DNA of 64,000 nt, from contig NZ_JACHHW010000001.1 of NCBI RefSeq assembly GCF_014202945.1, forward strand, positions 124,001 to 188,000, read 5' to 3'. The translations under genes were made by a program, and so were the position numbers. The notes below the pieces were generated by a model. The model was not told the DNA's origin, did not search any database, and saw only the letters and a program-made list of their open reading frames with translations. Shown here piece by piece: positions 1-64,000 of this stretch; within the stretch, counting starts at the first letter, position 1, and the number at the start of each line of letters is the position of its first letter. The DNA is from Zhongshania antarctica (GTDB taxonomy: Bacteria; Pseudomonadota; Gammaproteobacteria; Pseudomonadales; Spongiibacteraceae).

Positions 1-298
1 CGCCACCTGGCAAAGATGCTGGGTCAACGGGCAGCGCATCCAAACCAGGTAAGCCGCCGCCAGCAAGCGCCGCGGGATCAACGGGTAGCGCGTCTAAACC
101 GGGTAAACCACCAGCGGACAAAGTTTCTAACTGTGCATCCAAACTGCTAAGTTGATCCGTCAGCATAGACAAGGGCGTTCCCGCTAAGGCGCCAGCTATC
201 GGGTCAACTACCGGCGCTATCGGCCCCGCAAGCGAAACAGATGTCATTGATGCTATTGCTGCTGCTAATGCTAATTTTTTCATTGATGGTGTTTTCAT
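1..298 (-). CDS. Secreted protein with Leu/Pro/Gly-rich tandem repeats (3' part outside window)
   Basis: Reading leftward from an ATG at 298-296, the frame stays open to the window edge (99 codons). The first residues, MKTPSMKKLALAAIASMTSV, look like a Sec signal peptide ending near SLA. The mature part contains two copies of an 18-residue unit with core GLPGLDALPVDPA, encoded by a 54-bp tandem repeat (bases about 20-130) whose copies differ mainly at silent positions. I do not recognise the family. The composition suggests a low-complexity exported or surface protein. The C-terminus and function cannot be judged from this fragment. Confidence 0.6.
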   Translation of the reverse strand, partial: MKTPSMKKLALAAAIASMTSVSLAGPIAPVVDPIAGALAGTPLSMLTDQLSSLDAQLETLSAGGLPGLDALPVDPAALAGGGLPGLDALPVDPASLPGG

Positions 299-344
299 GA
301 TACCTACCCCGGATAATGTCCATATTTTATTTTGCCAATGCCAC

Positions 345-359
345 GTCATAACATATGAC
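345..359. promoter_or_regulatory. Inverted repeat GTCAT-N5-ATGAC, possible operator
   Basis: GTCATAACATATGAC is a perfect 5-bp inverted repeat with a 5-nt centre, 47 bases upstream of the left-edge gene's start codon. A related element with the same GTCA/TGAC arms lies at 503-516. Their position suggests binding sites for a regulator of the left-edge gene. No regulator can be named; the spacing does not match the FleQ-like site at 44255. Confidence 0.3.
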
Positions 360-436
360 CGCAGCCCAAAATGGCCATGCTGTAAACCATAGTACGTGAA
401 AGTACAGATTGACTTTAGTGATTCACGTCACAGAGT

Positions 437-464
437 TAACAGACTAACAGACAAACAGACAAAC
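437..464. repeat. 8-bp tandem repeat (TAACAGAC-type), 3.5 copies
   Basis: TAACAGAC, TAACAGAC, AAACAGAC and AAAC follow one another without gaps. It lies in the intergenic region upstream of the left-edge secreted protein. It could be a slippage-prone tract affecting promoter spacing, or simply chance low complexity. Confidence 0.5.
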
Positions 465-502
465 TTATAGGCACTAAAATTGAATAAAATCAGAAGAAAT
501 GC

Positions 503-516
503 CGTCACATATGACG
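503..516. promoter_or_regulatory. Inverted repeat CGTCA-N4-TGACG, possible operator
   Basis: CGTCACATATGACG is a perfect 5-bp inverted repeat with a 4-nt centre. It shares the GTCA...ATATGAC core with the element at 345-359, which makes a common regulator plausible. Function is inferred only from symmetry and location. Confidence 0.3.
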
Positions 517-634
517 ATAAGACAGCATCTGCAAACTCAAGTTCACATATAATTATTATGAGTATTAGAGCTTATATAGCAGTCCCAAAGACCTTGTACG
601 GAACTGCTGCATTTAACGAAGTGTAATAAATTTT

Positions 635-1045
635 TTAACTTGACATTAATTTTTCCTGAACTGCGTCAAAATCCCAATACGCTTTGAGGGAGGAAATTTT
701 TCCACTATTATCCGCTTTATAAACAACGACCATATCCATTTCCATTTTTAGATCATTTGGCAAATTATTCACCAAGTGGACCAAGTTGGCACATTCGTCG
801 CCAGCAGGAAATGATGACAAAATCGTAAATTCAATTTTGCCCGGCGCAATAATTAAATCCCAAAACCCCGCAATTGCTTCCTTGCCACTGTGGCCTTCAC
901 CACTTGGATCGAGTGGCGATTTTCCAACCGGATCTTGAACCACGGCCACGTCTGAAAACAGTGCCAACCACGCTTCCTTATCTCCCTGCTCTACGTACTT
1001 GCCTGACAAACGGCTCGCCGCCAGCGCTGCCTGTGCATTTCCCAT
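635..1045 (-). CDS. SnoaL-like / NTF2-superfamily small protein
   Basis: 136 residues, a typical size for the single-domain NTF2-like cone fold that includes SnoaL and ketosteroid isomerases. Family-like features are the N-terminal helix with KYVEQGDKEAWLALFSDVAV, the loop VQDPVGKSPLDPSGEGHSG, GKEAIAGFWD, and a C-terminal strand ending SLKAYWDFD. A strong AGGAG ribosome site lies about 8 nt before the ATG. Relatives act as isomerases or hydrolases on steroids and polyketides, or are only annotated as limonene-epoxide-hydrolase-like. The substrate here is unknown. It is transcribed alone. Confidence 0.75.
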   Translation of the reverse strand: MGNAQAALAASRLSGKYVEQGDKEAWLALFSDVAVVQDPVGKSPLDPSGEGHSGKEAIAGFWDLIIAPGKIEFTILSSFPAGDECANLVHLVNNLPNDLKMEMDMVVVYKADNSGKISSLKAYWDFDAVQEKLMSS

Positions 1046-1323
1046 TGTATTTCTCCTAAATAACTAAACGATAAATATGCTGACTAATAGCACGCACTTA
1101 AAAATCAGCGTTGAAAGAAACCACGCTAGCCTGCCATGAGGTACCCGGCAATAATTGGTCATTAGCAATGCGCGTGGCATACTGTCAGCTGAAGCCACAA
1201 CAGGCACTTAGCGCCGAGACCTCATTAAAAGCCTCTGATAGTCGCAATAAAGTGCCCTGTTGGAACATCGCCCATTCGACGTAGCACCGACGATATACAA
1301 CCGCATATTCATCAGGATTTATC

Positions 1324-2337
1324 ATGAATGATTTTGCCCCTAATGGGCTTTTGAGAAACCCCCACGCCCAATCCATTTTAGCGTCGACTAAATTGCGAAA
1401 ATTACGCAGCTACCCCCGCTCGCGAGCGATGCTCAATGCCAGCAAGACCGTTGTTTTAGATTGCGGTGCAGGCCAACAGTTATTGGGCGAGCACGCCGCT
1501 CATGCGGTTCGCAGCAAGGGCTTAATAACTCTCATTCACGGCTGGGAAGGCAGCTCCCAATCAACTTATATGCTTTCCGCTGGCGGCAGCCTGTTTGCAG
1601 CAGGTTACGACGTATTTAGGCTTAACCTGCGCGACCACGGGCCTAGCCATCACCTTAACCGCGAACTGTTTAACTCTGCACGACTCGATGAGGTGGTGGG
1701 CGCAATTCAAGCAATCCACAAAACCTACCCCCAGCAGTGGCAATTTTTAGCAGGCTTTTCACTGGGCGGCAATTTCGCGCTGCGGGTCGCAGCAGAGGCG
1801 GCAAAAGCTGATCTACAAATCAAACAAACCGTGGCTATTTGCCCGGTAGTTGATCCGGCGAAAACCATGATTGCCCTCGAGCAAGGTTGGTGGGTTTACG
1901 AGAAATATTTTGTTCGGAAATGGCAAAAATCCCTGCGCAAAAAAATCAATTTATACCCAGAGCTAGGTTACCAGAACAGCTTATTTAAGCTAAAAACATT
2001 GCGCGATATGAACAACTACTTTATTCCAAACCACACTGAGTTTGGCGATGCCGCCGATTACTTTCAGGCTTACTCCATCGCCGAAGATGCCTTGGTAAAT
2101 TTAAACGCTCCGGCCCACATCATTGCCGCGCAAGACGACCCTATTATTTTGGCGGAGGATTTCGCGCGCCTGGCCGAGAGTAAATACCTTAGCATCGAAA
2201 CCAAGCGCTACGGCGGCCACTGCGGCTTCGTTAAAAACTATCAACTCGACAGCTGGTTAGACGAACGTTTACTCGAGCTGATTAACCTACGGCGCTACCC
2301 AACGGGTGATCCCGCCAAAAGTAATCAACAATCGTAG
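1324..2337 (+). CDS. YheT-family alpha/beta hydrolase
   Basis: 337 residues with the YheT/ABHD1-3 layout. An N-terminal segment with LLRNPHAQSILAS is typical of the family. It is followed by the oxyanion-hole motif HGWEGSS (near residue 74), the nucleophile elbow GFSLGG (Ser near residue 143), an acidic residue in AAQDDPI, and the catalytic His in GGHCGF. AGGA precedes the ATG by 6-7 nt. Family members are putative cytosolic esterases of uncertain substrate. The gene is monocistronic and ends 6 bases from the convergent CitE-like gene. Confidence 0.85.
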   Translation: MNDFAPNGLLRNPHAQSILASTKLRKLRSYPRSRAMLNASKTVVLDCGAGQQLLGEHAAHAVRSKGLITLIHGWEGSSQSTYMLSAGGSLFAAGYDVFRLNLRDHGPSHHLNRELFNSARLDEVVGAIQAIHKTYPQQWQFLAGFSLGGNFALRVAAEAAKADLQIKQTVAICPVVDPAKTMIALEQGWWVYEKYFVRKWQKSLRKKINLYPELGYQNSLFKLKTLRDMNNYFIPNHTEFGDAADYFQAYSIAEDALVNLNAPAHIIAAQDDPIILAEDFARLAESKYLSIETKRYGGHCGFVKNYQLDSWLDERLLELINLRRYPTGDPAKSNQQS

Positions 2338-2343
2338 CTAGAC

Positions 2344-3207
2344 TCACGTCACGGCGATTTGTTCGGCAATCGCCAGTAAACGCACTGCCTCCTCAACGTG
2401 CAAGGCTTCAACCAGACGGCCGTCAACCAACACGACGGCTTTACCTTCTGCCGTAGCTTCTTGCCAAGCTACCTGGATCTTTTCCGCTCGCGCCAAGGCT
2501 TCCACTGACGGCGAAAATAAGCGATTGGTGATGGCAATTTGCTTAGGGTGAATCAGGGTCTTGCCATCAAAACCGAGCTCGACGCCCTGCTCGCACGCCA
2601 AGGTCAAGCCATTCTCATCATCCAGATCCAGATGTACACCGTCAAAAACGTCAATGCCATTCGCACGGGCCGCCAAAACACACAAGCCAAGAGAGGTCAG
2701 CATCCCAAGCCGCTGAGGAGTGTGGGGTACACGCAAATCTTTGGCGAGGTCTGAGGTGCCTAGCACAATGGCATCCATGCGCTCGTGAGCGCCGGCTATT
2801 TCATTAACCGCCAATATCCCTCGTGGCGTTTCTGCCATCGCCCACAATTTTAAGTCGGCGCGGGCGCCAGCCTGTTTCAAGACCTGAACCACGGCGTGAA
2901 TTTCTGCCGCTGACTCGACTTTTGGCAGGCACAGAGCGGCAATCGACGCGGTCGCAAACGCCTCAATATCCTTTCGGCCCCACTCGGTATCGAAGCCATT
3001 CACCCGCACCACGAGTTCGCGCCGGCCGTAGCCACCAGCCATAACCGCCGCTAGCACCTGCTCTCTCGCCAACGCCTTTTGCGCTGGTGACACCGCATCT
3101 TCCAGATCCAAGATCAAAACATCGGCGTCTAGACTACGCGCCTTCTCTAAAGCTCGGGCATTGGAACCAGGCATATACAGTACTGAGCGACGCGGATTAA
3201 CGGCCAT
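2344..3207 (-). CDS. HpcH/HpaI aldolase, CitE-like (citrate lyase beta / malyl-CoA lyase family)
   Basis: 287 residues, usual for stand-alone CitE-like lyases. Visible motifs are RRSVLYMPGSNARALEKA at the N-terminus (CoA/phosphate binding), LDLEDAV (metal region), AMAETPRGI with the conserved Glu, and LGTSDLAKDL. The C-terminal part holds GFDGKTLIHPKQI. These proteins cleave or condense acyl-CoA thioesters such as citramalyl-, malyl- or methylmalyl-CoA. CitD and CitF are absent nearby, so citrate-lyase activity is unlikely. Its ATG is about 90 bases from the Fur-box-like site that serves the divergent iron block. Confidence 0.85.
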   Translation of the reverse strand: MAVNPRRSVLYMPGSNARALEKARSLDADVLILDLEDAVSPAQKALAREQVLAAVMAGGYGRRELVVRVNGFDTEWGRKDIEAFATASIAALCLPKVESAAEIHAVVQVLKQAGARADLKLWAMAETPRGILAVNEIAGAHERMDAIVLGTSDLAKDLRVPHTPQRLGMLTSLGLCVLAARANGIDVFDGVHLDLDDENGLTLACEQGVELGFDGKTLIHPKQIAITNRLFSPSVEALARAEKIQVAWQEATAEGKAVVLVDGRLVEALHVEEAVRLLAIAEQIAVT

Positions 3208-3297
3208 AAGACACTCTCTATAATGTAAAAGGCCGTCAGTTTACCACAGCTAAGCCGCTGACTTATCCGGCGCTAGTGGACTGCAGGCAAGCATTAA

Positions 3298-3327
3298 TTG
3301 CGAATCATTATCAATTAGCGATAGAAT
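3298..3327 (+). promoter_or_regulatory. Putative promoter with Fur box in front of the imelysin block
   Basis: TGCGAATCATTATCA at 3299-3313 matches 13 of 15 positions of the Fur 7-1-7 consensus TGATAATnATTATCA. It overlaps a possible -35 (TTGCGA, 3298-3303) and spacer, with a -10-like TAGAAT at 3322-3327, so bound Fur would block RNA polymerase. The next start codon (3377) begins an iron-type gene block, which supports iron-repressed expression. The promoter assignment is by eye. Confidence 0.6.
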
Positions 3328-3376
3328 ATCCACCCCGCTTCTCCAGAGAAGCCAGTTTTCATTGCGGAGTCTGTTA

Positions 3377-4642
3377 ATGTCAGCGCTGTTTCGCCACCCC
3401 CTAGCCCTTATTGCCTGTTTAATTCTCTCTGGCTTCGCTCAGGCTGAAGCCAAACCTGCGGCAAAAGTCGATGCGCTAGCGGTGGTTAAACATTATGCCG
3501 ACCTCGGCCACGCAATTTATAGCGATGCCGAAAGTAGCGCTCGCCAATTGCAAATTCAGGTTGAAACCTTTTTGCAAGCGCCAGATCAAGAAGGCTTAAT
3601 TGCAGCGCAAAAAGCATGGCAAACCGCACGTATTCCCTACCAGCAAAGCGAAGCGTTTCGCTTTGGAAACCCAGTGGTAGATGACTGGGAGCACCAACTT
3701 AATAGCTGGCCACTCGACGAGGGGCTAATCGACTACGTCGCCGACGATTATTTTGCCGCCCTGGGTAATATTGGCGGTGACCTTAATATTATCGCCAATG
3801 CCCGCATTAATCTGGGTGGCGAGATTATTGACGCCAGTACGATTAACGCCGAGTTGTTACGCGGCCTCCATGAGCTCGGCGGCTCCGCAGCCAATGTTGC
3901 CACGGGCTACCACGCTATTGAATTTTTACTATGGGGGCAGGACCTCCACGGTCACGAACTCGGCGCGGGTGAACGTCCCTACACCGATTACAGCCAAGGC
4001 GCGCAATGCAGTCACGGCAATTGTGACCGGCGCGCCGCTTATTTGCGCACGGCGGTCAGTATCCTGGTAGAAGACCTCAGTTATATGACCAAACAGTGGG
4101 CGCCAAACCACGCCGGCAATTACCGCAGCCAGTTGCTCGCCCTCAACAAGCAAATTGTCTTAGCGAGAATTTTCAACGGCATGGGATCACTGTCATTAGG
4201 CGAGCTAGGTGGTGAACGGATAAAAGTATCACTAGAAGCCAACTCAACAGAAGATGAACACGACTGTTTTAGCGACAACACCCATTGGTCTCACTACTAC
4301 AACGGCCTGGGTATTGAAAATGTGTACCTCGGTCGCTACCAGCGACTCAATGGTGACATTTTACGTGGCCCGTCACTAAGTGATTTAGTCCAGCAGGCAA
4401 GCCCCGACGTCGACAAGAAAACTCGGCAGACTCTGAGCGCAACCATGGCAAGTTTAAAGGCATTAAGCGATACCGCCGAAGCCAAGGAAAAGCCAATGAA
4501 ATTTGACATGCTTATCGCGGAGGGTAATCAGCGAGGCGAAGATATTCTCAGCGCCATTCTGAAAGACCTGGTAGCGCAAACTCGCGCCTTTGAAGCCGCG
4601 GCAGCGGCTATTAAAATCGACCCAACAGCCACAGGCCTATAA
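3377..4642 (+). CDS. Imelysin family protein (peptidase M75-like, iron-regulated)
   Basis: I chose the ATG at 3377, which has GGAG about 7 nt upstream, over the in-frame TTG at 3362. The protein is 421 residues with signal peptide MSALFRHPLALIACLILSGF...QA. The imelysin signature GxHxxE is intact as GYHAIE (near residue 177), followed by FLLWGQD. The second half repeats the helical-bundle fold, with SHYYNGLGIENVYLG. Known relatives (IrpA, ICMP, EfeO-like) are periplasmic or surface proteins induced by low iron. The family fold suggests metal or haem handling rather than proteolysis. It heads the Fur-box block and ends 3 nt before the next gene. Confidence 0.9.
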   Translation: MSALFRHPLALIACLILSGFAQAEAKPAAKVDALAVVKHYADLGHAIYSDAESSARQLQIQVETFLQAPDQEGLIAAQKAWQTARIPYQQSEAFRFGNPVVDDWEHQLNSWPLDEGLIDYVADDYFAALGNIGGDLNIIANARINLGGEIIDASTINAELLRGLHELGGSAANVATGYHAIEFLLWGQDLHGHELGAGERPYTDYSQGAQCSHGNCDRRAAYLRTAVSILVEDLSYMTKQWAPNHAGNYRSQLLALNKQIVLARIFNGMGSLSLGELGGERIKVSLEANSTEDEHDCFSDNTHWSHYYNGLGIENVYLGRYQRLNGDILRGPSLSDLVQQASPDVDKKTRQTLSATMASLKALSDTAEAKEKPMKFDMLIAEGNQRGEDILSAILKDLVAQTRAFEAAAAAIKIDPTATGL

Positions 4643-4645
4643 ACC

Positions 4646-6019
4646 TTGCCGAGGCCGCGCACGATATCACCGTCGATGCTGCTACTGTGCGCCGTCATTG
4701 CATTATCGGCCTGCAAAAGCCACGCGCCACTCCCCTTAGACAGTGGCGCCAGCTTTAGCCTTGCCTCAGACTCACCACGTATTCTTGAACAGGCCCAGCC
4801 TCAACTCAGTATGGAGCAGAAACTCGATTGGGCGGTGGGAAAAAGCTTTGCCAATCAAGCCTGGGTGAGCGCACCCGCCAGCACCCGCGCGCGCGACGGC
4901 CTTGGGCCATTGTTTAACGCCAACAGCTGTGTCGCCTGCCACCAGCACAATGGCCAAGGCCAATTACCGGAACACGGCCCTGGCCTGATACTGCGCATCG
5001 CCGCCATTGGCGCAAACCATAATGCCTATGGCGAGCAGCTCCAAGATCACGCGCTACTCGGCAACCGAGCCGAAGGGCAGATTGCGTGGCGCGACATTGC
5101 ATCGGCGGGTCAGGCAGCCAGCGAACAAACTAGCTTAAGTCACCGCCAGTATTTTATGGTGCAAGCGAACTATGGCGATACTAACGGTATGGCGTTTTCA
5201 GCGCGGCTTGCCCCCGCCTTAATCGGCATGGGTTTATTAAACAGTATCTCTGACGAACTGCTCGTTAAACGCAGTGATCCTGAGGATCGCGACGGCAACG
5301 GTATTTCTGGCCGTGTCGAACTGCGCTGGGACGAACAACAACAAAAACTGCGCCCCGGCCGCTTTGGCTGGAAGGCCAGCCAAGCCAGTCTTAAGCAACA
5401 AGTCGCCTTGGCCTTTAGCCAAGACTTGGGTATTCGCTCGACCATTTATTCAGCGCCAAATTGCCCGCCCATTATGCCAAACTGCGACCCAGAGTTTGCG
5501 CTAAGCGAAAACCCAGAGCCGGAAATAAGTGCAAAATTGCTAAATGCCGTTACTTACTATATTGCCAATCTCGCGGTGCCGAGCATACAAAAAAAGCCTG
5601 ACTTACAAACGGGCTACCAGCACTTTATTAAGCTCGGTTGCGCCGACTGCCACATTCCAGCAACCGAAATCAACACCGCTGCTTTTGGCTTGCAACCATC
5701 ACTTACTAGCGTGACTACGCAAAAAGAAACCATTTACCCCTTTAGCGATCTATTGCTGCACGACATGGGTCCAGAACTTGCTGACAGCGCCGATACCGAC
5801 AACACCCCAGCCACAGAATGGCGCACCGCGCCGCTTTGGGGGCTAGGAATACGCAGTCGAGACGACACTCAAACACGCCTGCTTCACGACGGTCGCGCCA
5901 AATCCGTCGAAGAGGCTATACGCTGGCATGGCGGCGAGGCTGAGCGTAGCCGTCAAAATTACCAACAACTTGATTCTCACTCACAAACGGCTCTGCTACA
6001 TTTTCTTAAGGCACTGTAA
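4646..6019 (+). CDS. Di-haem c-type oxidoreductase (DHOR/DUF1111) lipoprotein
   Basis: 457 residues from a TTG at 4646; an ATG at 4676 is a possible alternative but would remove the Arg residues of the signal n-region. The lipobox LSAC (Cys near 23) predicts lipidation. Two CxxCH haem-c motifs are present, CVACH near residue 95 and CADCH near 332. The C-terminal block has TAPLWGLG and LHDGRAKSVEEAIRWHGGEA, characteristic of this MauG/cytochrome-peroxidase-like family. In iron-regulated loci of other proteobacteria the family sits between two imelysins, exactly as here. Electron transfer or Fe(II)/Fe(III) redox in the periplasm is the likely role. Confidence 0.9.
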   Translation: MPRPRTISPSMLLLCAVIALSACKSHAPLPLDSGASFSLASDSPRILEQAQPQLSMEQKLDWAVGKSFANQAWVSAPASTRARDGLGPLFNANSCVACHQHNGQGQLPEHGPGLILRIAAIGANHNAYGEQLQDHALLGNRAEGQIAWRDIASAGQAASEQTSLSHRQYFMVQANYGDTNGMAFSARLAPALIGMGLLNSISDELLVKRSDPEDRDGNGISGRVELRWDEQQQKLRPGRFGWKASQASLKQQVALAFSQDLGIRSTIYSAPNCPPIMPNCDPEFALSENPEPEISAKLLNAVTYYIANLAVPSIQKKPDLQTGYQHFIKLGCADCHIPATEINTAAFGLQPSLTSVTTQKETIYPFSDLLLHDMGPELADSADTDNTPATEWRTAPLWGLGIRSRDDTQTRLLHDGRAKSVEEAIRWHGGEAERSRQNYQQLDSHSQTALLHFLKAL

Positions 6020-7149
6020 TGAAATTACCAACCCTGAGCGCCCCTCAATTAAAAGTGATGACCCACAGCCTGCTGCTTATTGCCGCCATAGGTTTAACCG
6101 CCGCCTGTAGTCCGCCCCCCTCAGAAAAAGTGCTGATAAACACCAGCAAATTGGCTATTTTACCCGCGCACGAACGCTTTTCACTTAGCAGCCAGGCGCT
6201 GGCCCTCGCTGCGGATAGTTTTTGTGCCGCGCCAAGCAGCGAGGGCCTCGACCTCGTCCGCACTCACTGGCGAACCACCGTGGACAGCTGGTCTGGGGTG
6301 CAAAACCTGCAATTTGGCCCTCTGCTCATCGACAATCAAGCCTGGAAAATTCAATTTTGGCCCGACAAAAAGAACTTGATTGCCCGCAAAGTTGAAGTAC
6401 TTATACGCAGTGACGAAGTATTAAACGAAAAACGTATCGACGACGCCAGCGTTGTCGTACAAGGCCTGTCGTCGCTAGAATACTTGCTGTTTGACGGGAA
6501 GCTCGGCTCTCTAAAGAGCTATGCGAATACCGACACCAGCACTCGCCGCTGCGCGCTATTGGTCGCGGTGACCGGTCATTTACACGGAGTTGCTAACGGC
6601 CTATACGATGCATGGCGTCCAGAGTCAGGCAACTACCTGCAGGCGTTTACTAAAACTGGCCCCGATAATCCAGAATACCCCGACGACAATGTGGCACTCG
6701 CTAATTTACTCGACACCCTCGTGGCCGGCGTTGAACTCATTAAACGGGACAAATTTGAGCGCCCCTTAGGCCTTGCAAGCAGCGACGGCCAAGCACAAAT
6801 TTACCTGCTCGAATGGTGGCGGAGCCAATATTCCAGAGAGGCGATCACCGCCAATCTCATGGCATTAAAAACGGTGTTTACTGCGGCAAGCGGCTATGGC
6901 TTAGACGACTATTTAACCAGCGTTAAGCAACACAGCGATTTAAGCGCACAAATCCAACAGCACTTTGACAGCAGTCTCAGCGCCGCCAACGCCATACCCA
7001 ATAGTTTGTTTAGTAGCCCAGCGCCCCGCGACCAAGCCGAGCTTATTGCGTTTCAAAACGAAATTACCACGCTGCTTTCTTTACTGAAATCTGATTTGCC
7101 CACGGCCTTAGGTATCAGCCTTGGGTTTAACGCCAAAGACGGCGACTAA
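6019..7149 (+). CDS. Second imelysin-like lipoprotein with altered GxHxxE motif
   Basis: 376 residues. The ATG overlaps the previous stop (TAATG), indicating translational coupling. A lipoprotein signal ends in TAAC (Cys near residue 31). The fold-level features of imelysins are present, such as FGPLLIDNQAWKIQFWPD and a GLSSLEYLLFD segment. At the signature position the sequence is GLSSLE, so the conserved His of GxHxxE is Ser while Gly and Glu remain. This may mean it binds metal differently from the first imelysin or acts as a structural partner. It is the third gene of the iron block. Confidence 0.85.
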   Translation: MKLPTLSAPQLKVMTHSLLLIAAIGLTAACSPPPSEKVLINTSKLAILPAHERFSLSSQALALAADSFCAAPSSEGLDLVRTHWRTTVDSWSGVQNLQFGPLLIDNQAWKIQFWPDKKNLIARKVEVLIRSDEVLNEKRIDDASVVVQGLSSLEYLLFDGKLGSLKSYANTDTSTRRCALLVAVTGHLHGVANGLYDAWRPESGNYLQAFTKTGPDNPEYPDDNVALANLLDTLVAGVELIKRDKFERPLGLASSDGQAQIYLLEWWRSQYSREAITANLMALKTVFTAASGYGLDDYLTSVKQHSDLSAQIQQHFDSSLSAANAIPNSLFSSPAPRDQAELIAFQNEITTLLSLLKSDLPTALGISLGFNAKDGD

Positions 7150-7196
7150 ATTAACAAGCTCTGCGCCACCAGCAATCAGAAAATTTGAGGAACACC

Positions 7197-8297
7197 ATGC
7201 AACGTCGTCGCTTTATCCTCGCCTCTGGCGCCCTCCTGAGCACACCATTTGTGGGCGTGTCGCCAGCACTGGCCAAAACTGCCAAATTCACACCGGTTCT
7301 CAGCGCCGCCAGCGATGACGACGGCAAGCATATAGGCGTGTGGCGCGACGATCACTGGCAGCTGTCTCAAAAAATCGCCCACCGTGGTCACGACAGCCTA
7401 TTCCATCGCCAGCGTCAGGAGCTGGTTTTTTTCTCTCGTCGACCTGGCCGTGAAATGTATATTGTCGACGCGAAACACGGCGGCTTGCTGCACACCGTAA
7501 GCAGTGAAGATGGCTACCACTACTACGGTCACGGCTGCCTAAGTGCCGATGGCCGCTACTTATACACCACTGAAAATTATTTTGCCGATGATGGCGCGGG
7601 CAGTATCGGTGTTTACGACTGCCAGCAAGATTATCAGTGTGTTGGCCATATGGACTGCGACGGCATTGGCCCTCACGAACTGGCACTGATGCCCGACGGC
7701 AAGACCTTGGCCATTGCCATTGGCGGCATTAAAACCTTGCCCGCCAGTGGCAGAAAAACACTGAACCCAAATACCATGACGCCCGCGCTGCACTACTTAG
7801 ATATTGCCTCCGGAAGGGTCGTAGAGCGCCACGCTGCACCACATTTCCAATTGAGCCTCCGCCATCTGGACGTTAGCGCAAGCGGTCAAGTTATTATTGG
7901 CGCCCAATTCCAAGGTAGTCTGCCATCGCGACTGCCGCTGGTATACAGCCATCAGCGGGGCGCCGCCCTCACTGCAATGAGCTATGGCGAACTGCCTTTG
8001 CAATTTAAACAAGACTATATTGCCAGCATTAGTATTGACGCGCAGGGCATACACGCCGTGACTAGCTGCCCCCGCGACAATCTCGTCTGCCTCTGGGATC
8101 TCCGTAGTTTGCAGTTACAACAGGTATACTCCTTGCGAGACAGTGCCGGGGCCATTTATGACGCCGCTTATCAGCAGTTTATTTTAAGCAATGGCAATGG
8201 CCAGCTAATGGCGTTAAAGCCCGAGCAAACGAAATTGATTCCCCTTGCCTACGCCCCTGGAACCCATTGGGATAACCACCTAACACTATTGCGCTGA
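7197..8297 (+). CDS. DUF1513 protein with twin-arginine signal
   Basis: The ATG at 7197 has GAGG 6 nt upstream and is preferred to the TTG at 7185. The product has 366 residues and begins MQRRRFILASGALLSTPF, a Tat-type signal ending near ALA. The mature part resembles a beta-propeller: strand-rich repeats with motifs such as GHGCLSADGRYLYTTEN, GIGPHELALMPDGKTLAIAIGG and NLVCLWDLR. DUF1513 proteins accompany imelysin and DHOR genes in iron-regulated clusters, and their biochemical role is unknown. Tat export would fit folding around a cofactor or metal before export. It starts 47 nt after the second imelysin. Confidence 0.85.
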   Translation: MQRRRFILASGALLSTPFVGVSPALAKTAKFTPVLSAASDDDGKHIGVWRDDHWQLSQKIAHRGHDSLFHRQRQELVFFSRRPGREMYIVDAKHGGLLHTVSSEDGYHYYGHGCLSADGRYLYTTENYFADDGAGSIGVYDCQQDYQCVGHMDCDGIGPHELALMPDGKTLAIAIGGIKTLPASGRKTLNPNTMTPALHYLDIASGRVVERHAAPHFQLSLRHLDVSASGQVIIGAQFQGSLPSRLPLVYSHQRGAALTAMSYGELPLQFKQDYIASISIDAQGIHAVTSCPRDNLVCLWDLRSLQLQQVYSLRDSAGAIYDAAYQQFILSNGNGQLMALKPEQTKLIPLAYAPGTHWDNHLTLLR

Positions 8298-8316
8298 ACA
8301 CGATTAAGGAAGCAAT

Positions 8317-9705
8317 ATGAAACGCAGAACCCTTATCAAAAGCAGTGCCACCGCGCTGCTCGCCAGCTCACTGCCAAAATTGAGCTTGGCCATGGCCTCA
8401 GCAGATAAGAGTGGCAAGCCCCGCTACGACTACATTCTTACTGCGGAACCCGCCACCGCGCGCCTGGCAAAAGACGGTGACAGCCACATTCTCGGTTTTA
8501 ACGGCCAGTTTCCAGCGCCAATAATTCGCGCCAAACAGGGTCAGCCGCTGCGCGTGAAATTCATTAACAAATTGGATGAACCCAGTACCATTCACTGGCA
8601 TGGTATACGGCTCGATATCGCCATGGACGGGGTTCCCTATTTAACCCAAGCTCCGGTGCCCGCCGGCGGCAGCTTTATTTATGAATTCACTTGCCCCGAC
8701 GCGGGCACCTTTTGGTACCACCCCCACATGAATAGTGTTGAACAATTGGGCAAAGGCTTAGTGGGCGCGCTAATTGTTGAAGAGCGCGATCTCCCCGATT
8801 ATCACGACGTGATTATTGGCATGAAAGACTGGCGCCTAAAAGCCGATGGCAGCTATTTGCCACTGTCCATCCCTAGAGAAGCCGCACGCGCAGGAACACT
8901 GGGCACCTTAGCCACAATCAACGGCTCAGAAAAGCCAGTCATCGACGTGCCCGCAGGAGAACGGCTGCGCTTACGGTTTTTAAACCTAGACAATACCCGA
9001 GTTTACAATCTCAGTTTACGGAATGACGAGGCCAAAGTGATTGCCATTGACGGCAGCCCGGTGGCTAAGCCCTATACTTTAGAGGTTCACCCTACCGGCG
9101 CGGGTATGCGTCTAGACGTCGGCTTAATTAGCCCCAATAAACTGGGTGTCGAGATTCCGATTTACGATATGAAGGGGCGCTTTGGCGTCGAGATTTGTCG
9201 TTTAAAAACGGTTGCTGGCGGTAAGACTAAGGCCGTAAAAACAGGGATACCCGCGCTACCTGCCAACCCAATACCAGCGCCACAGCTGGCGGCCGCTGAA
9301 ACTCTTAGCTTTGTGTTTGAATGGGCCGGCGCCCTGTCACCAAGCAACAAAGATGGCCAAGTTGACCACAGTTTTTGGCTAATCAATCGCCGCGCTTGGA
9401 ACGACCACAGCCACCAAAACTTACCCGCGCCCCTCGCCACACTAAAACTGGGGCAAAGCTATATAGTCGAATTGCACAATGCCACGCCACATCACCACCC
9501 TATTCATCTCCATGGCTTAATCTTTACCGTGTTGGAATCTGACAAACGGGAACTCACGCCCTATCACACCGACACCATTTTATTGGAGAAAAACGAGCGT
9601 GCTAAAATCGCCTTTGTGGCCGACAACCCAGGCCGTTGGATGTTCCACTGCCATGTAATCGAACACATGCAGACGGGACTCATGGGCTATATCACTATTG
9701 CCTAA
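8317..9705 (+). CDS. Multicopper oxidase, Tat-exported
   Basis: 462 residues with AAGGA before the ATG. A twin-arginine signal (KRRTLIKSSATALLASS) is followed by three cupredoxin domains. All four copper-ligand segments are visible: HWHG, WYHPH, HPIHLHG and HCHVIEHMQTGLM, which supplies Cys, His and an axial Met for type-1 copper. The family includes CueO, copper-resistance oxidases and ferroxidases. It lies 19 nt after the DUF1513 gene in the same orientation, so an iron-oxidising role linked to the upstream imelysin/DHOR genes is attractive but is inference. There is no copper-resistance gene beside it. Confidence 0.9.
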   Translation: MKRRTLIKSSATALLASSLPKLSLAMASADKSGKPRYDYILTAEPATARLAKDGDSHILGFNGQFPAPIIRAKQGQPLRVKFINKLDEPSTIHWHGIRLDIAMDGVPYLTQAPVPAGGSFIYEFTCPDAGTFWYHPHMNSVEQLGKGLVGALIVEERDLPDYHDVIIGMKDWRLKADGSYLPLSIPREAARAGTLGTLATINGSEKPVIDVPAGERLRLRFLNLDNTRVYNLSLRNDEAKVIAIDGSPVAKPYTLEVHPTGAGMRLDVGLISPNKLGVEIPIYDMKGRFGVEICRLKTVAGGKTKAVKTGIPALPANPIPAPQLAAAETLSFVFEWAGALSPSNKDGQVDHSFWLINRRAWNDHSHQNLPAPLATLKLGQSYIVELHNATPHHHPIHLHGLIFTVLESDKRELTPYHTDTILLEKNERAKIAFVADNPGRWMFHCHVIEHMQTGLMGYITIA

Positions 9706-9810
9706 AGGTCTATACAACACGCAATAAACGAAATTTATTACTGGTGATTGGAGATAACTAGCCGGTTAAAGCGCAAACCCTGCGTAGGCTTACACCTTAA
9801 CCGTAACGAC

Positions 9811-11460
9811 TTAACTCTGGGGCTGGCTAATTGGGACTACCTTGCCATTAGCGGAAGACGATGCCGATTGTTTCGTTTTAACCGCTCCCGATTTAGCCGC
9901 GCTGCTACTCGCAGAGGAGCGTGCCTTTTTCGCCACCGGCTTTTGCACACTGGCATTGGCAGTTGCGCTACTACTGGCTTTGCTTTTACGCGCGGGTTTT
10001 GCGCTCGCTTTTTTAGGCGCCGTAGCCGCTGCGTCTTCTTTCGGGGTCGCCTTTGCCGCTGCGAATAATTCGGCGAAAGACTTTTCAATACACTCACGAT
10101 AAAACGCCGGATCGGGCATGGAATCCCGATCACCGATTATCGACAGGGTCACAATGCCATTTGAACTAAAGATTAAATGGAATAAACCTACTCCAGGCGT
10201 AAGCAAGCCTAGACCGTAATACCTGACCATCTGTGCGCCGGCAGAGTACAGCGGGAAGGTTGGGCCTGCCACATTAGACACTACCGACGTAATTCCCAAA
10301 GGCAAATGGCGAGTCAGCTCATTATTAACATAGGCATTGACCAGTGGCCGCGTGAGCGCGGGCGACATTACACCGGCAAGGCGCAAGACATCGACTAAAG
10401 GTGAGTTTTCACCGTAAATTTTCGCTTCTTGCGAGCTTTTATAAATCCCAGCCAAGCGTTTTACTGGATCAGCAACATTCGTATGTAACTCGACAAACAC
10501 CGAACCTACCTGGTTATTTTCGTCCGTCATTCCCCGCCGCGTTCGCATATCCAGTGGTATTGACACCGCCAAGCTTTCGTCTGGCAACTCCTTATGGTGC
10601 ATTAAATAATGGCGTAAACCACCGGCAATGATGGCCAAAATAACATCGTTGATCTTCACTTCACAGATGTCTTTCAGTGCTTTGATATCGGCTAGCGGAA
10701 ACTCCGCAGCCTCAAATACGCGGTGAGGGCCAACGGGGGTATTAAATCGCGTGCGCGGCGACGAAATAGAAGGAACAGGAATTTTCTTCTGCGCCATTCC
10801 TATCGCCATTTTCCCTAAATCGCGCAGCACACCCGCGCCACCCGTTACCATTTTAACGGTGTTTCTAACATTATTAACCGCTGCCGAACTAGCGAGATAC
10901 AAGGAGTTCGGCATCACATCGGCAGTTACTACCGCCTCAGCTTGGGGTACGGCAGCAGGATCTGGCTCCAAGTCATGGATGACTGACATGATTGACGAGC
11001 CACCAGCCCCATCAACGAGTGAGTGATGCATTTTGGTATAGATGGCGAAGCCGCCCTCGGGAACACCCGGAATATTGTCCAAACCTTCAATGATATAGGC
11101 CTCCCAGAGCGGGCGGTTCATATCAAGTGGCCGCGCATGCAGCCTCGCAACCAAGATACATAACTGACGCCAGTCGCCAGGCTGAGGTAAGGCAATATGG
11201 CGAATATGAAATTCAACATCAAAATTAGCGTCTTGAACCCAGTAAGGCCGGTCCACATTGCCGGGCACCTTAACGAGACGCGAACGGAAAATGGTGTGTT
11301 TGTGCAGCCGCCGCTCAAAATTGGCAATAACGCCTTTAAACCGCACCGCGCCACCAGGCGCTGTTGATGGGTCGTATATCCCTAAGCCACCAACATGCTG
11401 GGGTGTATTGGCATGTTCGAGATTAATAAATGCCGTATCAAGTACACCTAACTGCTTCAT
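9811..11460 (-). CDS. Wax ester synthase / diacylglycerol acyltransferase with Lys/Ala/Ser-rich tail
   Basis: 549 residues; AGAGGTT lies 8 nt before the ATG. The catalytic HHxxxDG motif is HHSLVDG (near 145-151). The N-terminal LDTAFINLEHANTPQHVGGL and downstream PLDMRTRRGMTDENNQVGS and SVVSNVAGPTFPLYSAGA blocks are those of bacterial WS/DGAT enzymes, which join acyl-CoA to long-chain alcohols or diacylglycerol for storage lipid. The core of about 460 residues is normal length. The last 80 or so residues are an extra low-complexity tail of Lys, Ala and Ser resembling histone H1 or PhaF-type tails. The gene is monocistronic and convergent with the multicopper oxidase. Confidence 0.9.
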   Translation of the reverse strand: MKQLGVLDTAFINLEHANTPQHVGGLGIYDPSTAPGGAVRFKGVIANFERRLHKHTIFRSRLVKVPGNVDRPYWVQDANFDVEFHIRHIALPQPGDWRQLCILVARLHARPLDMNRPLWEAYIIEGLDNIPGVPEGGFAIYTKMHHSLVDGAGGSSIMSVIHDLEPDPAAVPQAEAVVTADVMPNSLYLASSAAVNNVRNTVKMVTGGAGVLRDLGKMAIGMAQKKIPVPSISSPRTRFNTPVGPHRVFEAAEFPLADIKALKDICEVKINDVILAIIAGGLRHYLMHHKELPDESLAVSIPLDMRTRRGMTDENNQVGSVFVELHTNVADPVKRLAGIYKSSQEAKIYGENSPLVDVLRLAGVMSPALTRPLVNAYVNNELTRHLPLGITSVVSNVAGPTFPLYSAGAQMVRYYGLGLLTPGVGLFHLIFSSNGIVTLSIIGDRDSMPDPAFYRECIEKSFAELFAAAKATPKEDAAATAPKKASAKPARKSKASSSATANASVQKPVAKKARSSASSSAAKSGAVKTKQSASSSANGKVVPISQPQS

Positions 11461-11717
11461 GCAATTTAACCTCTTATTTTAATATTCCCCCTTCCAAGGG
11501 GACGACAATCTAAACAGCGGCCATCACTTAAGCGCGCGATAACAACATAGCCATATTACATTAATTTTTCCGGATGCTAAGTACATTAAGTCGCGAAATT
11601 GAGTTGTAAGCGCATATCTAGTCTGGAAAGACGATATCCACCTATTTGCCCCGCGAACCCAGCTACGGGTATAAACAGGCCAGCACGCTACTTTAAGCCG
11701 TTATCAAGTACATAGAT

Positions 11718-12656
11718 TTAGCGGCTTTTGCGCTGGCGCGCAGGCGGTGGCGCGCCAACATGGCTCTCATTACGCTGGCGGGCGAGCTCCACTTGCTTTT
11801 GTCGATCCCGAAAGCGCTTCTTTTGATCATCGCTTATGTGATGAAAACACGCTGGGCAGGTCACCCCTTCCTCAAACATGTCACTGAGCTTATCGTTTGC
11901 GGTAATAGGTCGTCGACAACCGTGGCAAAGCTCATGAGTTCCAGTGAGTAAGCCGTGAGTCACTGCTACTCGATTATCGAATACAAAACATTCACCCTGC
12001 CACTGGCTCTGGGCTTCGTCCACCTCTTCCAAATACTTTAGAATGCCACCTTCAAGATGGTAAACCTCATCAAACCCTTCATGCTTCATAAAGGCTGAGG
12101 CTTTCTCACAGCGAATACCGCCGGTGCAAAACATCGCCACCTTCTTGTGTTTAGCGGGGTCGTAATTGGCTCGTACATATTCAGGGAATTCCCTAAAACT
12201 GGTCGTTTTGGGGTCAATAGCGCCCTTAAAGCTACCAATTTCCACCTCGTAGTCGTTACGGGTATCAATAAGCAATACTTCGGGGTCAGCAATCAAAGCA
12301 TTCCAGTCCTGAGGCTTAACATAGGTTCCCACAATATCCTTGGGGTCGATACCAGCAACACCCATGGTTACAATTTCTTTCTTAAGCTTAACCTTCATCC
12401 GATAGAAGGGCTGCTCAGTATCATAGGACTCTTTATGCCCCACGTCGGCGAATCGGGGGTCTGAATGTAAATAGGCTAGCACCTGATCGATGCCCCCACG
12501 AGAGCCGGCAATGGTGCCGTTAATACCCTCTTCGGCGAGGAGTAAGGTGCCCTTCACTTCCGCCGCCAAACACTGCGCTAATAATGGCTCGCGCAAGGAT
12601 TGAAAATCGGGAAGACTCACAAATTTATACAGTGCAGCTACAACAAACTGATTCAT
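11718..12656 (-). CDS. trhO: tRNA uridine(34) hydroxylase TrhO (rhodanese-like, YceA/UPF0176)
   Basis: 312 residues from the ATG at 12656, which lies 1 nt after the bolA stop; a longer in-frame start inside bolA is unlikely. An N-terminal acylphosphatase-like domain ([14 protein letters not shown]) is followed by a rhodanese domain with the active-site loop [11 protein letters not shown]. The C-terminus has a CxxC pair (CHGCRRP and CPACF), as usual for the family. TrhO makes 5-hydroxyuridine at position 34 of certain tRNAs in an oxygen-dependent manner. The basic tail RQRKSR may bind RNA. Very tight spacing implies co-translation with bolA. Confidence 0.88.
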
Positions 12657-12657
12657 A

Positions 12658-12987
12658 CTATTTCGCGCCCTGCTCCTTTTTACTACCACCCAAGCAATCT
12701 GGCGACGCGGGCACAGACCCAGCGCGAAGCTGCCACTCTGCGGGGCTATAAGTATGCATAGCCAAAGCGTGAACAGGGCCTGCCAACTCCTCTGCTAAAA
12801 GCTGGTAAACCCGCTGCTGGCGAGCGACTTTGCGTAAGCTCGAAAAAGCCTCGGCGACGAGGACTAGCTTAAAATGGGTTTCTGAATTGGCCGGCACACT
12901 GTGCATATGACTTTCATTGATCACTTCAAGATGACTGGGCGTCAGCGCCGCCGTTAATTTAGCGTGTATTATTTCTTGTATCGACAT
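12658..12987 (-). CDS. bolA: BolA family protein
   Basis: 109 residues. The BolA fold is recognisable from [25 protein letters not shown], the motif [14 protein letters not shown], and [13 protein letters not shown] with the conserved C-terminal His. BolA partners monothiol glutaredoxins in [2Fe-2S] handling and affects stress and morphology genes. A C-terminal extension rich in Gly, Lys and Ser follows the domain. It is upstream of, and nearly fused to, trhO, so the two are probably one transcript. Confidence 0.9.
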
Positions 12988-13058
12988 CAGCTATCTCTCG
13001 CAATCACCACAACGGCGCATATTATACACTGACTGTGGCAACATCGCGCCCAAACACT

Positions 13059-13415
13059 TCAGTCACGTTTAAGACGACCCGTAGCCGCCGCAGCCCGCAT
13101 GGCCGCAGCGTAGGCTCGATTTGCCCACTCAATCAACATGTCTCTATCGTCTATGACCTTGTCTAACGCCTGGAAGTAAGAAAGCGCAATATCTCGACCA
13201 TTACGCTGATAGCTAAAAGGCGGTAATCCTAGGGCATCAAAGTCGCCGCGAGTGGCAGTATCGGCTTTCAAATACAGCGTATTCTCAACAATCAGTGCGA
13301 ACATCAAACCCTCTAGGAACAGTCCGGTACCGCCAAACATCCGCCGCGACGTCACTGGACCGAGCCACTGCATTTGATCAACTAAGAACACCGTAAAGGC
13401 ACTGGCCTTTGCCAT
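13059..13415 (-). CDS. TfoX/Sxy N-terminal-domain protein
   Basis: 118 residues; GGGAG is upstream of the ATG. The TfoX_N domain is seen in MFGGTGLFLEGLMFALIVENTLYLKAD and in FSYQRNGRDIALSYFQALDKVIDD. Only the N-terminal domain is present, without the C-terminal helical domain of full-length Sxy/TfoX. Full-length relatives act with CRP in competence, while the short forms are of unknown function. It lies alone between bolA and the cobalamin pair, on the same strand. Confidence 0.8.
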   Translation of the reverse strand: MAKASAFTVFLVDQMQWLGPVTSRRMFGGTGLFLEGLMFALIVENTLYLKADTATRGDFDALGLPPFSYQRNGRDIALSYFQALDKVIDDRDMLIEWANRAYAAAMRAAAATGRLKRD

Positions 13416-13457
13416 GGTATTGAGCTCCCGTCGTTTAGCCAGCGACCCAATCAGCTG

Positions 13458-14501
13458 CTATGCAGCCAAATCGCTTAGACAAAGTGACTTCAAACGCTGT
13501 GCCAGCAGCGTCTGATCGGACGCCAGCCCCCAGCGCATATAAGCCACACAGCCACCGTTGTACACCCGCACTGACAAACCTTGCGCGTAACACCGCTGCT
13601 GGAGTACAGCTGCTTGCGCCGTGGGTATGGTCATTGTAATAAATAAGGGGGTCACTATGATCTGCTGAAAATAAGCACGGAACACGCTTTTTAACAGCTC
13701 GCCTTGACGCCTTGCGGTCACCATCAGCTGGTGCTGCATATCGTCTTGCCACCGACGATCAAGCAGCGCTTTACGGCCTATCCACTGCGCGCTGCCACAC
13801 ACCGCCCAAGGCCCCAAATGCGTATCTAGCTCAGCCAATAGCCACGGCTCCGCTATTACAAACCCTAGGCGCAGCCCTGGCAAACCAAAAAACTTGCCCA
13901 CCGAGCGCAACAACACAATTCCTGGCTCCGCCGCCAAAGCACTTAAGTCACTGCTTGGCATGGCATCGGCAAAGGCCTGATCGATAACCACCAAACCGTC
14001 AGCAGGCAGCAATGAACGCCAGTAGCGGACGTCGTCACCGCTAACGACATCGCCTGTTGGGTTATTGGGACTAATAATCAGTAAATAGTGAATTTGTTCA
14101 GCCACAATCCGTTGCGCAATCTCTTCTCGCCCATAGCGACTAAAATACTGAACTTCGTGGCCCGCAAGCAACCAGCGATAGCGATGCTCTTCGTAGGCGA
14201 CCTCTGCCAACAAGACGCGTCCTGGCGGGACGATACAGGGTAGCACTTGAATGGCAGGCTGACTGCCAGCAGTCGCTAAAATGCTCTGTTCCGCCACGCC
14301 GTAATAACGGGCAGCGGCGCGCTGTAATTCAGGACAAAAATAAGGCAATACCTTATAGCAACTCGCTGGCGGCGGCGGCACTGGCCAGCTCCAGGGATTC
14401 ACCCCGGTCGCCAAGTCCATCATCGGCAAGCCATCGGGTGCTGGCGGCAAATCGCGAGGATCACCGCCGTGTCGCGGCGGCTGAGTACGTGTACCAGTCA
14501 T
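13458..14501 (-). CDS. cobD: Threonine-phosphate decarboxylase (cobalamin biosynthesis)
   Basis: Symbol as in Salmonella; called CobC in Pseudomonas. I take the ATG at 14501, which overlaps the cbiB stop as ATGA; 14507 is also possible. The product is 347 residues, a fold-type I PLP enzyme of the class-II aminotransferase group. Features are DLATGVNPWSWPVPP near the N-terminus, ISPNNPTGD, DQAFADAMP, the PLP lysine in RSVGKFFGLPGLRLGF, and a C-terminal Arg-containing RVYNGG. It converts threonine phosphate to aminopropanol phosphate, the substrate of the cbiB product encoded directly upstream. Confidence 0.88.
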   Translation of the reverse strand: MTGTRTQPPRHGGDPRDLPPAPDGLPMMDLATGVNPWSWPVPPPPASCYKVLPYFCPELQRAAARYYGVAEQSILATAGSQPAIQVLPCIVPPGRVLLAEVAYEEHRYRWLLAGHEVQYFSRYGREEIAQRIVAEQIHYLLIISPNNPTGDVVSGDDVRYWRSLLPADGLVVIDQAFADAMPSSDLSALAAEPGIVLLRSVGKFFGLPGLRLGFVIAEPWLLAELDTHLGPWAVCGSAQWIGRKALLDRRWQDDMQHQLMVTARRQGELLKSVFRAYFQQIIVTPLFITMTIPTAQAAVLQQRCYAQGLSVRVYNGGCVAYMRWGLASDQTLLAQRLKSLCLSDLAA

Positions 14502-15436
14502 TGACATAACCCCAGTACGAGACCAAGACCAAGCCATACCGCGAGCTGGCTATTCACCAATTTAATGCTTTTCTCCAAATCGCCAACGACTGGCGCCCGG
14601 CCCCAACCAAGCGACGATCGATTCGAAACCGTGCCATGGTAGCTTGCCGCGCCACCCAAGCTTACGCCTAAGGCCGCTGCGCCACTGGCCATTACTGATC
14701 CGGCATTGATGCTTTTCCAAAACCAGCCCTGTTTAAACCAGCATTGCCAGGGCCGAGCAGAACAAGACAGCAGACTAAAACCCAGTGCGGTAAGTTGTGC
14801 CGGAACAAAGTTACAGACGTCGTCGCTGCGCGCCGCCCACCAACCAAAATAGCGGTAGCGCTCATTTCGATAACCCCACATCGCATCCAGGGTATTGGCT
14901 AAGCGCTGCAATACCACCCCGCCAGGGCCGGCCACGGCATACCAAAATAGCGACGCAAATACCGCGTCACTGCTGTTTTCTAAGTTTGTCTCCAATCCCG
15001 CCGTTAAAATTTGTTCGGCATTGAGGTCACCAGTATCGCGACTGACTAAATAACTGATCCGCAGTCTCGCCTCGCCCAGATCACCCGCCACCAATGCTGA
15101 CGCGACGGGACGAATATGTTCGCACAAACTCTGCCACCCAACCGCCCAGTACAGCACCGCAATATGCCAGGCCACACTGGCAAGCGGCGAAAGTTCATAG
15201 ATCACAAAATCGATAAAAACGACCGCAACAATGGCCGGAACAATCAATAACAGCCAACACCCCAGTCCGCTTACGCGTTGCAGAAACGGGCTATTATTTA
15301 GGTTTAAGGTATTTTCTAGGCCTGCAGCGAGTCGCCCAAAACCGACTAAGGGGTGCCAGCGTCTGGGTTCACCGAGCAGGCGATCTAGCGCCAGCGCCGC
15401 CAAGCAAACCACACTTACAAGTAAAATTTGATTCAA
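14498..15436 (-). CDS. cbiB: Adenosylcobinamide-phosphate synthase (CbiB)
   Basis: 312 residues, an integral membrane protein. The start is probably the TTG at 15436 (MNQILLVSVV...), with no strong ribosome site. The family signature ALDRLLGEPRRWHPLVGFGRLA is at the N-terminus. Other family features are SYLVSRDTGDLNAEQI, ETNLENSSDAVFASLFWYA and GAALGVSLGG. CbiB attaches aminopropanol phosphate to adenosylcobyric acid. Coupled to the cobD gene by ATGA overlap. No other cobalamin genes lie in the window, so the rest of the pathway must be elsewhere. Confidence 0.9.
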   Translation of the reverse strand: MNQILLVSVVCLAALALDRLLGEPRRWHPLVGFGRLAAGLENTLNLNNSPFLQRVSGLGCWLLLIVPAIVAVVFIDFVIYELSPLASVAWHIAVLYWAVGWQSLCEHIRPVASALVAGDLGEARLRISYLVSRDTGDLNAEQILTAGLETNLENSSDAVFASLFWYAVAGPGGVVLQRLANTLDAMWGYRNERYRYFGWWAARSDDVCNFVPAQLTALGFSLLSCSARPWQCWFKQGWFWKSINAGSVMASGAAALGVSLGGAASYHGTVSNRSSLGWGRAPVVGDLEKSIKLVNSQLAVWLGLGLVLGLCQ

Positions 15437-15609
15437 GAGGGTTCTCTGCTTATTGACGTCGCGCCAAGGCCTTGACTATCGATAATAACGTAGCTGATGC
15501 CATCACGGCCAAGCCAATGTCCTGCGAAGAAAAACGTAAAAAGCCGTTAACCTAGCGGTGAGGCACTTTAATAAATGCAGTGGCAAGGGTCAAATAGAAT
15601 GGCAGGGGC

Positions 15610-16365
15610 CTAGACCCCAAGGCGGTAAAAAGCGGCGGCATTATCCCACAATACTTTTTTTGTTGCGGAGTCCCCTAGGGCATTGCCAATAATTTCAATA
15701 TCCACCGGATTAAAGGCACGAGGTGAGCGAGTAGACGGCAAATCGGTGCCAAACATCAAGGCATCGGGGTTAATATCAAATAAGCGGCGAATGGCCTGAC
15801 TGACCGCAAAATCAACCCGCCCAAACCCCGTTGCCTTCACTCGAGCACCACTTTCAGCCAACTGATATAGAATTGGCAAACCTTCCTTAGAAAGGCCCAA
15901 GTGATCAATGCTGACTGCGGGCAAGCGACAGAGTTCGCCACAGAGGTCCGCCAAGGTTTTACAATCGGCGTAGATTTCAATATGCCAGCCCAACAGATCG
16001 TAAATACGGTGGGCAAAATCAATAAGGTGCTCTGAGGATTCGGAACCGCCGCGCCGCAAATTAAAGCGAACTGCGCGAATCCCCTGATTAGCGAGTAATA
16101 ATAAATCATCGTCGCTGATCGTGCAGGGCACTTGGGTGACCCCTACAAAGGTTGGCCCCAATGCCGCCAGCGCCGTGATTAAATAACTTTGGTCAAAGGA
16201 CTGAAATGATGCAGATACTACCGCGCCACCGCCGACACCAAGACTTGCAGTCTGTCCAACGTAGTCGTCTACGGTAAATGCATCGGGTAAAAAGCCGTCG
16301 TTACTGACCAAGGGAAATGCCGGATCAATAATGTGCAGATGGGCATCAAAAATCATGTGCTGCAT
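15610..16365 (-). CDS. Amidohydrolase-family (TIM-barrel) metal hydrolase
   Basis: 251 residues from the ATG at 16365, preceded by GGAGGTGAG at good spacing; the upstream in-frame ATG at 16389 overlaps that ribosome site. FDAHLHIID carries the paired metal-binding His. HIEIYADCKTL, SIDHLG with a conserved His, and MFGTDLPSTR with the catalytic Asp follow in barrel order. The layout is that of the amidohydrolase-2 family (decarboxylases, lactonases, dicarboxylate hydrolases). The substrate cannot be told. Confidence 0.8.
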   Translation of the reverse strand: MQHMIFDAHLHIIDPAFPLVSNDGFLPDAFTVDDYVGQTASLGVGGGAVVSASFQSFDQSYLITALAALGPTFVGVTQVPCTISDDDLLLLANQGIRAVRFNLRRGGSESSEHLIDFAHRIYDLLGWHIEIYADCKTLADLCGELCRLPAVSIDHLGLSKEGLPILYQLAESGARVKATGFGRVDFAVSQAIRRLFDINPDALMFGTDLPSTRSPRAFNPVDIEIIGNALGDSATKKVLWDNAAAFYRLGV

Positions 16366-16425
16366 ACCGCTCTCACCTCCGCCAGCCATAATGATTTGCC
16401 CGCGTAATGTTTGTATTCTTATTGT

Positions 16426-16587
16426 TTAAGCTGGCCGACCAGTGTCGATCTTCTCAACACTCGCAGATTTACCGCGCAAATGCAACGCTGAAAACAGCAC
16501 TATGACACACAAGAGATTTGCCACAGCCCAGAGCATGGTGGCTGACGCGAGTAATTTTACGTCCGGTCGCCAGAACCCACTAGGCAA
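16426..16587 (-). CDS. Possible small membrane protein (53 aa), weak
   Basis: An open frame from a TTG at 16587 (or ATG at 16536 for 36 aa) to TAA at 16426 fills the gap between the glycosyltransferase and the amidohydrolase. It contains one plausible membrane helix, MLWAVANLLCVIVLFSALHL, followed by a basic, then polar, tail. No ribosome site is visible at either start. It may be a real small protein, the relic of the last helix of a transporter, or chance. Confidence 0.2.
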   Translation of the reverse strand: MPSGFWRPDVKLLASATMLWAVANLLCVIVLFSALHLRGKSASVEKIDTGRPA

Positions 16588-16595
16588 ACAGGCTG

Positions 16596-17843
16596 TTACG
16601 TGTCTTTATTTTTAGCCGCAATCCATTGAGACATGTATTGATGGCTTTTAATCGTGTGGTGGCGAAGCATTAGACCATTAAAGTGTTTCTGGCGATGGCC
16701 AGTAACATCTTGGCGTAAATCAGCCACGCAGCGGGTAAATTGCGGAAGGTAATCCCTGGCCTGAAAACGCGTTAACAAGAGCGTGCTGCCCTGTTGCTGC
16801 GCCGTCGCCCAACGGTCGGGGTCTTGGTATAAAGCAGCAGCTTCGGCAGCAAAATTGGTGGTCAATTGCTCAGAATCCGCAATAACACTGCCACTCCAGG
16901 CCAAATCGCCGTGCATGCCCTCCGCCCCCACCGTCGTCGTTACCGATGGGGTACCGCACTCCATCGCCGCCACGAGTTTCCCCTTTTGACCGGCGCCAAA
17001 ACGCAGCGGTGCCAAGCAAAGCCGCGCTTTTTTCACTACGGCATCGGCATCGTCCGCCCAGCCCTTAACGAGAAACCCCAATTTTTCACTGTGCAGCTGC
17101 AAGGCTTTGGGCGGCGGGTAGGCGCCATAAATATGACATTCAACCCTAGGCAATTGACGACGAATCAAGGGCCATATTTCACTGCGTAAATATTGCACCG
17201 CGTCCCAGTTTGGCGCGTGACGAAAATTCCCCACCACCACACAGTGCTGACGCGCCTCATAGGGCAGCCACTGCGCTGCTTGCTCGGCATTGAAATCACT
17301 TAGCAGCGGCAGATAATGGAGCAAATCGGCGGGCACACCATAGGTATTTTGTAATAGCGCCATTTCAAATTCAGAAATCACTAGGGTGAGATCGCAGCGC
17401 CAAATCGCCGCGATTTCGCGCAGCGCCAACTCACTGATTAAATCTTGTCGACTCAGCGAGCGGTTTTGCTTCAGTGCCTGATGGCGGGCCTGCCGAAGGC
17501 AGTGCAAATCTTCGCTGTCTAAAATGCGAACGGCCTCAGGGCAAGCCCGATCTACTCGCCAGCCAAACTGTTCTTCCATCAGAAATCGATCAAAAATAAC
17601 GAGGTCTGGCCGCAATTCCGCAATGTAGGCGTCAAAACTATCGCAATTAAGGGCAGCAGCCCGCGCACAAACACCGAGTGCAGGCAAATCGACGCTATGA
17701 TCACCCTTCACGGCGGCGCTGACAAAATAAACATCACCGCCATTGCTCTGCAATGCAGATATCAATGACAACATTCGCCGCCCCGCGGCCGATGAATTTG
17801 GCTCAGGCCAGACGTAACCAATAATTAAAACGCGCAAAGCCAT
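16596..17843 (-). CDS. Glycosyltransferase, GT4-like
   Basis: 415 residues, GT-B fold. The N-terminal Rossmann half starts ALRVLIIGYVWPEPNSSAAGRR. The C-terminal half has GNFRHAPNWDAVQYL, the nucleotide-sugar region APLRFGAGQKGKLVAAMECGTP, and TTTVGAEGM, all usual for Glyco_trans_1_4 proteins. The acceptor is unknown; there is no polysaccharide cluster around it. A GAGTGG ribosome site precedes the ATG. Confidence 0.8.
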   Translation of the reverse strand: MALRVLIIGYVWPEPNSSAAGRRMLSLISALQSNGGDVYFVSAAVKGDHSVDLPALGVCARAAALNCDSFDAYIAELRPDLVIFDRFLMEEQFGWRVDRACPEAVRILDSEDLHCLRQARHQALKQNRSLSRQDLISELALREIAAIWRCDLTLVISEFEMALLQNTYGVPADLLHYLPLLSDFNAEQAAQWLPYEARQHCVVVGNFRHAPNWDAVQYLRSEIWPLIRRQLPRVECHIYGAYPPPKALQLHSEKLGFLVKGWADDADAVVKKARLCLAPLRFGAGQKGKLVAAMECGTPSVTTTVGAEGMHGDLAWSGSVIADSEQLTTNFAAEAAALYQDPDRWATAQQQGSTLLLTRFQARDYLPQFTRCVADLRQDVTGHRQKHFNGLMLRHHTIKSHQYMSQWIAAKNKDT

Positions 17844-17895
17844 CCACTCACAGAAAAATTATACTACCGGAATACTTGAGCACCGCCCGATAGGC

Positions 17896-18294
17896 TTAGC
17901 GCGAAAACAAGCTTAAATTTTTCTCGTTTATTTGCTGATTCAGCGTCCAGTAATCATAGATAATACCTAGCAAAAAAATACCACCGGTGAGCAAATACAC
18001 AACGCCAGTCAGCCACTTGCCCAAATAAAAGCGGTGCAAGCCAAAGACACCCAAAAAAGTCAGTAATATCCACGCCAAGGTGTAGCTAGTCGTGCCGCTT
18101 CGATACTGCTGATCGGCGTCCCGATCCATGCTTGGAATTAAAAACAGGTCGATAATCCAGCCAACTAAAAACAGACCAAGGGTAAAAAAGTAAATCGTCG
18201 CACTGATCGGGCGCCCATAGTAAAAACGGTGCGCACCCATAAAGCCGAAAATCCACAAAACATAGCCGACCGCTTTGCTGTGGGTATTATCCAT
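17896..18294 (-). CDS. Membrane protein with two TM2 domains
   Basis: 132 residues from the ATG at 18294 (GAGGG upstream); a longer frame to 18366 lacks support. It contains two TM2 units, each with the diagnostic GxHRFYxG turn (FMGAHRFYYGR and VFGLHRFYLGK) between paired hydrophobic helices, giving four predicted membrane segments. A charged linker with MDRDADQQYRSG separates the units. TM2 proteins are widespread inner-membrane proteins without a settled function. Confidence 0.85.
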   Translation of the reverse strand: MDNTHSKAVGYVLWIFGFMGAHRFYYGRPISATIYFFTLGLFLVGWIIDLFLIPSMDRDADQQYRSGTTSYTLAWILLTFLGVFGLHRFYLGKWLTGVVYLLTGGIFLLGIIYDYWTLNQQINEKNLSLFSR

Positions 18295-18378
18295 TACGTA
18301 ACAACCCTCTATTAATTTAGCCTTCGAGTGTAGTGGATTACATCCGCTGGCTAAACCCCAAAACATAAAACCGCAGAC

Positions 18379-19074
18379 TTAGCTCTTACTGCGACCCCGA
18401 CTTTTCGACTCGGGGCTCAAGACAAAAATTATCGACGCTGGCAAGCCAGTCTGTGGATTTAAGGGTTCAATGAGTTGCCTCAGCGTAAAGCCGCTCGCGC
18501 TAATCAGCTCTAGCCAACTGTTTAATGTTCGGAAATACCAAGGCGCAGGGTCACAGAAATCATCGCTAAAACCTTGCCAGTTGCCCTCCCGCCAGCCGTC
18601 GCAATAGGGCGCGCCGTTAAAAGCCGGATGCAAGGTTTGAATGACGCAACAACCATGACTATTTAACGCAGGGGGAATCGCCGATAAGACATCGGCAACG
18701 ACGTAATACCCTAGCAAAGAGAAATTGCAGACCACGCAATCTACGCGCGTTTGCCAAGCACCATGCGCAAAGTCTTGATAGGACAACTCCGAAAACGTCC
18801 CACCCAGCTCCGCGGCTCGGTTAATGAGCCCGGCAACCCCATCTATGCCCTCCGCCGCCAAGCCCAATCCTGCTAAAGCACGTACCAGCCAGCCTTCGCC
18901 GCAGCCTACATCGAGCACCGTTTTAGGGTCTTGTGCCACCACCGCATTAACAATTGCCGCGTCGGTTATCGCCACCCGGCTGCCAATTTCTGCTTTGCGA
19001 ACTGCGTCGGTCCAAGCATCAACATTTTTATGCCAAGACGATAAAATTGCCGCTTCTTTATTTTGGTCGTCCAT
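18379..19074 (-). CDS. Class I SAM-dependent methyltransferase
   Basis: 231 residues starting MDDQNKEAAILSSWHKN at 19074, with GGGGTG upstream; the TTG at 19116 sits too close to its purine run. Motif I is TVLDVGCGEGWLV; the acidic end of strand 2 is AEGIDGV; VDCVVCNFSLLGYY is motif IV. The substrate is unknown. The final residues are basic (KSRGRSKS). Confidence 0.8.
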   Translation of the reverse strand: MDDQNKEAAILSSWHKNVDAWTDAVRKAEIGSRVAITDAAIVNAVVAQDPKTVLDVGCGEGWLVRALAGLGLAAEGIDGVAGLINRAAELGGTFSELSYQDFAHGAWQTRVDCVVCNFSLLGYYVVADVLSAIPPALNSHGCCVIQTLHPAFNGAPYCDGWREGNWQGFSDDFCDPAPWYFRTLNSWLELISASGFTLRQLIEPLNPQTGLPASIIFVLSPESKSRGRSKS

Positions 19075-19190
19075 GTCCAAAGCACCCCAAACTGACGAGC
19101 TAAAGTAGTCCCGCAAGCCCTCCCTAAGCGTTGTTAGCGAGATTCTCGTAACGCAATTTAAATTGCCCTAAATAGTTTGTGGTGGCAAGC

Positions 19191-19218
19191 TTGACAGCCT
19201 ATAAACGCCCCTTAATGT
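19191..19218 (+). promoter_or_regulatory. Putative sigma-70 promoter for rlmC
   Basis: TTGACA at 19191-19196 and TAATGT at 19213-19218 are separated by 16 bp. Transcription would begin only about 10 nt before the ATG at 19235, giving a very short leader. Confidence 0.5.
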
Positions 19219-19234
19219 ATTTTTGAGTCCAGCG

Positions 19235-20365
19235 ATGCACTGCCCATTTTTTGAATCAAATCAATGTCGCTCTTGTAGCTGGCTAGATCAGCCCTACCAC
19301 CAGCAACTGCAAAACAAAGAGCGTCAGCTTGAGGCGCTGCTGGCGCCTTTTGCACCGCCCCCCCTATTGGCTTCGGTAAGCGCTGAACTATCAGGCTTTC
19401 GCGACAAGGCTAAAATGGTGGTACTCGGTCACGCCGCAGCGCCAAAACTTGGCATTATCAACCATCGTAATCAGGCTATTAGCCTCTGTGAATGCCCACT
19501 ATACCCAGACGATATGCAAACACTACTGGGCGATTTAGAGCGCTGGCTTGGCCACCTCGCAATTGCACCCTACAGCATTAAAAGCCGTCAGGGAGAGCTC
19601 AAGTATTTACTGCTCAACCGCAATGACGAGGGCCAATACATGTTGCGCTTGGTTTTGCGCAGCACCGCCCCAATCGCGGACATTAAGCTGGCACTCCCAG
19701 ACTTTCTGGCACAGCATTCTGAAATCAGCTCAGTGTCAGCAAATATCCAGCCAGTGGCCATGGCCATCATCGAAGGGCCCGAAGAGCATATTCTGAGTGG
19801 CGACAACTGGCTACGCCACCAGCTTAACGGCCTAAATCTTTACCAGCGGCCCAAGGGCTTTTTCCAAACCAATCTCGACATGGCGGCGAAGCTATACGCC
19901 ACCGCTGCGCAGTGGACGGCCAATCTAGAAATAAGTACCTACTGGGACCTGTTTTGCGGCTCCGGCGGCTTTGGCCTGCACTGTTTAACGCCAGAGCGCC
20001 AATTGGTCGGTATCGAGATAGAAGCCGAGGCCATCGCCTGCGCCCAGCGCAGTGCTAACGAACTGGGGCGCGGTGCCCAAGTCCGCTTTCAAGCCTTAGA
20101 TTCCACGGCATTCGCCAGTAGCAGCGACGGAGGGGCGCCCCAGCTCATCATTGCCAACCCTCCTCGCCGGGGCTTAGGCACTGAGCTCTGTACGCAGATC
20201 AAGCAACTTGCACCAGATTATCTGCTCTATTCCAGCTGTAATGCCGCCACTCTGGCCGCCGACCTAAGCGCGCTTGAAGGCTATCGTATTGACCGTGTGC
20301 AACTATTTGATATGTTCCCCCATACCGCCCACTATGAGGTATTGCTGCTCTTGCACCGCATTTGA
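19235..20365 (+). CDS. rlmC: 23S rRNA (uracil-747-C5)-methyltransferase RlmC
   Basis: 376 residues from the ATG at 19235, the same size as E. coli RlmC. N-terminal Cys residues MHCPFFESNQCRSCSW, plus a further Cys in LCECPLYPD, form the [4Fe-4S] site of this family. SAM binding is DLFCGSGGFGLHC. ANPPRRGLG and the catalytic Cys in YSSCNAATLAADL complete the RlmC/RlmD/TrmA signature. It methylates U747 of 23S rRNA. RlmC is preferred over RlmD because there is no N-terminal TRAM domain. Confidence 0.92.
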   Translation: MHCPFFESNQCRSCSWLDQPYHQQLQNKERQLEALLAPFAPPPLLASVSAELSGFRDKAKMVVLGHAAAPKLGIINHRNQAISLCECPLYPDDMQTLLGDLERWLGHLAIAPYSIKSRQGELKYLLLNRNDEGQYMLRLVLRSTAPIADIKLALPDFLAQHSEISSVSANIQPVAMAIIEGPEEHILSGDNWLRHQLNGLNLYQRPKGFFQTNLDMAAKLYATAAQWTANLEISTYWDLFCGSGGFGLHCLTPERQLVGIEIEAEAIACAQRSANELGRGAQVRFQALDSTAFASSSDGGAPQLIIANPPRRGLGTELCTQIKQLAPDYLLYSSCNAATLAADLSALEGYRIDRVQLFDMFPHTAHYEVLLLLHRI

Positions 20366-20407
20366 ACAGCCCTTTATTAAATCGCAATTTGGATTCATTT
20401 ATTGAAT

Positions 20408-21361
20408 ATGAGCACCCTCACCTTTAACGGGCAAGAATATCGCGTTCAGGACGACGAAAATGTCTTGGACACTCTGCTTAGGAACAAGATAAGCATCCCC
20501 CACGGCTGCCGTGCTGGCGCCTGTCAGGCCTGCATTTTAATTGCGAAACCAGACCAAATTCCCGACGACTGCCAGCACGGCCTCAGTAATCAGCGTATCC
20601 AGCAAGGGTATTTTTTAAGTTGTCGCTGCGAGCCCGAACAGGACATGGCGCTTCAACTCCCTGATTTAAGCGGCGAAAAGCACTTAGCAACCATTGCCGA
20701 AAAAATGCAGCTAAATCCAAAAATACTGCGCCTTCGTCTGCACTGCCGTCTGCGCTGGCGGGCAGGGCAATATATCACCCTGTGGCTAAACGACAACACC
20801 GCTCGCTGCTACTCTATTGCCAGTGTTGCCAGCCTCGACGATTTCATTGAACTCCATATCCGAATATATCCAAGTGGGGCAGTGAGCCCGCAGTTATTGA
20901 ATACCGAGATAGGTGACGAACTTTTGATTCAAGGCCCCTACGGCGAATGTGTATACGACAACAAGCAAAGCCAGCACAGCTTATTATTGATTGCCGCAGG
21001 CACCGGACTCGCACCCTTATTGGGCGTCGCTAGAGATGCATTAAATCACAACCACCAAAGCACAATTCACTTACTGTTTACCGTAAGGCAAGCCAGCGAT
21101 TACTACATGCTCGATGCCTTACAAAAGCTGCAGGCAGACCATTCTCAGTTCAGTTATTCACTCGCCAGTGCCGATGGCCCGCTAAATGAGACTTGGCAGC
21201 AACAATTACAGGAAAATTTTACTGCGCTGCGCGGCAGCCGAGTTTATATTTGCGGCGGCAATGACTTTGTAGGCCAAGCAAAAAAACAATGCTTTATGCA
21301 GGGTGCGACGGGGCGGGATATCATTTGCGAGGAATTTATCAATTTTAACGCGGCAAGCTAA
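20408..21361 (+). CDS. Ferredoxin-NAD(P)H reductase (2Fe-2S plus FNR domains)
   Basis: 317 residues from ATG 20408. An N-terminal plant-type ferredoxin domain has the CX4CX2C cluster CRAGACQAC and the fourth Cys in YFLSCRC. The FAD domain has RCYSIAS. The NAD(P) domain has LLIAAGTGLAPLLG and VYICGG, ending EEFINF. This is the electron-transfer component layout of ring-hydroxylating or alkane/phenol oxygenase systems (phenol hydroxylase P5, BenC, VanB-like). No oxygenase gene lies beside it, so the partner is elsewhere. Confidence 0.88.
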   Translation: MSTLTFNGQEYRVQDDENVLDTLLRNKISIPHGCRAGACQACILIAKPDQIPDDCQHGLSNQRIQQGYFLSCRCEPEQDMALQLPDLSGEKHLATIAEKMQLNPKILRLRLHCRLRWRAGQYITLWLNDNTARCYSIASVASLDDFIELHIRIYPSGAVSPQLLNTEIGDELLIQGPYGECVYDNKQSQHSLLLIAAGTGLAPLLGVARDALNHNHQSTIHLLFTVRQASDYYMLDALQKLQADHSQFSYSLASADGPLNETWQQQLQENFTALRGSRVYICGGNDFVGQAKKQCFMQGATGRDIICEEFINFNAAS

Positions 21362-21367
21362 GGGCCT

Positions 21368-21793
21368 TCATCCTTGACTCGGCAATTGTTGGAAGCCGAG
21401 ATAGGCATTCTCAAAATTTGATTTCCCTACATTTAGGAAATGCTCAAAACTCCACGGCCAATCTGCTATTAAATGTCGGTAGTCTGCTCGAAAGACATAG
21501 GTTTGTGCGCTAACTTGGCATCCATCCAGCAGCGCTACAACAAGCTCGCAACGCTGATAGTAATCCCCTTCGAATACATCTAAACGACGCAGCCCCTCAT
21601 CGGAGATATTGCGATAAAGCAGGCCATGAGTTTCCGCCCCAGCCTCAGCAATCAGCGCTGGATAGTCTTCATCCAGCACCGCGTAGCGGCGGTAATTCCG
21701 CAGTAGCGCCGACTCTGACAATGCGCTCACACCACTTACTGTCGCCATAATATCGGCGCACATCAAACTTCCGTAGGTGAAAACATTTGCCAT
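21368..21793 (-). CDS. AIG2-like / gamma-glutamylcyclotransferase-family protein
   Basis: 141 residues, GAGG before the ATG. The fold signature VFTYGSL is at the N-terminus, with the catalytic-type Glu in VFEGDYYQR. The length suits the AIG2-like branch. Family members are gamma-glutamyl cyclotransferases or gamma-glutamylamine cyclotransferases; the substrate here is not determined. Convergent with the ferredoxin reductase, 6 nt apart. Confidence 0.8.
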   Translation of the reverse strand: MANVFTYGSLMCADIMATVSGVSALSESALLRNYRRYAVLDEDYPALIAEAGAETHGLLYRNISDEGLRRLDVFEGDYYQRCELVVALLDGCQVSAQTYVFRADYRHLIADWPWSFEHFLNVGKSNFENAYLGFQQLPSQG

Positions 21794-21830
21794 GGTCGCC
21801 TCGAATTTAATTTAGCAGTATGCCAAACAA

Positions 21831-21881
21831 ATCTTAAGCAAAAGCCCCATCAAAACCAATAACAATTCGGATTAATGGGGC
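21831..21881 (-). terminator. Rho-independent terminator after the beta-oxidation pair
   Basis: On the minus strand GCCCCAT (21881-21875) pairs with ATGGGGC (21850-21844), followed by TTTTGCTT. The loop is long, 24 nt. It lies 13 nt past the stop of the FadB/J-type gene. Confidence 0.6.
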
Positions 21882-21893
21882 ATCTTAGTGTGC

Positions 21894-24056
21894 TTATAGG
21901 AAAAGCTTGTTGTCGTTAGCACGGTCTATTAGCAGTTTGGGAACAGCAAAATCACTGCCGTATTTCGCCTCCAACTCTTGCGCCCGTGCTACAAACTCGC
22001 GCAGTCCATAAGCATTAATCGCCTGGAACGCACCACCGGTTTGCGCGGGAAAACCAATCCCCATTATTGAGCCGATATTGCCGTCACCGACATTCTCAAT
22101 AACGCCCTCTTCCATTGCCCGCACCGCTTCTAGCGACTGGCAAAAAGTAAGACGGTCCTTGATATCCTGGTAGGGGATTTCTTTATAGCCATTTGGCGCA
22201 AACGCGTCTTTCAAGCCGGGCCACAAGTGTTTTTGACCGCCCTCAGGGTAAGCGTAATAACCACCGCCATGCACCTTGCCGCGCCGACCAAACTCATTAA
22301 CCATTCGATCCAACACCCGTGACACCGCGTTGTCTTCCCAAACTTTACCCTGGGCCTCAACATCGGCTTTTGCTTGTTTACCGTTCTTGTATGCGGTTTC
22401 CTGACTAATTTCGTCTATTGCGCCCAGTGGCCCAATTGGTGAGCCATTGTCACGGGCCGCCGACTCAATTAATACTGGATTAATCCCCTCCTCCAGCATG
22501 ATACCGCCCTGAGAGATGGTCGTACCGATAACACGGGTAGTGAAGAAGCCTGCCGCGTCGTTTACCACAATCGGAGTTTTACCCAGCTGCTGCGCCAAAT
22601 CAAAGGCCTTGGCCAGTGCTTCATCCGAGGTGAGCTTACCGCGAATAATTTCTACCAGCGGCATTTTCTCTGCCGGAGAAAAGAAATGCATGCCAATAAA
22701 GTTCGCAGGCCGCGTACTGGCCGCCGCGAGTTCACTAATCGGTAAAGCCGAGGTGTTAGTCGCAAACACACTGCTGGATTTAATCACCGCTTCGGTATCT
22801 TTCGTCACTGCCGCTTTTACTTTGCGATCTTCAAATACCGCTTCAATAATCAAATCGCAGTCGCTGAGGTCGGCGTAATCGGCACTGGCCTTAATGAGCG
22901 CCATACACTCGGCCTTTTTGTTTTCAGTGACCTTACCTTTCGCAATGCCTTTAGTGAAAAAGGCGTCGGCGTAACTTTTGCCGCGATCTGCATTTTCTTG
23001 GCTAATGTCTTTCAGTACAACACTAATTCCTTTTTGCGCAGCGATAGTCGCTATACCCGCGCCCATTTGGCCGGCACCAATAATACCGAGCTTTTTACAT
23101 GTAAAGCGCTCAGCAACGGGCGGCCGACTGGCGCCCTTGTTCAATGCTTCCATCTGCACAAAAAACGCCGTCATCATATTACGGGCGGTTTGATCCAAAA
23201 GTAGACTTAAAAAGTAGCGGCCTTCAATCTTTTGCGCCGTGTCAAAATCGACTCTGGCGGAATCCACCACACAGGCAAAAATCGCGTTCTGCGCGGGCAT
23301 TAAATTCTTAGTCTGCACCATGACATTGGCAGGGCCGAAGAAAGTGAGGCCCTGGTTCGCGGGCTCATCTGGGCCGCCGCCAGGAATCTGATAAGCGTCT
23401 TGATCCCAGACCTGCTTTGCATCTGGGTTAGCCTTGATCCACGCTTTAGCTTTAGCGTGCATATCGGCTTCGTCACTCGCCAATTCGTGGAGCAAGCCTT
23501 TTTCAAGTGCTTGAGCCGCTTTTAGACGTTTACCCTGGCTGATAAGACCAATCGCTTCTTGCATACCCAGTAAGTAGGTCATACGCACTACGCCACCCGC
23601 ACCCGGCATTAAGCCGATCATGGCTTCGGGCAAACCAACTTGCACGCCATTCATTGCCACGCGATGGTGACAGGCTAGCGCAATCTCAAAACCACCACCC
23701 AAAGCTGGCCCATTCAGACCAACGGCAACAGGAACCCCAAGGGTTTCCAGCGTCCGCAGTGGCGCTTTCGTAGCCATTACGCCGTCGTACATTTCAGTTT
23801 TTTTAGCTTCGCTGGGCTTTAAGTCCATCTCCAGCATTTCTTTAATATCGCCACCAGCAAAAAATTGGCCGGGCTTGCCACTGCGTACATAAACACCCTT
23901 TACACCGCCCGCTTCAACCATGGCCTGCAATTCTGTCACCGCCGCGCGCATCGCTTCATCGTAGTCCCGGCCCATGGTGTTAACCGACTTGCCCGGCTGA
24001 TCGAAAATCAGCTCAACAATGCCGTCACTGTCTTTTTCTAAACGAATATATCCCAT
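21894..24056 (-). CDS. Multifunctional beta-oxidation protein (enoyl-CoA hydratase / 3-hydroxyacyl-CoA dehydrogenase)
   Basis: 720 residues, the usual FadB/FadJ length. The N-terminal crotonase domain has GLNGPALGGGFEIALACHHR (oxyanion-hole loop) and LPEAMIGLMPGAGG with the catalytic Glu. The NAD domain opens LGIIGAGQMGAGIATIAAQK and contains MHFFSPAEKMPLVEII with the catalytic His. C-terminal 3HCDH domains follow. It performs hydration and NAD-dependent oxidation of fatty acyl-CoA, with the thiolase encoded just upstream. Overall sequence looks closer to FadJ than FadB, but I leave the symbol open. Confidence 0.92.
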   Translation of the reverse strand: MGYIRLEKDSDGIVELIFDQPGKSVNTMGRDYDEAMRAAVTELQAMVEAGGVKGVYVRSGKPGQFFAGGDIKEMLEMDLKPSEAKKTEMYDGVMATKAPLRTLETLGVPVAVGLNGPALGGGFEIALACHHRVAMNGVQVGLPEAMIGLMPGAGGVVRMTYLLGMQEAIGLISQGKRLKAAQALEKGLLHELASDEADMHAKAKAWIKANPDAKQVWDQDAYQIPGGGPDEPANQGLTFFGPANVMVQTKNLMPAQNAIFACVVDSARVDFDTAQKIEGRYFLSLLLDQTARNMMTAFFVQMEALNKGASRPPVAERFTCKKLGIIGAGQMGAGIATIAAQKGISVVLKDISQENADRGKSYADAFFTKGIAKGKVTENKKAECMALIKASADYADLSDCDLIIEAVFEDRKVKAAVTKDTEAVIKSSSVFATNTSALPISELAAASTRPANFIGMHFFSPAEKMPLVEIIRGKLTSDEALAKAFDLAQQLGKTPIVVNDAAGFFTTRVIGTTISQGGIMLEEGINPVLIESAARDNGSPIGPLGAIDEISQETAYKNGKQAKADVEAQGKVWEDNAVSRVLDRMVNEFGRRGKVHGGGYYAYPEGGQKHLWPGLKDAFAPNGYKEIPYQDIKDRLTFCQSLEAVRAMEEGVIENVGDGNIGSIMGIGFPAQTGGAFQAINAYGLREFVARAQELEAKYGSDFAVPKLLIDRANDNKLFL

Positions 24057-24134
24057 TAACTTAATCTCTTTTCCCGTGAAGGACTGCCAGCGCTATCGTG
24101 CTAGCAGCCTTGCAAATACTATGGTCAGCGCGCT

Positions 24135-25334
24135 TTACACGCGCTCAATGATAGTTGCGATACCAATCCCGCCACCGGCACAAAGGGTAACCACGCCGCG
24201 CTTAAGGTTGCGGCGTTCAAGCTCATCAAGTAGCGTGCCAAGAATCATCGCGCCCGTTGCGCCAATTGGGTGACCCATCGCGATAGCACCGCCATTCACA
24301 TTGATTTTCTCGTCGGGAATACCCAGTACACGCTGATAGCGGAGCACCACCGAGGCAAAAGCCTCGTTTAACTCAAACAGATCAATATCATCAACGGTGA
24401 GTCCGGCTTTTTGCAGCGCCTTCTGGGTTGCCGGCGCAGGGCCGTTTAACATTAACGTGGGCTCAGTGCCCACCAGCGCACAACTGAGAATACGGGCGCG
24501 GGGCTGGAGATTTTGTTCCTTGCCTGCGCGTTCACTGCCCACGAGAACCAAGCCCGCACCGTCGACAATCCCCGACGAATTTCCAGGCGTATGCACGCAC
24601 TCGATGTTTTCCAACTGCGGGTATTTAAGCCTTGCGACACCGCCGTGACCATAGTCATTAAACATCTGGAACGCGGGCTTGAGTTTGGCCAGTGCCGCCA
24701 TTGAGGTATCGGCCCGAATAAACTCATCGTGGTCGAGAATCGTTACGCCGTTAAAATCTTTTACTGGGACAATCGATTTAAAATAACCCTGCTCGCGAGC
24801 ATGGGCAGCGCGCTGCTGAGACATCACTGCATAGCGGTCAACGTCTTCACGGCTAAAGCCGTCCATGGTGGCGATCATATCGGCGCCTAGGCCCTGGGAA
24901 ATAAAATAACTTTTCATGGCCACCCACGGGTCGCCAGTAGCGCCACCGCTAGCGCCAATACCCAGACGAGACATAGACTCGACCCCGCCCGCCGCAACTA
25001 AATCTTCGTAGCCAGCAGCGACTTTGGCAGCCGCGATGTTCACTGCATCTAAACCACCCGCACAGTAACGGTGTAATTGCGCGCCGGTGGTGCTGTCGTC
25101 CCAGCTTGAGTAAACCAACGCCGCTTTGGCAATATTCTGGCCCTGTTCTTTTACGGGTTCACCACAAGCCAAGATCAAGTCTTCGACCTTGCTGGTGTCG
25201 AGGTCATGGCGAGACTTGAGGGCTTCGAGCAGGTTGGTCACCAGATCAATGGGTTTTACTTCATAAAGTGCGCCGCCGCGCTTGCCTTTGCCGCGAGGGG
25301 TACGAATCGCATCATAAATAAATGCTTCTGCCAT
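24135..25334 (-). CDS. Thiolase (acetyl-CoA C-acyltransferase), beta-oxidation
   Basis: 399 residues from the ATG at 25334 (TAGGA upstream); the longer frame to 25409 adds an unrelated leader. It begins [20 protein letters not shown]. The acylated Cys is in [11 protein letters not shown], where many thiolases have CSSG. The catalytic His is in [18 protein letters not shown] and the second Cys in LCAGGGIG. It cleaves 3-ketoacyl-CoA produced by the FadB/J-type protein 78 nt downstream in the same operon. A perfect palindrome GTGAATTCAC (25357-25366) lies just upstream of the start. Confidence 0.92.
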
Positions 25335-25501
25335 GGTTTGTCCTACCGAACTGAGAGTGAATTCACGGTGACACTGCTGTGCACACGGTGGCCACAATGT
25401 ACTGGGCACTCAGCTAGAGACAATGACATTTTCGGTCAAAGTACTGACAGATATTATAAAACCACTTAAATATCAATTCGTTATAAGTTATAGACTATAA
25501 A

Positions 25502-26557
25502 CTAACTATGGCTCTCACGCTCATTTACGCGGTATTCACCAGGGGTCATCGCTGTCCACTTTTTAAAACAGCGATGAAATGCGGAGGGATCAGTAAAGCC
25601 CATTAGGGCCGCTACAGCGTTAATGGAGAGTTCAGAGTTACCGAGATAAGCCATCGCAGCATCGCGGCGACACTCATCCTTTAGTTGCTGGAAGGTGGTG
25701 CCCTCCTTCTTCAAGCGTCGGCGCAGCGTCGGCGCTGACATATTAAGTGCCGCCGTAATACGCTCAAAACTTGGAAAGCCCTGGGAAAAATCATGGCCAA
25801 TCATGGCCCGTACGCGCGCCACTAAACTGCCATCGTCACGACTCCCACTCATTACCATCAGTGGATACGGCGCCGCCCGCAAAAAGTCTTTCAGCGTGCG
25901 TTCATTGTGTACTAAGGGGTAACTCAAATAACGCGTATCAAAGACAAATTCATCTCGTAACTGCCCGTAGTAAACCGGACAGCCAAATAGTTGCTGATAT
26001 TTCGATACTCTGGCTTTACCGACCGGCGCCTGACCGGCAAAGCGCACCTCTTTTAACTCGATATTACTGCCCACTAACCAGCAGAAAAAGCGGTGCCAGA
26101 TCGATAAGCCGTAAATATCAGCGACATCCACCGGCAAACCGGCAAAACCTTTTTTAACACTGCCGTAGCCCACAATGGCACTGTCTTTACGGGTATCAAG
26201 GTAAATTTGCGCATCTGCATCATAAAAAGTGCGAAAAAATTCGCAGGCGCGCTTAATAGCGTTACCCAAATTTTCGCAGCTTATCAGGCAGTAACACATC
26301 ATTCGGAAGGCGCCAGCGGTCAGGTTTTTACCCAGCACTAAGCCAAAGGCTTCGTCTTGCACCAAACTCATTACTTGCTGATAGAGCTTGCTGTATTGCA
26401 TAGCGGAAATCGTCGCCTGATACCCTGGCGAACGCTTGTTTAGCGGGTTGAAGGCAATACCGGCAATATTAAGGATACTATGGTGTTCGTAGCCGCGCTC
26501 AGCCGCTAAATTCAGTAGCGAACAAGCAAAGCGCGTTGGCACTGCCTCAAGATCCAT
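25502..26557 (-). CDS. AraC-family regulator (arabinose-binding-like N-domain, OruR type)
   Basis: 351 residues. The N-terminal ligand domain has AFGLVLGKNLTAGAFRMMCYCLISCENLGNAI, usual for the PF12625-type AraC regulators (ArgR/OruR/virulence). The C-terminal double HTH contains MSAPTLRRRLKKEGTTFQQL and GFTDPSAFHRCFKKWTAMTP. It lies 167 nt upstream of the thiolase on the same strand and probably controls the beta-oxidation pair; ligands of the group are often acyl or amino-acid metabolites. Confidence 0.85.
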   Translation of the reverse strand: MDLEAVPTRFACSLLNLAAERGYEHHSILNIAGIAFNPLNKRSPGYQATISAMQYSKLYQQVMSLVQDEAFGLVLGKNLTAGAFRMMCYCLISCENLGNAIKRACEFFRTFYDADAQIYLDTRKDSAIVGYGSVKKGFAGLPVDVADIYGLSIWHRFFCWLVGSNIELKEVRFAGQAPVGKARVSKYQQLFGCPVYYGQLRDEFVFDTRYLSYPLVHNERTLKDFLRAAPYPLMVMSGSRDDGSLVARVRAMIGHDFSQGFPSFERITAALNMSAPTLRRRLKKEGTTFQQLKDECRRDAAMAYLGNSELSINAVAALMGFTDPSAFHRCFKKWTAMTPGEYRVNERESHS

Positions 26558-26678
26558 TATTTAACGCCTTTACCCTGATTGCCAAAAAAAGCCGCATTCA
26601 CTGTAACACCCCAGTATAATCTCTGCTAAGTTGAATAAAACCGCACCACAATCGGAAATTGCCTAGGTAATCCGCCCC

Positions 26679-27302
26679 ATGACTGCACAGCGTTTTGATC
26701 TCATTCTCACCGGTGAACTCGCACCGGGCCACCCACGTGATATCGCATTAAAGCAGTTGGCAAGCTTGTTTAAACGTCCTATCGACCAGGTCGAAAAACT
26801 ACTCGCGGGCAAGCCCAATCGCATTCGAAAAGACCTCGACGCCAACGAAATTAAACGCTACCAGCAAGTCTTTGCCAAAATAGGGCTCATCGCTGTTGCT
26901 AAGCCCTGCAATGCAGAAGGCCTAGCAACAAGCCCAATACCGGCGGCTAAACCCGACTCTAACTTGAGTTTAAGCCCCGAGGGCACCCCAGTCTTACGCG
27001 ATAACGAACGTCCTACGAGTACTGACTCAGCCCCCGACACCAGCCACTTAAGTCTGGCGCAAAGCGGCGAAAACCTGAGAGATCAACACGAGACACCCCC
27101 ACTGCCGCTGCCAGACACAGAGCACCTCAGCCTAGGCGCGACCGGTGACGATCTTCTGCCCCCCAAACCACCTGAACTTGAAATTGACCTCGATGCCCTA
27201 ACTGCCGACCTCAGTCTCAGTGAAGCCGGTACGCAATTACTGCCCGACAAGCCCAACGTAGCGCATAAAGTACCCGATACCAGTCACCTAAAGCTAAAGT
27301 AA
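26679..27302 (+). CDS. Hypothetical protein with four SLxxxG repeats
   Basis: 207 residues. The first 70 form a compact domain (RFDLILTGELAPGHPRDIAL...KIGLIAVAK) like the small N-terminal domain found in many gammaproteobacterial proteins of unknown role. The rest is a Pro/Asp-rich linker with repeated units: NLSLSPEGTPVL (95), HLSLAQSGENL (123), HLSLGATGDDLL (149), DLSLSEAGTQLL (178), ending HLKLK. PDTxHLxL occurs at 119, 145 and 199. No signal peptide or membrane segment. The repeats look like linear binding motifs. Convergent with the histidine kinase gene. Confidence 0.7.
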   Translation: MTAQRFDLILTGELAPGHPRDIALKQLASLFKRPIDQVEKLLAGKPNRIRKDLDANEIKRYQQVFAKIGLIAVAKPCNAEGLATSPIPAAKPDSNLSLSPEGTPVLRDNERPTSTDSAPDTSHLSLAQSGENLRDQHETPPLPLPDTEHLSLGATGDDLLPPKPPELEIDLDALTADLSLSEAGTQLLPDKPNVAHKVPDTSHLKLK

Positions 27303-27317
27303 CTCGCTTAGCAACGT

Positions 27318-28706
27318 TTAACTAAGCTGCTCTGGCCGAGGGAAACGCAGGACAATCCGCAGCCCCGGTTTATTATCTTTCAGGTCTATATAACCGTCGT
27401 GCAGCTTCACCACCGCTTGCACTAAGCTGAGGCCCAGGCCATTGCCCGGGTGCCGACTGCGACTGTGTTCAACACGGAAAAAGCGCTGAAATACTTTTTC
27501 ACGGTCTTCCTCGGGAATACCTATACCGCTGTCGGCAACTTCGATACGCAGGACATTTTTCTCGACAGCTAAATTGACCTGTACCTTGCCGCCTTCAGGG
27601 GTATATTTAATGGCGTTATCCACCAAGTTTGCCACCGCTTGGAACAATAAATTGCGATCACCGTGAAAACTGCCAACCTTCGCTAAACCAGTATGAAATA
27701 CCTGATTTTTCTCTGCCGACAATGGCTCATATAATTCGATAACATCCGACACCAGCGTACACAAATCAACACTAGCAAAGCCCGAGCGCCGATTACCCGA
27801 TTCCACTTGCGCAATGCGCAACAAGGCACTAAAGGTTCCCAGCAAGCCGTCAGCTTCCTCAATCAGCGCTTCAACTTCCTCGCGATTACCGGGGTCTGCG
27901 CAGTTCTCTTGCAAGCTACTTAATTTATTTCGCAAGCGTGTAAGCGGCGTGCGTAAATCGTGGGCGATATTGTCTGACACCTGTCGGACCCCGGTCATTA
28001 ATGCCTCGATTCGATCCAGCATCTGATTGACGTTTTCCGACAAACGCAGAAAATCACCAGTACTACTATTAATATCGATCCGCTCGGTGAGGTCACCGGT
28101 CATAATACGACGCAGGGTAATATTGATGCGGTCAATCCGTTGTAAACTCAGTGCGGCGACAATGGTGCCACCAATGGTACCGAGCAAAATCGTAGCGACC
28201 ATACTGCGGGTCAATGCGCCGGCAACCAGCTTGGTACTGTTCAGCACATCGGCATAGTGCCTCGCCACCAGCACATGCTCACCGCCGGGCAGTTGCTTTG
28301 ATCTGGCAATAAACTCGGTGCCCACTGAGTCGGCATTATCGAGCATGGATTCAAAGTTGAAGCCCAGCCAACCGTCTCGGTATTCCTCACTGTCGGGCCA
28401 CTGATCGAGGTTACCCGCAATTTTATTGAGATGTTCATCGCCAACAAAATAAAAAAACCGAATCAAACGGTCGGGGCCGCTGTGTATTTTGACAAAGTTT
28501 TCAACCGCCGGCTCACCACCTTCTTGATAAGCCTGACTTAGAGAGCCGAGTTCCTCGGTAACCGAGTGATGGACTTCGGCAAAAAAGTCGTAGGCAATAA
28601 AGGCGTAGATAAGCGCCAAAACCATAAAAACGGCCAGACTCAGCCACGCTACATAGCTGACCAAAAACCGAAAGGTGAAGCTGGTAAATATTTTACTGAG
28701 AATCAT
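27318..28706 (-). CDS. Sensor histidine kinase of an OmpR-type two-component system
   Basis: 462 residues from ATG 28706, overlapping the response-regulator gene by 14 nt. It has two membrane helices (near 15-40 and 160-185) enclosing a periplasmic sensor domain, then HAMP. HisKA has NIAHDLRTPLTRLRN. The ATP lid has NAIKYTPEGG, DSGIGIPEED and GNGLGLSLVQAVVKLHDG. The organisation is QseC/PhoQ-like. No ligand can be predicted. The likely target is the divergent gene at 29556. Confidence 0.9.
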   Translation of the reverse strand: MILSKIFTSFTFRFLVSYVAWLSLAVFMVLALIYAFIAYDFFAEVHHSVTEELGSLSQAYQEGGEPAVENFVKIHSGPDRLIRFFYFVGDEHLNKIAGNLDQWPDSEEYRDGWLGFNFESMLDNADSVGTEFIARSKQLPGGEHVLVARHYADVLNSTKLVAGALTRSMVATILLGTIGGTIVAALSLQRIDRINITLRRIMTGDLTERIDINSSTGDFLRLSENVNQMLDRIEALMTGVRQVSDNIAHDLRTPLTRLRNKLSSLQENCADPGNREEVEALIEEADGLLGTFSALLRIAQVESGNRRSGFASVDLCTLVSDVIELYEPLSAEKNQVFHTGLAKVGSFHGDRNLLFQAVANLVDNAIKYTPEGGKVQVNLAVEKNVLRIEVADSGIGIPEEDREKVFQRFFRVEHSRSRHPGNGLGLSLVQAVVKLHDGYIDLKDNKPGLRIVLRFPRPEQLS

Positions 28707-29370
28707 CCAACATATACCCAGCACCGCGCACGGTATTCAACAGAGGCTTATCAAAACCCTTATCAATTTTCTGACGCAGGCGGCTGATATGAACATCAAT
28801 GACATTGGTTTGGGGATCAAAATGGTAGTCCCATACGTTTTCTAGGAGCATAGTGCGCGTCACAACCTGACCGGCATGGCGCATTAAATACTCAAGCAAT
28901 TTGTATTCCCGAGGCTGCAAATTAAAGGCCTGCCCAGCGCGGGAGACCTTATGCGCCAACAAGTCCATTTCTAAGTCGGCAACTTTAAGCCGCGTTACCG
29001 CCGACCCAGCTTCTTGCCGCCGCAGCATAACTTCAATGCGGGCCAATAATTCAGCGAAAGCAAAGGGCTTGACCAAATAGTCGTCCCCGCCTGCTTTGAG
29101 GCCTTTAACTCGGTCGTCTACCTCACCGAGGGCACTTAATATTAACGCTGGGGTACTGTCATTGGCAGCGCGCAATGTCTGAATAATGGTTAGGCCATCA
29201 ACATAGGGCAGCATTCGGTCGACAATCAGCGCGTCGTACTGCTCGGTGGTCGCCTGAACTAAGCCGGTTTTACCATCGGCGGCGTGCTCAACCTGATAGC
29301 CGCTCTCGCGCAGGCCCTTCACTATGTACTCTGCCACACTGGCGTCATCTTCTATCAATAAAACCCGCAT
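28693..29370 (-). CDS. OmpR/PhoB-family response regulator
   Basis: 225 residues. The receiver domain has acidic EDD near the N-terminus, phospho-Asp in IVDRMLPYVDGL, and KPFAFAEL with the conserved Lys. The C-terminal winged helix has LQPREYKLLEYLMRHAGQVVTR and VDVHISRLRQKID. AGGGAAA precedes the ATG. First gene of the two-component operon, divergent from the possible outer-membrane protein at 29556 across a 185-nt gap. Confidence 0.92.
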   Translation of the reverse strand: MRVLLIEDDASVAEYIVKGLRESGYQVEHAADGKTGLVQATTEQYDALIVDRMLPYVDGLTIIQTLRAANDSTPALILSALGEVDDRVKGLKAGGDDYLVKPFAFAELLARIEVMLRRQEAGSAVTRLKVADLEMDLLAHKVSRAGQAFNLQPREYKLLEYLMRHAGQVVTRTMLLENVWDYHFDPQTNVIDVHISRLRQKIDKGFDKPLLNTVRGAGYMLDDSQ

Positions 29371-29555
29371 CTAGCTTATTTCCCTTCCGATTTTATTATT
29401 TATCTGTACCAGTTAAGCCCCAACCCTAGGCTAGCACCTGCGCCTCTTGCGACAAGACCGCAGGCAGCAAGGTAGATCTACTTATTCACCCACAGTATGC
29501 GGGCGAGTAAGCTTATTTCCAACAGTTACAGAACTGGCAATGGAGACTAACAGCA

Positions 29556-30044
29556 ATGAATAATATAAAAAATGGCTGCCAGACGATTAAATATCACTTA
29601 GCTCGGTGCAAACAGCTTGCCCTGATTACACTTGCCGTAAGTTCTGGTAATTGCCTATCTCAGCACTGGGGCGTGCCGACGCCAAATGATATAACACTTC
29701 CCCACAATCAGAAACTCGGATACCAACCTACCCTCAGCTTTTGTGTCGAACGCAACAACGATACGGGCAATTTCCAGGCATTTAATGCTAATCAAGCGCG
29801 ATTTAATCAGGTGTGGATGGATCAAGACAACGCCAAACAGGGCAGCGATGCCATTCATGCCCTTGTAAAGATGGGCTTTAAGCGCTTATACAAATCCTTT
29901 CATGAGCGCAGCAGAGGCGCCCAACGATTCCTACCCAACGAGGAAGGCAGTATTGCCGCACCGAGCTTCAGGCAGTACAAAACCGATTACATTGTGCATC
30001 TGCGCAGTGACTCATTAACAGTCGGTCTTGCCATGGCCTTTTAG
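29556..30044 (+). CDS. Hypothetical exported protein, possible small outer-membrane protein
   Basis: 162 residues; GGAGA lies before the ATG. A basic N-terminus and hydrophobic stretch QLALITLAVSSGN could be an export signal. The last residues, YKTDYIVHLRSDSLTVGLAMAF, alternate polar and hydrophobic residues and end in Phe, as in outer-membrane beta-barrels. I recognise no family. Its position divergent from a two-component system suggests it is a regulated target. It ends before, and in another frame from, the RDD gene. Confidence 0.6.
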   Translation: MNNIKNGCQTIKYHLARCKQLALITLAVSSGNCLSQHWGVPTPNDITLPHNQKLGYQPTLSFCVERNNDTGNFQAFNANQARFNQVWMDQDNAKQGSDAIHALVKMGFKRLYKSFHERSRGAQRFLPNEEGSIAAPSFRQYKTDYIVHLRSDSLTVGLAMAF

Positions 30045-30102
30045 CAGGCAAGCCAAGCCTGCTCTGCTACAATACCGCGGTTTCTCACTTGGACTGCCCA
30101 GA

Positions 30103-30606
30103 ATGACTGCCGAACTCCCCGCTCCAGGCGTATTTCGCCGCCTCGCTGCCATTGTCTATGACTGCTTCCTGCTGTTTGCGGTGCTATTTGTCGCGACTTT
30201 GATCCCCGCCTTGTTATTCAGCCCTGACATAATGGCGAATGACGCCGCCAATGATAGCGTGGTGCACGAACTTAACTCCCCGCTTGGCGGAGGCTTATAT
30301 CGCGCCTATCTCTTGAGTTTCATTATTGTGTTTTATGGCTGGTTTTGGCGAAAGAATGGCCAAACACTCGGCATGCAAGCCTGGAAAATTAAATTAGAAA
30401 GCGTTGATGGCGGCCAACCCAGCTGGGGGCAATGCCTAATTCGACTTTGTGTTGCCGTACCTGCATTAGGCCTAGCGGGACTTGGATACTGGTGGATTTG
30501 GCTAGATCGCGACAGCTTAGCCTGGCACGACCGCGCATCTAAAACCCGGCTGCGCTCACTCCCCAAAGCCGAAAAAAATAAACCCGTGGCTAAGCCCGCC
30601 GAGTAA
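30103..30606 (+). CDS. RDD-family membrane protein
   Basis: 167 residues from ATG 30103; a longer frame to 30028 overlaps the previous gene. It has RDD features: Arg-containing APGVFRRLAAIVYDCFLLFAV, then GQTLGMQAWKIKLES, and the Asp pair in WLDRDSLAWHDRASKTRL. There are three hydrophobic segments and a Lys/Pro-rich C-terminus. RDD proteins include ion antiporter-like and uncharacterised inner-membrane proteins. The 3' end overlaps the convergent lptG by 17 nt. Confidence 0.85.
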   Translation: MTAELPAPGVFRRLAAIVYDCFLLFAVLFVATLIPALLFSPDIMANDAANDSVVHELNSPLGGGLYRAYLLSFIIVFYGWFWRKNGQTLGMQAWKIKLESVDGGQPSWGQCLIRLCVAVPALGLAGLGYWWIWLDRDSLAWHDRASKTRLRSLPKAEKNKPVAKPAE

Positions 30607-31651
30607 GCATATACGTACCCGCCAAAAAGCACACGCCAATCGGCAGCAAACTGGCGTAAATGGGGTCGAAGCCATACACCATACTGGACGGCCCCAAAAT
30701 ATCTTGCGCGGTGCGAAATACAATGCCGACCATTACCCCAACAAAGACCCGAAAACCCATAGTAACATTGCGCAGGGGACCAAAAATAAAGGATATGGCC
30801 ACCAATACCATGCCCATGATTGTCAGCGGCTGAAGTAGTTTATTCCAAAACGCCAATTCATAATCACCGGCGTTCAAACCCTGCTTTTTCAAGTAACTCG
30901 CATAGCGCCACAAGCCACTAATCGATAAATCTTGAGGGTCTAAAACCAAGATATTCAGCAATTCAGGCGACAAGTCTGAGTCCCATTCCAATTGACTATA
31001 ATGCTGCTGCTGCGCCCCTTTATCACTGAATTTAACGACCTTCGCGTCTTCTAGAGTCCAGTGACCATCAATAAAATAGGCTCGCTCAGCAAAGGTGTTT
31101 TGCTCAAGACGGCGGTCGTCGTCAAAACTAAAAATGCTCACGCCAAATAACACGCCATTGGGCTGCACCGCATTAAAGTGCATAAATTGCTGCCCTTCGC
31201 GATGCCACATGCCGTGCCGAGAATGCATGCTCGCTGTTTTTTGCAGCGCCACTGCGCGCTGACTTTCAGCGATTTGCTGAGACGCTGGCGCCACGAACTC
31301 CGCCACACACAGACCCAATAGTGTCAGCAAAATAGTGGGTTTAAGCACCGCAGACACCAGCTGCCACGTAGACACCCCAGCCGAGCGCATGACGATCAAC
31401 TCACTGCTGCTGGCCAAGGCGCCCAAACCCGACAAGCAACCAACGAGCGCGGCAAACGGCAGGTAATCATAAAAGCTCCCGGGCGAGATCATGGCGACGT
31501 ATTTCAATACCGAGATAAACGTGTAATCTCCGCGAATCTCCTTTAACCCGTCTACCAACTCAGACAAAAGATCAAGACCGACGATCACCAGCAACACCAA
31601 TATAATAGCCCCAGCTACTGTGCGCCCAATATAACGGTTGAGTTTATGCAC
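30590..31651 (-). CDS. lptG: LPS export ABC permease LptG
   Basis: 353 residues from a GTG that overlaps the end of lptF. LptF/LptG fold: three N-terminal helices, with RYIGRTVAGAIILVLLVIVG and LPFAALVGCLSGLGALASSSE, where the coupling helix to LptB is. A periplasmic beta-jellyroll domain (HGMWHREGQQFMHFN) and three C-terminal helices follow. With LptF and LptB it extracts LPS from the inner membrane toward LptC/A/D. The pairing with lptF is universal. Confidence 0.93.
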   Translation of the reverse strand: MHKLNRYIGRTVAGAIILVLLVIVGLDLLSELVDGLKEIRGDYTFISVLKYVAMISPGSFYDYLPFAALVGCLSGLGALASSSELIVMRSAGVSTWQLVSAVLKPTILLTLLGLCVAEFVAPASQQIAESQRAVALQKTASMHSRHGMWHREGQQFMHFNAVQPNGVLFGVSIFSFDDDRRLEQNTFAERAYFIDGHWTLEDAKVVKFSDKGAQQQHYSQLEWDSDLSPELLNILVLDPQDLSISGLWRYASYLKKQGLNAGDYELAFWNKLLQPLTIMGMVLVAISFIFGPLRNVTMGFRVFVGVMVGIVFRTAQDILGPSSMVYGFDPIYASLLPIGVCFLAGTYMLTRRA

Positions 31652-32756
31652 GCCGACGCCTCCAGCTCAGCACCCAGTGACGGTGCATACTATCGCGGTA
31701 AAGTAATAACAAACCCAAGACCAAAAATACGCTGTGCACTGCCCACATGCCGGGGAAAACCGGCCACTGGCCCTTGGCAATGGCGTCACGCACCGCGTTG
31801 AGACAAACCAAATACACCATATAAATCATAAAAGCAGGAAACATTTTGCCAAAACGACCCCGGCGGTGGTCGGTTTTACTTAAGGACACCGCGATCAACG
31901 CGGCAATAGGCACCAGCAAGCCCAGTGAAACCCGCCATTGTATTGCCGCAATATCTTCCAGTGCCGGTGAACCCCAGAGCGCCGACGTGTCTTTGCCGTC
32001 TAACTCTTGGCGATAGGTCTTTTCTTCAGGGTCACGTATCAACTGATCGAGACGACTAAAGCTGGTCACCTGGTAGTCCATATCGCCAGACTGACCAACA
32101 TAGCGAACACCGCTATCCAGCACCAAATAGCGCTGGGCCGTGGTGTCGTCGACTTGGAAGCGACCCTGTGCCGCCGTTACCAGCGACACCAGCGGCCTGC
32201 CGCCTGCCTGCACCGGTTCTGGCTGCGCAATAAACACACCGGACATGGTCTGATTATCGCGATTGGCCTTTTCGATGTATGTCACCCTACCTGTTGCCTT
32301 GTCGAGTCGAAAGCGCCCTTCGACCGCCGCCTTAACGCCAATCTCAGACTGACTATCTGCCAGTAAATCGACATAGGCCTGAATACCAGAGGGTGTCAAA
32401 ATCAAACTAATATATGCAACGATACCGGCGGTGAATGCAGCGGGTATCATGGTATAAATCAAAAGACGGCGACGGCTCATGCCGCAGGCGCTCATTACGG
32501 TCATTTCGCTGTCAACGTATAAACGACCGTAAGAGAGCAAAATACCGATAAACAGCCCCAAGGGGAGTACCACTTCTAAAAAATTCGGTAACCGGTAGAG
32601 CATGACTAACAAAAGCACGTCGGGAGCAAAGTCACCTGAGGCTACTTGACCAAGGTACTTCACAAAACGCCCACTCATGATAATAACCAGCAAGGTCAGC
32701 GTCACGGCAAACACCGTCTTCAGCATTTCGCTGGCAAGGTATCTAAATAATATCAA
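31644..32756 (-). CDS. lptF: LPS export ABC permease LptF
   Basis: 370 residues. The start is a TTG (MILFRYLASEMLKTVF) with GGAGAGA about 8 nt upstream; an ATG lying in between is in another frame and stops after three codons. The N-terminal helices, coupling-helix region VLPLGLFIGILLSYGRLYVDSEMTV, jellyroll and final helices match LptF. It is divergent from pepA across 213 nt, as in many gammaproteobacteria, and co-transcribed with lptG through an 8-nt overlap. Confidence 0.93.
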   Translation of the reverse strand: MILFRYLASEMLKTVFAVTLTLLVIIMSGRFVKYLGQVASGDFAPDVLLLVMLYRLPNFLEVVLPLGLFIGILLSYGRLYVDSEMTVMSACGMSRRRLLIYTMIPAAFTAGIVAYISLILTPSGIQAYVDLLADSQSEIGVKAAVEGRFRLDKATGRVTYIEKANRDNQTMSGVFIAQPEPVQAGGRPLVSLVTAAQGRFQVDDTTAQRYLVLDSGVRYVGQSGDMDYQVTSFSRLDQLIRDPEEKTYRQELDGKDTSALWGSPALEDIAAIQWRVSLGLLVPIAALIAVSLSKTDHRRGRFGKMFPAFMIYMVYLVCLNAVRDAIAKGQWPVFPGMWAVHSVFLVLGLLLLYRDSMHRHWVLSWRRRRA

Positions 32757-32969
32757 ACAGCCATCTCTCCACCACCGCTCACCGCCAGTTTACCGCCAAT
32801 CGCACAAAGCGTGCCCTGTCTTTGTCGCTAAGTATTTCACGCGCAGATGATACCCTTTACACTAAGCCCAGAACACTGCCTTTACACTGTACGGTTGCCA
32901 ATCCCCATAACCGGCCCATAATAATGGCATGCATTTTCAACAATCTGCCCACAGTCTGCGAGAGTATCC

Positions 32970-34448
32970 ATGCAAATTAGCCTTAAGCCTTGTAAAGATC
33001 TTACCACCGTCAATACCGATTGCCTGATTCTTATCACCGATGCAGCACTTAGCTCAGAGCTGGCAAAAGCGGTGGACTCAGCCAGCGGCGGCGTGATCAG
33101 TCACATGCTAAAACGTGGCGACTTTACAGGAAAGCTTGCAGAAACCCTGTATTTGCCAAATATCACCGGCCTTAAAGCACGGCGCTTATTAGTCGTCGGC
33201 AAAGGCGAGAGCGAGCTCAGTGACAGTGATTTCGACAAGATCATTCAAGCGACGTTTAGCGCCCCGGCGGCAGCGGATTGCAAAGATAGCTCTTACTTAC
33301 TCGACAATATCAGCGTTACCGACCGCAAACCTGGCTGGCAGTATCAGCGCATAGCCCAATTATTAGTCAGCTCAAGCTACCGCTACACTGCAACCGTCAG
33401 CAAGCCAAAACCTGCGCTATCAATTCGCCGCGTAACGCTACAGGGCGCAAACACCGCGCCCAACCGCCAAGCCATTCAAGTTGGCAGCAGTATTGGTAAA
33501 GGCATTAATACTGCCTGCGAACTCGGCGACCTGCCCGGCAATATCTGTACTCCAGAATACATTGCCAGTGAAGCCCGCAGTCTCGGCAGTAAATTTGAGT
33601 CCGTTACCGTAAGCGTACTCGACGAAAAGAAAATGAAGCAACTCGGCATGGGCGCGCTCCTGTCGGTCAGCGCGGGCAGCGACCAAGCCGCCCGTTTGAT
33701 TGTCATTGAGTACAAGGGCGGCAAAAAAAGTGCGCAACCCCACGTATTAGTAGGCAAAGGCGTGACCTTTGATACCGGCGGTATCAGTTTGAAGCCCGGC
33801 GCCAAAATGGACGAAATGAAATACGATATGTGCGGCGCCGCAAGTGTCGTCGGCACAATGGCAGCCATTGCTAGCATGGACTTAAAGCTCAACGTGATCG
33901 GCGTTGTTGCCGCGGCCGAAAATATGCCCAGCGGCGGCGCGACCAAACCCGGTGACGTCGTCACCAGTATGTCGGGGCAAACCATCGAAATACTCAATAC
34001 AGACGCCGAAGGCCGCTTAGTCCTTTGCGACGCATTGACGTATGTAGAGCGTTTCAAGCCCGCCTCGGTTATTGATATCGCCACTTTGACCGGCGCCTGT
34101 GTCGTTGCCTTGGGCAAACACGCCGCCGGCTTGTACAGCAACCAAGACAGCTTCGCCCAAGAACTACTAGAACAAGGGCGACTCGCCCAAGATCGCGCTT
34201 GGCACATGCCACTCTGGGATGATTATCAAAACCAGCTCGACAGTAACTTTGCCGACATGGCCAATATTGGCGGCCCCGAAGCGGGCAGTGTCACCGCCGC
34301 TTGCTTCCTGTCGCGCTTCACCAAGGCTTACCGCTGGGCTCACCTCGATATCGCCGGCGCTGCGTGGCTTGGCGGCGCAAATAAAGGCGCAACAGGTCGC
34401 CCAGTAAGTTTGCTGTGCCACTATTTAATGAGCAAAGTCGGCAGCTAA
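32970..34448 (+). CDS. pepA: Leucyl aminopeptidase PepA (M17)
   Basis: 492 residues. The C-terminal catalytic domain has GKGVTFDTGGISLKP and the family signature NTDAEGRLVLCDAL, providing Lys, Asp and Glu ligands for the two metal ions. The N-terminal macro-like domain has RRLLVVGKGE. It removes N-terminal residues from peptides; in E. coli it also binds DNA. GAGAG lies before the ATG. First of a holC-valS-type block, ending 3 nt before holC. Confidence 0.95.
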   Translation: MQISLKPCKDLTTVNTDCLILITDAALSSELAKAVDSASGGVISHMLKRGDFTGKLAETLYLPNITGLKARRLLVVGKGESELSDSDFDKIIQATFSAPAAADCKDSSYLLDNISVTDRKPGWQYQRIAQLLVSSSYRYTATVSKPKPALSIRRVTLQGANTAPNRQAIQVGSSIGKGINTACELGDLPGNICTPEYIASEARSLGSKFESVTVSVLDEKKMKQLGMGALLSVSAGSDQAARLIVIEYKGGKKSAQPHVLVGKGVTFDTGGISLKPGAKMDEMKYDMCGAASVVGTMAAIASMDLKLNVIGVVAAAENMPSGGATKPGDVVTSMSGQTIEILNTDAEGRLVLCDALTYVERFKPASVIDIATLTGACVVALGKHAAGLYSNQDSFAQELLEQGRLAQDRAWHMPLWDDYQNQLDSNFADMANIGGPEAGSVTAACFLSRFTKAYRWAHLDIAGAAWLGGANKGATGRPVSLLCHYLMSKVGS

Positions 34449-34451
34449 ACC

Positions 34452-34874
34452 ATGACCAAGGTCGACTTTTACATCCTTAACCAAGGAACCGCTTCAGCGG
34501 CAATGCTCTATGCCTGCCGCTTAGCGGAAAAAGCCTATCGAAGTGGTCACGAGGTGTATATACACTGCGAAGACAGCGCCGCCGCCGACACCCTCAACCA
34601 GCAATTATGGGGGTTTCGCGACGAGAGCTTTATTCCCCACAGCTGCCACCCCGGCGACAATAATCCAGTGTTAGTGGGCTGCGGTGATTATGCGGGGGAT
34701 CATTGCGACGTCTTGATTAATACCGCGCAGGAAACGCCGACATTTTTCAGTCGCTTCCAGCGCCTCGCGGAGATTGTTAGCAAAGACGAGGCAAGCTTGC
34801 AGGCATCGCGACAGCGCTATAGCTTTTACAAAAATCGTGGCTACCCGCTACATTCTCACACTATTAACGGCTAA
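34452..34874 (+). CDS. holC: DNA polymerase III chi subunit HolC
   Basis: 140 residues. MTKVDFYILNQGT at the start, ACRLAEKAYRSGHEVYIHCED, LNQQLWGFRDESFIPHS and the terminal KNRGYPLHSH are standard HolC features. Chi links the clamp loader (via psi) to single-strand-binding protein. Position between pepA and valS is classical. Confidence 0.93.
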   Translation: MTKVDFYILNQGTASAAMLYACRLAEKAYRSGHEVYIHCEDSAAADTLNQQLWGFRDESFIPHSCHPGDNNPVLVGCGDYAGDHCDVLINTAQETPTFFSRFQRLAEIVSKDEASLQASRQRYSFYKNRGYPLHSHTING

Positions 34875-34885
34875 CGTAGATCACT

Positions 34886-35263
34886 ATGGCAAAGGATAAA
34901 GCGCCCCTTCTTGGGGAATTAGAGGCATTGCAAGCAGTGCTACTCGATACGGCCGGCATTGATCCGGCCACTATTCCTCTGTTAGACGACATCATCGAAA
35001 GTGCGCCACCTCAGCCGCGCGACATACGATCAGAGGAAGTCCGCTTTAGCGATGCCGGAGTGGAATACACGACATCACCATCAAGCAAGTTCATGGACGT
35101 GACTCACCAGCAAAATGACGACGACTTTGCGCGCGAACTGTTTATCCAAGACGTGATCGACTCAATGATGCCGGGGATCGAGTCCGAGCTGCGCAAGCGC
35201 CTACTCAATCTCGATCAGGAGATTCTTGAGCGCTGGTACCACCAAGCCCACCCTAATCGGTAA
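34886..35263 (+). CDS. Conserved hypothetical between holC and valS
   Basis: 125 residues, soluble and acidic. No named domain is recognised. An N-terminal half with ELEALQAVLLDTAGIDPATIPLLDDIIE is followed by a linker and a helical C-terminal half (RELFIQDVIDSMMPGIESELRKRLLNLDQEIL). Pseudomonads and relatives carry a similar small gene at this site, so it is probably genuine; the C-terminal helices look suited to protein interaction. It follows holC by 11 nt. Confidence 0.7.
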   Translation: MAKDKAPLLGELEALQAVLLDTAGIDPATIPLLDDIIESAPPQPRDIRSEEVRFSDAGVEYTTSPSSKFMDVTHQQNDDDFARELFIQDVIDSMMPGIESELRKRLLNLDQEILERWYHQAHPNR

Positions 35264-35419
35264 ACCCAGTCGACAATCCCAGCCACAGCTTTGGCCAGCA
35301 GGCTTAAAACTCAGTATACTTGCTCCCTTTTTAATCACCGCACTCAGTTATTCAGCCATGTCGGTTTTACCGTGGCAGACGCGGCATCATTTATCGCTAC
35401 AGCAGACAATAGAGACACA

Positions 35420-38287
35420 ATGGACAAGACATTTCAGCCCGCCGACATCGAAACCAAGTGGTACCAAAACTGGGAAGAAAGCGGCTATTTTTCGCCGCAA
35501 GGTAAAGGCGACGCCTACAGCATCATGATTCCGCCGCCGAATGTCACCGGCAGTCTGCACATGGGCCATGCCTTCCAAGACTCTATCATGGACGCCCTCA
35601 CCCGCTACCACCGCATGCAGGGTAAAAACACCCTCTGGCAAGTGGGTACCGACCACGCCGGTATCGCCACCCAAATGCTGGTTGAGCGCAAACTCGCCGC
35701 CGAAACCGGCCAAACTCGCCACGATCTGGGTCGCGACGCCTTTTTAGACAAGGTTTGGGAATGGAAGGAAGAGTCTGGCGGTACCATCACTCGCCAGCTA
35801 CGGCGCCTCGGTGCATCGGTAGATTGGAATCACGAACGCTTCACCATGGACGACGGCTTTTACAAAGCCGTGCAGGAAGTCTTTGTTCGCCTCTACGACG
35901 ACAAGTTGATTTATCGCGGCAAACGTCTCGTTAACTGGGACCCCAAACTGCACACCGCCATCTCTGACCTTGAAGTCGAAAACACCGACGAAAAAGGCTT
36001 TATGTGGCACTTCCGCTACCCACTTGCGGACGGCGCCACCACTAGCGACGGCAAAAATTATTTAGTAGTTGCCACCACTCGCCCCGAAACCATGCTGGGT
36101 GACACCGCTGTGGCGGTGAATCCAAAAGATGAGCGCTACGCCTCACTGATCGGTAAATTTATCACTCTGCCACTGGTCGGCCGTCAAATCCCCATTGTCG
36201 CCGACGACTACGTCGACCGCGAATTCGGCACTGGCTGCGTTAAAATCACCCCAGCCCATGACTTTAATGACTACGCGGTTGGTCAGCGCCACAAGCTGCC
36301 AATGATTAACATTCTCGACCAAGACGCCGCCGTTCGCGCTGAAGCCGAGATATTCAATAGCGATAGCTCAGAGAATACAGACCTCGATAAAGCCCTGCCC
36401 GCTAGCTACGCCGGTTTAGACCGCTACGCGGCGCGCAAAATTATTGTTGCCGATCTAGACAGCGCGGGTCTGCTCGAAAAGGTCGACGACCACGCCCTCA
36501 AAGTGCCCCGTGGCGACCGTTCTGGCCTCGTTATTGAACCCATGCTCACCGACCAATGGTTTGTTGCCACCGCAGCGCTGGCCAAACCTGCTATTGAAGC
36601 AGTGGAAGACGGCCGCATCGAGTTTGTGCCCAAGCAATATGAGAATATGTACTTCAGCTGGATGCGCGACATCCAGGACTGGTGTATCTCACGGCAACTG
36701 TGGTGGGGTCACCGCATCCCCGCTTGGTACGACAGCGAAGGCAATATTTATGTTGCCCGCAACGAAGCTGAGGCCAGAGCAAAATACCAGCTGGCCGACA
36801 GCCTTGAACTCAAGCAAGACGACGATGTGCTGGACACCTGGTTCAGCTCTGCGCTTTGGACCTTTGGCACCCTCGGCTGGCCTGAGCAAACCGAGCGCCT
36901 GAAAACCTTCCACCCCACCGATGTTCTGGTCACCGGCTTCGACATTATTTTCTTCTGGGTGGCGCGCATGATCATGATGACCATGCACTTTAATAAAGAT
37001 GAAAACGGCGAGGCCCAAGTGCCCTTCAAGACCGTTTATGTTACCGGCCTAATCCGCGACGAGCAGGGTCAAAAAATGTCTAAGTCTAAGGGCAACGTCT
37101 TAGACCCGCTAGACATGATCGACGGCATTGAACTCGACACCTTACTCGATAAGCGCTGTGGCAACATGATGCAGCCCCAGCTGGCCGAGAAGATCGCCAA
37201 GGCCACCCGCAATACCTTCCCAGAGGGGATTGGCGCCCACGGCACCGACGCCCTGCGTTTTACCCTGTTCTCTTTGGCCTCAACCGGCCGAGACATAAAC
37301 TGGGATATGAAACGCCTCGAAGGTTACCGCAACTTCTGTAATAAAATCTGGAATGCCGCCCGCTACGTGCTAATGAACACCGAAGAGCAGGACTGCGGCA
37401 TCAATGGCGAAGCCGTTGAACTCAGCTTGGCAGATCGCTGGATCATTTCCCGTCTACAGCAAACGGAATTGGCCGTTGCCGACGCCATGACCGCCTACCG
37501 CCTCGACCACGCCTCACAAGCCATTTACGAATTCATTTGGAACGAGTACTGCGATTGGTATCTCGAACTGTCCAAGCCAGTGTTGTGGGACGACAGCGCC
37601 AGCGTAGAAGCCAAGCGCGGCACCCGCCGCACCTTGATTCGGGTTTTAGAAGCCACGCTGCGTATGGCTCACCCCTTTATGCCCTTTATCACCGAAGAAA
37701 TTTGGCAGCGAGTTGCACCCATTGCAGGCATTGCGCTGAAGACTGGCGGCGACACAATTATGCTGCAGGCCTACCCCATTGCCGCCAACGATGAAATTGA
37801 CAGCGATGCGATTGCCGATGCCGAGTGGCTAAAAAGTGTGATTCTGGCCATCCGTAATATTCGTGGCGAAATGAACGTACCGCCGGGCAAAACCCTTAGT
37901 TTGTTGCTTAAAAATGGCAGCGACGAAGATTTACGCCGCCTCAATGGCAACCGCCAAGCGCTCAGCAAACTCGCCAAACTGGACGACATTCAGTGGCTAA
38001 CCGCCAGTGACAATGCACCGATGTCGGCAACGCAATTGGTTGGCAGCATGGAAGTGTTGGTGCCAATGTCCGGCCTGATTGATAAAGTGGCTGAAATTGC
38101 CCGCCTTGAAAAAGAGATTCAAAAGCTCGACAAAGATATTCAACGCATCCAAGGCAAACTCGGTAACGCTGGCTTCTTAGACAAAGCGCCTGCCGATGTT
38201 GTTGCCAAGGAACAGGAAAAACTCGCCGCCCAACAAGCCGCGCAGCAAACCCTGTCGGAGCAAATCAAAAGCATTCAAGCGCTCTAA
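35420..38287 (+). CDS. valS: Valyl-tRNA synthetase
   Basis: 955 residues from ATG 35420 ([19 protein letters not shown]), the usual ValRS start; upstream codons 35291-35419 do not resemble it. Class I signatures are the HIGH-type motif HMGH in [13 protein letters not shown] and KMSKS in [14 protein letters not shown]. The editing domain contains [15 protein letters not shown]. The C-terminus has the tRNA-binding coiled coil ([19 protein letters not shown]). It charges tRNA-Val and proofreads mischarged Thr. Confidence 0.96.
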
Positions 38288-38563
38288 GAGGCTCGCTAAC
38301 CCTGCTATAAACGCCGCAGCCGTAGACAATTACGCTGAAGCGGCTATAGTGGGGTTTAACACTGGCCCGATACCCCGCCGTATAGTGATGCTTGCACGTA
38401 TTTGCCAAGCGCTGCACTTTCCAGCGCACCCTCTCCCTCGCAGTACCTGCAACGCCCCCGTTTTCCCTAAGCATTCAGCACAATTTCAGCTCGCCACTGG
38501 CAGCACACACCGAATTTCTTATTATTTTATTCCCTGCAATGAACATATCTGCGAGGTACAACG

Positions 38564-38773
38564 ATGAGTGAACGCGTTTCAGGCACGGTTAAGTGGTTTA
38601 ATAACGCAAAGGGCTTTGGCTTTATTAGCCACAGCGAAGGAAGCGATGTTTTTGTGCACTTTAGATCGATTCGCGGCGAAGGTTATCGCACTTTAGATGA
38701 GGGCCAAGCCGTGGAGTTTAATTTAATCAGCGGCCCCAAAGGCTTGCAGGCCGAAGATGTTATTAAAATCTGA
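38564..38773 (+). CDS. Cold-shock-domain protein (CspA family)
   Basis: 69 residues, single CSD. RNP-1 is KGFGFI and RNP-2 is VFVHF; it starts [15 protein letters not shown]. Instead of the usual HFSAI it has [17 protein letters not shown], a variant shared with the membrane-anchored CSD at 41717. GAGG precedes the ATG. The 276-nt gap upstream would allow a long 5' leader like those of cold-shock mRNAs, though no cold box was identified. It is convergent with the PAS kinase gene. Confidence 0.92.
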
Positions 38774-38782
38774 GCTACGGCC

Positions 38783-41416
38783 TTACGCCCCGCTAACAAC
38801 CGGGCTCAAGCCTCGCTGTTCACGCTCAAGCGCTCGCAGCAAGGCGGAGGGCAATAACGGGTCGGTGTAAACACGATCTACACTTAAAGCTGCCTTGTCT
38901 CTCGGTCGTTCGCTTAGCGCGAGCATTTTCAGATTATGCTTAACACAGTAATCCTGTACGCTTTGATTATTCGCCAGCGCTAACACTACTCCCGGCAGGG
39001 CAAGCCCCTCTACTTTTGCGCTTAACTCAGCAAGTGACTCAAACCAATGCACCTCATACCTATTTACCGCTAGAATCACATCCACGGCATTGCGTAGCAG
39101 CACATCAGGAATACTAGCAAGTACCGCAACTCGTCGAGGCTCCTCAACAACTACTTGCGTTTCCGGCACCCCAACGACAATCTGCACCGAGAAACAGGTA
39201 TCGCTCCCAGGGTCACTGTCCAGTGTGATTTGACCGCCCATTAGTTTCACGATTTTTGCGGAAATAGCTAATCCTAAGCCAGTGCCACCAAAGCGACGCG
39301 CGCGACTTGTTTCAACCTGCACAAATGGCTCAAAAAGCTGGCTGCGCTGTTCACTGGAAATACCGATGCCATTATCAATAACCTTAATTTCCAAGCGTTG
39401 CTGCCCCCGCGCCACACCTGACTGATCAGCTGCCAAACCTAAGTGCAGCCGAATAAGCCCATGAGGCGCTGCGTACACCGAAAACTTAATGGCGTTATCG
39501 ATGAGATTACCCAGCACTTTGCGTAAATAGGCTGCATCTGCAATCACAATTACCGGCAAGTCAGGCTCAACATGCAGTATAAATCGCTGCTTATTTTTTG
39601 CGACTTGCAAACCCACGCTGTCGACAACGCCTTCAACAAACTCAACAAATTGCAGTTCGGCTGGATTAATTTCTGCACTTTCCGACTCAAGCGCCACATA
39701 ATCTAGAATATGATCGAGGGTCGATAGCAAGCTTTGTGAGGAGCGGCGAACAGTATCCACCATCATTTTTTGTTCGCGATCCAGCGTGGTCTTCGCCAAC
39801 AAATCCGTCATGCCAATCACACCGTTCATGGGCGTTCTTATCTCGTGGCCCATAACAGCTAAAAACGCCGCTTTGGCGCTGTTCGCAGCCTCTGCGCTAA
39901 CCAAGGCATTCTCTAATTGCTGGGTACGCAGGCGGACACGATCTTCCAAATTGCGGTTTAAACGCAACACTTCCCGTTCGACCTCTTTGAAGGAGGTCAC
40001 ATCAGAGTGCACACCCACCATTCGCAACACTTTTCCATTGCCGTCGCGCTGCGCACAAGCTCGGCTCACCACATCGCGAACACTGCCGTCGCGGCAACGC
40101 AAACGATGCTCGGCGCGGAACAAGACATCCCTTCCTCGTAAAAAGGCGTCTAGCTCGCGCTTTACCCGAGGCCGGTCTTCCGGAAATACGCAGTCTTCGA
40201 ATACCACTAAGCCATTTAGCGGGTGGCCACCTAAAATACCCATCATCTCTAGCCAAGACGCACTAAATAGAACCTCATTGGTAGTAAGATCCCAGTCCCA
40301 CAGGCCATCTCTAGACGCCGTCATAGCCATATCAAAGCGACGCTGCACCCGCTGGTAACGCTGATACAAGGCGCGCTGCTCTCTCACATCGCGAAAACTG
40401 ACGACTAATACATCTCCTTCAGCGGTTTCAAAATCGCCAAAGTACAATTCCACTGGCAGTTCTTTGCCATCGGCATTAAGGAGCAAGAGCTCTCGGCCTT
40501 TGACCATGCCGCTTTTTGTTTCAAGATGATTCTGACTGTATAGCTGGTATTGCTGCCAAAACCGCTTAGGTAAAATTTGCGCTATCGTTGCTTGTTGATA
40601 CCACTCCGGCGAATGCCCCAAAAAAGCCGACACGGCCTTACTCGCCCCAATAATTTCTCCTGTGCGGGTAGTTAATAACACTAAGCCAGGCAAACTACTG
40701 ATCAAGCGATTGAAATATTCCCGGGTATTCAGCAGTTGCTGATGCTCTTTAGCAAAATGTCTCGACGTTACAATACCGCCAAACAATGGAACAAACCCCA
40801 GTACAATCAAAAAGATAACAAGATAAGACTGCGTATAATTTAAGTGCCGTGAACCCAAAGCTTGGGTCGCTAAATCGTTCACCCACTTTTTTTGTTGTGC
40901 ACGCAAACTTTGTAAATCACGGATTAACGTTTGGGTGTCGACCTGCGGATTAAGGGGAATCAAATTAGGCTGTCCCCCTACGCCAGCATTAGGGCTATAG
41001 CTATTCAATTCAAAGCTGGTATACACGCCAAGCAATCGCCAGAGATCCACTCTTATGTCTTTTGGGAAGCCCAGCATACCCTCACTAAGTAACAACTGAC
41101 GGGCGGAGGTTAAGCGTGCACGGATGCTATCTGACACAAACAGATCACCCGCATTTAAAGCATCCATGAACTCTTTTATGACAAGCCCACGGTTCGTTAG
41201 CGCGTCCAAGGCAAATAAGGAATCTTCTTGAATCTGAATTTGCGCGACGACCTTTGTTGCATTGTCGACTTTCGCCGTCGCATCGATAAACCGAGTGGCC
41301 TCAGTTACCGTTATGAGGACCATTAGTGTAAATAACGCAACAATAGACGAATTAAGAATGGCGCGATTCCGATTTTCGCCATTCAATCTTTCCTTAGATT
41401 TCACCCAATCACGCAC
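38783..41416 (-). CDS. PAS-domain sensor histidine kinase with degenerate receiver-like C-terminus
   Basis: 877 residues from a GTG with GAGG 8 nt upstream. An N-terminal membrane helix, a periplasmic helical region (about 45-200) and a second helix (FLIVLGFVPLFGGIV) are followed by two PAS domains (SLPGLVLLTTRTGEIIGAS; DGLWDWDLTTNEVLFSASW). HisKA has GHEIRTPMNGVIGMTDL; HATPase has DNGIGISSEQRSQLFEPF and GTGLGLAISAKIVKLMGG. The last 115 or so residues resemble a receiver domain, but the region of the phospho-Asp reads VVLALANN, so phosphotransfer there is unlikely. No response regulator is adjacent. Confidence 0.88.
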   Translation of the reverse strand: MRDWVKSKERLNGENRNRAILNSSIVALFTLMVLITVTEATRFIDATAKVDNATKVVAQIQIQEDSLFALDALTNRGLVIKEFMDALNAGDLFVSDSIRARLTSARQLLLSEGMLGFPKDIRVDLWRLLGVYTSFELNSYSPNAGVGGQPNLIPLNPQVDTQTLIRDLQSLRAQQKKWVNDLATQALGSRHLNYTQSYLVIFLIVLGFVPLFGGIVTSRHFAKEHQQLLNTREYFNRLISSLPGLVLLTTRTGEIIGASKAVSAFLGHSPEWYQQATIAQILPKRFWQQYQLYSQNHLETKSGMVKGRELLLLNADGKELPVELYFGDFETAEGDVLVVSFRDVREQRALYQRYQRVQRRFDMAMTASRDGLWDWDLTTNEVLFSASWLEMMGILGGHPLNGLVVFEDCVFPEDRPRVKRELDAFLRGRDVLFRAEHRLRCRDGSVRDVVSRACAQRDGNGKVLRMVGVHSDVTSFKEVEREVLRLNRNLEDRVRLRTQQLENALVSAEAANSAKAAFLAVMGHEIRTPMNGVIGMTDLLAKTTLDREQKMMVDTVRRSSQSLLSTLDHILDYVALESESAEINPAELQFVEFVEGVVDSVGLQVAKNKQRFILHVEPDLPVIVIADAAYLRKVLGNLIDNAIKFSVYAAPHGLIRLHLGLAADQSGVARGQQRLEIKVIDNGIGISSEQRSQLFEPFVQVETSRARRFGGTGLGLAISAKIVKLMGGQITLDSDPGSDTCFSVQIVVGVPETQVVVEEPRRVAVLASIPDVLLRNAVDVILAVNRYEVHWFESLAELSAKVEGLALPGVVLALANNQSVQDYCVKHNLKMLALSERPRDKAALSVDRVYTDPLLPSALLRALEREQRGLSPVVSGA

Positions 41417-41716
41417 GAAACTACCTCAGCCTTAATTAACTCATCAAGAATGCCCGTAAGCCGTGCCAGCCACCATGCGTAATTTCCACTAAATTCCAGC
41501 ATATTCACCCGTTAACAGCTGTATTTAGCTTAGCCTAACAGTACAGAACCCGCTCTCGCGATACGCCGATATTCGATTAAATTTGAGTCTTAATGACTTC
41601 AGCTCTAGCACCGCGACGTTAGGCGCCAGAAATGCTATGATTCGCGCCGGGTTTATACATGTCGAACCCATTAACAGCACTATGCACCATTTCATTTCAG
41701 CTATATTTGGATTTAT
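41417..41716. other. Divergent intergenic region, no gene seen
   Basis: 300 bases between the leftward PAS kinase and the rightward membrane-anchored CSD gene. I find no ORF with a ribosome site, and no clear promoter or terminator. It must contain both promoters and probably the 5' leader of the CSD mRNA. Confidence 0.5.
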
Positions 41717-42109
41717 ATGTTACTGATAATTAGAATTATTTTACTTGCCATCTTAAGTTTCGCCAGCCTTTGGGCGCTTCAACTCATCGGATTAGACGCT
41801 CTGCAAATTGTACCGGCAGCCATTATTAGTATTGCCGTTGCACTCGCCATGATGCTATCGCCCTGCTTGCCCAGCTTAGCGGACAAGTTCAAAAGTCAGC
41901 GTGAACGCGGCACGGTTAAGTGGTTTAACGTTAGCAAAGGCTACGGATTTATTACCCGTGATGCCGGCGGTGATGTTTTCGTACACTTCCGCTCAATTCG
42001 CGGCCAGGGACGCGGCCGCCGCAGCTTAAACGAAGGGCAATTAGTCGAGTTTGTGTTAAGTGAAGGCGAAAAAGGCCCCCAGGCAGAAGAAGTTTCAGTC
42101 TTAAAATAA
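41717..42109 (+). CDS. Membrane-anchored cold-shock-domain protein
   Basis: 130 residues with GGA before the ATG. The first 50 residues form two hydrophobic helices ([20 protein letters not shown] and [16 protein letters not shown]), predicting a hairpin with both ends in the cytoplasm. A basic linker ([10 protein letters not shown]) follows. Residues about 65-130 are a full CSD with KGYGFI (RNP-1) and VFVHF (RNP-2). The CSD has two extra residues in [17 protein letters not shown] compared with the free CSD at 38564, which is otherwise very similar. It probably tethers nucleic acid to the inner membrane. Confidence 0.88.
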
Positions 42110-42118
42110 GCAGTGCCT

Positions 42119-42148
42119 GTAACCTTGGGGCTCACGCGCCAAGGTTAC
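42119..42148. terminator. Perfect 10-bp hairpin between convergent genes
   Basis: GTAACCTTGG and CCAAGGTTAC enclose a 10-nt loop, 10 nt after the CSD stop and 34 nt past the slyX stop on the other strand. There is no U-run immediately after it on either strand, so termination efficiency is uncertain. It may serve both transcripts. Confidence 0.45.
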
Positions 42149-42181
42149 CCTCCTCTACGACACTAAAATAACACCGAGCCC

Positions 42182-42403
42182 TCAATAATGGGGCGGCCTA
42201 TCCATGTCAATTGACTGGCTAGCGCCATCAGATACCGTGCTTTGCTGACGAATTTGCTCACTAAGCTGTGTAATGGCATTACGCATGTTTTGCAATTCAC
42301 GATCTTGCGCCACCACCCGATCATTTAAGGCAGCAAGTAAATCCTCTTGAAAGGCAAATTGACTTTGCAGCTCAATTAATTGGGCAGAAACATCGCCGAC
42401 CAT
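42182..42403 (-). CDS. slyX: SlyX family protein
   Basis: 73 residues from ATG 42403 with GGAG 8 nt upstream; the ORF to 42439 is longer than the family. A coiled coil (ELQSQFAFQEDLLAALNDRVVAQDRELQ) fills the first two thirds and RPPHY ends the protein, as in all SlyX. Function is unknown; in enterobacteria it lies near slyD. Here it is divergent from yciH. Confidence 0.88.
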   Translation of the reverse strand: MVGDVSAQLIELQSQFAFQEDLLAALNDRVVAQDRELQNMRNAITQLSEQIRQQSTVSDGASQSIDMDRPPHY

Positions 42404-42494
42404 TATCCACACTCCACTGATAGTTTTTACGAGAAACACGCTAAAAGCCGCGTGCTGCCATTATAATCAGCACAGCCTAAAAAAGGAGAAAATC

Positions 42495-42842
42495 GTGCCT
42501 AGACTTGTTTATTCCACCGACCAAGGTCGCCTTTGCCCAGAATGCCAGCAAGCCACTGGCAATTGCCAATGTAAAACCATCGGCGCAACCCTACCCGAAG
42601 GCGACGGTATAGCCCGCATCCGCCGTGAAACCAAAGGCCGTAAAGGTAAAGGGGTCAGCATTGTTAATGGCTTACTGCTAGATGACACTGCGCTAAAAAA
42701 CCTGGCCAAGGAATTGCGACAAAAACTCAGCACTGGCGGTGCCATTAAAGACGGCGAAATGGAGTTTCAGGGCGACCATCGCCAAACATTAAAAGCCTTG
42801 TTAGAAGCTAAGGGTTTCCAGGTAAAGCTCGCCGGAGGCTAA
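42495..42842 (+). CDS. yciH: SUI1/eIF1-like translation factor YciH
   Basis: 115 residues from a GTG with a strong AAGGAG. An N-terminal Cys-containing segment (LCPECQQATGNCQCK) precedes the SUI1 domain, with IRRETKGRKGKGVSIVNGL and GGAIKDGEMEFQGDHRQTL. Bacterial SUI1 proteins bind the 30S subunit and can influence start-site fidelity under stress. It ends 23 nt from the convergent sigma-54 activator gene. Confidence 0.92.
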   Translation: MPRLVYSTDQGRLCPECQQATGNCQCKTIGATLPEGDGIARIRRETKGRKGKGVSIVNGLLLDDTALKNLAKELRQKLSTGGAIKDGEMEFQGDHRQTLKALLEAKGFQVKLAGG

Positions 42843-42865
42843 AGCCGACCCCTGAAATTGAAGCG

Positions 42866-44236
42866 CTAAACGTGAATAGCCAATTTACGAATTTTTTCAA
42901 TCAGGGTCGTCCGCCGCAAGCCTAAGTGTTGGGCGGCCTTACTCACCACTCCGCCATGCATAAGCAAAGCCTGCTCAATCCAGGCGCGCTCTAATGCCTG
43001 CATCTGCGCCTTCATATCAAGCCCCTCAGCGGGTAAAGACGCGCTAAGCACATTTTGTTCAATGACCTCGCCAGCCAAGGGACTTCGTATAGAAGTAGAT
43101 TCACGCCAATGCTCTTCACCATAGCGATAATTGTCTGGCAAATCACCGAGGCCCACGACCTTATCTGGGTACATGATAGTTAACCTCTCCAATAAATTCG
43201 CCAGTTCCCGAATATTACCCGACCAGCGATGCTCACACAGTGACGCCATCGCCGAGCCAGCCAAACGCAACTCACCTAGGCCATCGGCACGCAATTGCTG
43301 GCACAGTACGCGAACCAAATGCGGCACATCCTCCGCCCGCTCAGCCAGCGGCGGTACCCGCAAAGGAAATACATTAAGGCGGTAATAAAGATCCTCGCGA
43401 AACTCGCCAGCGGCAATCATTGCCTCTAAGTCTCGATGAGTAGCGGCGACTATCCGCACATCGGCAAACCGGGTCTTATCTGAACCGACCCGCTGAAACT
43501 GACGCTCCTGAATTACCCGTAAAATTTTAACCTGCATATCTAGCGGCATATCGCCGATTTCATCAAGGAACAGTGTACCCCCCTCCGCAAGTTCAAAACG
43601 CCCTGCGCGGCTGGAAATAGCCCCAGTAAACGCTCCCCGCTCATGGCCAAACAATTCGCTCTCTAATAATTCTCGGGGAATAGCACCGCAATTAATAGGG
43701 ACAAACGGTGCATCCCGCCGCCGAGACTGCTTATGCAGGCTTCTGGCGACAAGCTCCTTCCCTGCACCTGATGGCCCGGTGATAAGCACGGTTACGCCCT
43801 TATCGGCAACCTGCCGCGTCAGCCGACGCAACTCGCATATGGCTGGACTAACGCCCACAACCTCCTCACTCAAGGCCATATCGCTGAGCAATTCCTTCGG
43901 TGCCGAAAGGCGCGCCCGCAACCGATACAGCACCTCCAGTACGTCTAGGTAATAGCAATGATCCTTCAAAACTAACGTCGAATTGGATTCAAGATCAGCT
44001 TTCACCAAATGCGCAGGAAGAACCGAAATCACCTGTAAATGACTCGCCGCTGCCCGCGACAGCCATGCATCTTGCTCTGCACTTAACTGGCCGCAAATCA
44101 CCCCATGCCAATCGCTAGGCTTAGCCGAACGCCAATCACTACTGACTTGCGGCTCCCCAAGGGCAGCTAGAAGCGTGAGCAACCGATGTTCCAATTCCGG
44201 TGGCGCGAGAACCAATAGTTTTAATTCTGAATGCAT
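42866..44236 (-). CDS. FleQ/FlrA-like sigma-54-dependent activator
   Basis: 456 residues from ATG 44236. The N-terminal about 125 residues are receiver-like without a clear phospho-Asp, as in FleQ. The AAA+ domain has Walker A GPSGAGKE, the sigma-54 loop GAFTGA, Walker B LFLDEIGDMP, and RVGSDKTRFADVRIVAATH. The region RELANLLERLTIMYPDKVVGLGDLPDNYR is very FleQ-like. A Fis-type HTH (VVSKAAQHLGLRRTTLIEKI) ends the protein. FleQ controls flagella and, with c-di-GMP, exopolysaccharide and adhesins. No flagellar genes are in the window, and a FleQ-box-like site lies 18 nt upstream. Confidence 0.85.
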   Translation of the reverse strand: MHSELKLLVLAPPELEHRLLTLLAALGEPQVSSDWRSAKPSDWHGVICGQLSAEQDAWLSRAAASHLQVISVLPAHLVKADLESNSTLVLKDHCYYLDVLEVLYRLRARLSAPKELLSDMALSEEVVGVSPAICELRRLTRQVADKGVTVLITGPSGAGKELVARSLHKQSRRRDAPFVPINCGAIPRELLESELFGHERGAFTGAISSRAGRFELAEGGTLFLDEIGDMPLDMQVKILRVIQERQFQRVGSDKTRFADVRIVAATHRDLEAMIAAGEFREDLYYRLNVFPLRVPPLAERAEDVPHLVRVLCQQLRADGLGELRLAGSAMASLCEHRWSGNIRELANLLERLTIMYPDKVVGLGDLPDNYRYGEEHWRESTSIRSPLAGEVIEQNVLSASLPAEGLDMKAQMQALERAWIEQALLMHGGVVSKAAQHLGLRRTTLIEKIRKLAIHV

Positions 44237-44254
44237 TAACACCGCTCGATGAAA

Positions 44255-44268
44255 GTCATTTTTTTGAC
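44255..44268. promoter_or_regulatory. FleQ-box-like site, possible autoregulation
   Basis: GTCATTTTTTTGAC (complement GTCAAAAAAATGAC) has the GTCA-N6-TGAC form of the FleQ box (consensus about GTCAATAAATTGAC, recalled from Pseudomonas work; 12 of 14 match). It lies 18 nt before the FleQ-like start and 143 nt before gpt. Function is inferred. Confidence 0.5.
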
Positions 44269-44411
44269 TATACTAATAAACACACTAACGGTCATCCTAA
44301 TTTGTCAAAAAATCGACACCCCGCCACTGTTTCACGCCACCGAGCTCTTGCGGTAACCCCCGCCATCCGGCACAATCTGCCACCTTTGCCGACAGCACAA
44401 AGGTCTCAGTC

Positions 44412-44876
44412 ATGCCGGACTCCAATATCCCCGTCTACTACCTAAGTTGGGATGAACTTCACCGCGACACCCTAAACCTTGCCCGCAAGCTCACCGACCG
44501 GCCGTGGAAAGGCATTATCAGTATTGCTCGTGGCGGCTTAGTTCCAGGCGCCATTTTGGCAAGGGAATTAAATTTGCGCGTGGTCGACACCCTGTGCATA
44601 GCCAGCTACGACCATGACCAACAGGGCAAAATCAATATTCTAAAGACCGTTGAGGGTGACGGTGACGGCTACTTATTAGTCGACGACTTAGTCGACACTG
44701 GCGGCACCGCCAAGATTGCCAAAGAACTTCTACCGAAAGCCTGCTTTGTCACCATTTACGCCAAACCCCAAGCCAAAGCGCTAACCGAGCATTACGTAAG
44801 GGAGTTTGCCCAAGAGACCTGGATTCATTTCCCCTGGGACAGCCAACCTAGCTATAGCGAACCGCTGGTAAAATAA
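44412..44876 (+). CDS. gpt: Xanthine-guanine phosphoribosyltransferase
   Basis: 154 residues, the size of E. coli Gpt. It begins with YYLSWDELHRDTLNLARKL. The PRPP-binding motif is YLLVDDLVDTGGTA. SIARGGLVPGAILARELN is the other conserved loop, and WIHFPWD near the end is characteristic. It salvages guanine and xanthine with PRPP. Divergent from the FleQ-like gene. Confidence 0.93.
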   Translation: MPDSNIPVYYLSWDELHRDTLNLARKLTDRPWKGIISIARGGLVPGAILARELNLRVVDTLCIASYDHDQQGKINILKTVEGDGDGYLLVDDLVDTGGTAKIAKELLPKACFVTIYAKPQAKALTEHYVREFAQETWIHFPWDSQPSYSEPLVK

Positions 44877-44884
44877 GGCTTTTT

Positions 44885-44913
44885 TTGATTCACAGCGGCA
44901 ATCACTATAGAAT
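44885..44913 (+). promoter_or_regulatory. Sigma-70 promoter for tRNA-Arg
   Basis: TTGATT (44885-44890) and TAGAAT (44908-44913) are 17 bp apart, followed by a GC-rich stretch CTGCGGCGCGG typical of stringently controlled stable-RNA promoters. The tRNA begins about 39 nt after the -10. Confidence 0.6.
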
Positions 44914-44951
44914 CTGCGGCGCGGTGGTAAACCACACCATTCGCACTTGAT

Positions 44952-45028
44952 GTCCCCGTGGCACAGCTGGATAGCGCGGCCCCCTCCTAAGGGGCAGGTC
45001 ACAGGTTCAAATCCTGTCGGGGACACCA
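44952..45028 (+). tRNA. tRNA-Arg (anticodon CCU)
   Basis: The 77-nt sequence folds as a full cloverleaf. The acceptor stem is GTCCCCG / CGGGGAC. The anticodon stem is GCCCC / GGGGC around loop CTCCTAA (anticodon CCT, reads AGG). The T stem is ACAGG / CCTGT around TTCAAAT. The discriminator is A45025 and the CCA end is encoded. Confidence 0.97.
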
Positions 45029-45126
45029 TTTCACATCGCTTGTCACCAAAATGCCAAAGCAACTGCAGTCGGCCTGATCCGCCGGTGAATAGCGCGCGAC
45101 AAACCCAAAAATCCAAAAATCCAAAT

Positions 45127-46695
45127 TTATTCTAGCAATTTTTTTGGAAAGCTAATTTCAACTGCACTGCCCTTCCCGAGTTCGCTACTGACCTTGACGC
45201 TACCTTTCAACTGCTGGGTCACCAAATTGTAGACAATATGCATCCCGAGACCACTGCCACCTGAGCCTCGGCGGGTGGTAAAAAAGGGTTCAAATATTTT
45301 CTTAACAACCTCTGGCGGCATACCTTTACCGTCATCGCTGTAATGAATGCGAATTTGCTCCGGCTGTTCCTCAACGGCAATACGTAAATGCCCCCTCTCA
45401 CCCTCGTCAAAGCCATGCTGCACTGAATTCATGACTAGGTTGGTAATAATTTGCGACATCGCACCCGGCACGGAATTAATGGCTAAATTGGGATCGCACT
45501 CAATCTCTACCACAAGGTCGGTACTGCGCAGCTGTGGTTTGAGACTCAGCATGGTCTCATCAATATAGCGCTTTAGCTCAAACATCCGATATTCGCTGCT
45601 AGTCTGGTCTACCGCGACTTGCTTGAAGCTGTGAATGAGGTCTGCGGCGCGCTGCAAATTGCCCAATATGATCTCAGTGGCCTGCATGCATGTTGAAAAA
45701 TACCGTTTGAGCGCTGAATTTGTTAATTCACCGGTTTGATAAAGATCAGTCGTTGCCTTAGTGTCTTCTCTGAGCGTGCTGGCAGCGGTCACGCCGACCC
45801 CAACTGGGGTATTTATCTCATGCGCGACCCCGGCAACCAAACCACCAAGCGATGCCATTTTCTCATTGTTCACCAACTGCTCTTGAGTTTCTTTTAATCG
45901 CCTAAGCGCTTGTTCAAGCTCAGCATTGGCCTTATCTGCTTGCTCGATACGGATTTCAAGCTCACCTCTGGTCGCTTCCAAAGTGAGATCGCGGCTCTCG
46001 ATTTGAGCCAGCATATTATTAAAACCTAAAATCAACTCGCCAATTTCGTCATTTCCAGTTGGTAATGCACGCAGTGAATAGTCACCCGCCACCGAGACCT
46101 CTTTCGTTGTCTGTAGCAGGGCTAATATCGGATTTGAAATTAGACGCTGTAAAAATAGGGATAAAATAGACGCAATTGCAATGCTCGCCAGCACCATTAA
46201 GCCCACAACCATACTGTCTAGTCGTGTCGATTCCCATAGATCGCCCAAACCCCGCTCAATATACAAGCTTCCAATACGTTCACTGCCCAACATTACAGCA
46301 CTAACCACCACTAAGTGATTGTGAGTGTAAAAATTATGCTCCGGCGGTATCTCCAAACACTGCAATGCGCTTCCGGCATCGCGGTTATAGCTGGCAAATA
46401 AGTGTTCACCAGTCGCTTCGGACTTGTATACACAAGCTTGCAAAACATCATGCTTAGCACGCAAAGACGACAAAATTTCGGTCGCGGCAGGAGCATCATT
46501 AAAACTGAGCGCAGCGGTGGTATTCAGGGTAAAAACTTCGGCAACAGCAGACAGGTTATTATTTAAGGTCTCGCGAACATTGAACCAATTATAGATAAGA
46601 AAAACGAAGGCAGTAATAAATAGGCAAACTGATGTTGTCCCAACAATTGCGGCTAATAGTTTTAATCTTATAGGGACATCAGCACTCCGAGTCAT
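45127..46695 (-). CDS. Membrane sensor histidine kinase of the TonB receptor-YfiR operon
   Basis: 522 residues. Two membrane helices (LLAAIVGTTSVCLFITAFVFLIY and the one near VVGLMVLASIAIASILSLFL) enclose a CHASE8-like periplasmic domain. HAMP and a coiled coil follow, then a phospho-acceptor region GLVAGVAHEINTPVGVGV and ATPase motifs DDGKGMPPEVVKKIFEPFFT and GGSGLGMHIVYNLV. The HAMP-plus-coiled-coil type without an adjacent response regulator is common next to YfiR genes. It follows the yfiR-like gene by 20 nt. Confidence 0.88.
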   Translation of the reverse strand: MTRSADVPIRLKLLAAIVGTTSVCLFITAFVFLIYNWFNVRETLNNNLSAVAEVFTLNTTAALSFNDAPAATEILSSLRAKHDVLQACVYKSEATGEHLFASYNRDAGSALQCLEIPPEHNFYTHNHLVVVSAVMLGSERIGSLYIERGLGDLWESTRLDSMVVGLMVLASIAIASILSLFLQRLISNPILALLQTTKEVSVAGDYSLRALPTGNDEIGELILGFNNMLAQIESRDLTLEATRGELEIRIEQADKANAELEQALRRLKETQEQLVNNEKMASLGGLVAGVAHEINTPVGVGVTAASTLREDTKATTDLYQTGELTNSALKRYFSTCMQATEIILGNLQRAADLIHSFKQVAVDQTSSEYRMFELKRYIDETMLSLKPQLRSTDLVVEIECDPNLAINSVPGAMSQIITNLVMNSVQHGFDEGERGHLRIAVEEQPEQIRIHYSDDGKGMPPEVVKKIFEPFFTTRRGSGGSGLGMHIVYNLVTQQLKGSVKVSSELGKGSAVEISFPKKLLE

Positions 46696-46715
46696 AAGAT
46701 CTAACTGCGCGGTTA

Positions 46716-47264
46716 TTAATTAACATTTCGAGCCAGCCCCAGTAATTTAGAACTCATTTTTATACTTGAACGATTGGCCGCAGTCTGATTGATATCAAAG
46801 CGAATCTTGCCATCAATAATAACAAACTGAATCATGCCGCCCATTTCAATAAAGCCGCTGTCATCACTTACGGTCAGAACTGCCGCATCTGAAAGCGCAC
46901 CTACCCAATCGGTCAAGCGCGCTGCATCCATAAAACCAAGGAAAACGAGTTGGCAATTCTGCGCCTCACCGGGATGCCGAATGCTACTAAACTTGATCGG
47001 CATACCATTATTTTCCTTATCACCTATGGTCTCCACCAGCTTGGCGTGTAACTGCGGACTACCCGCAACGCACATTACAAAATCTGCACGTTTCCTAGCT
47101 GCAGGCCACTCAATAAATTTTGTAAAATTATATAAAAATGCGGATTTTACTCGGTACTCTAATTCTGATGTATCGGCATAAGCATGAATTGCACCGCAGA
47201 AGAAAACTAAGGCCACGGCAAGACATAATCGCACTTGCAACCTAGCTCTAAGCAACAACTTCAT
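46716..47264 (-). CDS. YfiR-family periplasmic protein
   Basis: 182 residues from ATG 47264; an upstream in-frame ATG at 47288 would overlap the receptor gene. A signal peptide (LCLAVALVFFCGAIHAYA) is followed by the family motif VKSAFLYNFTKFIEWP. Further family-like features are CVAGSPQLHAKLVE, CQLVFLGFM, LTVSDDSGFIEMGGMIQF and a C-terminal KMSSKLLGLAR. YfiR itself represses a diguanylate cyclase in the periplasm. Here the neighbour is a histidine kinase, suggesting YfiR modulates the sensor. Confidence 0.88.
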   Translation of the reverse strand: MKLLLRARLQVRLCLAVALVFFCGAIHAYADTSELEYRVKSAFLYNFTKFIEWPAARKRADFVMCVAGSPQLHAKLVETIGDKENNGMPIKFSSIRHPGEAQNCQLVFLGFMDAARLTDWVGALSDAAVLTVSDDSGFIEMGGMIQFVIIDGKIRFDINQTAANRSSIKMSSKLLGLARNVN

Positions 47265-47275
47265 GAAGTCCCCAC

Positions 47276-49240
47276 TTAGAAATGCCATGTAAATTGCCCG
47301 TGTATACTGCGACCAATTTCATTACCACCGCTAAATTCTGCGTGTTGCGGGTCTAATAGGTTAGTGCCTACCAGCGACAATTCAACACGCGGGCTTAGCC
47401 GCCAAATACTGGTAATATCCAACGCGGAGTAGGCCTTAACCTCTACATCATCAAGCGCATCGACCCATCTAGCCCGAGCTTGCACAGACCAGCTGTCCGC
47501 TATATCCCAGTCCAGCCTCAGGTTGACCTGATTGTTTGGATCATTTTCGTTGTTTTGAGCAATATTAACGTCACGACTACCGAACTTCACCGCCACGTCC
47601 ATATCTTGATAGACGTAACTCGCCAAGACTTTTACCGCTGGCTGCGGCTCCCACCGAACAGTGAGTTCAAACCCCTGGGTTCGCCCGGCACCATCATTGA
47701 CAAAGCGGACCGGAACAGATTGCGGGTTAAAAAAATCATCGGTAAACGAGCGCAGTTTATCGTACTCGTTATAAAAAACCGCGACATCAGCAGAAAGCAC
47801 CGAATTAAGCAGGGTGCGGTAACCGAACTCGTATGCAAGCACTTCTTCAGAAGTAAAGTTTTCATCACCGACCAGAATGCCACCAAAGATATCGATGGTA
47901 TGATCTAAACGGTTTGGGATACGAACTGCGCGGGACACCGCCCCCCAGACCGTATTACGCTCATCTACAATATAACTAAAGCGCGCACTGGGCTGAAACT
48001 CATCACCGGTATAGTCGTTGTTCTCGTATTTCGCCCCCAAGGTCAGGTGTAATTTATTTTCGATAAGTTCAATTTGATCTTGCGCAAACACATCGACGGT
48101 CTCATCTTTTCGCGCAGCAGGTACAAACTTAAGGACGGCGGGATTAAGGCTTCCAATATTGTCATCTGTTGTATGATAGCCCCCGCCAATCACAAAATTC
48201 TGACGCTTCCCGACAGTGAAACGATGTTTTATGTCGACATCATAAATATTGCGATCTTCTGTAAAGGTCTGGGTATCGTCACGGCTACTCTGATCGTAAA
48301 CAAACTGTACTTCGGTATCAGTCGAGTGGTCGTAACGCCGCTTCCAGCGTGCGATCACATTGTAACCACTAGTAGATTCAGCTTTATTGCTAAGCGGGTT
48401 ATCAATACGCCCCTTATACAAGTCACCCTGCAAGGTCAGTTTATCGCTTTCGCTTAGCTGAAGATCAGTACGAAAGCCAAGTTGATCATGATTTCGGGCA
48501 TCATTTGCATCGCCCGCGCCCGCGCTTTCTTGAGGAGCGTAGTGAGTGGTTTTTGCATACACGCGATAATGACCAAGCGCACCGGCTTTACCACCATAGC
48601 GCCACGCCGCAAAGCCATCAAACTCACCACCTCCACCCGCTTGCTGAAAACCGCCTTGGGTATTCGCCGCCGACTTGGTAACGATATTCACCACGCCATT
48701 TACCGCATTAGCCCCCCACAGTGCGGCACCCGGCCCACGAATCACCTCAATACGCTCAATATCATCCATCAAGGTGTCCTGCGCATCCCAAAAAACACCC
48801 GAATACAGCGGCGTATACAGGCTGCGGCCATCCATGAGCACTTCTAATTTATCAGCAACGGTCGAGTTAAAGCCCCGAGCGGTTATTGCATAAGAGTGGG
48901 AATCTAAACGTGCTACCTGTACGCCGGGAATTAAGCGCAACGCTTCTGGAATACTTTTAACACCAGAGCGAATAATAGTACTGCCGTCTAATACAAATAC
49001 CGCTGCGGGGGATTGCTGAAGTGGTTCGCTACGCTTAGATACCGAAACCACGTCAATATTCATCAAGGACTCAAGGCTAAGACTGGCCAAATCATCGACG
49101 CGGGCAAGCAACAGCGGCTGAGGATTGACCGCATACACACTCGGCGCAATAAGCATAAATAGAATAGAAGCAGGTAACACACCACGGCAGGAAGTGTGCT
49201 TAAAATGTGTATTCACCGCCTGCATTCTCATTTTCGGCAT
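47276..49240 (-). CDS. TonB-dependent outer-membrane receptor
   Basis: 654 residues. A signal peptide ends near SVYA, then a short segment DLASLSLESLMNIDVVSVSKR, typical of one receptor subgroup, leads into the plug (VFVLDGSTIIRSGVKSIPEALRLIPGVQV; IERIEVIRGPGAALWGANAVNG). A 22-strand-type barrel ends in Phe (IHGQFTWHF). The substrate is unknown; no ABC transporter or siderophore genes are near. The receptor is followed by YfiR and a kinase in one operon, so it may feed a signalling output. Confidence 0.92.
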   Translation of the reverse strand: MPKMRMQAVNTHFKHTSCRGVLPASILFMLIAPSVYAVNPQPLLLARVDDLASLSLESLMNIDVVSVSKRSEPLQQSPAAVFVLDGSTIIRSGVKSIPEALRLIPGVQVARLDSHSYAITARGFNSTVADKLEVLMDGRSLYTPLYSGVFWDAQDTLMDDIERIEVIRGPGAALWGANAVNGVVNIVTKSAANTQGGFQQAGGGGEFDGFAAWRYGGKAGALGHYRVYAKTTHYAPQESAGAGDANDARNHDQLGFRTDLQLSESDKLTLQGDLYKGRIDNPLSNKAESTSGYNVIARWKRRYDHSTDTEVQFVYDQSSRDDTQTFTEDRNIYDVDIKHRFTVGKRQNFVIGGGYHTTDDNIGSLNPAVLKFVPAARKDETVDVFAQDQIELIENKLHLTLGAKYENNDYTGDEFQPSARFSYIVDERNTVWGAVSRAVRIPNRLDHTIDIFGGILVGDENFTSEEVLAYEFGYRTLLNSVLSADVAVFYNEYDKLRSFTDDFFNPQSVPVRFVNDGAGRTQGFELTVRWEPQPAVKVLASYVYQDMDVAVKFGSRDVNIAQNNENDPNNQVNLRLDWDIADSWSVQARARWVDALDDVEVKAYSALDITSIWRLSPRVELSLVGTNLLDPQHAEFSGGNEIGRSIHGQFTWHF

Positions 49241-49305
49241 ATATTACACTCATTTTTTAACGGACTAATTTGTCCTAACTCTTATTCATGCCCTGCTTAG
49301 CTAAG

Positions 49306-49401
49306 GTTCACGGGCCCAATGTTCACGGTAAGACACAAATATTCTACCGACTATAGTATATTTTACTTATATAGGCCTTATATCCTTATCCCGCGATAAG
49401 G
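49306..49401. promoter_or_regulatory. Direct repeat and inverted repeat between TonB receptor and AraC gene
   Basis: GTTCACGG occurs at 49306-49313 and 49321-49328 (15-nt step, direct), the arrangement of many AraC-family half-sites. A perfect 7-bp inverted repeat CCTTATC-CCGC-GATAAGG lies at 49384-49401, 78 nt before the AraC start. Both are in the 238-nt divergent region, so they may couple the two transcripts. Confidence 0.35.
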
Positions 49402-49478
49402 GGGCCTGTTATGATTGAACACCCAGAGCGCTCGTCTCTAGCAAACAATTTCAACACGCATGCCGTAAGTAGAAGAAA

Positions 49479-50498
49479 ATGAGTAGCATAACGTCAATGC
49501 GCAACATTTCTGTTGCCAATTACTTTCTTCACGCCGTTCTCCACAATGCGGAGGCCAAGGGCTTAGACCCCAACCAGCTGCTTATGGATGCGGGCATATC
49601 CAAAGAACTACTTAAACAACAGAGCGCGCGTATTCCCGCCGTAAAATTAGGCAAACTGCAAACTATCGTTACGCGAGCAATGAAGGATGAATTTCTAGGG
49701 TATGGCCCCGGTCGCTACACCCTCGGAACATGGAACAATATGTGTTATTCGGTGATTAACTGCACGACGCTGGGCCACGCTCTAGCGCGCTATTGCCGGT
49801 TTTATCAGATGTTCGAGTGGGGCTTACAACCCTACTTTGAAATTAATGATGACGAGGCTAGATTAATTGTAGCGCCGAGCGATCAAGAGTATGAGTACCA
49901 AAATTACGCTTATGAGCTCGTCATGTTTAATCTGCACCGGTTTAGCAGCTGGATTACCCAGCAGCACCTGCCGCTCATTGCCGTAAACCTTCAGTACCCT
50001 GCCCCCGAGCATGCCGCAGAGTACCGCCATTTATTTCTGGGCCAGCCGGTATATTTTAACCAGCCACGCACCGAAATGATTTTCCACAGTAGCTTGGCCG
50101 ATTTGCCCACGAAACAAAACGAGCAGTCTTTACACCGTTTTTTACGGCACCCAAATCTCGTATTCCTCATTCAACAGTACGATGAAAAAAGCTGGACCGC
50201 CCAAGTGCGGGTCATTATCAACAAAAGTCTGATCAATACGCCGGGCATAGAAGACATAGCCACACAGCTGTATTTACACCCCCAGACGCTACGACGACGC
50301 TTAGCTCAAGAAGGTACAAGCTTTAACGAAGTCAAAACTCAGTGCCGGCACGACACCGCCTTGTACTATCTTGGTAAATCCACGCTGTCAATTGAGCAAA
50401 TAGCCCAACGCACCGGCTTCTCAGAAGCCAGTGGTTTCACCCGTGCCTTTAAAACGTGGACCGGAATGTCACCGCAAAAATACCGGCAACACCTCTAA
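49479..50498 (+). CDS. AraC-family regulator (OruR type)
   Basis: 339 residues. The N-terminal arabinose-binding-like domain has LGYGPGRYTLGTWNNMCYSVINCTTLGHAL. The C-terminal double HTH has HPQTLRRRLAQEGTSFNEVK and GFSEASGFTRAFKTWTGMSPQKYR. It is divergent from the TonB receptor operon and convergent with the thiolase-like gene, so either may be a target. Confidence 0.85.
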   Translation: MSSITSMRNISVANYFLHAVLHNAEAKGLDPNQLLMDAGISKELLKQQSARIPAVKLGKLQTIVTRAMKDEFLGYGPGRYTLGTWNNMCYSVINCTTLGHALARYCRFYQMFEWGLQPYFEINDDEARLIVAPSDQEYEYQNYAYELVMFNLHRFSSWITQQHLPLIAVNLQYPAPEHAAEYRHLFLGQPVYFNQPRTEMIFHSSLADLPTKQNEQSLHRFLRHPNLVFLIQQYDEKSWTAQVRVIINKSLINTPGIEDIATQLYLHPQTLRRRLAQEGTSFNEVKTQCRHDTALYYLGKSTLSIEQIAQRTGFSEASGFTRAFKTWTGMSPQKYRQHL

Positions 50499-50513
50499 GC
50501 CCCCAACGACCAA

Positions 50514-52049
50514 CTAGTCCAGATTAAAGCTCACAATATTCTTATTTGCCTTGTGGTGTACTCTCACCTTACGACCAATCAATTCGGCTTCCCCCGCCAT
50601 TGTTGCCAAACTAGACTCGTCCTCAGCGTCAGTATTGGCTAAAAAACGCCTACCATCATCAAAACGGCCAACCACCATACCGAGTGTTGCCACGCCACGG
50701 TTATACACCAGCGTATAGGTCTCAATACTGCCGACACCCTCAGCTTGCTCAACAAGCTCTGCGCGCGGCAAAGCATTGAACTTGGCCTGTAAATTAGGAT
50801 CGGCATTGTGGCAAGGCTTGGCTGGTGCTTGCGCCGAGTAAACTCCCACGGACTGCTTAGACAAGAAACCACCATTGGCAGTAATCAAACCGTAGTCTTG
50901 CGGTTTGCTGCGCAAGGCGTCTGTTAGACTAGCGATGGCGTGGGTACTATAGCTATTCCCTGCGCCACCAAAGAACGGCAAACCGCCCGTTACCGTAAGC
51001 GGTTTATCCGTCGTCCAATCCAGCCCCATAGCCTCACAGGCAGCGAGTACCGCAATAGGAAAACAACTGTATATATCCATAATATCGATCTGATCAATCG
51101 ACTTACCCACGCTGCCTAACACCGCATTCAAGCTCAGGCGCATGGTCTCGGACACAGCCAAGTCTGGCCGCTCCGACACCCAGCGATCATCGACATCAGC
51201 GTAGCTGTGCAAATATACCCATTGCGATTCAGGAATGCCCAGCTCAATAGCCTTATCAACCGAACACATTAACAAAGCGGCGCCCTGATTCACGGCGTCT
51301 TGCGCCACCATCCACTTAGTGTACGGCCTTGCTACCCAATAGTTTTCCTTAGAAACCTCATTGAGAAAGGCCTCACTGCGAACCGTGGGAAATTGCGAAT
51401 AGGGGTTGCTTGCCGCCACTTCCGAAAATTTAGCAAACAATTTAGAGGCCAGAGTCCGGTGAGCAGCCTCTGACAAACCATGCCTGGCGCGCCAAGCATT
51501 TTCAAACAAAGGATAAACTTGGGTTGGGAAGGTGATACCGTGATTTATTTCGTAGTCGGTAAACAGCAAATGGCAGCCGCGATCGTCAAGCTGACCGTCC
51601 ACCTGCTCACTCCAATCCAGAGCCAAACCGGCTTTCAACGCCTGCTTCATAATACCGGTGGCTTCTGCACCGGCTATCAAGCCCATGGTCATTTCACCGG
51701 CGGCAATTTTTTCTGCAAACTCATTTACAAAGCGCTGTGGAGAATGCCCGCCTTCGCGGCCATAAATAGCATTTTGAGGATCTGCGCCAATACGCTTAGC
51801 CAATGATCGCGGAACATTATTACTCGCACCAAGGGGACAAGCACCGCCGGGTATCGAATCAATAAATCCGCGAATATAGGCGATGGTATCAATATGTGCC
51901 GCGAGAGGCGTGTTGGCCTGCGCCGAGGCCAAAGCTACCTTTGCCGCTTCCGCAGCTATATCGACCGGTGCCAAGGCATTGTCGGCGGTAAGTACATCAC
52001 GAAACACATACTGACCGGATGCGACTAAAATGGGTGTTGTGTTCGCCAC
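50514..52049 (-). CDS. Thiolase-family acetyl-CoA acetyltransferase (long, SCP-x-like)
   Basis: 511 residues from a GTG with AGAGGGA. Longer than classical thiolases, it has a thiolase-like core (LGSVGKSIDQIDIMDIYSCFPIAV, GGLPFFGGAGNSYSTHAI) and a C-terminal extra domain of about 90 residues. Related proteins occur in sterol, terpenoid and branched-acid catabolism. The nucleophilic Cys region reads differently from FadA-type thiolases, so the reaction may be atypical. It lies downstream of the SDR gene by 128 nt, with its own palindrome (52120) in between. Confidence 0.8.
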   Translation of the reverse strand: MANTTPILVASGQYVFRDVLTADNALAPVDIAAEAAKVALASAQANTPLAAHIDTIAYIRGFIDSIPGGACPLGASNNVPRSLAKRIGADPQNAIYGREGGHSPQRFVNEFAEKIAAGEMTMGLIAGAEATGIMKQALKAGLALDWSEQVDGQLDDRGCHLLFTDYEINHGITFPTQVYPLFENAWRARHGLSEAAHRTLASKLFAKFSEVAASNPYSQFPTVRSEAFLNEVSKENYWVARPYTKWMVAQDAVNQGAALLMCSVDKAIELGIPESQWVYLHSYADVDDRWVSERPDLAVSETMRLSLNAVLGSVGKSIDQIDIMDIYSCFPIAVLAACEAMGLDWTTDKPLTVTGGLPFFGGAGNSYSTHAIASLTDALRSKPQDYGLITANGGFLSKQSVGVYSAQAPAKPCHNADPNLQAKFNALPRAELVEQAEGVGSIETYTLVYNRGVATLGMVVGRFDDGRRFLANTDAEDESSLATMAGEAELIGRKVRVHHKANKNIVSFNLD

Positions 52050-52119
52050 GGGAATCCCTCTATATCATTATTTATTAAGCACGAAGTGTATCGCGCTAAT
52101 TGCTAGATTGTATTGACAC

Positions 52120-52134
52120 TAGCGGTCACCGCTA
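52120..52134. promoter_or_regulatory. 15-nt perfect palindrome TAGCGGT-C-ACCGCTA
   Basis: 7-1-7 inverted repeat in the 128-nt gap upstream of the thiolase-like gene (start 52049) and after the SDR stop. The one-base centre makes it unlikely to be a hairpin terminator and likely to be a dimer operator. No adjacent TetR-type gene; regulator unknown. Confidence 0.45.
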
Positions 52135-52177
52135 ATGGTAAATGGGTCAAAGCAAACGAAGCTTTTATGCGGCAATT

Positions 52178-52957
52178 TTAGAGTGATTGCACTAAATGCC
52201 CGCCATCCACCGGTAGCGCCACGCCATTTAGAAAAGAACCGGCGTCGCTGGCTAATAATAATAGCGGCATACTCAGCTCATTCATCTGCCCAAGACGACG
52301 GGGGGGTATCTTACCCAAATACTGACGCCCCTTCTCTGTTTGAAAAAAGTCGCTATTAATCTCGGTTTCAAAATACCCCGGACACAAGGCATTCACCCGA
52401 ATATTACTGCGCCACAATTCCTGCGCGGTATTTTTGGTTAACTGCACCACCCCCGCCTTAGCGGTTGCATACAAACTATTATTGGCGCTTGGCTGCAGCC
52501 CGAGGATCGAAGCAATATTAACAATACTGCCGCTAACACCCGCCTTAATCATCCGCGCGGATGCCTCTCGCGACACCCGCCACACCGCGCGTAGATTAGT
52601 ATCAACGACAAAGTCCCACTGCTCCTCGGTGCTGTCCACAAAACGGCTTGGATCAGCAACGCCAGCATTGTTCACCACGATAACCACCGCGCCCACCGCC
52701 GTCTCAGCCTGATCGAAGGCTGCCACTACGGATGCTTTGTCATTAACGTCCATCGCCACCGCCAAGGCTTTCCCACCTTGCGCTGAAATATCTGCAACCA
52801 GCGCCTCTAGTTTGTCTACACGCCGAGCGGCAACCACCACCGTCGCGCCAGCCTGCGCCAATACTTTGGCAAAATGTGCCCCTAAGCCGCTAGACGCGCC
52901 GGTGACCAAAGCCACCCGGCCAGACAAATCAATACTCTTCGCTATTGCTTCATTCAT
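52178..52957 (-). CDS. Short-chain dehydrogenase/reductase (SDR)
   Basis: 259 residues from ATG 52957 (AGGTTG upstream); a TTG three codons earlier is less likely. The cofactor motif is TGASSGLG. NNAG is present. The catalytic Ser-Tyr-Lys set is seen as NIASILG followed by YATAKAG. CPGYFETEIN follows. An NAD(P)-dependent 3-oxoacyl or hydroxyacyl oxidoreductase is likely from context. In operon with the kinase-like, dehydrogenase and phosphatase genes upstream. Confidence 0.9.
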   Translation of the reverse strand: MNEAIAKSIDLSGRVALVTGASSGLGAHFAKVLAQAGATVVVAARRVDKLEALVADISAQGGKALAVAMDVNDKASVVAAFDQAETAVGAVVIVVNNAGVADPSRFVDSTEEQWDFVVDTNLRAVWRVSREASARMIKAGVSGSIVNIASILGLQPSANNSLYATAKAGVVQLTKNTAQELWRSNIRVNALCPGYFETEINSDFFQTEKGRQYLGKIPPRRLGQMNELSMPLLLLASDAGSFLNGVALPVDGGHLVQSL

Positions 52958-52981
52958 TTTTAACAACCTAATTAACCCTTA

Positions 52982-54010
52982 TTACTCGCCTTTTTCGATC
53001 AACGCCATGCCTAGTTCAGCAAGGGGTGCCGCCAACGCGCCATAGGCCATCGCTTTTTCGCTCGACGCATTGCCATCCAGCGCACGCTTGTACACGCCCT
53101 GCAAAATCGCGCTGAGACGGAAAAACGCAAAGGCCAGATAAAACACCCAGTGATCAATTCCCTCAATACCGCGCCGCTCACAATATCGACGTACGTATTC
53201 TTGTTCAGACGGTATACCCAACGCCTCGCGATTGAGACTGCCAAGCCCCGGAATGGCGGCATCACCAGGAATACGCAGTTGCATACACTGGTAAGCTAAG
53301 TCGGCGTAGGGGTGCCCCAAGGTCGACAACTCCCAATCCAACAAGGCCAAAACCGTAGGCTCTTTATTGTCGAACATCATATTGTCGAGCCGGAAATCAC
53401 CGTGGTTAATACACACCAAACCGTCGTCTGGCGGCAGATTCGCATTTAACCACTCGATCATCGCTTCCATAGCCGGCACCGTTGCGGTTTCACTGGCGCG
53501 GTATTGGCTAGTCCAACGGCTGAGCTGGCGCTCAAAGTAATTGCCGGGACGGCCATAATCACTCAAGCCAATAGCGTCAACATCCACATTGTGCAAATCG
53601 GCTAAAACCTGATTCATGGCGTCGTAAATCGCGCCGCGCTCTGTGGGGCTCTGCTCTGGCAGCGCCGCGTCCCAAAGAATACGGCCATCAAGGTAATCCA
53701 TAACGTAAAACATTGAGCCAATAATGCTGTCGTCCTCACACAGCACCCGCATTTTAGGCACCGGCACATTGGTTTGGGCCAGCGCCTTCATCACACGATA
53801 CTCGCGGTCGACCGCGTGGGCAGATTTCAGCAACTCACCCGGTGGCTTGCGCCGCAGCACATATTTGCCACTGGCGGCCGCGATCAGATAGGTCGGGTTA
53901 GACTGGCCACCGGCAAATTTGTCGGCGGTCAGCGGCCCTTTAAAACCAGCGATGTTTTTTTCAAGATAAGCGCCTAAAACCGCAATATCTAAATCAAAGG
54001 TAGTTGCCAT
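52982..54010 (-). CDS. Aminoglycoside-phosphotransferase-like kinase (ACAD10/11 N-domain type)
   Basis: 342 residues, GGAGG before the ATG. The kinase fold has the catalytic loop INHGDFRLDNMMFD and the metal-binding LLDWELSTLGHPYADLAY. Such proteins beside acyl-CoA dehydrogenases resemble the N-terminal domain of ACAD10/11, which phosphorylate 4-hydroxyacyl-CoA before rearrangement. The adjacent dehydrogenase would be the partner half, so 4-hydroxy acid breakdown is a plausible role. Confidence 0.88.
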   Translation of the reverse strand: MATTFDLDIAVLGAYLEKNIAGFKGPLTADKFAGGQSNPTYLIAAASGKYVLRRKPPGELLKSAHAVDREYRVMKALAQTNVPVPKMRVLCEDDSIIGSMFYVMDYLDGRILWDAALPEQSPTERGAIYDAMNQVLADLHNVDVDAIGLSDYGRPGNYFERQLSRWTSQYRASETATVPAMEAMIEWLNANLPPDDGLVCINHGDFRLDNMMFDNKEPTVLALLDWELSTLGHPYADLAYQCMQLRIPGDAAIPGLGSLNREALGIPSEQEYVRRYCERRGIEGIDHWVFYLAFAFFRLSAILQGVYKRALDGNASSEKAMAYGALAAPLAELGMALIEKGE

Positions 54011-54019
54011 GCATCCTCC

Positions 54020-55243
54020 TTAAACAGCGTAGCGATCTATAATTTGTTTGCCCAAGGCCATTTGATGCACCTGATCTGGGCCGTCGGCCTGGCGACACCA
54101 ACGCGCGTAATTAAACGCTTCAGCCATAAAGTAATCTTCAGTTAAGCCGCCGGCGCCGTGCAACTGCATGCAGCGATCTATGACATTTTGCACCAGCAGG
54201 GGTACGGTTGTTTTAGTGGCTGCAATCATATCGGTGGTTTGCATTGGCCCCTGTTCGTCGATCTGTTTACAGGTTTTTAAAACCAACAAGCGAGCCATTT
54301 CAATTTCGGAAAAGCTCTTAGAAATTTCCTCGCGCACCGATTGATGTTTGCTCAGAGGCTTACCAAAGGTAGTCCGTGACACCGCGCGCTGGCAAGCCAG
54401 CTCTAAGGAGCGCTGCGCCGCGCCAATCAAACGCATGCAGTGGTGCATACGGCCAGGGGCCAAACGTCCTTGCGCGATTTCAAAGCCACGACCTTCGCCC
54501 AGCAAAATATTTTCCAGCGGCACCCGCACATTTTCAAATACAATTTCTGCATGACCAATGGGCGCATCGTCGTAACCCAAGGTGCTCAGCGGGCGAATAA
54601 TTGACAATCCCGGTGTACCCTTGGGCACCAATACCTGACTCTGCTGCTTATGACGGTTAGCATTATCTGGATCAGACTTGCCCATCACGATAAAAATTGC
54701 AGTGCGCTCATTCATTGCGCCGGTAATAAACCACTTACGCCCGTTCAGCACCCACTCATCGCCGTCTTTTACAATGCTAAGTTCAATATTGGTAGCATCG
54801 CTGGACGCAACCTGAGGCTCGGTCATTGCGTAAGAAGAGCGAATATCGCCATTGAGTAAGGGTGTTAACCACTGTTCGCGTTGCGCGTCAGTGGCGTATT
54901 TCATAAAGACTTCCATATTGCCGGTGTCGGGCGCATTGCAATTAAAAACTTCTGGCGACCAAATAACTCGACCCATTACTTCCGCGAGCGGCGCGTAGTC
55001 AGTAAAGCTTAAACCACCGTGCTCGCAGTACTCCGAGAATTCCTCGGGGCAAAATAAATTCCACAAACCTGCCGCCTTGGCTTTTAGCTTGAGTTCGTCC
55101 ATTAAAGGTAAAATACCAAAGCGATTCTCGGCGCTGTGCAACTGCTCGGCATAGGCTTTTTCGTTTGGATAAATATGCTCATCCATAAAGGCAGTTAATT
55201 TTGCCAGTAACTGCTGACCTTTTTCGCTCTGACTCAAATCCAT
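54020..55243 (-). CDS. Acyl-CoA dehydrogenase (ACAD10/11-like)
   Basis: 407 residues. FAD/acyl-binding motifs are YAMTEPQVASSDATNIE, WFITGAMNERTAIFIVMGK, and LHGAGGLTEDYFMAEAF near the C-terminus. The catalytic Glu in the final segment is not obvious by eye. Immediately upstream of the kinase-like gene by 9 nt. The pair mirrors the two domains of ACAD10/11, which convert 4-hydroxyacyl-CoA to enoyl-CoA. Confidence 0.92.
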   Translation of the reverse strand: MDLSQSEKGQQLLAKLTAFMDEHIYPNEKAYAEQLHSAENRFGILPLMDELKLKAKAAGLWNLFCPEEFSEYCEHGGLSFTDYAPLAEVMGRVIWSPEVFNCNAPDTGNMEVFMKYATDAQREQWLTPLLNGDIRSSYAMTEPQVASSDATNIELSIVKDGDEWVLNGRKWFITGAMNERTAIFIVMGKSDPDNANRHKQQSQVLVPKGTPGLSIIRPLSTLGYDDAPIGHAEIVFENVRVPLENILLGEGRGFEIAQGRLAPGRMHHCMRLIGAAQRSLELACQRAVSRTTFGKPLSKHQSVREEISKSFSEIEMARLLVLKTCKQIDEQGPMQTTDMIAATKTTVPLLVQNVIDRCMQLHGAGGLTEDYFMAEAFNYARWCRQADGPDQVHQMALGKQIIDRYAV

Positions 55244-55268
55244 TATCGTATCCTCTATTTAATATGTA

Positions 55269-55940
55269 TTAGGTGTAACTGATTAATTGCTGGTGGCCCG
55301 CTAAATGGGGCACTGCGTTAAACGTATTTAAATGAAACTGCTCGCCCTTGGTGAAATAGCGAGTAATACCGGAGTTCTTGGCCTGCAAATTTAAATTCAC
55401 CATGGTCTCTACATCGACTTTAAGTGCTTCACGTAAAACAGCGCTAACAGGCCCGCCCGAGGTCACCACTAAAACGCGACCCTTGGCGGCCGCGAGGCTA
55501 GTCATGGTACCGCGCACCCGGCTTTCAAAATTAGCCCAGGTCTCTGTAACGTCGCTTAGTTCACCACGGCTCCAAGCCATTAACGCAAGGCGCAGGGTGC
55601 GATAAAAAATCCGGGGATCACTGTGGTCAATTTTTTGCTTAACATTTGACAAATAAGCAGCGATTAAACTGTGAAAATCGTATTCGTTCAGCCCCGGCAA
55701 GACCTGCGCATCAGGCATAGCAATGGCAGGCGAGGACTGGGCAACGACATCACGAATTCCCGCTAAGGTTTCTCTATGCCGGCGCATCGTGCCAGTAAAA
55801 ACCGTATCAAAACCTGCCTCCGCAGCGCTAAAGTACTCACCAAGCAAACGGGCCTGCTCCCAGCCAATATCAGTTAAACGATCGTAATCGTCGCTGGCAA
55901 AAGCCGCCTGACCATGCCGAACCATTACTACTTCAGTCAT
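55269..55940 (-). CDS. Histidine phosphatase superfamily protein (phosphoglycerate-mutase-like)
   Basis: 223 residues. The RHG motif is MVRHGQAAF. A second catalytic His region is not plain; TSGGPVSAVLREAL occupies that position. First gene of the leftward acyl-CoA operon, divergent from the LysR gene across 111 nt. It might dephosphorylate a metabolite of the kinase-like protein, but the substrate is unknown. Confidence 0.82.
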   Translation of the reverse strand: MTEVVMVRHGQAAFASDDYDRLTDIGWEQARLLGEYFSAAEAGFDTVFTGTMRRHRETLAGIRDVVAQSSPAIAMPDAQVLPGLNEYDFHSLIAAYLSNVKQKIDHSDPRIFYRTLRLALMAWSRGELSDVTETWANFESRVRGTMTSLAAAKGRVLVVTSGGPVSAVLREALKVDVETMVNLNLQAKNSGITRYFTKGEQFHLNTFNAVPHLAGHQQLISYT

Positions 55941-56009
55941 AACTCGCTCTCATCTCTAACAAGAGCCAGATCATACTCAAACCAAATTCATTATTGAAAT
56001 TGATTATCC

Positions 56010-56022
56010 TTATGAATCATAA
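56010..56022. promoter_or_regulatory. Palindrome TTATGA-A-TCATAA, LysR-type T-N11-A site
   Basis: A perfect 13-nt palindrome fitting the T-N11-A pattern, in the 111-nt gap between the LysR gene (start 56052) and the divergent phosphatase operon. It is the expected position for LysR autoregulation and control of that operon. Confidence 0.5.
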
Positions 56023-56051
56023 TAAGTATTATTTATAGTGGAATCGTCAAA

Positions 56052-56954
56052 ATGAGTGCCGCCAAGATCGATCTAAATCTATTTGTGGTCTTCGATGCTA
56101 TTTATTCTCATCAAAGCCTGACCCGAGCTGCAGGCGTATTACACGTGACCCAACCGGCTGTAAGCAGCTCTTTAGCGAAATTGCGCGCCGTGTTCGACGA
56201 CCCACTTTTTGTGCGCACACCCAGTGGCATGACCCCCACGCCACTAGCACGCCAATTAATAATGACCGTCAGGGACGCCTTAAAGAACCTCGATAACTGC
56301 GTCACCACGCGAATTGCTTTTGCCCCCGCCAAGAGCACGCGAACATTCCGCATTCACGCCACGGAGAATGCGGAACTCCTGCTATTGCCAAAATTACTCA
56401 GCCAGCTCGCCACACAAGCGCCGGCGTGTAATCTCGAAGTGGTATTTATGGACCGCAGGGAAGTCCCTTTTGAATTGGCCAGTGGCAATATCGATCTCGC
56501 AATTGATGCCCCTCTGCTCAGTCATCCTGAGTTAATAAGCCAAGTCCTATACGCCGATGAATACTGCTGCGTTATGCGTAAGGGCCATGCTTTAAGTAGA
56601 GAACAGCTTAGCCTCAAGGGGTTTATCGACAGCCGACACATACATGTATCCAGTCGCCTAAGCGGCTCTGGGCATATTGATCTCGCCCTGCGCTCTATCG
56701 GCGAGCAACGACGAATTGCCCTGCGGTTGCAGCACTACGCCGCGCTGCCGGCACTGCTGAATCGATCCGATTTTATCGCGGCCATTCCCAGCAGTATCGC
56801 GACGCACTGGCAGCTCCCGAGTCAGCCACTGCCATTTGCCGCGCCTAAATTAGAACTACGCTTATTTCACCACAAAAGCGTTAGCCACGACCCCGCGTTA
56901 CTTTGGCTAGGTGGGTTACTTCGCCAAGTTCAGACTAGGGATGGCGCCGTTTAA
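56052..56954 (+). CDS. LysR-family transcriptional regulator
   Basis: 300 residues. The N-terminal HTH has NLFVVFDAIYSHQSLTRAAG and VTQPAVSSSLAKLRAVFDDP. The effector domain follows with LEVVFMDRREVPFELASGNI. The first 60 residues are the typical NodD/LysR form. Divergent from the phosphatase operon, with a T-N11-A palindrome between. The 3' end overlaps the end of the HerA-like pseudogene by 4 nt. Confidence 0.92.
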   Translation: MSAAKIDLNLFVVFDAIYSHQSLTRAAGVLHVTQPAVSSSLAKLRAVFDDPLFVRTPSGMTPTPLARQLIMTVRDALKNLDNCVTTRIAFAPAKSTRTFRIHATENAELLLLPKLLSQLATQAPACNLEVVFMDRREVPFELASGNIDLAIDAPLLSHPELISQVLYADEYCCVMRKGHALSREQLSLKGFIDSRHIHVSSRLSGSGHIDLALRSIGEQRRIALRLQHYAALPALLNRSDFIAAIPSSIATHWQLPSQPLPFAAPKLELRLFHHKSVSHDPALLWLGGLLRQVQTRDGAV

Positions 56955-58387
56955 AAAGCTGGCTCGGTGAAACCATCTGAAGCCTGCCAGTAGGGTCGCC
57001 ACAGCAAACCCAGCGCAGGCACATAAATATTACTCGCTGAAGCGCGGATGACAACTTCCTCTAATTCTTCCCGCGGGCTATCCCACTGTTCAGCCATCGC
57101 CGCGAGTTCTGTTTGTAGAGCGTGCTCTAACTCTGCAACTTGGGAACGCAGAGCCTCGGCATTTCCGACATCTTGGCTTCCTTTGCGAATGCGATTAGCC
57201 TTGCTCATCGCCGAGCCCGCCCGACGAGCTGTACTCGATTTTCGGCCGCCGCCAAACAAGGCGCTGCCAATAGACATCACCGTGTCTACCTTCTGTTGAC
57301 TGGCCTGAGATTGTTCACGCTAAGTCACCTGCTCTGCTTTGCGCAGGCGCTCCTCCAAACGTTGAACCTTAGTCTCGTATTTATTGCGCGACTTCCCGGC
57401 GCTAAGATCGCGCTGTTCATTGGCCGCGGTTTGCAAACGAATTCAGAAAGCCTCCTTCAGTCTCCCCTACCTCAGAGCTTAGCTTCATCCCAGCGCTGCG
57501 ATACAGTATTAAGGTGTGATCCGTCCGAATGTGGCGTTTGAATTGTTTCTCCCATTGCCTATAATTTTTACCGAGCGCCAAATTGGCCGGCGGCACGCGG
57601 TAGCCTGCCGCCTTGTCACCCTCGCTTTTTAAACTATTAACCTCAATTGCTAGCCTTTAAGCGTCCTGCCACGCAACATCCATTTCGCTATCGTCCAACT
57701 CTACACTCAAAACGTATTTTTCAAGACGCTCAACTTTATGGGTTTTACTACTAAACAATACCTCCGCAGCAACGACCAAACAGACGTCATAACACAGCCT
57801 CGAATCTTGTTCGGGCGCCGCAATAGTCGCGGCGAGGTAATACTGAGGAATATCTGACTCTATACTACTAGGTTGCTGCGCCAATACTGCCGATTGCGAC
57901 TTCGTCACCGGTGCGCGGTGAATGTCTTGTCAGCTACAGACGCAAGATGTGAATTACTCTGCACAAACGCTGTGCTGTGCTCCCTAGCCTTTTGCTCCGT
58001 TAAGCGCTTAATTTTCTCGCGAGTCAGCGGCCCCGCGAAATAACTCATCACGCAACGGGTAGTAAAGATTTCCAAGTGGCTGTGTGCGTGTACGTAATGC
58101 ACTAATAATTGGCGCTGACCGAGGCCAGCCAAGACTTTTTCCAACCCGCCCTTTTCAAATGCCTCCGCCCCCGTTGCAGCACCCAACAACCCTTCCAGCA
58201 CCCGCTGTTTGTCACGATCGGTTTGCAAGCGGCCAATAAGCCAGGTTCCGGTATTTGACAGTCCTTTGTAATCCAAATCCACGGGATTCTGGGTGCTCAA
58301 CACCACACCCAAACCAAAGGCCCGCGACTGCGTCCTCCCGAACTGCTTATTTTTCGGCCTAGATAAAATGCGCCTAGTTTTTCGCAA
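56951..58387 (-). pseudogene. Decayed HerA/DUF87-like ATP-binding protein, N-terminal half missing
   Basis: Three frame fragments on the minus strand join into one protein. 58387-57908 has QSRAFGLGVVLSTQNPVDLD, the HerA-like Walker B neighbourhood. 57908-57660 follows with SIESDIPQYYLA and so on; after a TAA at 57659 the same frame continues as RLAIEVNSLKSEGDK...YRQWEKQF. A 1-nt insertion near 57445 (FRIRLQTAAN expected) shifts frame. A TAG at 57322 (Q to stop) interrupts KAEQVT*REQSQASQQK. The C-terminus ALGLLWRPYWQ ends at 56951. The first 400 or so residues with Walker A are absent. At least four lesions make this a pseudogene. The full gene normally encodes an ATPase of unclear DNA-linked role. 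Confidence 0.82.
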
Positions 58388-58606
58388 GCATTAACATGCT
58401 TCGCCTGTCGCCATGAGCTACACCATAAATATCCATTTACCCGAGCACAGCCATGAGCACTAAATAACGCAGGGCTGATTTACAAAGTAGTTGGCATTTG
58501 GACTAGGTACAAGCCGTGGTTAGCAGTGATGCATATTGTCAGAACGCTTAGCATTAAACACAATGTCACTATTTTTATAGCCTAAAAAGCACTACGGATA
58601 CTGGCA

Positions 58607-59752
58607 TCAATTTAATATTTGCTGACTCATTCTATAGCGGCCAGGTGCCTGACCAAACCAGCGCTTAAAGGCTTTTTGAAAAGCACTTTGATCACTGAAG
58701 CCCAACTCGGCCGAAATATCTAACAAGCCCATTTCACTGTCACTGATAAGTTTTTTAGACTGTTGCTTGCGCGCGTCATCGACTAAGCCTTTGAAATTGG
58801 TTTCAGTATTATTAAGCCGGCGCTGCAGTGTCCTAGAGGCCAAGCCTAGCTCAGCTGCCACATCTTCCAATTTGGGCACGCCCTCCGACAACTGACGAAT
58901 AATACACTCCAAGACCTCTTTAACAATGCGATCTTCCATTTGTAAATTGGCTAATTCAGCGCGTGCGGCCTGCACCAACGAAATGTGAATCGCGGTATGT
59001 GGAAAACGAGTCGGCCGATCAAGGAAATGATTATCAAAAACAACGCAATTGGTACTGCTATTGTAGTGGACCGGGGCTTCAATTATCGCTTCGATTTCCT
59101 TGCAGCTATCCGGCCCACAATGATTAAAATGAATTTCTCGCTTACTACACCAACGATCGAGAATTGGCTTATTCACGTGATACCAGCTGGTAAAAAAGAA
59201 CTCAACTAGCTGCCTAGAGGCTTGCTGACGCGGGGGTACTACCCAGCTTAAACACGCTAAATTTTCGTCTAAAACCGAATACTCAACATCGCCGTGGTCA
59301 ATTAATAGCCTTGAGAAATCCACCACCGCATGCACGGCTTCACGCGTACTTGGCGCACTCATCCCTAGGTAACTCACCATACCCCAGGCTTCCTTAGAAC
59401 TATGGGCTCCGGCGTGGGCGCCTAAATAAGGATCGTCAAGCAACTGGCTACCAGCATCGAGCATCATTTCAAATAAGCGCAAGGGAAAGCGACCGTGCTC
59501 GGTAATATGCTCCTCTGGCTTCAGTCGCATAATGGCGTGTAATTGGCTAGGGCGAACACCCTGACTGCTCAGATAAGCCAATAAACTGTCTAAGTATTCG
59601 ACGCAAACCGTAGGTAATCGCAAAACTGTACCCTCATTATTTATATAATTTTTAGAGTCCGGCAGATAGCCAGCGGCTCGCTTCAGGGCCGCAGTCATAG
59701 AGTAACAAGATTTAAGGGCGACAAACCCGCGACCAGTATCATTACCGGCCAT
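58607..59752 (-). CDS. AraC-family regulator (OruR type)
   Basis: 381 residues if started at 59752; no clear ribosome site there, so a later Met (59698) is possible. The N-terminal domain has DPYLGAHAGAHSSKEAWGMVSYLGMSAPSTREAV. The C-terminal HTH has ASRTLQRRLNNTETNFKGLV and GFSDQSAFQKAFKRWFGQAPGRYR. It is divergent, across 43 nt, from another AraC-family gene. Confidence 0.85.
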   Translation of the reverse strand: MAGNDTGRGFVALKSCYSMTAALKRAAGYLPDSKNYINNEGTVLRLPTVCVEYLDSLLAYLSSQGVRPSQLHAIMRLKPEEHITEHGRFPLRLFEMMLDAGSQLLDDPYLGAHAGAHSSKEAWGMVSYLGMSAPSTREAVHAVVDFSRLLIDHGDVEYSVLDENLACLSWVVPPRQQASRQLVEFFFTSWYHVNKPILDRWCSKREIHFNHCGPDSCKEIEAIIEAPVHYNSSTNCVVFDNHFLDRPTRFPHTAIHISLVQAARAELANLQMEDRIVKEVLECIIRQLSEGVPKLEDVAAELGLASRTLQRRLNNTETNFKGLVDDARKQQSKKLISDSEMGLLDISAELGFSDQSAFQKAFKRWFGQAPGRYRMSQQILN

Positions 59753-59795
59753 ATTTTATTATCATTATCGTCCACAGCTACCCAGGTATCCAATA

Positions 59796-60836
59796 ATGCA
59801 ATTGTTCGAACTAGAACATATGGGCCGGCGTCGCCTAGCTACCTTAATGGAATTGCTGAAATCTGGCCACCCGGAAATTAACCGTGACGACTTAGCGGTG
59901 AGACATGGTATCGCTCGCGACTGGAGCCGAGCGAGCAACGACAACAGCATGTGGGCCTTTTTACACGCTTTACGGGAGCTAAAAACCGGCCCTATTCCCG
60001 ATTTAGCGCTGCGAATCGGCGATCGCGCGCAACTCACTGACGCTGGGCTATTGGGTTACGCCGTACTGACCTCGCCGACGATCATGCATGCATCAAAACT
60101 CACCAGTCACGCACTGAACAGTTCTCATTATTTAGTGAGAACGCGGCTCTCATTGAATGAAGAGCTAGGTCGGGTAGTGTTTTCTGTCGTTAACGAAGCC
60201 CGGGAGTTTCGCCAAGAATTATTTGAAATGAGTTTATTGGCGGTGTGGCGCTGTACTCAGGTGATCCTACCCAGCGGCCGGGGCGCGATTCCCCTGTACG
60301 TAACGTTCAATTATCCCGCGCCGCCCCATGCCGACCAATACCGCGCGCTCTTCGGCTGCCCAGTAGAGTTTGACCAAGCGCACACTGTTCTCGCGTGGCC
60401 ACTAGCGTGGATGCACGCCCCGATTCCCACAGGCAGTGCAGACTTAATGCGGCAATGCGCCTCTGAATTGGAGCAGGTGCTAGGCGAGGGTTACCGTGGC
60501 AACAGTATTGTCGCTCGGGTAAAACGGAACTTAGTCGAACATCCGCAAAGCTGTAACTTCTCCTTAGAAGGCACGGCGCAACTGCTCAAGATCCACCCCC
60601 GCAGCCTGCGCCGCTATTTGGCCGAATCCAATACTAATTTTCGGCACGTCTGCTTAACGGTCCGAATGGAGTTGGCTCAGCAATATTTGCGTCATACCAA
60701 TATGCCCTTAAAAGCGATCGCCTACCAACTCAGCTACCGCCATGCCAATAATTTTAATCGTGCCTATAGTGACTATTACGGTGAGCCGCCCAACGAGCTG
60801 CGTCAACGCCATCAAGCGGCGTCGACGGTTAGCTGA
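59796..60836 (+). CDS. AraC-family regulator (OruR type), second of divergent pair
   Basis: 346 residues, AGG before the ATG. The N-terminal arabinose-binding-like domain has IPDLALRIGDRAQLTDAGLLGYAVLTSPTIMHA. HTH1 has HPRSLRRYLAESNTNFRHV; HTH2, SYRHANNFNRAYSDYYGEPP, deviates from the GFxxxSxFxRxFK pattern of its paralogues (Tyr and Ala-Asn-Asn). The 3' end overlaps the convergent acyl-CoA dehydrogenase gene by 25 nt. Confidence 0.85.
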   Translation: MQLFELEHMGRRRLATLMELLKSGHPEINRDDLAVRHGIARDWSRASNDNSMWAFLHALRELKTGPIPDLALRIGDRAQLTDAGLLGYAVLTSPTIMHASKLTSHALNSSHYLVRTRLSLNEELGRVVFSVVNEAREFRQELFEMSLLAVWRCTQVILPSGRGAIPLYVTFNYPAPPHADQYRALFGCPVEFDQAHTVLAWPLAWMHAPIPTGSADLMRQCASELEQVLGEGYRGNSIVARVKRNLVEHPQSCNFSLEGTAQLLKIHPRSLRRYLAESNTNFRHVCLTVRMELAQQYLRHTNMPLKAIAYQLSYRHANNFNRAYSDYYGEPPNELRQRHQAASTVS

Positions 60837-61951
60837 GTTTGTCGCTGCGCCAAATAATTTAGCTGGTAATCGCGATTACCACACAAAAGGTCTAAGACCG
60901 TTAAGCGCTTAAAATACGCGCCAACGCTAAGTTCTTCGGTCATGCCAATGCCGCCATGTAGCTGCACAGCCTGCTGCCCCACATAGCGGCCAGCACTGCC
61001 TATTTGCGCTTTAAGCATGGCAACACGCTCGCCAAACTCACTGCTGCCTTGGACCTGAAATGCCGCCCACAGCAGTGACCGCGTTTTCTCACAAGCAATC
61101 ATCATGTCGGACAAACGATGCTGCAAGGTTTGAAATGTAGCAATGGGCACACCAAATTGCTGGCGAGTTTTACAGTAGTCCAAACTTAGCGCGAGCAACT
61201 GATCCATTGCCCCGAGGCCATCTGCGGCCATGACCAGCAGCGCCTCATGAAGTGTCTCTTGCAAGGTAGCAGCGGCCTTGCCATCGGAAAACAGGGCTGC
61301 GTCTGCGCTTATTTCGACATTGCAAAACCGTATTTGCCCGGCGCGTTGGCCGTCGGCCAATGTCTGCGCCTGAACGTGTAAGCCGACTGCGTCACAATCA
61401 ATCAAGTAGGCATTGAGGCCGCCATCCTCAGCCACTGCGGTCACAATCAATTTATCCGCCGAGGATGCCCCTAAAACCACACATTTTTCGCCATTTATCA
61501 GCAAATTATCGCCGATGTGGCTCCGCGTGGCGGTGGCGTTGACATCTAATGGGTTTCCGCGACTTGCCCGCTCTTCCCAGGCTAGGCAGAGCTTGAGATC
61601 CCCCGCGACAAGCTTCGGCAATAGCACATTGCTCAGATCACTATTATCCGCTTTAGCTAATAGCCCACCTGCCAGCACGACGGTAGCAATATAGGGCTCC
61701 AAGACTAAGCCCCGGCCAAACTCCTCGGCAATTGCCATTAAAAACCCGCTATCGACACCGAGGCCACCGACATTTTCGGAAAACGGCAAACCAAGCAAGC
61801 CTAACTCAGCAAACTGCTGCCAGTGCTCTTCGCTATAACCCTGTTCGCTTTTACACAGCGCTAAATGGCAATCATAGCCGTATTTATCCTGCACAAACTT
61901 GCGCAGCATATCTTTGAATTGGCTTTGCTCTTCGTTGTATTGATATTGCAT
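60812..61951 (-). CDS. Acyl-CoA dehydrogenase, second of pair
   Basis: 379 residues; GAGGAGACC before the ATG. The C-terminal FAD/substrate region has QLHGGIGMTEELSVGAYFKRLTVLD. The N-terminal half starts QYQYNEEQSQFKDMLRKFVQ. Paired, 18 nt apart, with another acyl-CoA dehydrogenase. Such pairs form alpha2beta2 enzymes in sterol side-chain breakdown (FadE26/27-type). No Glu equivalent to the catalytic base is plain by eye, supporting a non-catalytic partner, but this needs an alignment. Confidence 0.9.
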   Translation of the reverse strand: MQYQYNEEQSQFKDMLRKFVQDKYGYDCHLALCKSEQGYSEEHWQQFAELGLLGLPFSENVGGLGVDSGFLMAIAEEFGRGLVLEPYIATVVLAGGLLAKADNSDLSNVLLPKLVAGDLKLCLAWEERASRGNPLDVNATATRSHIGDNLLINGEKCVVLGASSADKLIVTAVAEDGGLNAYLIDCDAVGLHVQAQTLADGQRAGQIRFCNVEISADAALFSDGKAAATLQETLHEALLVMAADGLGAMDQLLALSLDYCKTRQQFGVPIATFQTLQHRLSDMMIACEKTRSLLWAAFQVQGSSEFGERVAMLKAQIGSAGRYVGQQAVQLHGGIGMTEELSVGAYFKRLTVLDLLCGNRDYQLNYLAQRQTQLTVDAA

Positions 61952-61969
61952 ATGGTCTCCTCGCTGCGC

Positions 61970-63172
61970 CTAGCTAGCCAGTATTGCTTTGGCCAATAGA
62001 CTGCGCTGCACTTCATTTGAACCGGCATAGATGGACGCCGCTCGGGTGTTTAGGTAGTAAGGCATAACGAGCATGTCAGACTCCTCGCCAAAGCCAGCAA
62101 TATCGCTACCCACCGCCAGCGCTGCGGTTTGCAATGGCAGGGCATCTAGGCCGACAATATCCAGCTGCAATTCAGAAAATTTTTGCATCACTTCCGAGCT
62201 AATAATTTTTAACAGCGACGCCATGGGTCCGGGGTTTTCACCGTGTTTTAAATTGGCATTCACACGCTTTTCAGTGTGTTCAACTGCACGAACGTCAATT
62301 TCGAGTTCCGTTAGACGGCGCTGAATATGCACATCATCGGCCACACTGCGCCCGCTATCATCGAGGGCAAGGCTGCTGCGGGCGCGTAATTTTTCTAAGG
62401 CAGGCACTAACCAAGCGCCAAAGCTGCTACCGCCGCGCTCAAACTCAAGCACGTATTTCGCGACATTCCAGCCTTTATTTTCCTCGCCAATGCGATTGCG
62501 CTTAGGCACCCGCACATCACTGAAAAACACCTCACATTGTTCCGGGCAGCCATCTAAACCAACGATGGGCCGCACTTCAATACCGGGGAAATTCATATCG
62601 AGCAATAAAAATGTGATTCCCGCTTGGGGTTTACCGGCGCTACTGGTTCTCACCAATGCGAACATTTTATTGGCGTGATGGCCGTAGGTCGTCCAGGTTT
62701 TTGAGCCATTGAGAATATAGTCATCACCATCGCTGTCCGCTCGGCATTTCAGTGCAGCCAAATCTGAGCCGGCACCTGGTTCGGAGTAACCCTGACACCA
62801 AAAATCCTCCCCCGACAACATCCCCGGCAAAAACTCTTCCTTCTGCTCTTGTGTGCCAAACCCCAATACCGCGGGTCCCACCATCTGTAAATTTTGTGGC
62901 AATAACGGCGGCACGCCACGTCGATTACATTCCTCGGCGAAAATATAGCGCTGTTCAACAGTCCAGCCGGTACCGCCATATTCTAGTGGCCACGTGGGTG
63001 CAACCCAACCTTGGCGAAATAGAATTTTGTGCCATGCCATGGTTTCTTTGAAGGGCGCAAAAACGCTGGTCGTCTTACGTCCGGCCTCAAGAATTTCCTC
63101 GCTTGGCGCCACGTCCAAGAAGGCGCGAATCTCAGCGCGAAATTCAACTGAGTGCTGATCTTCTATTAACAA
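61970..63172 (-). CDS. Acyl-CoA dehydrogenase, first of pair
   Basis: 400 residues from a TTG with AGGGG upstream. Motifs are CQGYSEPGAGSDLAALKCRA (FAD/substrate), TWTTYGHHANKMFALVRTS and the C-terminal ASIYAGSNEVQRSLLAKAI, where an acidic catalytic residue is likely. Upstream of its partner gene; together probably a heteromeric enzyme. The operon continues from the thioesterase-like gene 52 nt upstream. Confidence 0.9.
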   Translation of the reverse strand: MLIEDQHSVEFRAEIRAFLDVAPSEEILEAGRKTTSVFAPFKETMAWHKILFRQGWVAPTWPLEYGGTGWTVEQRYIFAEECNRRGVPPLLPQNLQMVGPAVLGFGTQEQKEEFLPGMLSGEDFWCQGYSEPGAGSDLAALKCRADSDGDDYILNGSKTWTTYGHHANKMFALVRTSSAGKPQAGITFLLLDMNFPGIEVRPIVGLDGCPEQCEVFFSDVRVPKRNRIGEENKGWNVAKYVLEFERGGSSFGAWLVPALEKLRARSSLALDDSGRSVADDVHIQRRLTELEIDVRAVEHTEKRVNANLKHGENPGPMASLLKIISSEVMQKFSELQLDIVGLDALPLQTAALAVGSDIAGFGEESDMLVMPYYLNTRAASIYAGSNEVQRSLLAKAILAS

Positions 63173-63224
63173 AATATAAACCCCTAAATAATAGCTCGTC
63201 GCATCAAACCGACTAAGGTGTTAA

Positions 63225-63644
63225 TTACGAGCGCGCAATGCGTAAAAAGCCGAGCATCTCTCCTTTTAATACCTCGCGAGTTGCCACCGGAATCATTCCA
63301 ACGGCACCATCTAACTTTGAGACCAAGACCATAACCGAGCTACCCACGGCCAATAATTTATCCGCTTGATAAAAACGGCACCCCAAGGTGCAGCTACATT
63401 TCCCCAGTTCAATGACCGACAGCTCTAGTTCAACACTGGGGTGCGGCTGACAGGCGTGTAAATAATCAAATTGCAGCGACTGCTGCTGCCAAGCTTGTGA
63501 AAGACATGCCTTATCGCCTTGGGTGTGGCACTCGTCCAAATAGATTTTACCTGCCGCTTCAAACCACGCGCTGATCACCGCGTTTTTCACTAAACCACGG
63601 TCATCGTATTGACCTTCATCGGCGACAAACTGCTTATGTTGCAT
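63225..63644 (-). CDS. 4HBT-type acyl-CoA thioesterase
   Basis: 139 residues, hot-dog fold size. KQFVADEGQYDDRGLVKNAV at the N-terminus aligns with 4-hydroxybenzoyl-CoA thioesterase-like proteins where an Asp follows Tyr. Later QFDYLHACQPHPSVELELSVIELGKCS fits the long central helix and strands. It would hydrolyse an acyl-CoA in the neighbouring pathway. Weak ribosome site. Confidence 0.78.
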   Translation of the reverse strand: MQHKQFVADEGQYDDRGLVKNAVISAWFEAAGKIYLDECHTQGDKACLSQAWQQQSLQFDYLHACQPHPSVELELSVIELGKCSCTLGCRFYQADKLLAVGSSVMVLVSKLDGAVGMIPVATREVLKGEMLGFLRIARS

Positions 63645-63686
63645 AGCGTGTTAACTCACTGCTCATTATGGCTAGGGTGCGCCATT

Positions 63687-63821
63687 TTATTTCACCAACA
63701 TACTATTTAAGCGCTGACCAATAATAGTTTCAGCTTCGCTCATCATTCTCGATATCAAGGTCTCGCGACGTGGCAAATCGTGGATCAGGCCCATAGCGCA
63801 GAACTGTAAACACTCCCCCCG
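63687..63821 (-). pseudogene. Possible C-terminal fragment of nitronate-monooxygenase/FabK-like gene
   Basis: The minus frame ends GECLQFCAMGLIHDLPRRET...SEAETIIGQRLNSMLVK. The GLIHDLP...EAE pattern is that of the last helix region of nitronate monooxygenase or FabK-like enoyl reductases. Upstream is a TAG (63824-63822) just past a six-G run; dropping one G would extend the frame to a TGA at 63846. Only about 45 residues remain, so it is a relic rather than a gene. The match is by eye. Confidence 0.35.
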
Positions 63822-63919
63822 CTAAGGCACAGGTCGGTGCACGTCAGCACTTGTCTATTTACGTCACCGCACCACTGCAGCAGCCGAACCTAAAGTAGCA
63901 TGCAGTGCTCAGTGAGAAT

Positions 63920-63982
63920 GCGGTGGCGCAGAATAACCACCGCTGACGTGCCATGCTCTAGTGACAAATTCATAGAGCATGG
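63920..63982. repeat. Two adjacent hairpins near the right edge
   Basis: GCGGTGG/CCACCGC (63920-63926, 63937-63943, 10-nt loop) and the perfect 10-bp CCATGCTCTA/TAGAGCATGG (63951-63960, 63973-63982, 12-nt loop). Neither has a U-tract. They could be part of a bidirectional terminator or of a control region for whatever lies beyond the edge. Confidence 0.5.
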
Positions 63983-64000
63983 AGAATGTAAGCTTAATAG

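What the first reader, a model, noticed from the sequence alone, without database searches (positions are those of the whole stretch)
3298..9705. Fur-linked imelysin/DHOR/imelysin/DUF1513 block with a fused-in multicopper oxidase
A 13/15 Fur-box match sits on the promoter of a five-gene block. Imelysin, DHOR, imelysin, DUF1513 is a known iron-regulated set of unclear mechanism; here a Tat-exported multicopper oxidase follows at 19 nt. Two di-haem/copper redox proteins together with two putative metal binders suggest a periplasmic system that oxidises and holds iron, analogous in idea to Fet3 with an iron-binding partner. No permease is encoded, so the transport step is unexplained.
Basis: partly seen in the sequence, partly recalled or inferred. 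Interest (0 to 1): 0.6.

Follow-up and report, generated by a model that had tools for sequence, protein, structure and literature searches.

The report
Iron-regulated imelysin operon plus copper oxidase
A known but poorly understood set of four iron-regulated envelope proteins is joined, in this marine bacterium and its kin, by a copper-dependent oxidase; because such an oxidase entered the same gene set in more than one lineage, it is probably a real working part of an iron-handling system rather than a passenger.

Summary
Five same-strand genes (imelysin, di-haem DHOR, second imelysin, DUF1513, three-domain multicopper oxidase, MCO) lie at 3377-9705 with gaps of about 3, -1, 47 and 19 nt. 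The Fur site 3299-3313 is the best in the window and a conserved island in Spongiibacteraceae promoters. The first four genes are the known Fur-regulated imelysin set (P. aeruginosa PA4370-4373). The MCO is an addition: present in all 18 family relatives with the full set and in three further families; in another family it abuts DUF1513 tail-to-tail; in two distant genomes a related MCO sits inside the operon. One congener lost DHOR and DUF1513 from the locus yet kept imelysin-imelysin-MCO. The MCO has all copper ligands and lacks the Met-rich segment of copper-resistance oxidases; the genome has a separate CopA. Best reading: a periplasmic iron-oxidation/holding module with haem and copper oxidants, import through carriers encoded elsewhere (Fur-boxed ABC system; FTR1-like permease). 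Ferroxidase activity is inferred, not shown. Side result: DUF1513 is a seven-bladed propeller with five histidines invariant in 81/81 sequences, a candidate metal site.

The parts
3299..3313 (+). Fur-box-like site TGCGAATCATTATCA (12 of 14 specified bases)
   Evidence: best of window; conserved at the same place in the promoters of Spongiibacteraceae relatives, with diverged flanks
3298..3327 (+). sigma-70-like promoter TTGCGA-18-TAGAAT overlapped by the Fur site
   Evidence: TAGAAT conserved in the promoter alignment; the match alone is not evidence of function
3377..4642 (+). imelysin 1 (ICMP/PA4370 type, GYHAIE = GxHxxE), Sec-type signal peptide
   Evidence: Pfam PF09375 4e-81; PDB 7xrx insulin-cleaving metalloproteinase outer membrane protein 3e-131; motif
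4646..6019 (+). DHOR (DUF1111) di-haem oxidoreductase, lipoprotein-type leader, two CxxCH; start TTG 4646 or ATG 4676
   Evidence: Pfam PF06537 2.5e-55; both CxxCH invariant in 38 sequences; model pLDDT 86 resembles MauG/cytochrome c peroxidase weakly
6019..7149 (+). imelysin 2 (IPPA/PA4372 type, GLSSLE = GxxxxE), lipoprotein-type leader
   Evidence: Pfam PF09375 4e-52; PDB 3pf0 2e-16; motif
7197..8297 (+). DUF1513 seven-bladed beta-propeller with twin-arginine leader; invariant His 65, 112, 160, 223, 361
   Evidence: Pfam PF07433 1.9e-87; AlphaFold pLDDT 93.6; invariance
8317..9705 (+). three-domain multicopper oxidase with twin-arginine leader MKRRTLIK; 11 Cu ligands (10 His, Cys445) invariant, Leu455 at the T1 axial position
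   Evidence: Pfam; PDB 6vow 2e-126; alignment of 20 orthologues
2344..3207 (-). divergent HpcH/HpaI-type lyase gene, upstream border of the block (not part of it)
   Evidence: same neighbour in the congeners
9811..11460 (-). convergent wax-ester synthase/DGAT gene, downstream border (not part of it)

Best explanation
The block is one Fur-repressed operon coding for an envelope iron-acquisition module: the conserved imelysin/DHOR/imelysin/DUF1513 set, to which this lineage has added a Tat-exported, laccase-like multicopper oxidase. Proposed working: when iron is low Fur leaves the promoter and all five proteins go to the periplasm or its membranes; Fe(II) is oxidised either by the MCO with O2 or by the di-haem DHOR with peroxide; the two imelysins take up and hold the Fe(III) so that it neither precipitates nor reacts; the iron is passed to inner-membrane carriers encoded elsewhere (Fur-boxed ABC system, FTR1-like permease). 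DUF1513 is probably a metal- or haem-binding propeller serving the redox step. Shown here: gene content, order, Fur-site conservation, copper and haem ligand sets, recurrent MCO linkage. Inferred: co-transcription, Fur binding, iron as substrate, hand-over to the carriers.
For: Five-gene order in 15 congeners, 3 genomes of another genus of the family, and three other families; same-orientation linked MCOs form one clade (100/99). MCO adjacent but convergent to DUF1513 in five genomes of another family. Separate recruitment in two distant genomes with MCO inside the operon. Congener G003 (one-contig genome) keeps Fur box-imelysin-imelysin-MCO after loss of DHOR and DUF1513 from the locus. Fur-like sites also in oxidase-free operons. 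Several stand-alone Vibrio/Salinivibrio MCO orthologues have their own Fur-like palindrome, e.g. TGAGAATTATTCTCA. No Met-rich segment and a separate Met-rich CopA in the genome. Imelysin operons of P. aeruginosa and V. cholerae are Fur-regulated (PMC3143127); the M75 protein EfeM binds Cu, Fe and Zn (PMC9174327); the Legionella periplasmic MCO McoL aids growth with Fe(III) sources (PMC11705809).
Against: No assay of a member of this MCO subfamily as a ferroxidase was found; the nearest structure (6vow, P. thermotolerans) is described as a laccase or MCO. Most genomes with the four-gene set lack a linked MCO, so it is not needed for the core function. In Pseudomonas, Vibrio and Oceanospirillum the orthologue stands beside unrelated genes. 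EfeM binds copper as well as iron, so the cargo could be copper. G003 retains unlinked DHOR and DUF1513 genes, so the loss may be a relocation or replacement.
Confidence: 0.5

Rival explanations
1. The oxidase acts on copper: the operon scavenges or detoxifies copper (or supplies it to the oxidase) under iron limitation, with imelysins as copper binders.
For: EfeM (M75) prefers copper, iron and zinc in binding studies (PMC9174327); MCOs such as CueO oxidise Cu(I) (own knowledge); DUF1513 has five invariant His and the fold of copper propellers.
Against: A Fur-like site is the conserved promoter element; no Met-rich segment; scores far under the NCBIfam cut-offs for CopA and CueO (154 of 479, 139 of 525 bits); a separate Met-rich CopA exists.
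Confidence: 0.15
2. The oxidase attacks an organic iron ligand (catecholate or phenolic siderophore, humic phenol) to release the iron, which the imelysins then catch.
For: Laccase-like family, nearest structures called laccases; leucine at the T1 axial position, which in known laccases goes with higher potential (own knowledge).
Against: No siderophore receptor or ligand-handling gene seen in the operon here or in the relatives inspected (only porin-like or di-haem peroxidase genes beside it).
Confidence: 0.15
3. The module is protective: under iron stress it removes Fe(II), peroxide and O2 from the periplasm (anti-Fenton), without feeding uptake.
For: Two alternative oxidants (haem, copper); no permease in the block; widespread four-gene set without a transporter.
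Against: Repression by iron (Fur) is the wrong sign for a detoxifier of excess iron.
Confidence: 0.1
4. The MCO is a neutral passenger: it landed behind the operon once and stayed by descent, with a separate laccase role.
For: All same-orientation linked MCOs are one clade, compatible with one event; orthologues elsewhere stand alone.
Against: Independent linkage in distant genomes at another position, a second geometry in another gammaproteobacterial family, and retention in G003 when two core genes left the locus.
Confidence: 0.1

Closest known systems
Fur-regulated imelysin operon of Pseudomonas aeruginosa (PA4370-PA4373) and Vibrio cholerae (VC1264, VC1266)
   Same: ICMP-type imelysin, di-haem DHOR/DUF1111, IPPA-type imelysin, fourth gene, Fur control (PMC3143127)
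   Different: no oxidase gene in that set; here an MCO is the fifth gene, and in Pseudomonas and Vibrio the MCO orthologue lies elsewhere
EfeUOB/EfeUOB-M ferrous iron system
   Same: M75 metal-binding domain plus a haem oxidant, iron-regulated
   Different: no EfeU, no cupredoxin domain on the imelysins, di-haem DHOR instead of the DyP peroxidase EfeB
Fet3-Ftr1
   Same: a multicopper oxidase proposed to oxidise Fe(II)
   Different: no permease in the block, oxidase with a Tat-type leader, only superfamily-level similarity (1zpu 7e-26)
Legionella McoL
   Same: periplasmic MCO next to iron-regulated irsA, aids growth with Fe(III) sources (PMC11705809)
   Different: not described in an imelysin operon; orthology to this MCO not tested
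Pseudomonas thermotolerans MCO (PDB 6vow)
   Same: same MCO subfamily, phmmer 2e-126
   Different: described as laccase/MCO; in the Pseudomonas genomes inspected the gene is not in an imelysin operon
Copper beta-propellers: nitrous oxide reductase, thiocyanate dehydrogenase; selenium-binding protein
   Same: seven-bladed fold, VIA-align Z about 29-31 with the DUF1513 model; histidine in the same register in five of seven blades by sequence
   Different: no sequence-level match; unrelated propellers score as high; metal never shown

Membership tests
Fur-regulated imelysin (ICMP) operon | imelysin with GxHxxE followed by DUF1111/DHOR and a GxxxxE imelysin | tested here: met
Fur-regulated imelysin (ICMP) operon | DUF1513 as fourth gene | tested here: met
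Fur-regulated imelysin (ICMP) operon | Fur box at the promoter | tested here: met
   sequence and footprint only
Fur-regulated imelysin (ICMP) operon | iron-repressed transcription as one unit | not testable with these tools
   needs RT-PCR or RNA-seq
EfeUOB | EfeU (FTR1 family) permease in the operon | tested here: not met
   none in the block; the only FTR1-family gene found is on another contig
EfeUOB | EfeB of the DyP peroxidase family | tested here: not met
   DHOR, a di-haem family, in its place
EfeUOB | cupredoxin domain on the imelysin (EfeO) | tested here: not met
   only Peptidase_M75 found; EfeM-type proteins lack it too
Fet3-type ferroxidase | three cupredoxin domains with T1/T2/T3 copper ligands | tested here: met
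Fet3-type ferroxidase | acidic residues beside T1 that bind Fe(II); Fe(II) oxidase activity | not tested
   no coordinates at hand; needs kinetics
Fet3-type ferroxidase | partner permease encoded alongside | tested here: not met
CopA/CueO copper-resistance MCO | Met-rich segment | tested here: not met
   10 Met in all, none between residues 286 and 441; the genome's other MCO has it
CopA/CueO copper-resistance MCO | NCBIfam curated cut-off | tested here: not met
   154 of 479 and 139 of 525 bits
poly-His copper propeller (N2O reductase, thiocyanate dehydrogenase) | seven-bladed propeller | tested here: met
poly-His copper propeller (N2O reductase, thiocyanate dehydrogenase) | ring of invariant His at the channel | tested here: inconclusive
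   five His invariant in 81/81 and in one register before the inner strand; distances not measured
poly-His copper propeller (N2O reductase, thiocyanate dehydrogenase) | bound copper | not testable with these tools
   needs ICP-MS or EPR

The most novel reading that the evidence does not exclude
DUF1513 is a metalloenzyme or metal carrier: a Tat-exported seven-bladed propeller whose five invariant histidines form a metal (copper, iron or haem) site, and together with the di-haem DHOR and the recruited multicopper oxidase it makes a periplasmic redox relay that oxidises iron for capture by paired imelysins; the copper oxidase can stand in for the DHOR/DUF1513 pair, as in G003.
Probability: 0.25. 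Interest if true: 0.75.

Novelty: new variant of a known kind. Interest (0 to 1): 0.5.

Why it matters
The imelysin/DHOR/DUF1513 set is common in Pseudomonadota (DUF1513 in 83 of 388 genomes sampled across the phylum), iron-regulated where studied, and without a known mechanism. A copper oxidase that joined this set in separate lineages gives a concrete hint at its chemistry (oxidation of the cargo), and the invariant histidines of DUF1513 name residues that can be mutated. If true, it would be a Fet3-like oxidise-and-hold strategy built from different parts.

Tried and rejected
19-mer Fur consensus: no site with up to 3 mismatches; the 15-mer was used instead. Literature: no paper in the library names DUF1513; three papers hold both 'imelysin' and 'multicopper oxidase'; the passages read do not describe a joint operon, the third was not opened. 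Neighbours of stand-alone MCO orthologues gave no consistent functional partner. The sequence profile of DUF1513 against PDB chains found mainly generic WD40/RACK1 matches; fold search gave many propellers with near-equal scores, so fold similarity alone decides nothing. The DHOR model matched MauG/cytochrome c peroxidases only weakly (TM about 0.3). A blastp printed used the wrong protein (a DHOR) and is disregarded; the right comparison is. Considered and dropped as main reading: MCO as copper-resistance oxidase (Met-rich segment absent, separate CopA present).
Full report
OBSERVATION. The window (contig 1, 124001-188000, of a 3.85-Mb genome) comes from a member of Spongiibacteraceae: G020, of the same family, has a contig whose public title is 'Spongiibacteraceae bacterium' (27,534-base contig; L088). 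Five + strand ORFs lie between a divergent HpcH/HpaI-type gene and a convergent wax-ester synthase: imelysin 1 (3377-4642), DHOR (4646-6019, or from ATG 4676), imelysin 2 (6019-7149), DUF1513 (7197-8297), MCO (8317-9705). Gaps are 3 (or 33), -1, 47 and 19 nt; in 20 complete same-strand sets from relatives the gap in front of MCO is -4 to 54 nt. Terminator-like sites are at the chance level (10 against 9.1 expected).

FUR SITE. TGCGAATCATTATCA at 3299-3313 is the only 12/14 match in 64 kb; a first-order Markov model gives 0.1-0.15 such sites per window. In an alignment of 15 promoters the 15-mer stands out as a conserved block, followed by a conserved TAGAAT, while the flanks have diverged. Oxidase-free operons of other families carry comparable sites (12/14 in L036, L037, L038, L064), whereas about 1% of random 350-nt stretches reach 12. 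The genome has a Fur gene (E 7e-42), and the genome's one perfect 14/14 site stands in front of a solute-binding protein and an ABC permease, so the motif is credible in this organism.

WHAT THE PARTS ARE. Imelysin 1 is of the ICMP type (PDB 7xrx, E 3e-131; GYHAIE). Imelysin 2 is of the IPPA type without the motif histidine (3pf0; GLSSLE). This matches the P. aeruginosa PA4370-PA4373 set described as Fur-regulated (PMC3143127). DHOR has two CxxCH, invariant in 38 sequences. The MCO has the complete T1/T2/T3 ligand set, invariant in 20 orthologues, leucine at the axial place in 19 of 20, and RR in the leader in all 20. Nearest solved structures are 6vow, which two papers give as the P. thermotolerans MCO/laccase, 6vox, and 4f7k, named in one of those papers as Lac15.

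DISTRIBUTION. DUF1513 occurs in 32 of 57 relatives, 148 of 390 genomes of the order, 26 of 369 of the class (four of them below the cut-off) and 83 of 388 of the phylum. In the family of the window the five-gene order is found in 15 of 17 congeners and all 3 genomes of a second genus; the other two congeners are G009 (no DUF1513) and G003 (below). It recurs in families f30 (two genomes), f225 and f18. In five genomes of f28 the MCO is the next gene after DUF1513 but convergent, with overlapping 3' ends. Elsewhere in the order, and in the class loci inspected, the four-gene set lacks a linked MCO. Stand-alone MCO orthologues in Pseudomonas, Vibrio, Salinivibrio, Oceanospirillum and Zooshikella have no imelysin, DHOR or DUF1513 in the stretches held (up to 8 kb each side). 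In the careful tree the same-orientation linked MCOs are one clade (100/99), next to the convergent ones. In the phylum sample, intersecting searches shows two further linked cases, G762 and G827; there the order is imelysin 1-MCO-DHOR-imelysin 2-DUF1513. Their MCOs are 43% and 37% identical to that of the window and branch apart from the gammaproteobacterial linked clade (quick tree, long branches). So an MCO of this kind seems to have joined the set at least twice. G762 and G827 are listed only as 'same phylum'; that they are alphaproteobacteria is my inference.

NATURAL EXPERIMENT. In G003 (same genus, one contig) the syntenic locus reads Fur site-imelysin 1-imelysin 2-MCO; DHOR and DUF1513 are absent from it. 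The genome has an unlinked DUF1513 beside a DUF411 gene (L039) and an unlinked DHOR, so the two functions may persist in trans. Still, when the locus shrank the oxidase stayed with the imelysins.

TRANSPORT. There is no permease in the block. Elsewhere: an FTR1-family permease (43 bits) next to a small cupredoxin-like protein and a two-component system, and the Fur-boxed ABC pair above. Whether either takes iron from this module is unknown.

COPPER RIVAL. The MCO has no Met-rich segment and scores far below the CopA and CueO cut-offs. A second MCO of the genome has a long Met/His-rich stretch typical of CopA. This makes a copper-resistance role for the operon's MCO unlikely but does not exclude Cu(I) as a substrate.

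DUF1513. The model is a confident seven-bladed propeller (pLDDT 93.6). Histidines 65, 112, 160, 223 and 361 are invariant in 49 and in 81 sequences across the phylum, including orphans of about 26% identity. Laid in register with the inner strand of each blade they fall on the same position in five of seven blades; the other two blades have Ser277 and Ala319 (after Gly318) there (register laid by eye, His160 with one extra residue in the turn). VIA-align lists nitrous oxide reductase, thiocyanate dehydrogenase and a selenium-binding protein among the best rows (Z 28-31), but unrelated propellers score the same. A poly-His metal site is therefore a testable proposal, not a result. The Tat-type leader agrees with a cofactor-bearing protein (inference).

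MECHANISM. I consider most likely an oxidise-and-hold module for iron with haem and copper oxidants (0.5). Stand-alone Vibrio and Salinivibrio orthologues with Fur-like palindromes 66-114 nt upstream (8 of 13 loci at 10-12/14) support an iron link of the MCO that is independent of the operon. Step by step: shown by sequence - gene set, ligands, conserved Fur site, recurrent linkage; inferred - regulation, iron oxidation, iron holding, hand-over.

VERDICT. Real, non-random, and a new variant of a known operon; mechanism open. The strongest new points are the repeated recruitment of an MCO and the invariant histidines of DUF1513.

Noticed in passing
G000 contig 5, L066:6847-9548: A second imelysin (ICMP type)-DHOR pair without imelysin 2, DUF1513 or MCO, and without a good Fur site (8/14).
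   Followed up: partly
G000 contig 2, L067:7052-8216: FTR1-family permease next to a small cupredoxin-like protein and a two-component system: a likely ferrous importer of FtrABCD/EfeU kind.
   Followed up: partly
G000 contig 2, L193:1947-4680: Solute-binding protein and ABC permease behind a perfect 14/14 Fur site.
   Followed up: partly
L177:780-1916, L170:1382-2470: A weak porin-family match lies 35-60 nt upstream of imelysin 1 in families f30 and f28, as if the operon had an outer-membrane channel as first gene; similar-sized unmatched ORFs in L048 and L171.
   Followed up: partly
L036:1215-2384; L071:10164-11285: A MauG/CCP-type di-haem peroxidase beside or inside the imelysin operon, another redox enzyme recruited to it.
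   Followed up: no
L039:6343-6849: The orphan DUF1513 of G003 is next to a DUF411 gene.
   Followed up: no
DUF1513 matches of family f20 genomes (G606, G526, G744, G728, G711): Matches are reported with one stop codon inside (TGA or TAA); perhaps the match only runs over the terminal stop.
   Followed up: no
L077:1732-4938; L216:705-3841: Two DHOR genes in tandem in the imelysin operon.
   Followed up: no

Follow-up and report, generated by a model that had tools for sequence, protein, structure and literature searches.

A basic C-terminal tail, predicted to be disordered, on a wax ester synthase/diacylglycerol acyltransferase of Zhongshania antarctica, and its possible role as a lipid-droplet tether

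The wax ester synthase/diacylglycerol acyltransferase (WS/DGAT) encoded in the window (the whole stretch of Zhongshania antarctica DNA that was analysed, 64,000 nucleotides) ends in a Lys/Ala/Ser-rich basic tail of about 80 residues, a feature that is standard in the enzyme's own clade. By analogy with other granule proteins, we tentatively propose that the tail is a disordered, polycationic extension through which the enzyme that builds the droplet would be tethered, most likely to DNA of the nucleoid, so that lipid droplets would be spread out and shared. What may be new is that a tail of the granule-tether type is borne by the synthesis enzyme itself: the granule tethers, as described in PMC13052382, PMC9239181 and PMC5504291, are accessory proteins distinct from the synthase, and the open-access texts retrieved (subscription papers lay outside the search) held no description of a bacterial WS/DGAT with a basic tail. 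The placement and sharing of bacterial lipid droplets are understood in few cases; if the reading is true, a single molecule with a built-in tether would both give rise to droplets and position them.

The enzyme and its tail

WS/DGATs work at the membrane and the droplet surface. The gene in the window (9811..11460, minus strand, stop codon included; 549 aa) encoded a complete enzyme of this family: the TIGR02946 profile matched residues 6-469 with 410.1 bits (cut-off, 309.95), PF03007 and PF06974 both matched the protein, and the phasin domain PF05597 gave no match in the profile search. The HHxxxDG catalytic motif of WS/DGATs, here HHSLVDG (residues 145-151; 11008..11028, minus strand), was intact, with H145, H146, D150 and G151 invariant in 42 aligned sequences. 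The top fold match in the PDB was the Marinobacter enzyme 6chj (Foldseek E-values of 2.3e-35 and 7.9e-35; TMt of 0.79 and 0.83).

Since the TIGR02946 match ends at residue 469, residues 1-469 were taken as the enzyme body (10054..11460, minus strand) and residues 470-549 as the tail (9814..10053, minus strand). The range proposed in the first-pass annotation, 9811..10090, is wider than the tail, since the stop codon lies within it at one end and about the last 12 residues of the enzyme's final helix at the other. The AlphaFold2 model was mostly confident for the body and not for the tail, where the mean pLDDT of successive blocks was 62 at residues 471-480, 33-50 beyond residue 480 and 33-43 beyond residue 490; secondary structure was absent after residue 479, and the tail is predicted to be disordered. 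The two solved relatives, 6chj and 7nxg (Acinetobacter WSD1), share the WS/DGAT fold and family but lack the tail; their chains have only 455 and 463 residues, so both stop about where the tail starts.

The tail contains 20 A, 18 S, 14 K, 6 P, 2 R, 1 D and 1 E (16 K/R against 2 D/E), and no F, W, Y, L, M, C or H. The window holds 59 non-overlapping open reading frames that are 100 aa or longer; when their last 70 residues were compared, no other C-terminus equalled that of the WS/DGAT in net charge (+14, with +8 for the runner-up and a mean of 1.0, sd 3.7) or in the fraction of A/K/P/S/T/R/G (0.83; next, 0.54). The basic Lys/Ala/Ser-rich C-terminus of about 80 residues reported in the first-pass annotation is thus borne out, as the most basic of the 59. 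On the plus strand, the tail coding sequence contained three terminator-like hits (9990-10033), probably a by-product of Lys codons, which read as T runs on the opposite strand.

Basic tails among related enzymes

A tail was scored as basic when it had at least 20 aa, a net charge of at least +4 and at least 14% K/R, a rule chosen after the tails had been inspected. Duplicate identical proteins, frames cut by contig ends (two of them named) and matches that stopped short of query position 440 were left out of all counts; matches starting after the first 10 query residues were also excluded from the clade counts, the motif tests and the tree, which was built from 87 enzyme bodies without their tails. 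In this tree the 41 orthologue-like sequences formed a single branch (support 100/100), and 39 of them carried a basic tail, the exceptions being L067 (11 aa) and L021 (48 aa, net +3). Basic tails were found in 9 of 12 members of the nearest paralogue band and in only 3 of the 34 more distant WS/DGATs. The earlier claim that the tail is absent from the usual enzyme is therefore right for the two solved structures and for most distant relatives, and wrong for the enzyme's own clade. The tail label needs about 8 changes over the whole tree, so basic tails were gained or lost several times. The named relatives closest to the source belonged to Zhongshania, Spongiibacter and Neomelitea.

An order-wide sample of 175 distinct proteins, which took in 80 stretches picked among the non-genus matches listed and leaned to close relatives, gave basic tails in 19/19, 37/43, 3/6, 35/53, 10/17 and 4/37 proteins in successively lower score bands. 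Some of the sequences scored as non-basic were short and yet basic (L145, L184, L196 and L202). The same contrast is present within the source genome, which holds five WS/DGAT genes: one paralogue (L002) has a shorter basic tail, and three (L003, L004 and L005) have none.

Among the tailed clade members, tail length ranged from 22 to 131 aa. K/R density was about 20% in Zhongshania and often above 30% in Halieaceae. Eight tails (L046, L047, L048, L049, L051, L063, L065 and L066), mostly from named Halieaceae with two unclassified records, were far more basic (net +29 to +45) and ended in VKPKL or similar. At the other extreme were natural tail-poor cases: L067 and L160 were without a tail or nearly so, and L021 (net +3) and L022 (net +6), both orthologues in conserved synteny, had weak tails. 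Other relatives had long tails of near-balanced charge (L132, L156, L163, L164 and L165). Weak, acidic-mixed or missing tails in L021, L022, L067, L132, L156, L160 and L163-L165 show that the enzyme can do without the charge. Tails thus vary naturally in length and in charge, up to about +45 from no tail at all, and so provide a ready test series.

In L147, L148, L156 and L163 an acidic or mixed stretch preceded the basic part of the tail, possibly a second architecture. The tail-less orthologue at L067:3001-4440, from the gammaproteobacterial MAG 7_bin.18, was nested in the tailed group; loss by frameshift was rejected, there being no Lys-rich frame downstream, and the tail-less state may be an assembly fault (contig coverage about 1.8).

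Constraint on the tail

Over the 41 orthologues the tails were composed mainly of A (22.7%), K (21.6%), S (11.7%), T (7.1%) and P (7.1%), with K preferred to R (740:198), a type of composition that PMC9239181 describes for AlgP and histone H1. Bulky residues were scarce: the 3,429 residues included 10 F, 4 Y, 5 M, 1 C and no W. The 16 closest tails kept a net charge of +9 to +19 and 1% to 5.9% of F/W/Y/L/M/C/I/H, at identities to the reference tail, L007, of 28-53% in the other fifteen. For comparison, drift was simulated from the L007 tail down to 45% identity in 300 runs, which gave a mean net charge of +7.2 (sd 3.9) and 15% of F/W/Y/L/M/C/I/H; in a single run of the 300 their share was no higher than the observed maximum, and a net charge of at least +14 was kept in 17 runs. 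Comparison of the sequences thus points to a tail whose composition is constrained, most clearly in the exclusion of bulky residues, and whose exact sequence is free, a combination that we infer to be the behaviour of disordered electrostatic tails.

In three pairs with silent sites saturated or nearly so, dN was 0.6-0.9 in the tail and 0.06-0.13 in the body. In three close pairs, dN/dS of the tail was about 0.09, 0.17 and 0.06, above that of the body and well under 1. Across orthologues, the alignments indicate that the tail sequence is almost saturated with change. Bulk charge was nevertheless kept when tails were compared across orthologues, as the first-pass annotation had proposed doing, so the tail is no chance low-complexity run. 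A chance or sequencing artefact was ruled out, because every close relative encodes the tail and dN/dS is below 1 in the three close pairs.

Conserved islands in the tail

Short islands stay fixed in the alignment while the rest of the tail scrambles. The mid-tail island KPVAKKARS (residues 507-515; 9916..9942, minus strand) corresponds to KPVA[KRQ]KA, found in 10 of the 18 closer tails (shuffled mean 0.0, maximum 1), and the C-terminal island KVVPI (residues 540-544; 9829..9843, minus strand) to VV.[ILM] within the last 22 residues, found in 16 of the 18 (shuffled mean 0.07, maximum 1). An [VR].PKL end was found in 8 of 20 more distant tails (shuffled mean 0.0, maximum 1). The shuffle tests take no account of shared ancestry, and part of the island signal is relatedness.

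The strict forms PAKKA and S/TPKKA were absent from the tail studied here, which held just APKKA (residues 481-485; 10006..10020, minus strand), its sole histone-H1/PAKKA-like element, and PVAKKA; the looser PAKK+A or [STA]PKKA occurred in 11 of 38 tails (shuffled mean 1.95, maximum 7). The near-end motif was kept as VVAM in L021 and in the similar form LVTL in L022, despite the little charge of these tails, a hint that this motif may have a function of its own. Docking of the motif onto the enzyme itself was unsupported, as the model showed no secondary structure at this position and a pLDDT no higher than about 43. Searches of the source genome's DNA for the patterns before a stop codon gave 8 places for KVVPI and 13 for NVV-x-[L/F], against 2 and 23 for the reversed controls. 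C18:5016-5043 also reads KVVPI-stop, and no listed open reading frame of at least 40 aa ends there. The idea that other proteins of the genome share the tail or its end motif was set aside.

Possible functions of the tail

In the proposed tether, the folded WS/DGAT body would sit on the membrane or the growing droplet, and the basic tail, about 80 residues long, would extend outwards and bind a polyanion irrespective of sequence, DNA of the nucleoid being the most likely candidate; droplets would thereby be spread along the nucleoid and shared between daughter cells. Such a role is played by PhaF and PhaM on PHA granules, by AlgP on polyphosphate granules and by MLDS on the droplets of Rhodococcus, each of these tethers holding the granule with one end and DNA with the other. 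The histone-like domain of PhaM and PhaF binds DNA, non-specifically in the case of PhaF (PMC13052382), DNA binding by MLDS on Rhodococcus lipid droplets is abolished by Lys-to-Glu changes in the tail (PMC5504291), and the H1-like tail of AlgP is required for the spacing of polyphosphate granules (PMC9239181). The likeness to PhaF suggested in the first-pass annotation holds in that the WS/DGAT tail has a composition like those of the PhaF, AlgP and MLDS tails and is predicted to be disordered; the best reading, by analogy, is that it would work as those tails do, the proteins not being homologous.

Each parallel has its limits. PhaF/PhaI-type phasins are storage-granule proteins whose C-terminus, like that of the WS/DGAT, is basic and rich in Ala, Lys and Pro, but the folded part of the WS/DGAT is an acyltransferase, and its tail is longer, Ser-rich and without KPAA repeats. 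MLDS of Rhodococcus jostii RHA1 is a DNA-binding lipid-droplet protein that shares the Lys-rich C-terminus, according to PMC5504291, whereas it is the major droplet protein, with four PAKKA, and the tail described here is on the synthesis enzyme, with no strict PAKKA. AlgP of Pseudomonas aeruginosa has the same kind of H1-like, disordered, basic tail, according to PMC9239181, but, unlike the WS/DGAT, a helical N-terminal domain, polyphosphate granules and a 154-aa KPAA repeat region.

The tether is favoured by the presence of the tail in the clade and its scarcity in distant enzymes (39/41 against 3/34), by the similar trend in the order-wide sample, by the AlgP- and H1-like composition, by the charge and low bulky-residue content kept against simulated drift, by the dN/dS below 1 in close pairs and by the DNA-binding analogues. 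It is weakened by the lack of strict PAKKA or S/TPKKA, by a K/R content lower than in Halieaceae, by the relatives with weak, missing or balanced tails, and by the neighbouring genes bolA and trhO, which point to neither lipid nor nucleoid biology.

An unlikely but serious competitor is a membrane or droplet-surface anchor, in which the lysines would bind anionic phospholipids and hold the peripheral enzyme where lipid gathers. This would suit the site of action of WS/DGATs, and the conservation of bulk charge fits it equally well. The Lys-rich C-terminus of mycobacterial HBHA, a likeness to the tail studied here, is reported in PMC6176652 to be required for phosphatidylinositol binding and for mycobacterial lipid inclusions; since such a tail binds acidic lipid, the tail alone does not single out DNA, and the tether is weakened to that extent. 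Unlike the WS/DGAT, HBHA is a coiled-coil adhesin and not an acyltransferase, and its tail, as reported, binds acidic lipid when methylated. Against the anchor, 3 of the 5 WS/DGATs of the source genome are tail-less, so the reaction itself needs no tail, and there are almost no hydrophobic or aromatic residues for membrane insertion, the terminal VVPI excepted.

It is improbable that the tail binds polyphosphate or RNA and thereby attaches the enzyme, in starvation, to granules of polyphosphate or to other condensates. The AlgP requirement in granule spacing (PMC9239181) and a polyphosphate kinase encoded in the source genome are in keeping with this, but the kinase was also encoded in 7 of 14 control genomes, so its presence says little, and no link to the WS/DGAT gene was found. 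Most improbable of all is a tail that acts as a non-specific spacer or aid to solubility, its low-complexity sequence being tolerated without use in binding: this would agree with the variable length, the few tail-less members and a rate of evolution some five to thirteen times that of the body, but not with the charge and bulky-residue exclusion maintained against drift, the two islands far above shuffled expectation or the dN/dS below 1 in close pairs.

A bolder extension of the tether to nucleoid DNA, which we regard as doubtful, is that this marine gammaproteobacterial clade consists of self-tethering organelle builders, with lipid synthesis and H1-like chromosome pinning in one polypeptide and the end motif (VVxI/L in Spongiibacteraceae, VKPKL in Halieaceae) docking a partner; if so, a separate phasin or ParA-type positioning protein would be unneeded. 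The tail could also serve as a handle for positioning oil droplets in engineered cells.

Genomic context

The source genome encoded PhaC and a PhaI/PhaF-type phasin (PF05597; L089:1444-1932), whose protein ends in KAPRKAPAKKAVAK; its last 30 or so residues are Ala/Lys/Pro-rich and finish in KAPAKKAVAK, so that such a tail already sits on another storage-granule protein of the same bacterium. A phasin above the family cut-off was present in 18 of 18 genus genomes, and similar Lys/Ala-rich ends (8-11 K/R in the last 30 residues) were present at 17 of the 18 genus phasin loci, L229 giving no query match. When the WS/DGAT tail was used as a query against the source genome, its own gene was the sole match at E up to 10, in a search insensitive enough to miss the similar phasin tail.

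The upstream neighbours of the WS/DGAT gene were bolA and trhO. The latter was present in the flank examined at 17 of the 18 orthologue loci of the genus (all but L008), and these loci are therefore true orthologues, the divergent L021 and L022 included. A strain-specific recent duplication or horizontal gain was ruled out by the kept bolA-trhO-WS/DGAT order together with the clade-wide tail.

Downstream, on the opposite strand, were multicopper oxidase and imelysin genes. They belong to a run at 3362-9705 (plus strand) of imelysin, di-haem oxidoreductase, second imelysin, DUF1513 and multicopper oxidase genes, which looks like an iron or copper uptake operon; the DUF1513 and multicopper oxidase genes adjoined the WS/DGAT gene in several relatives too.
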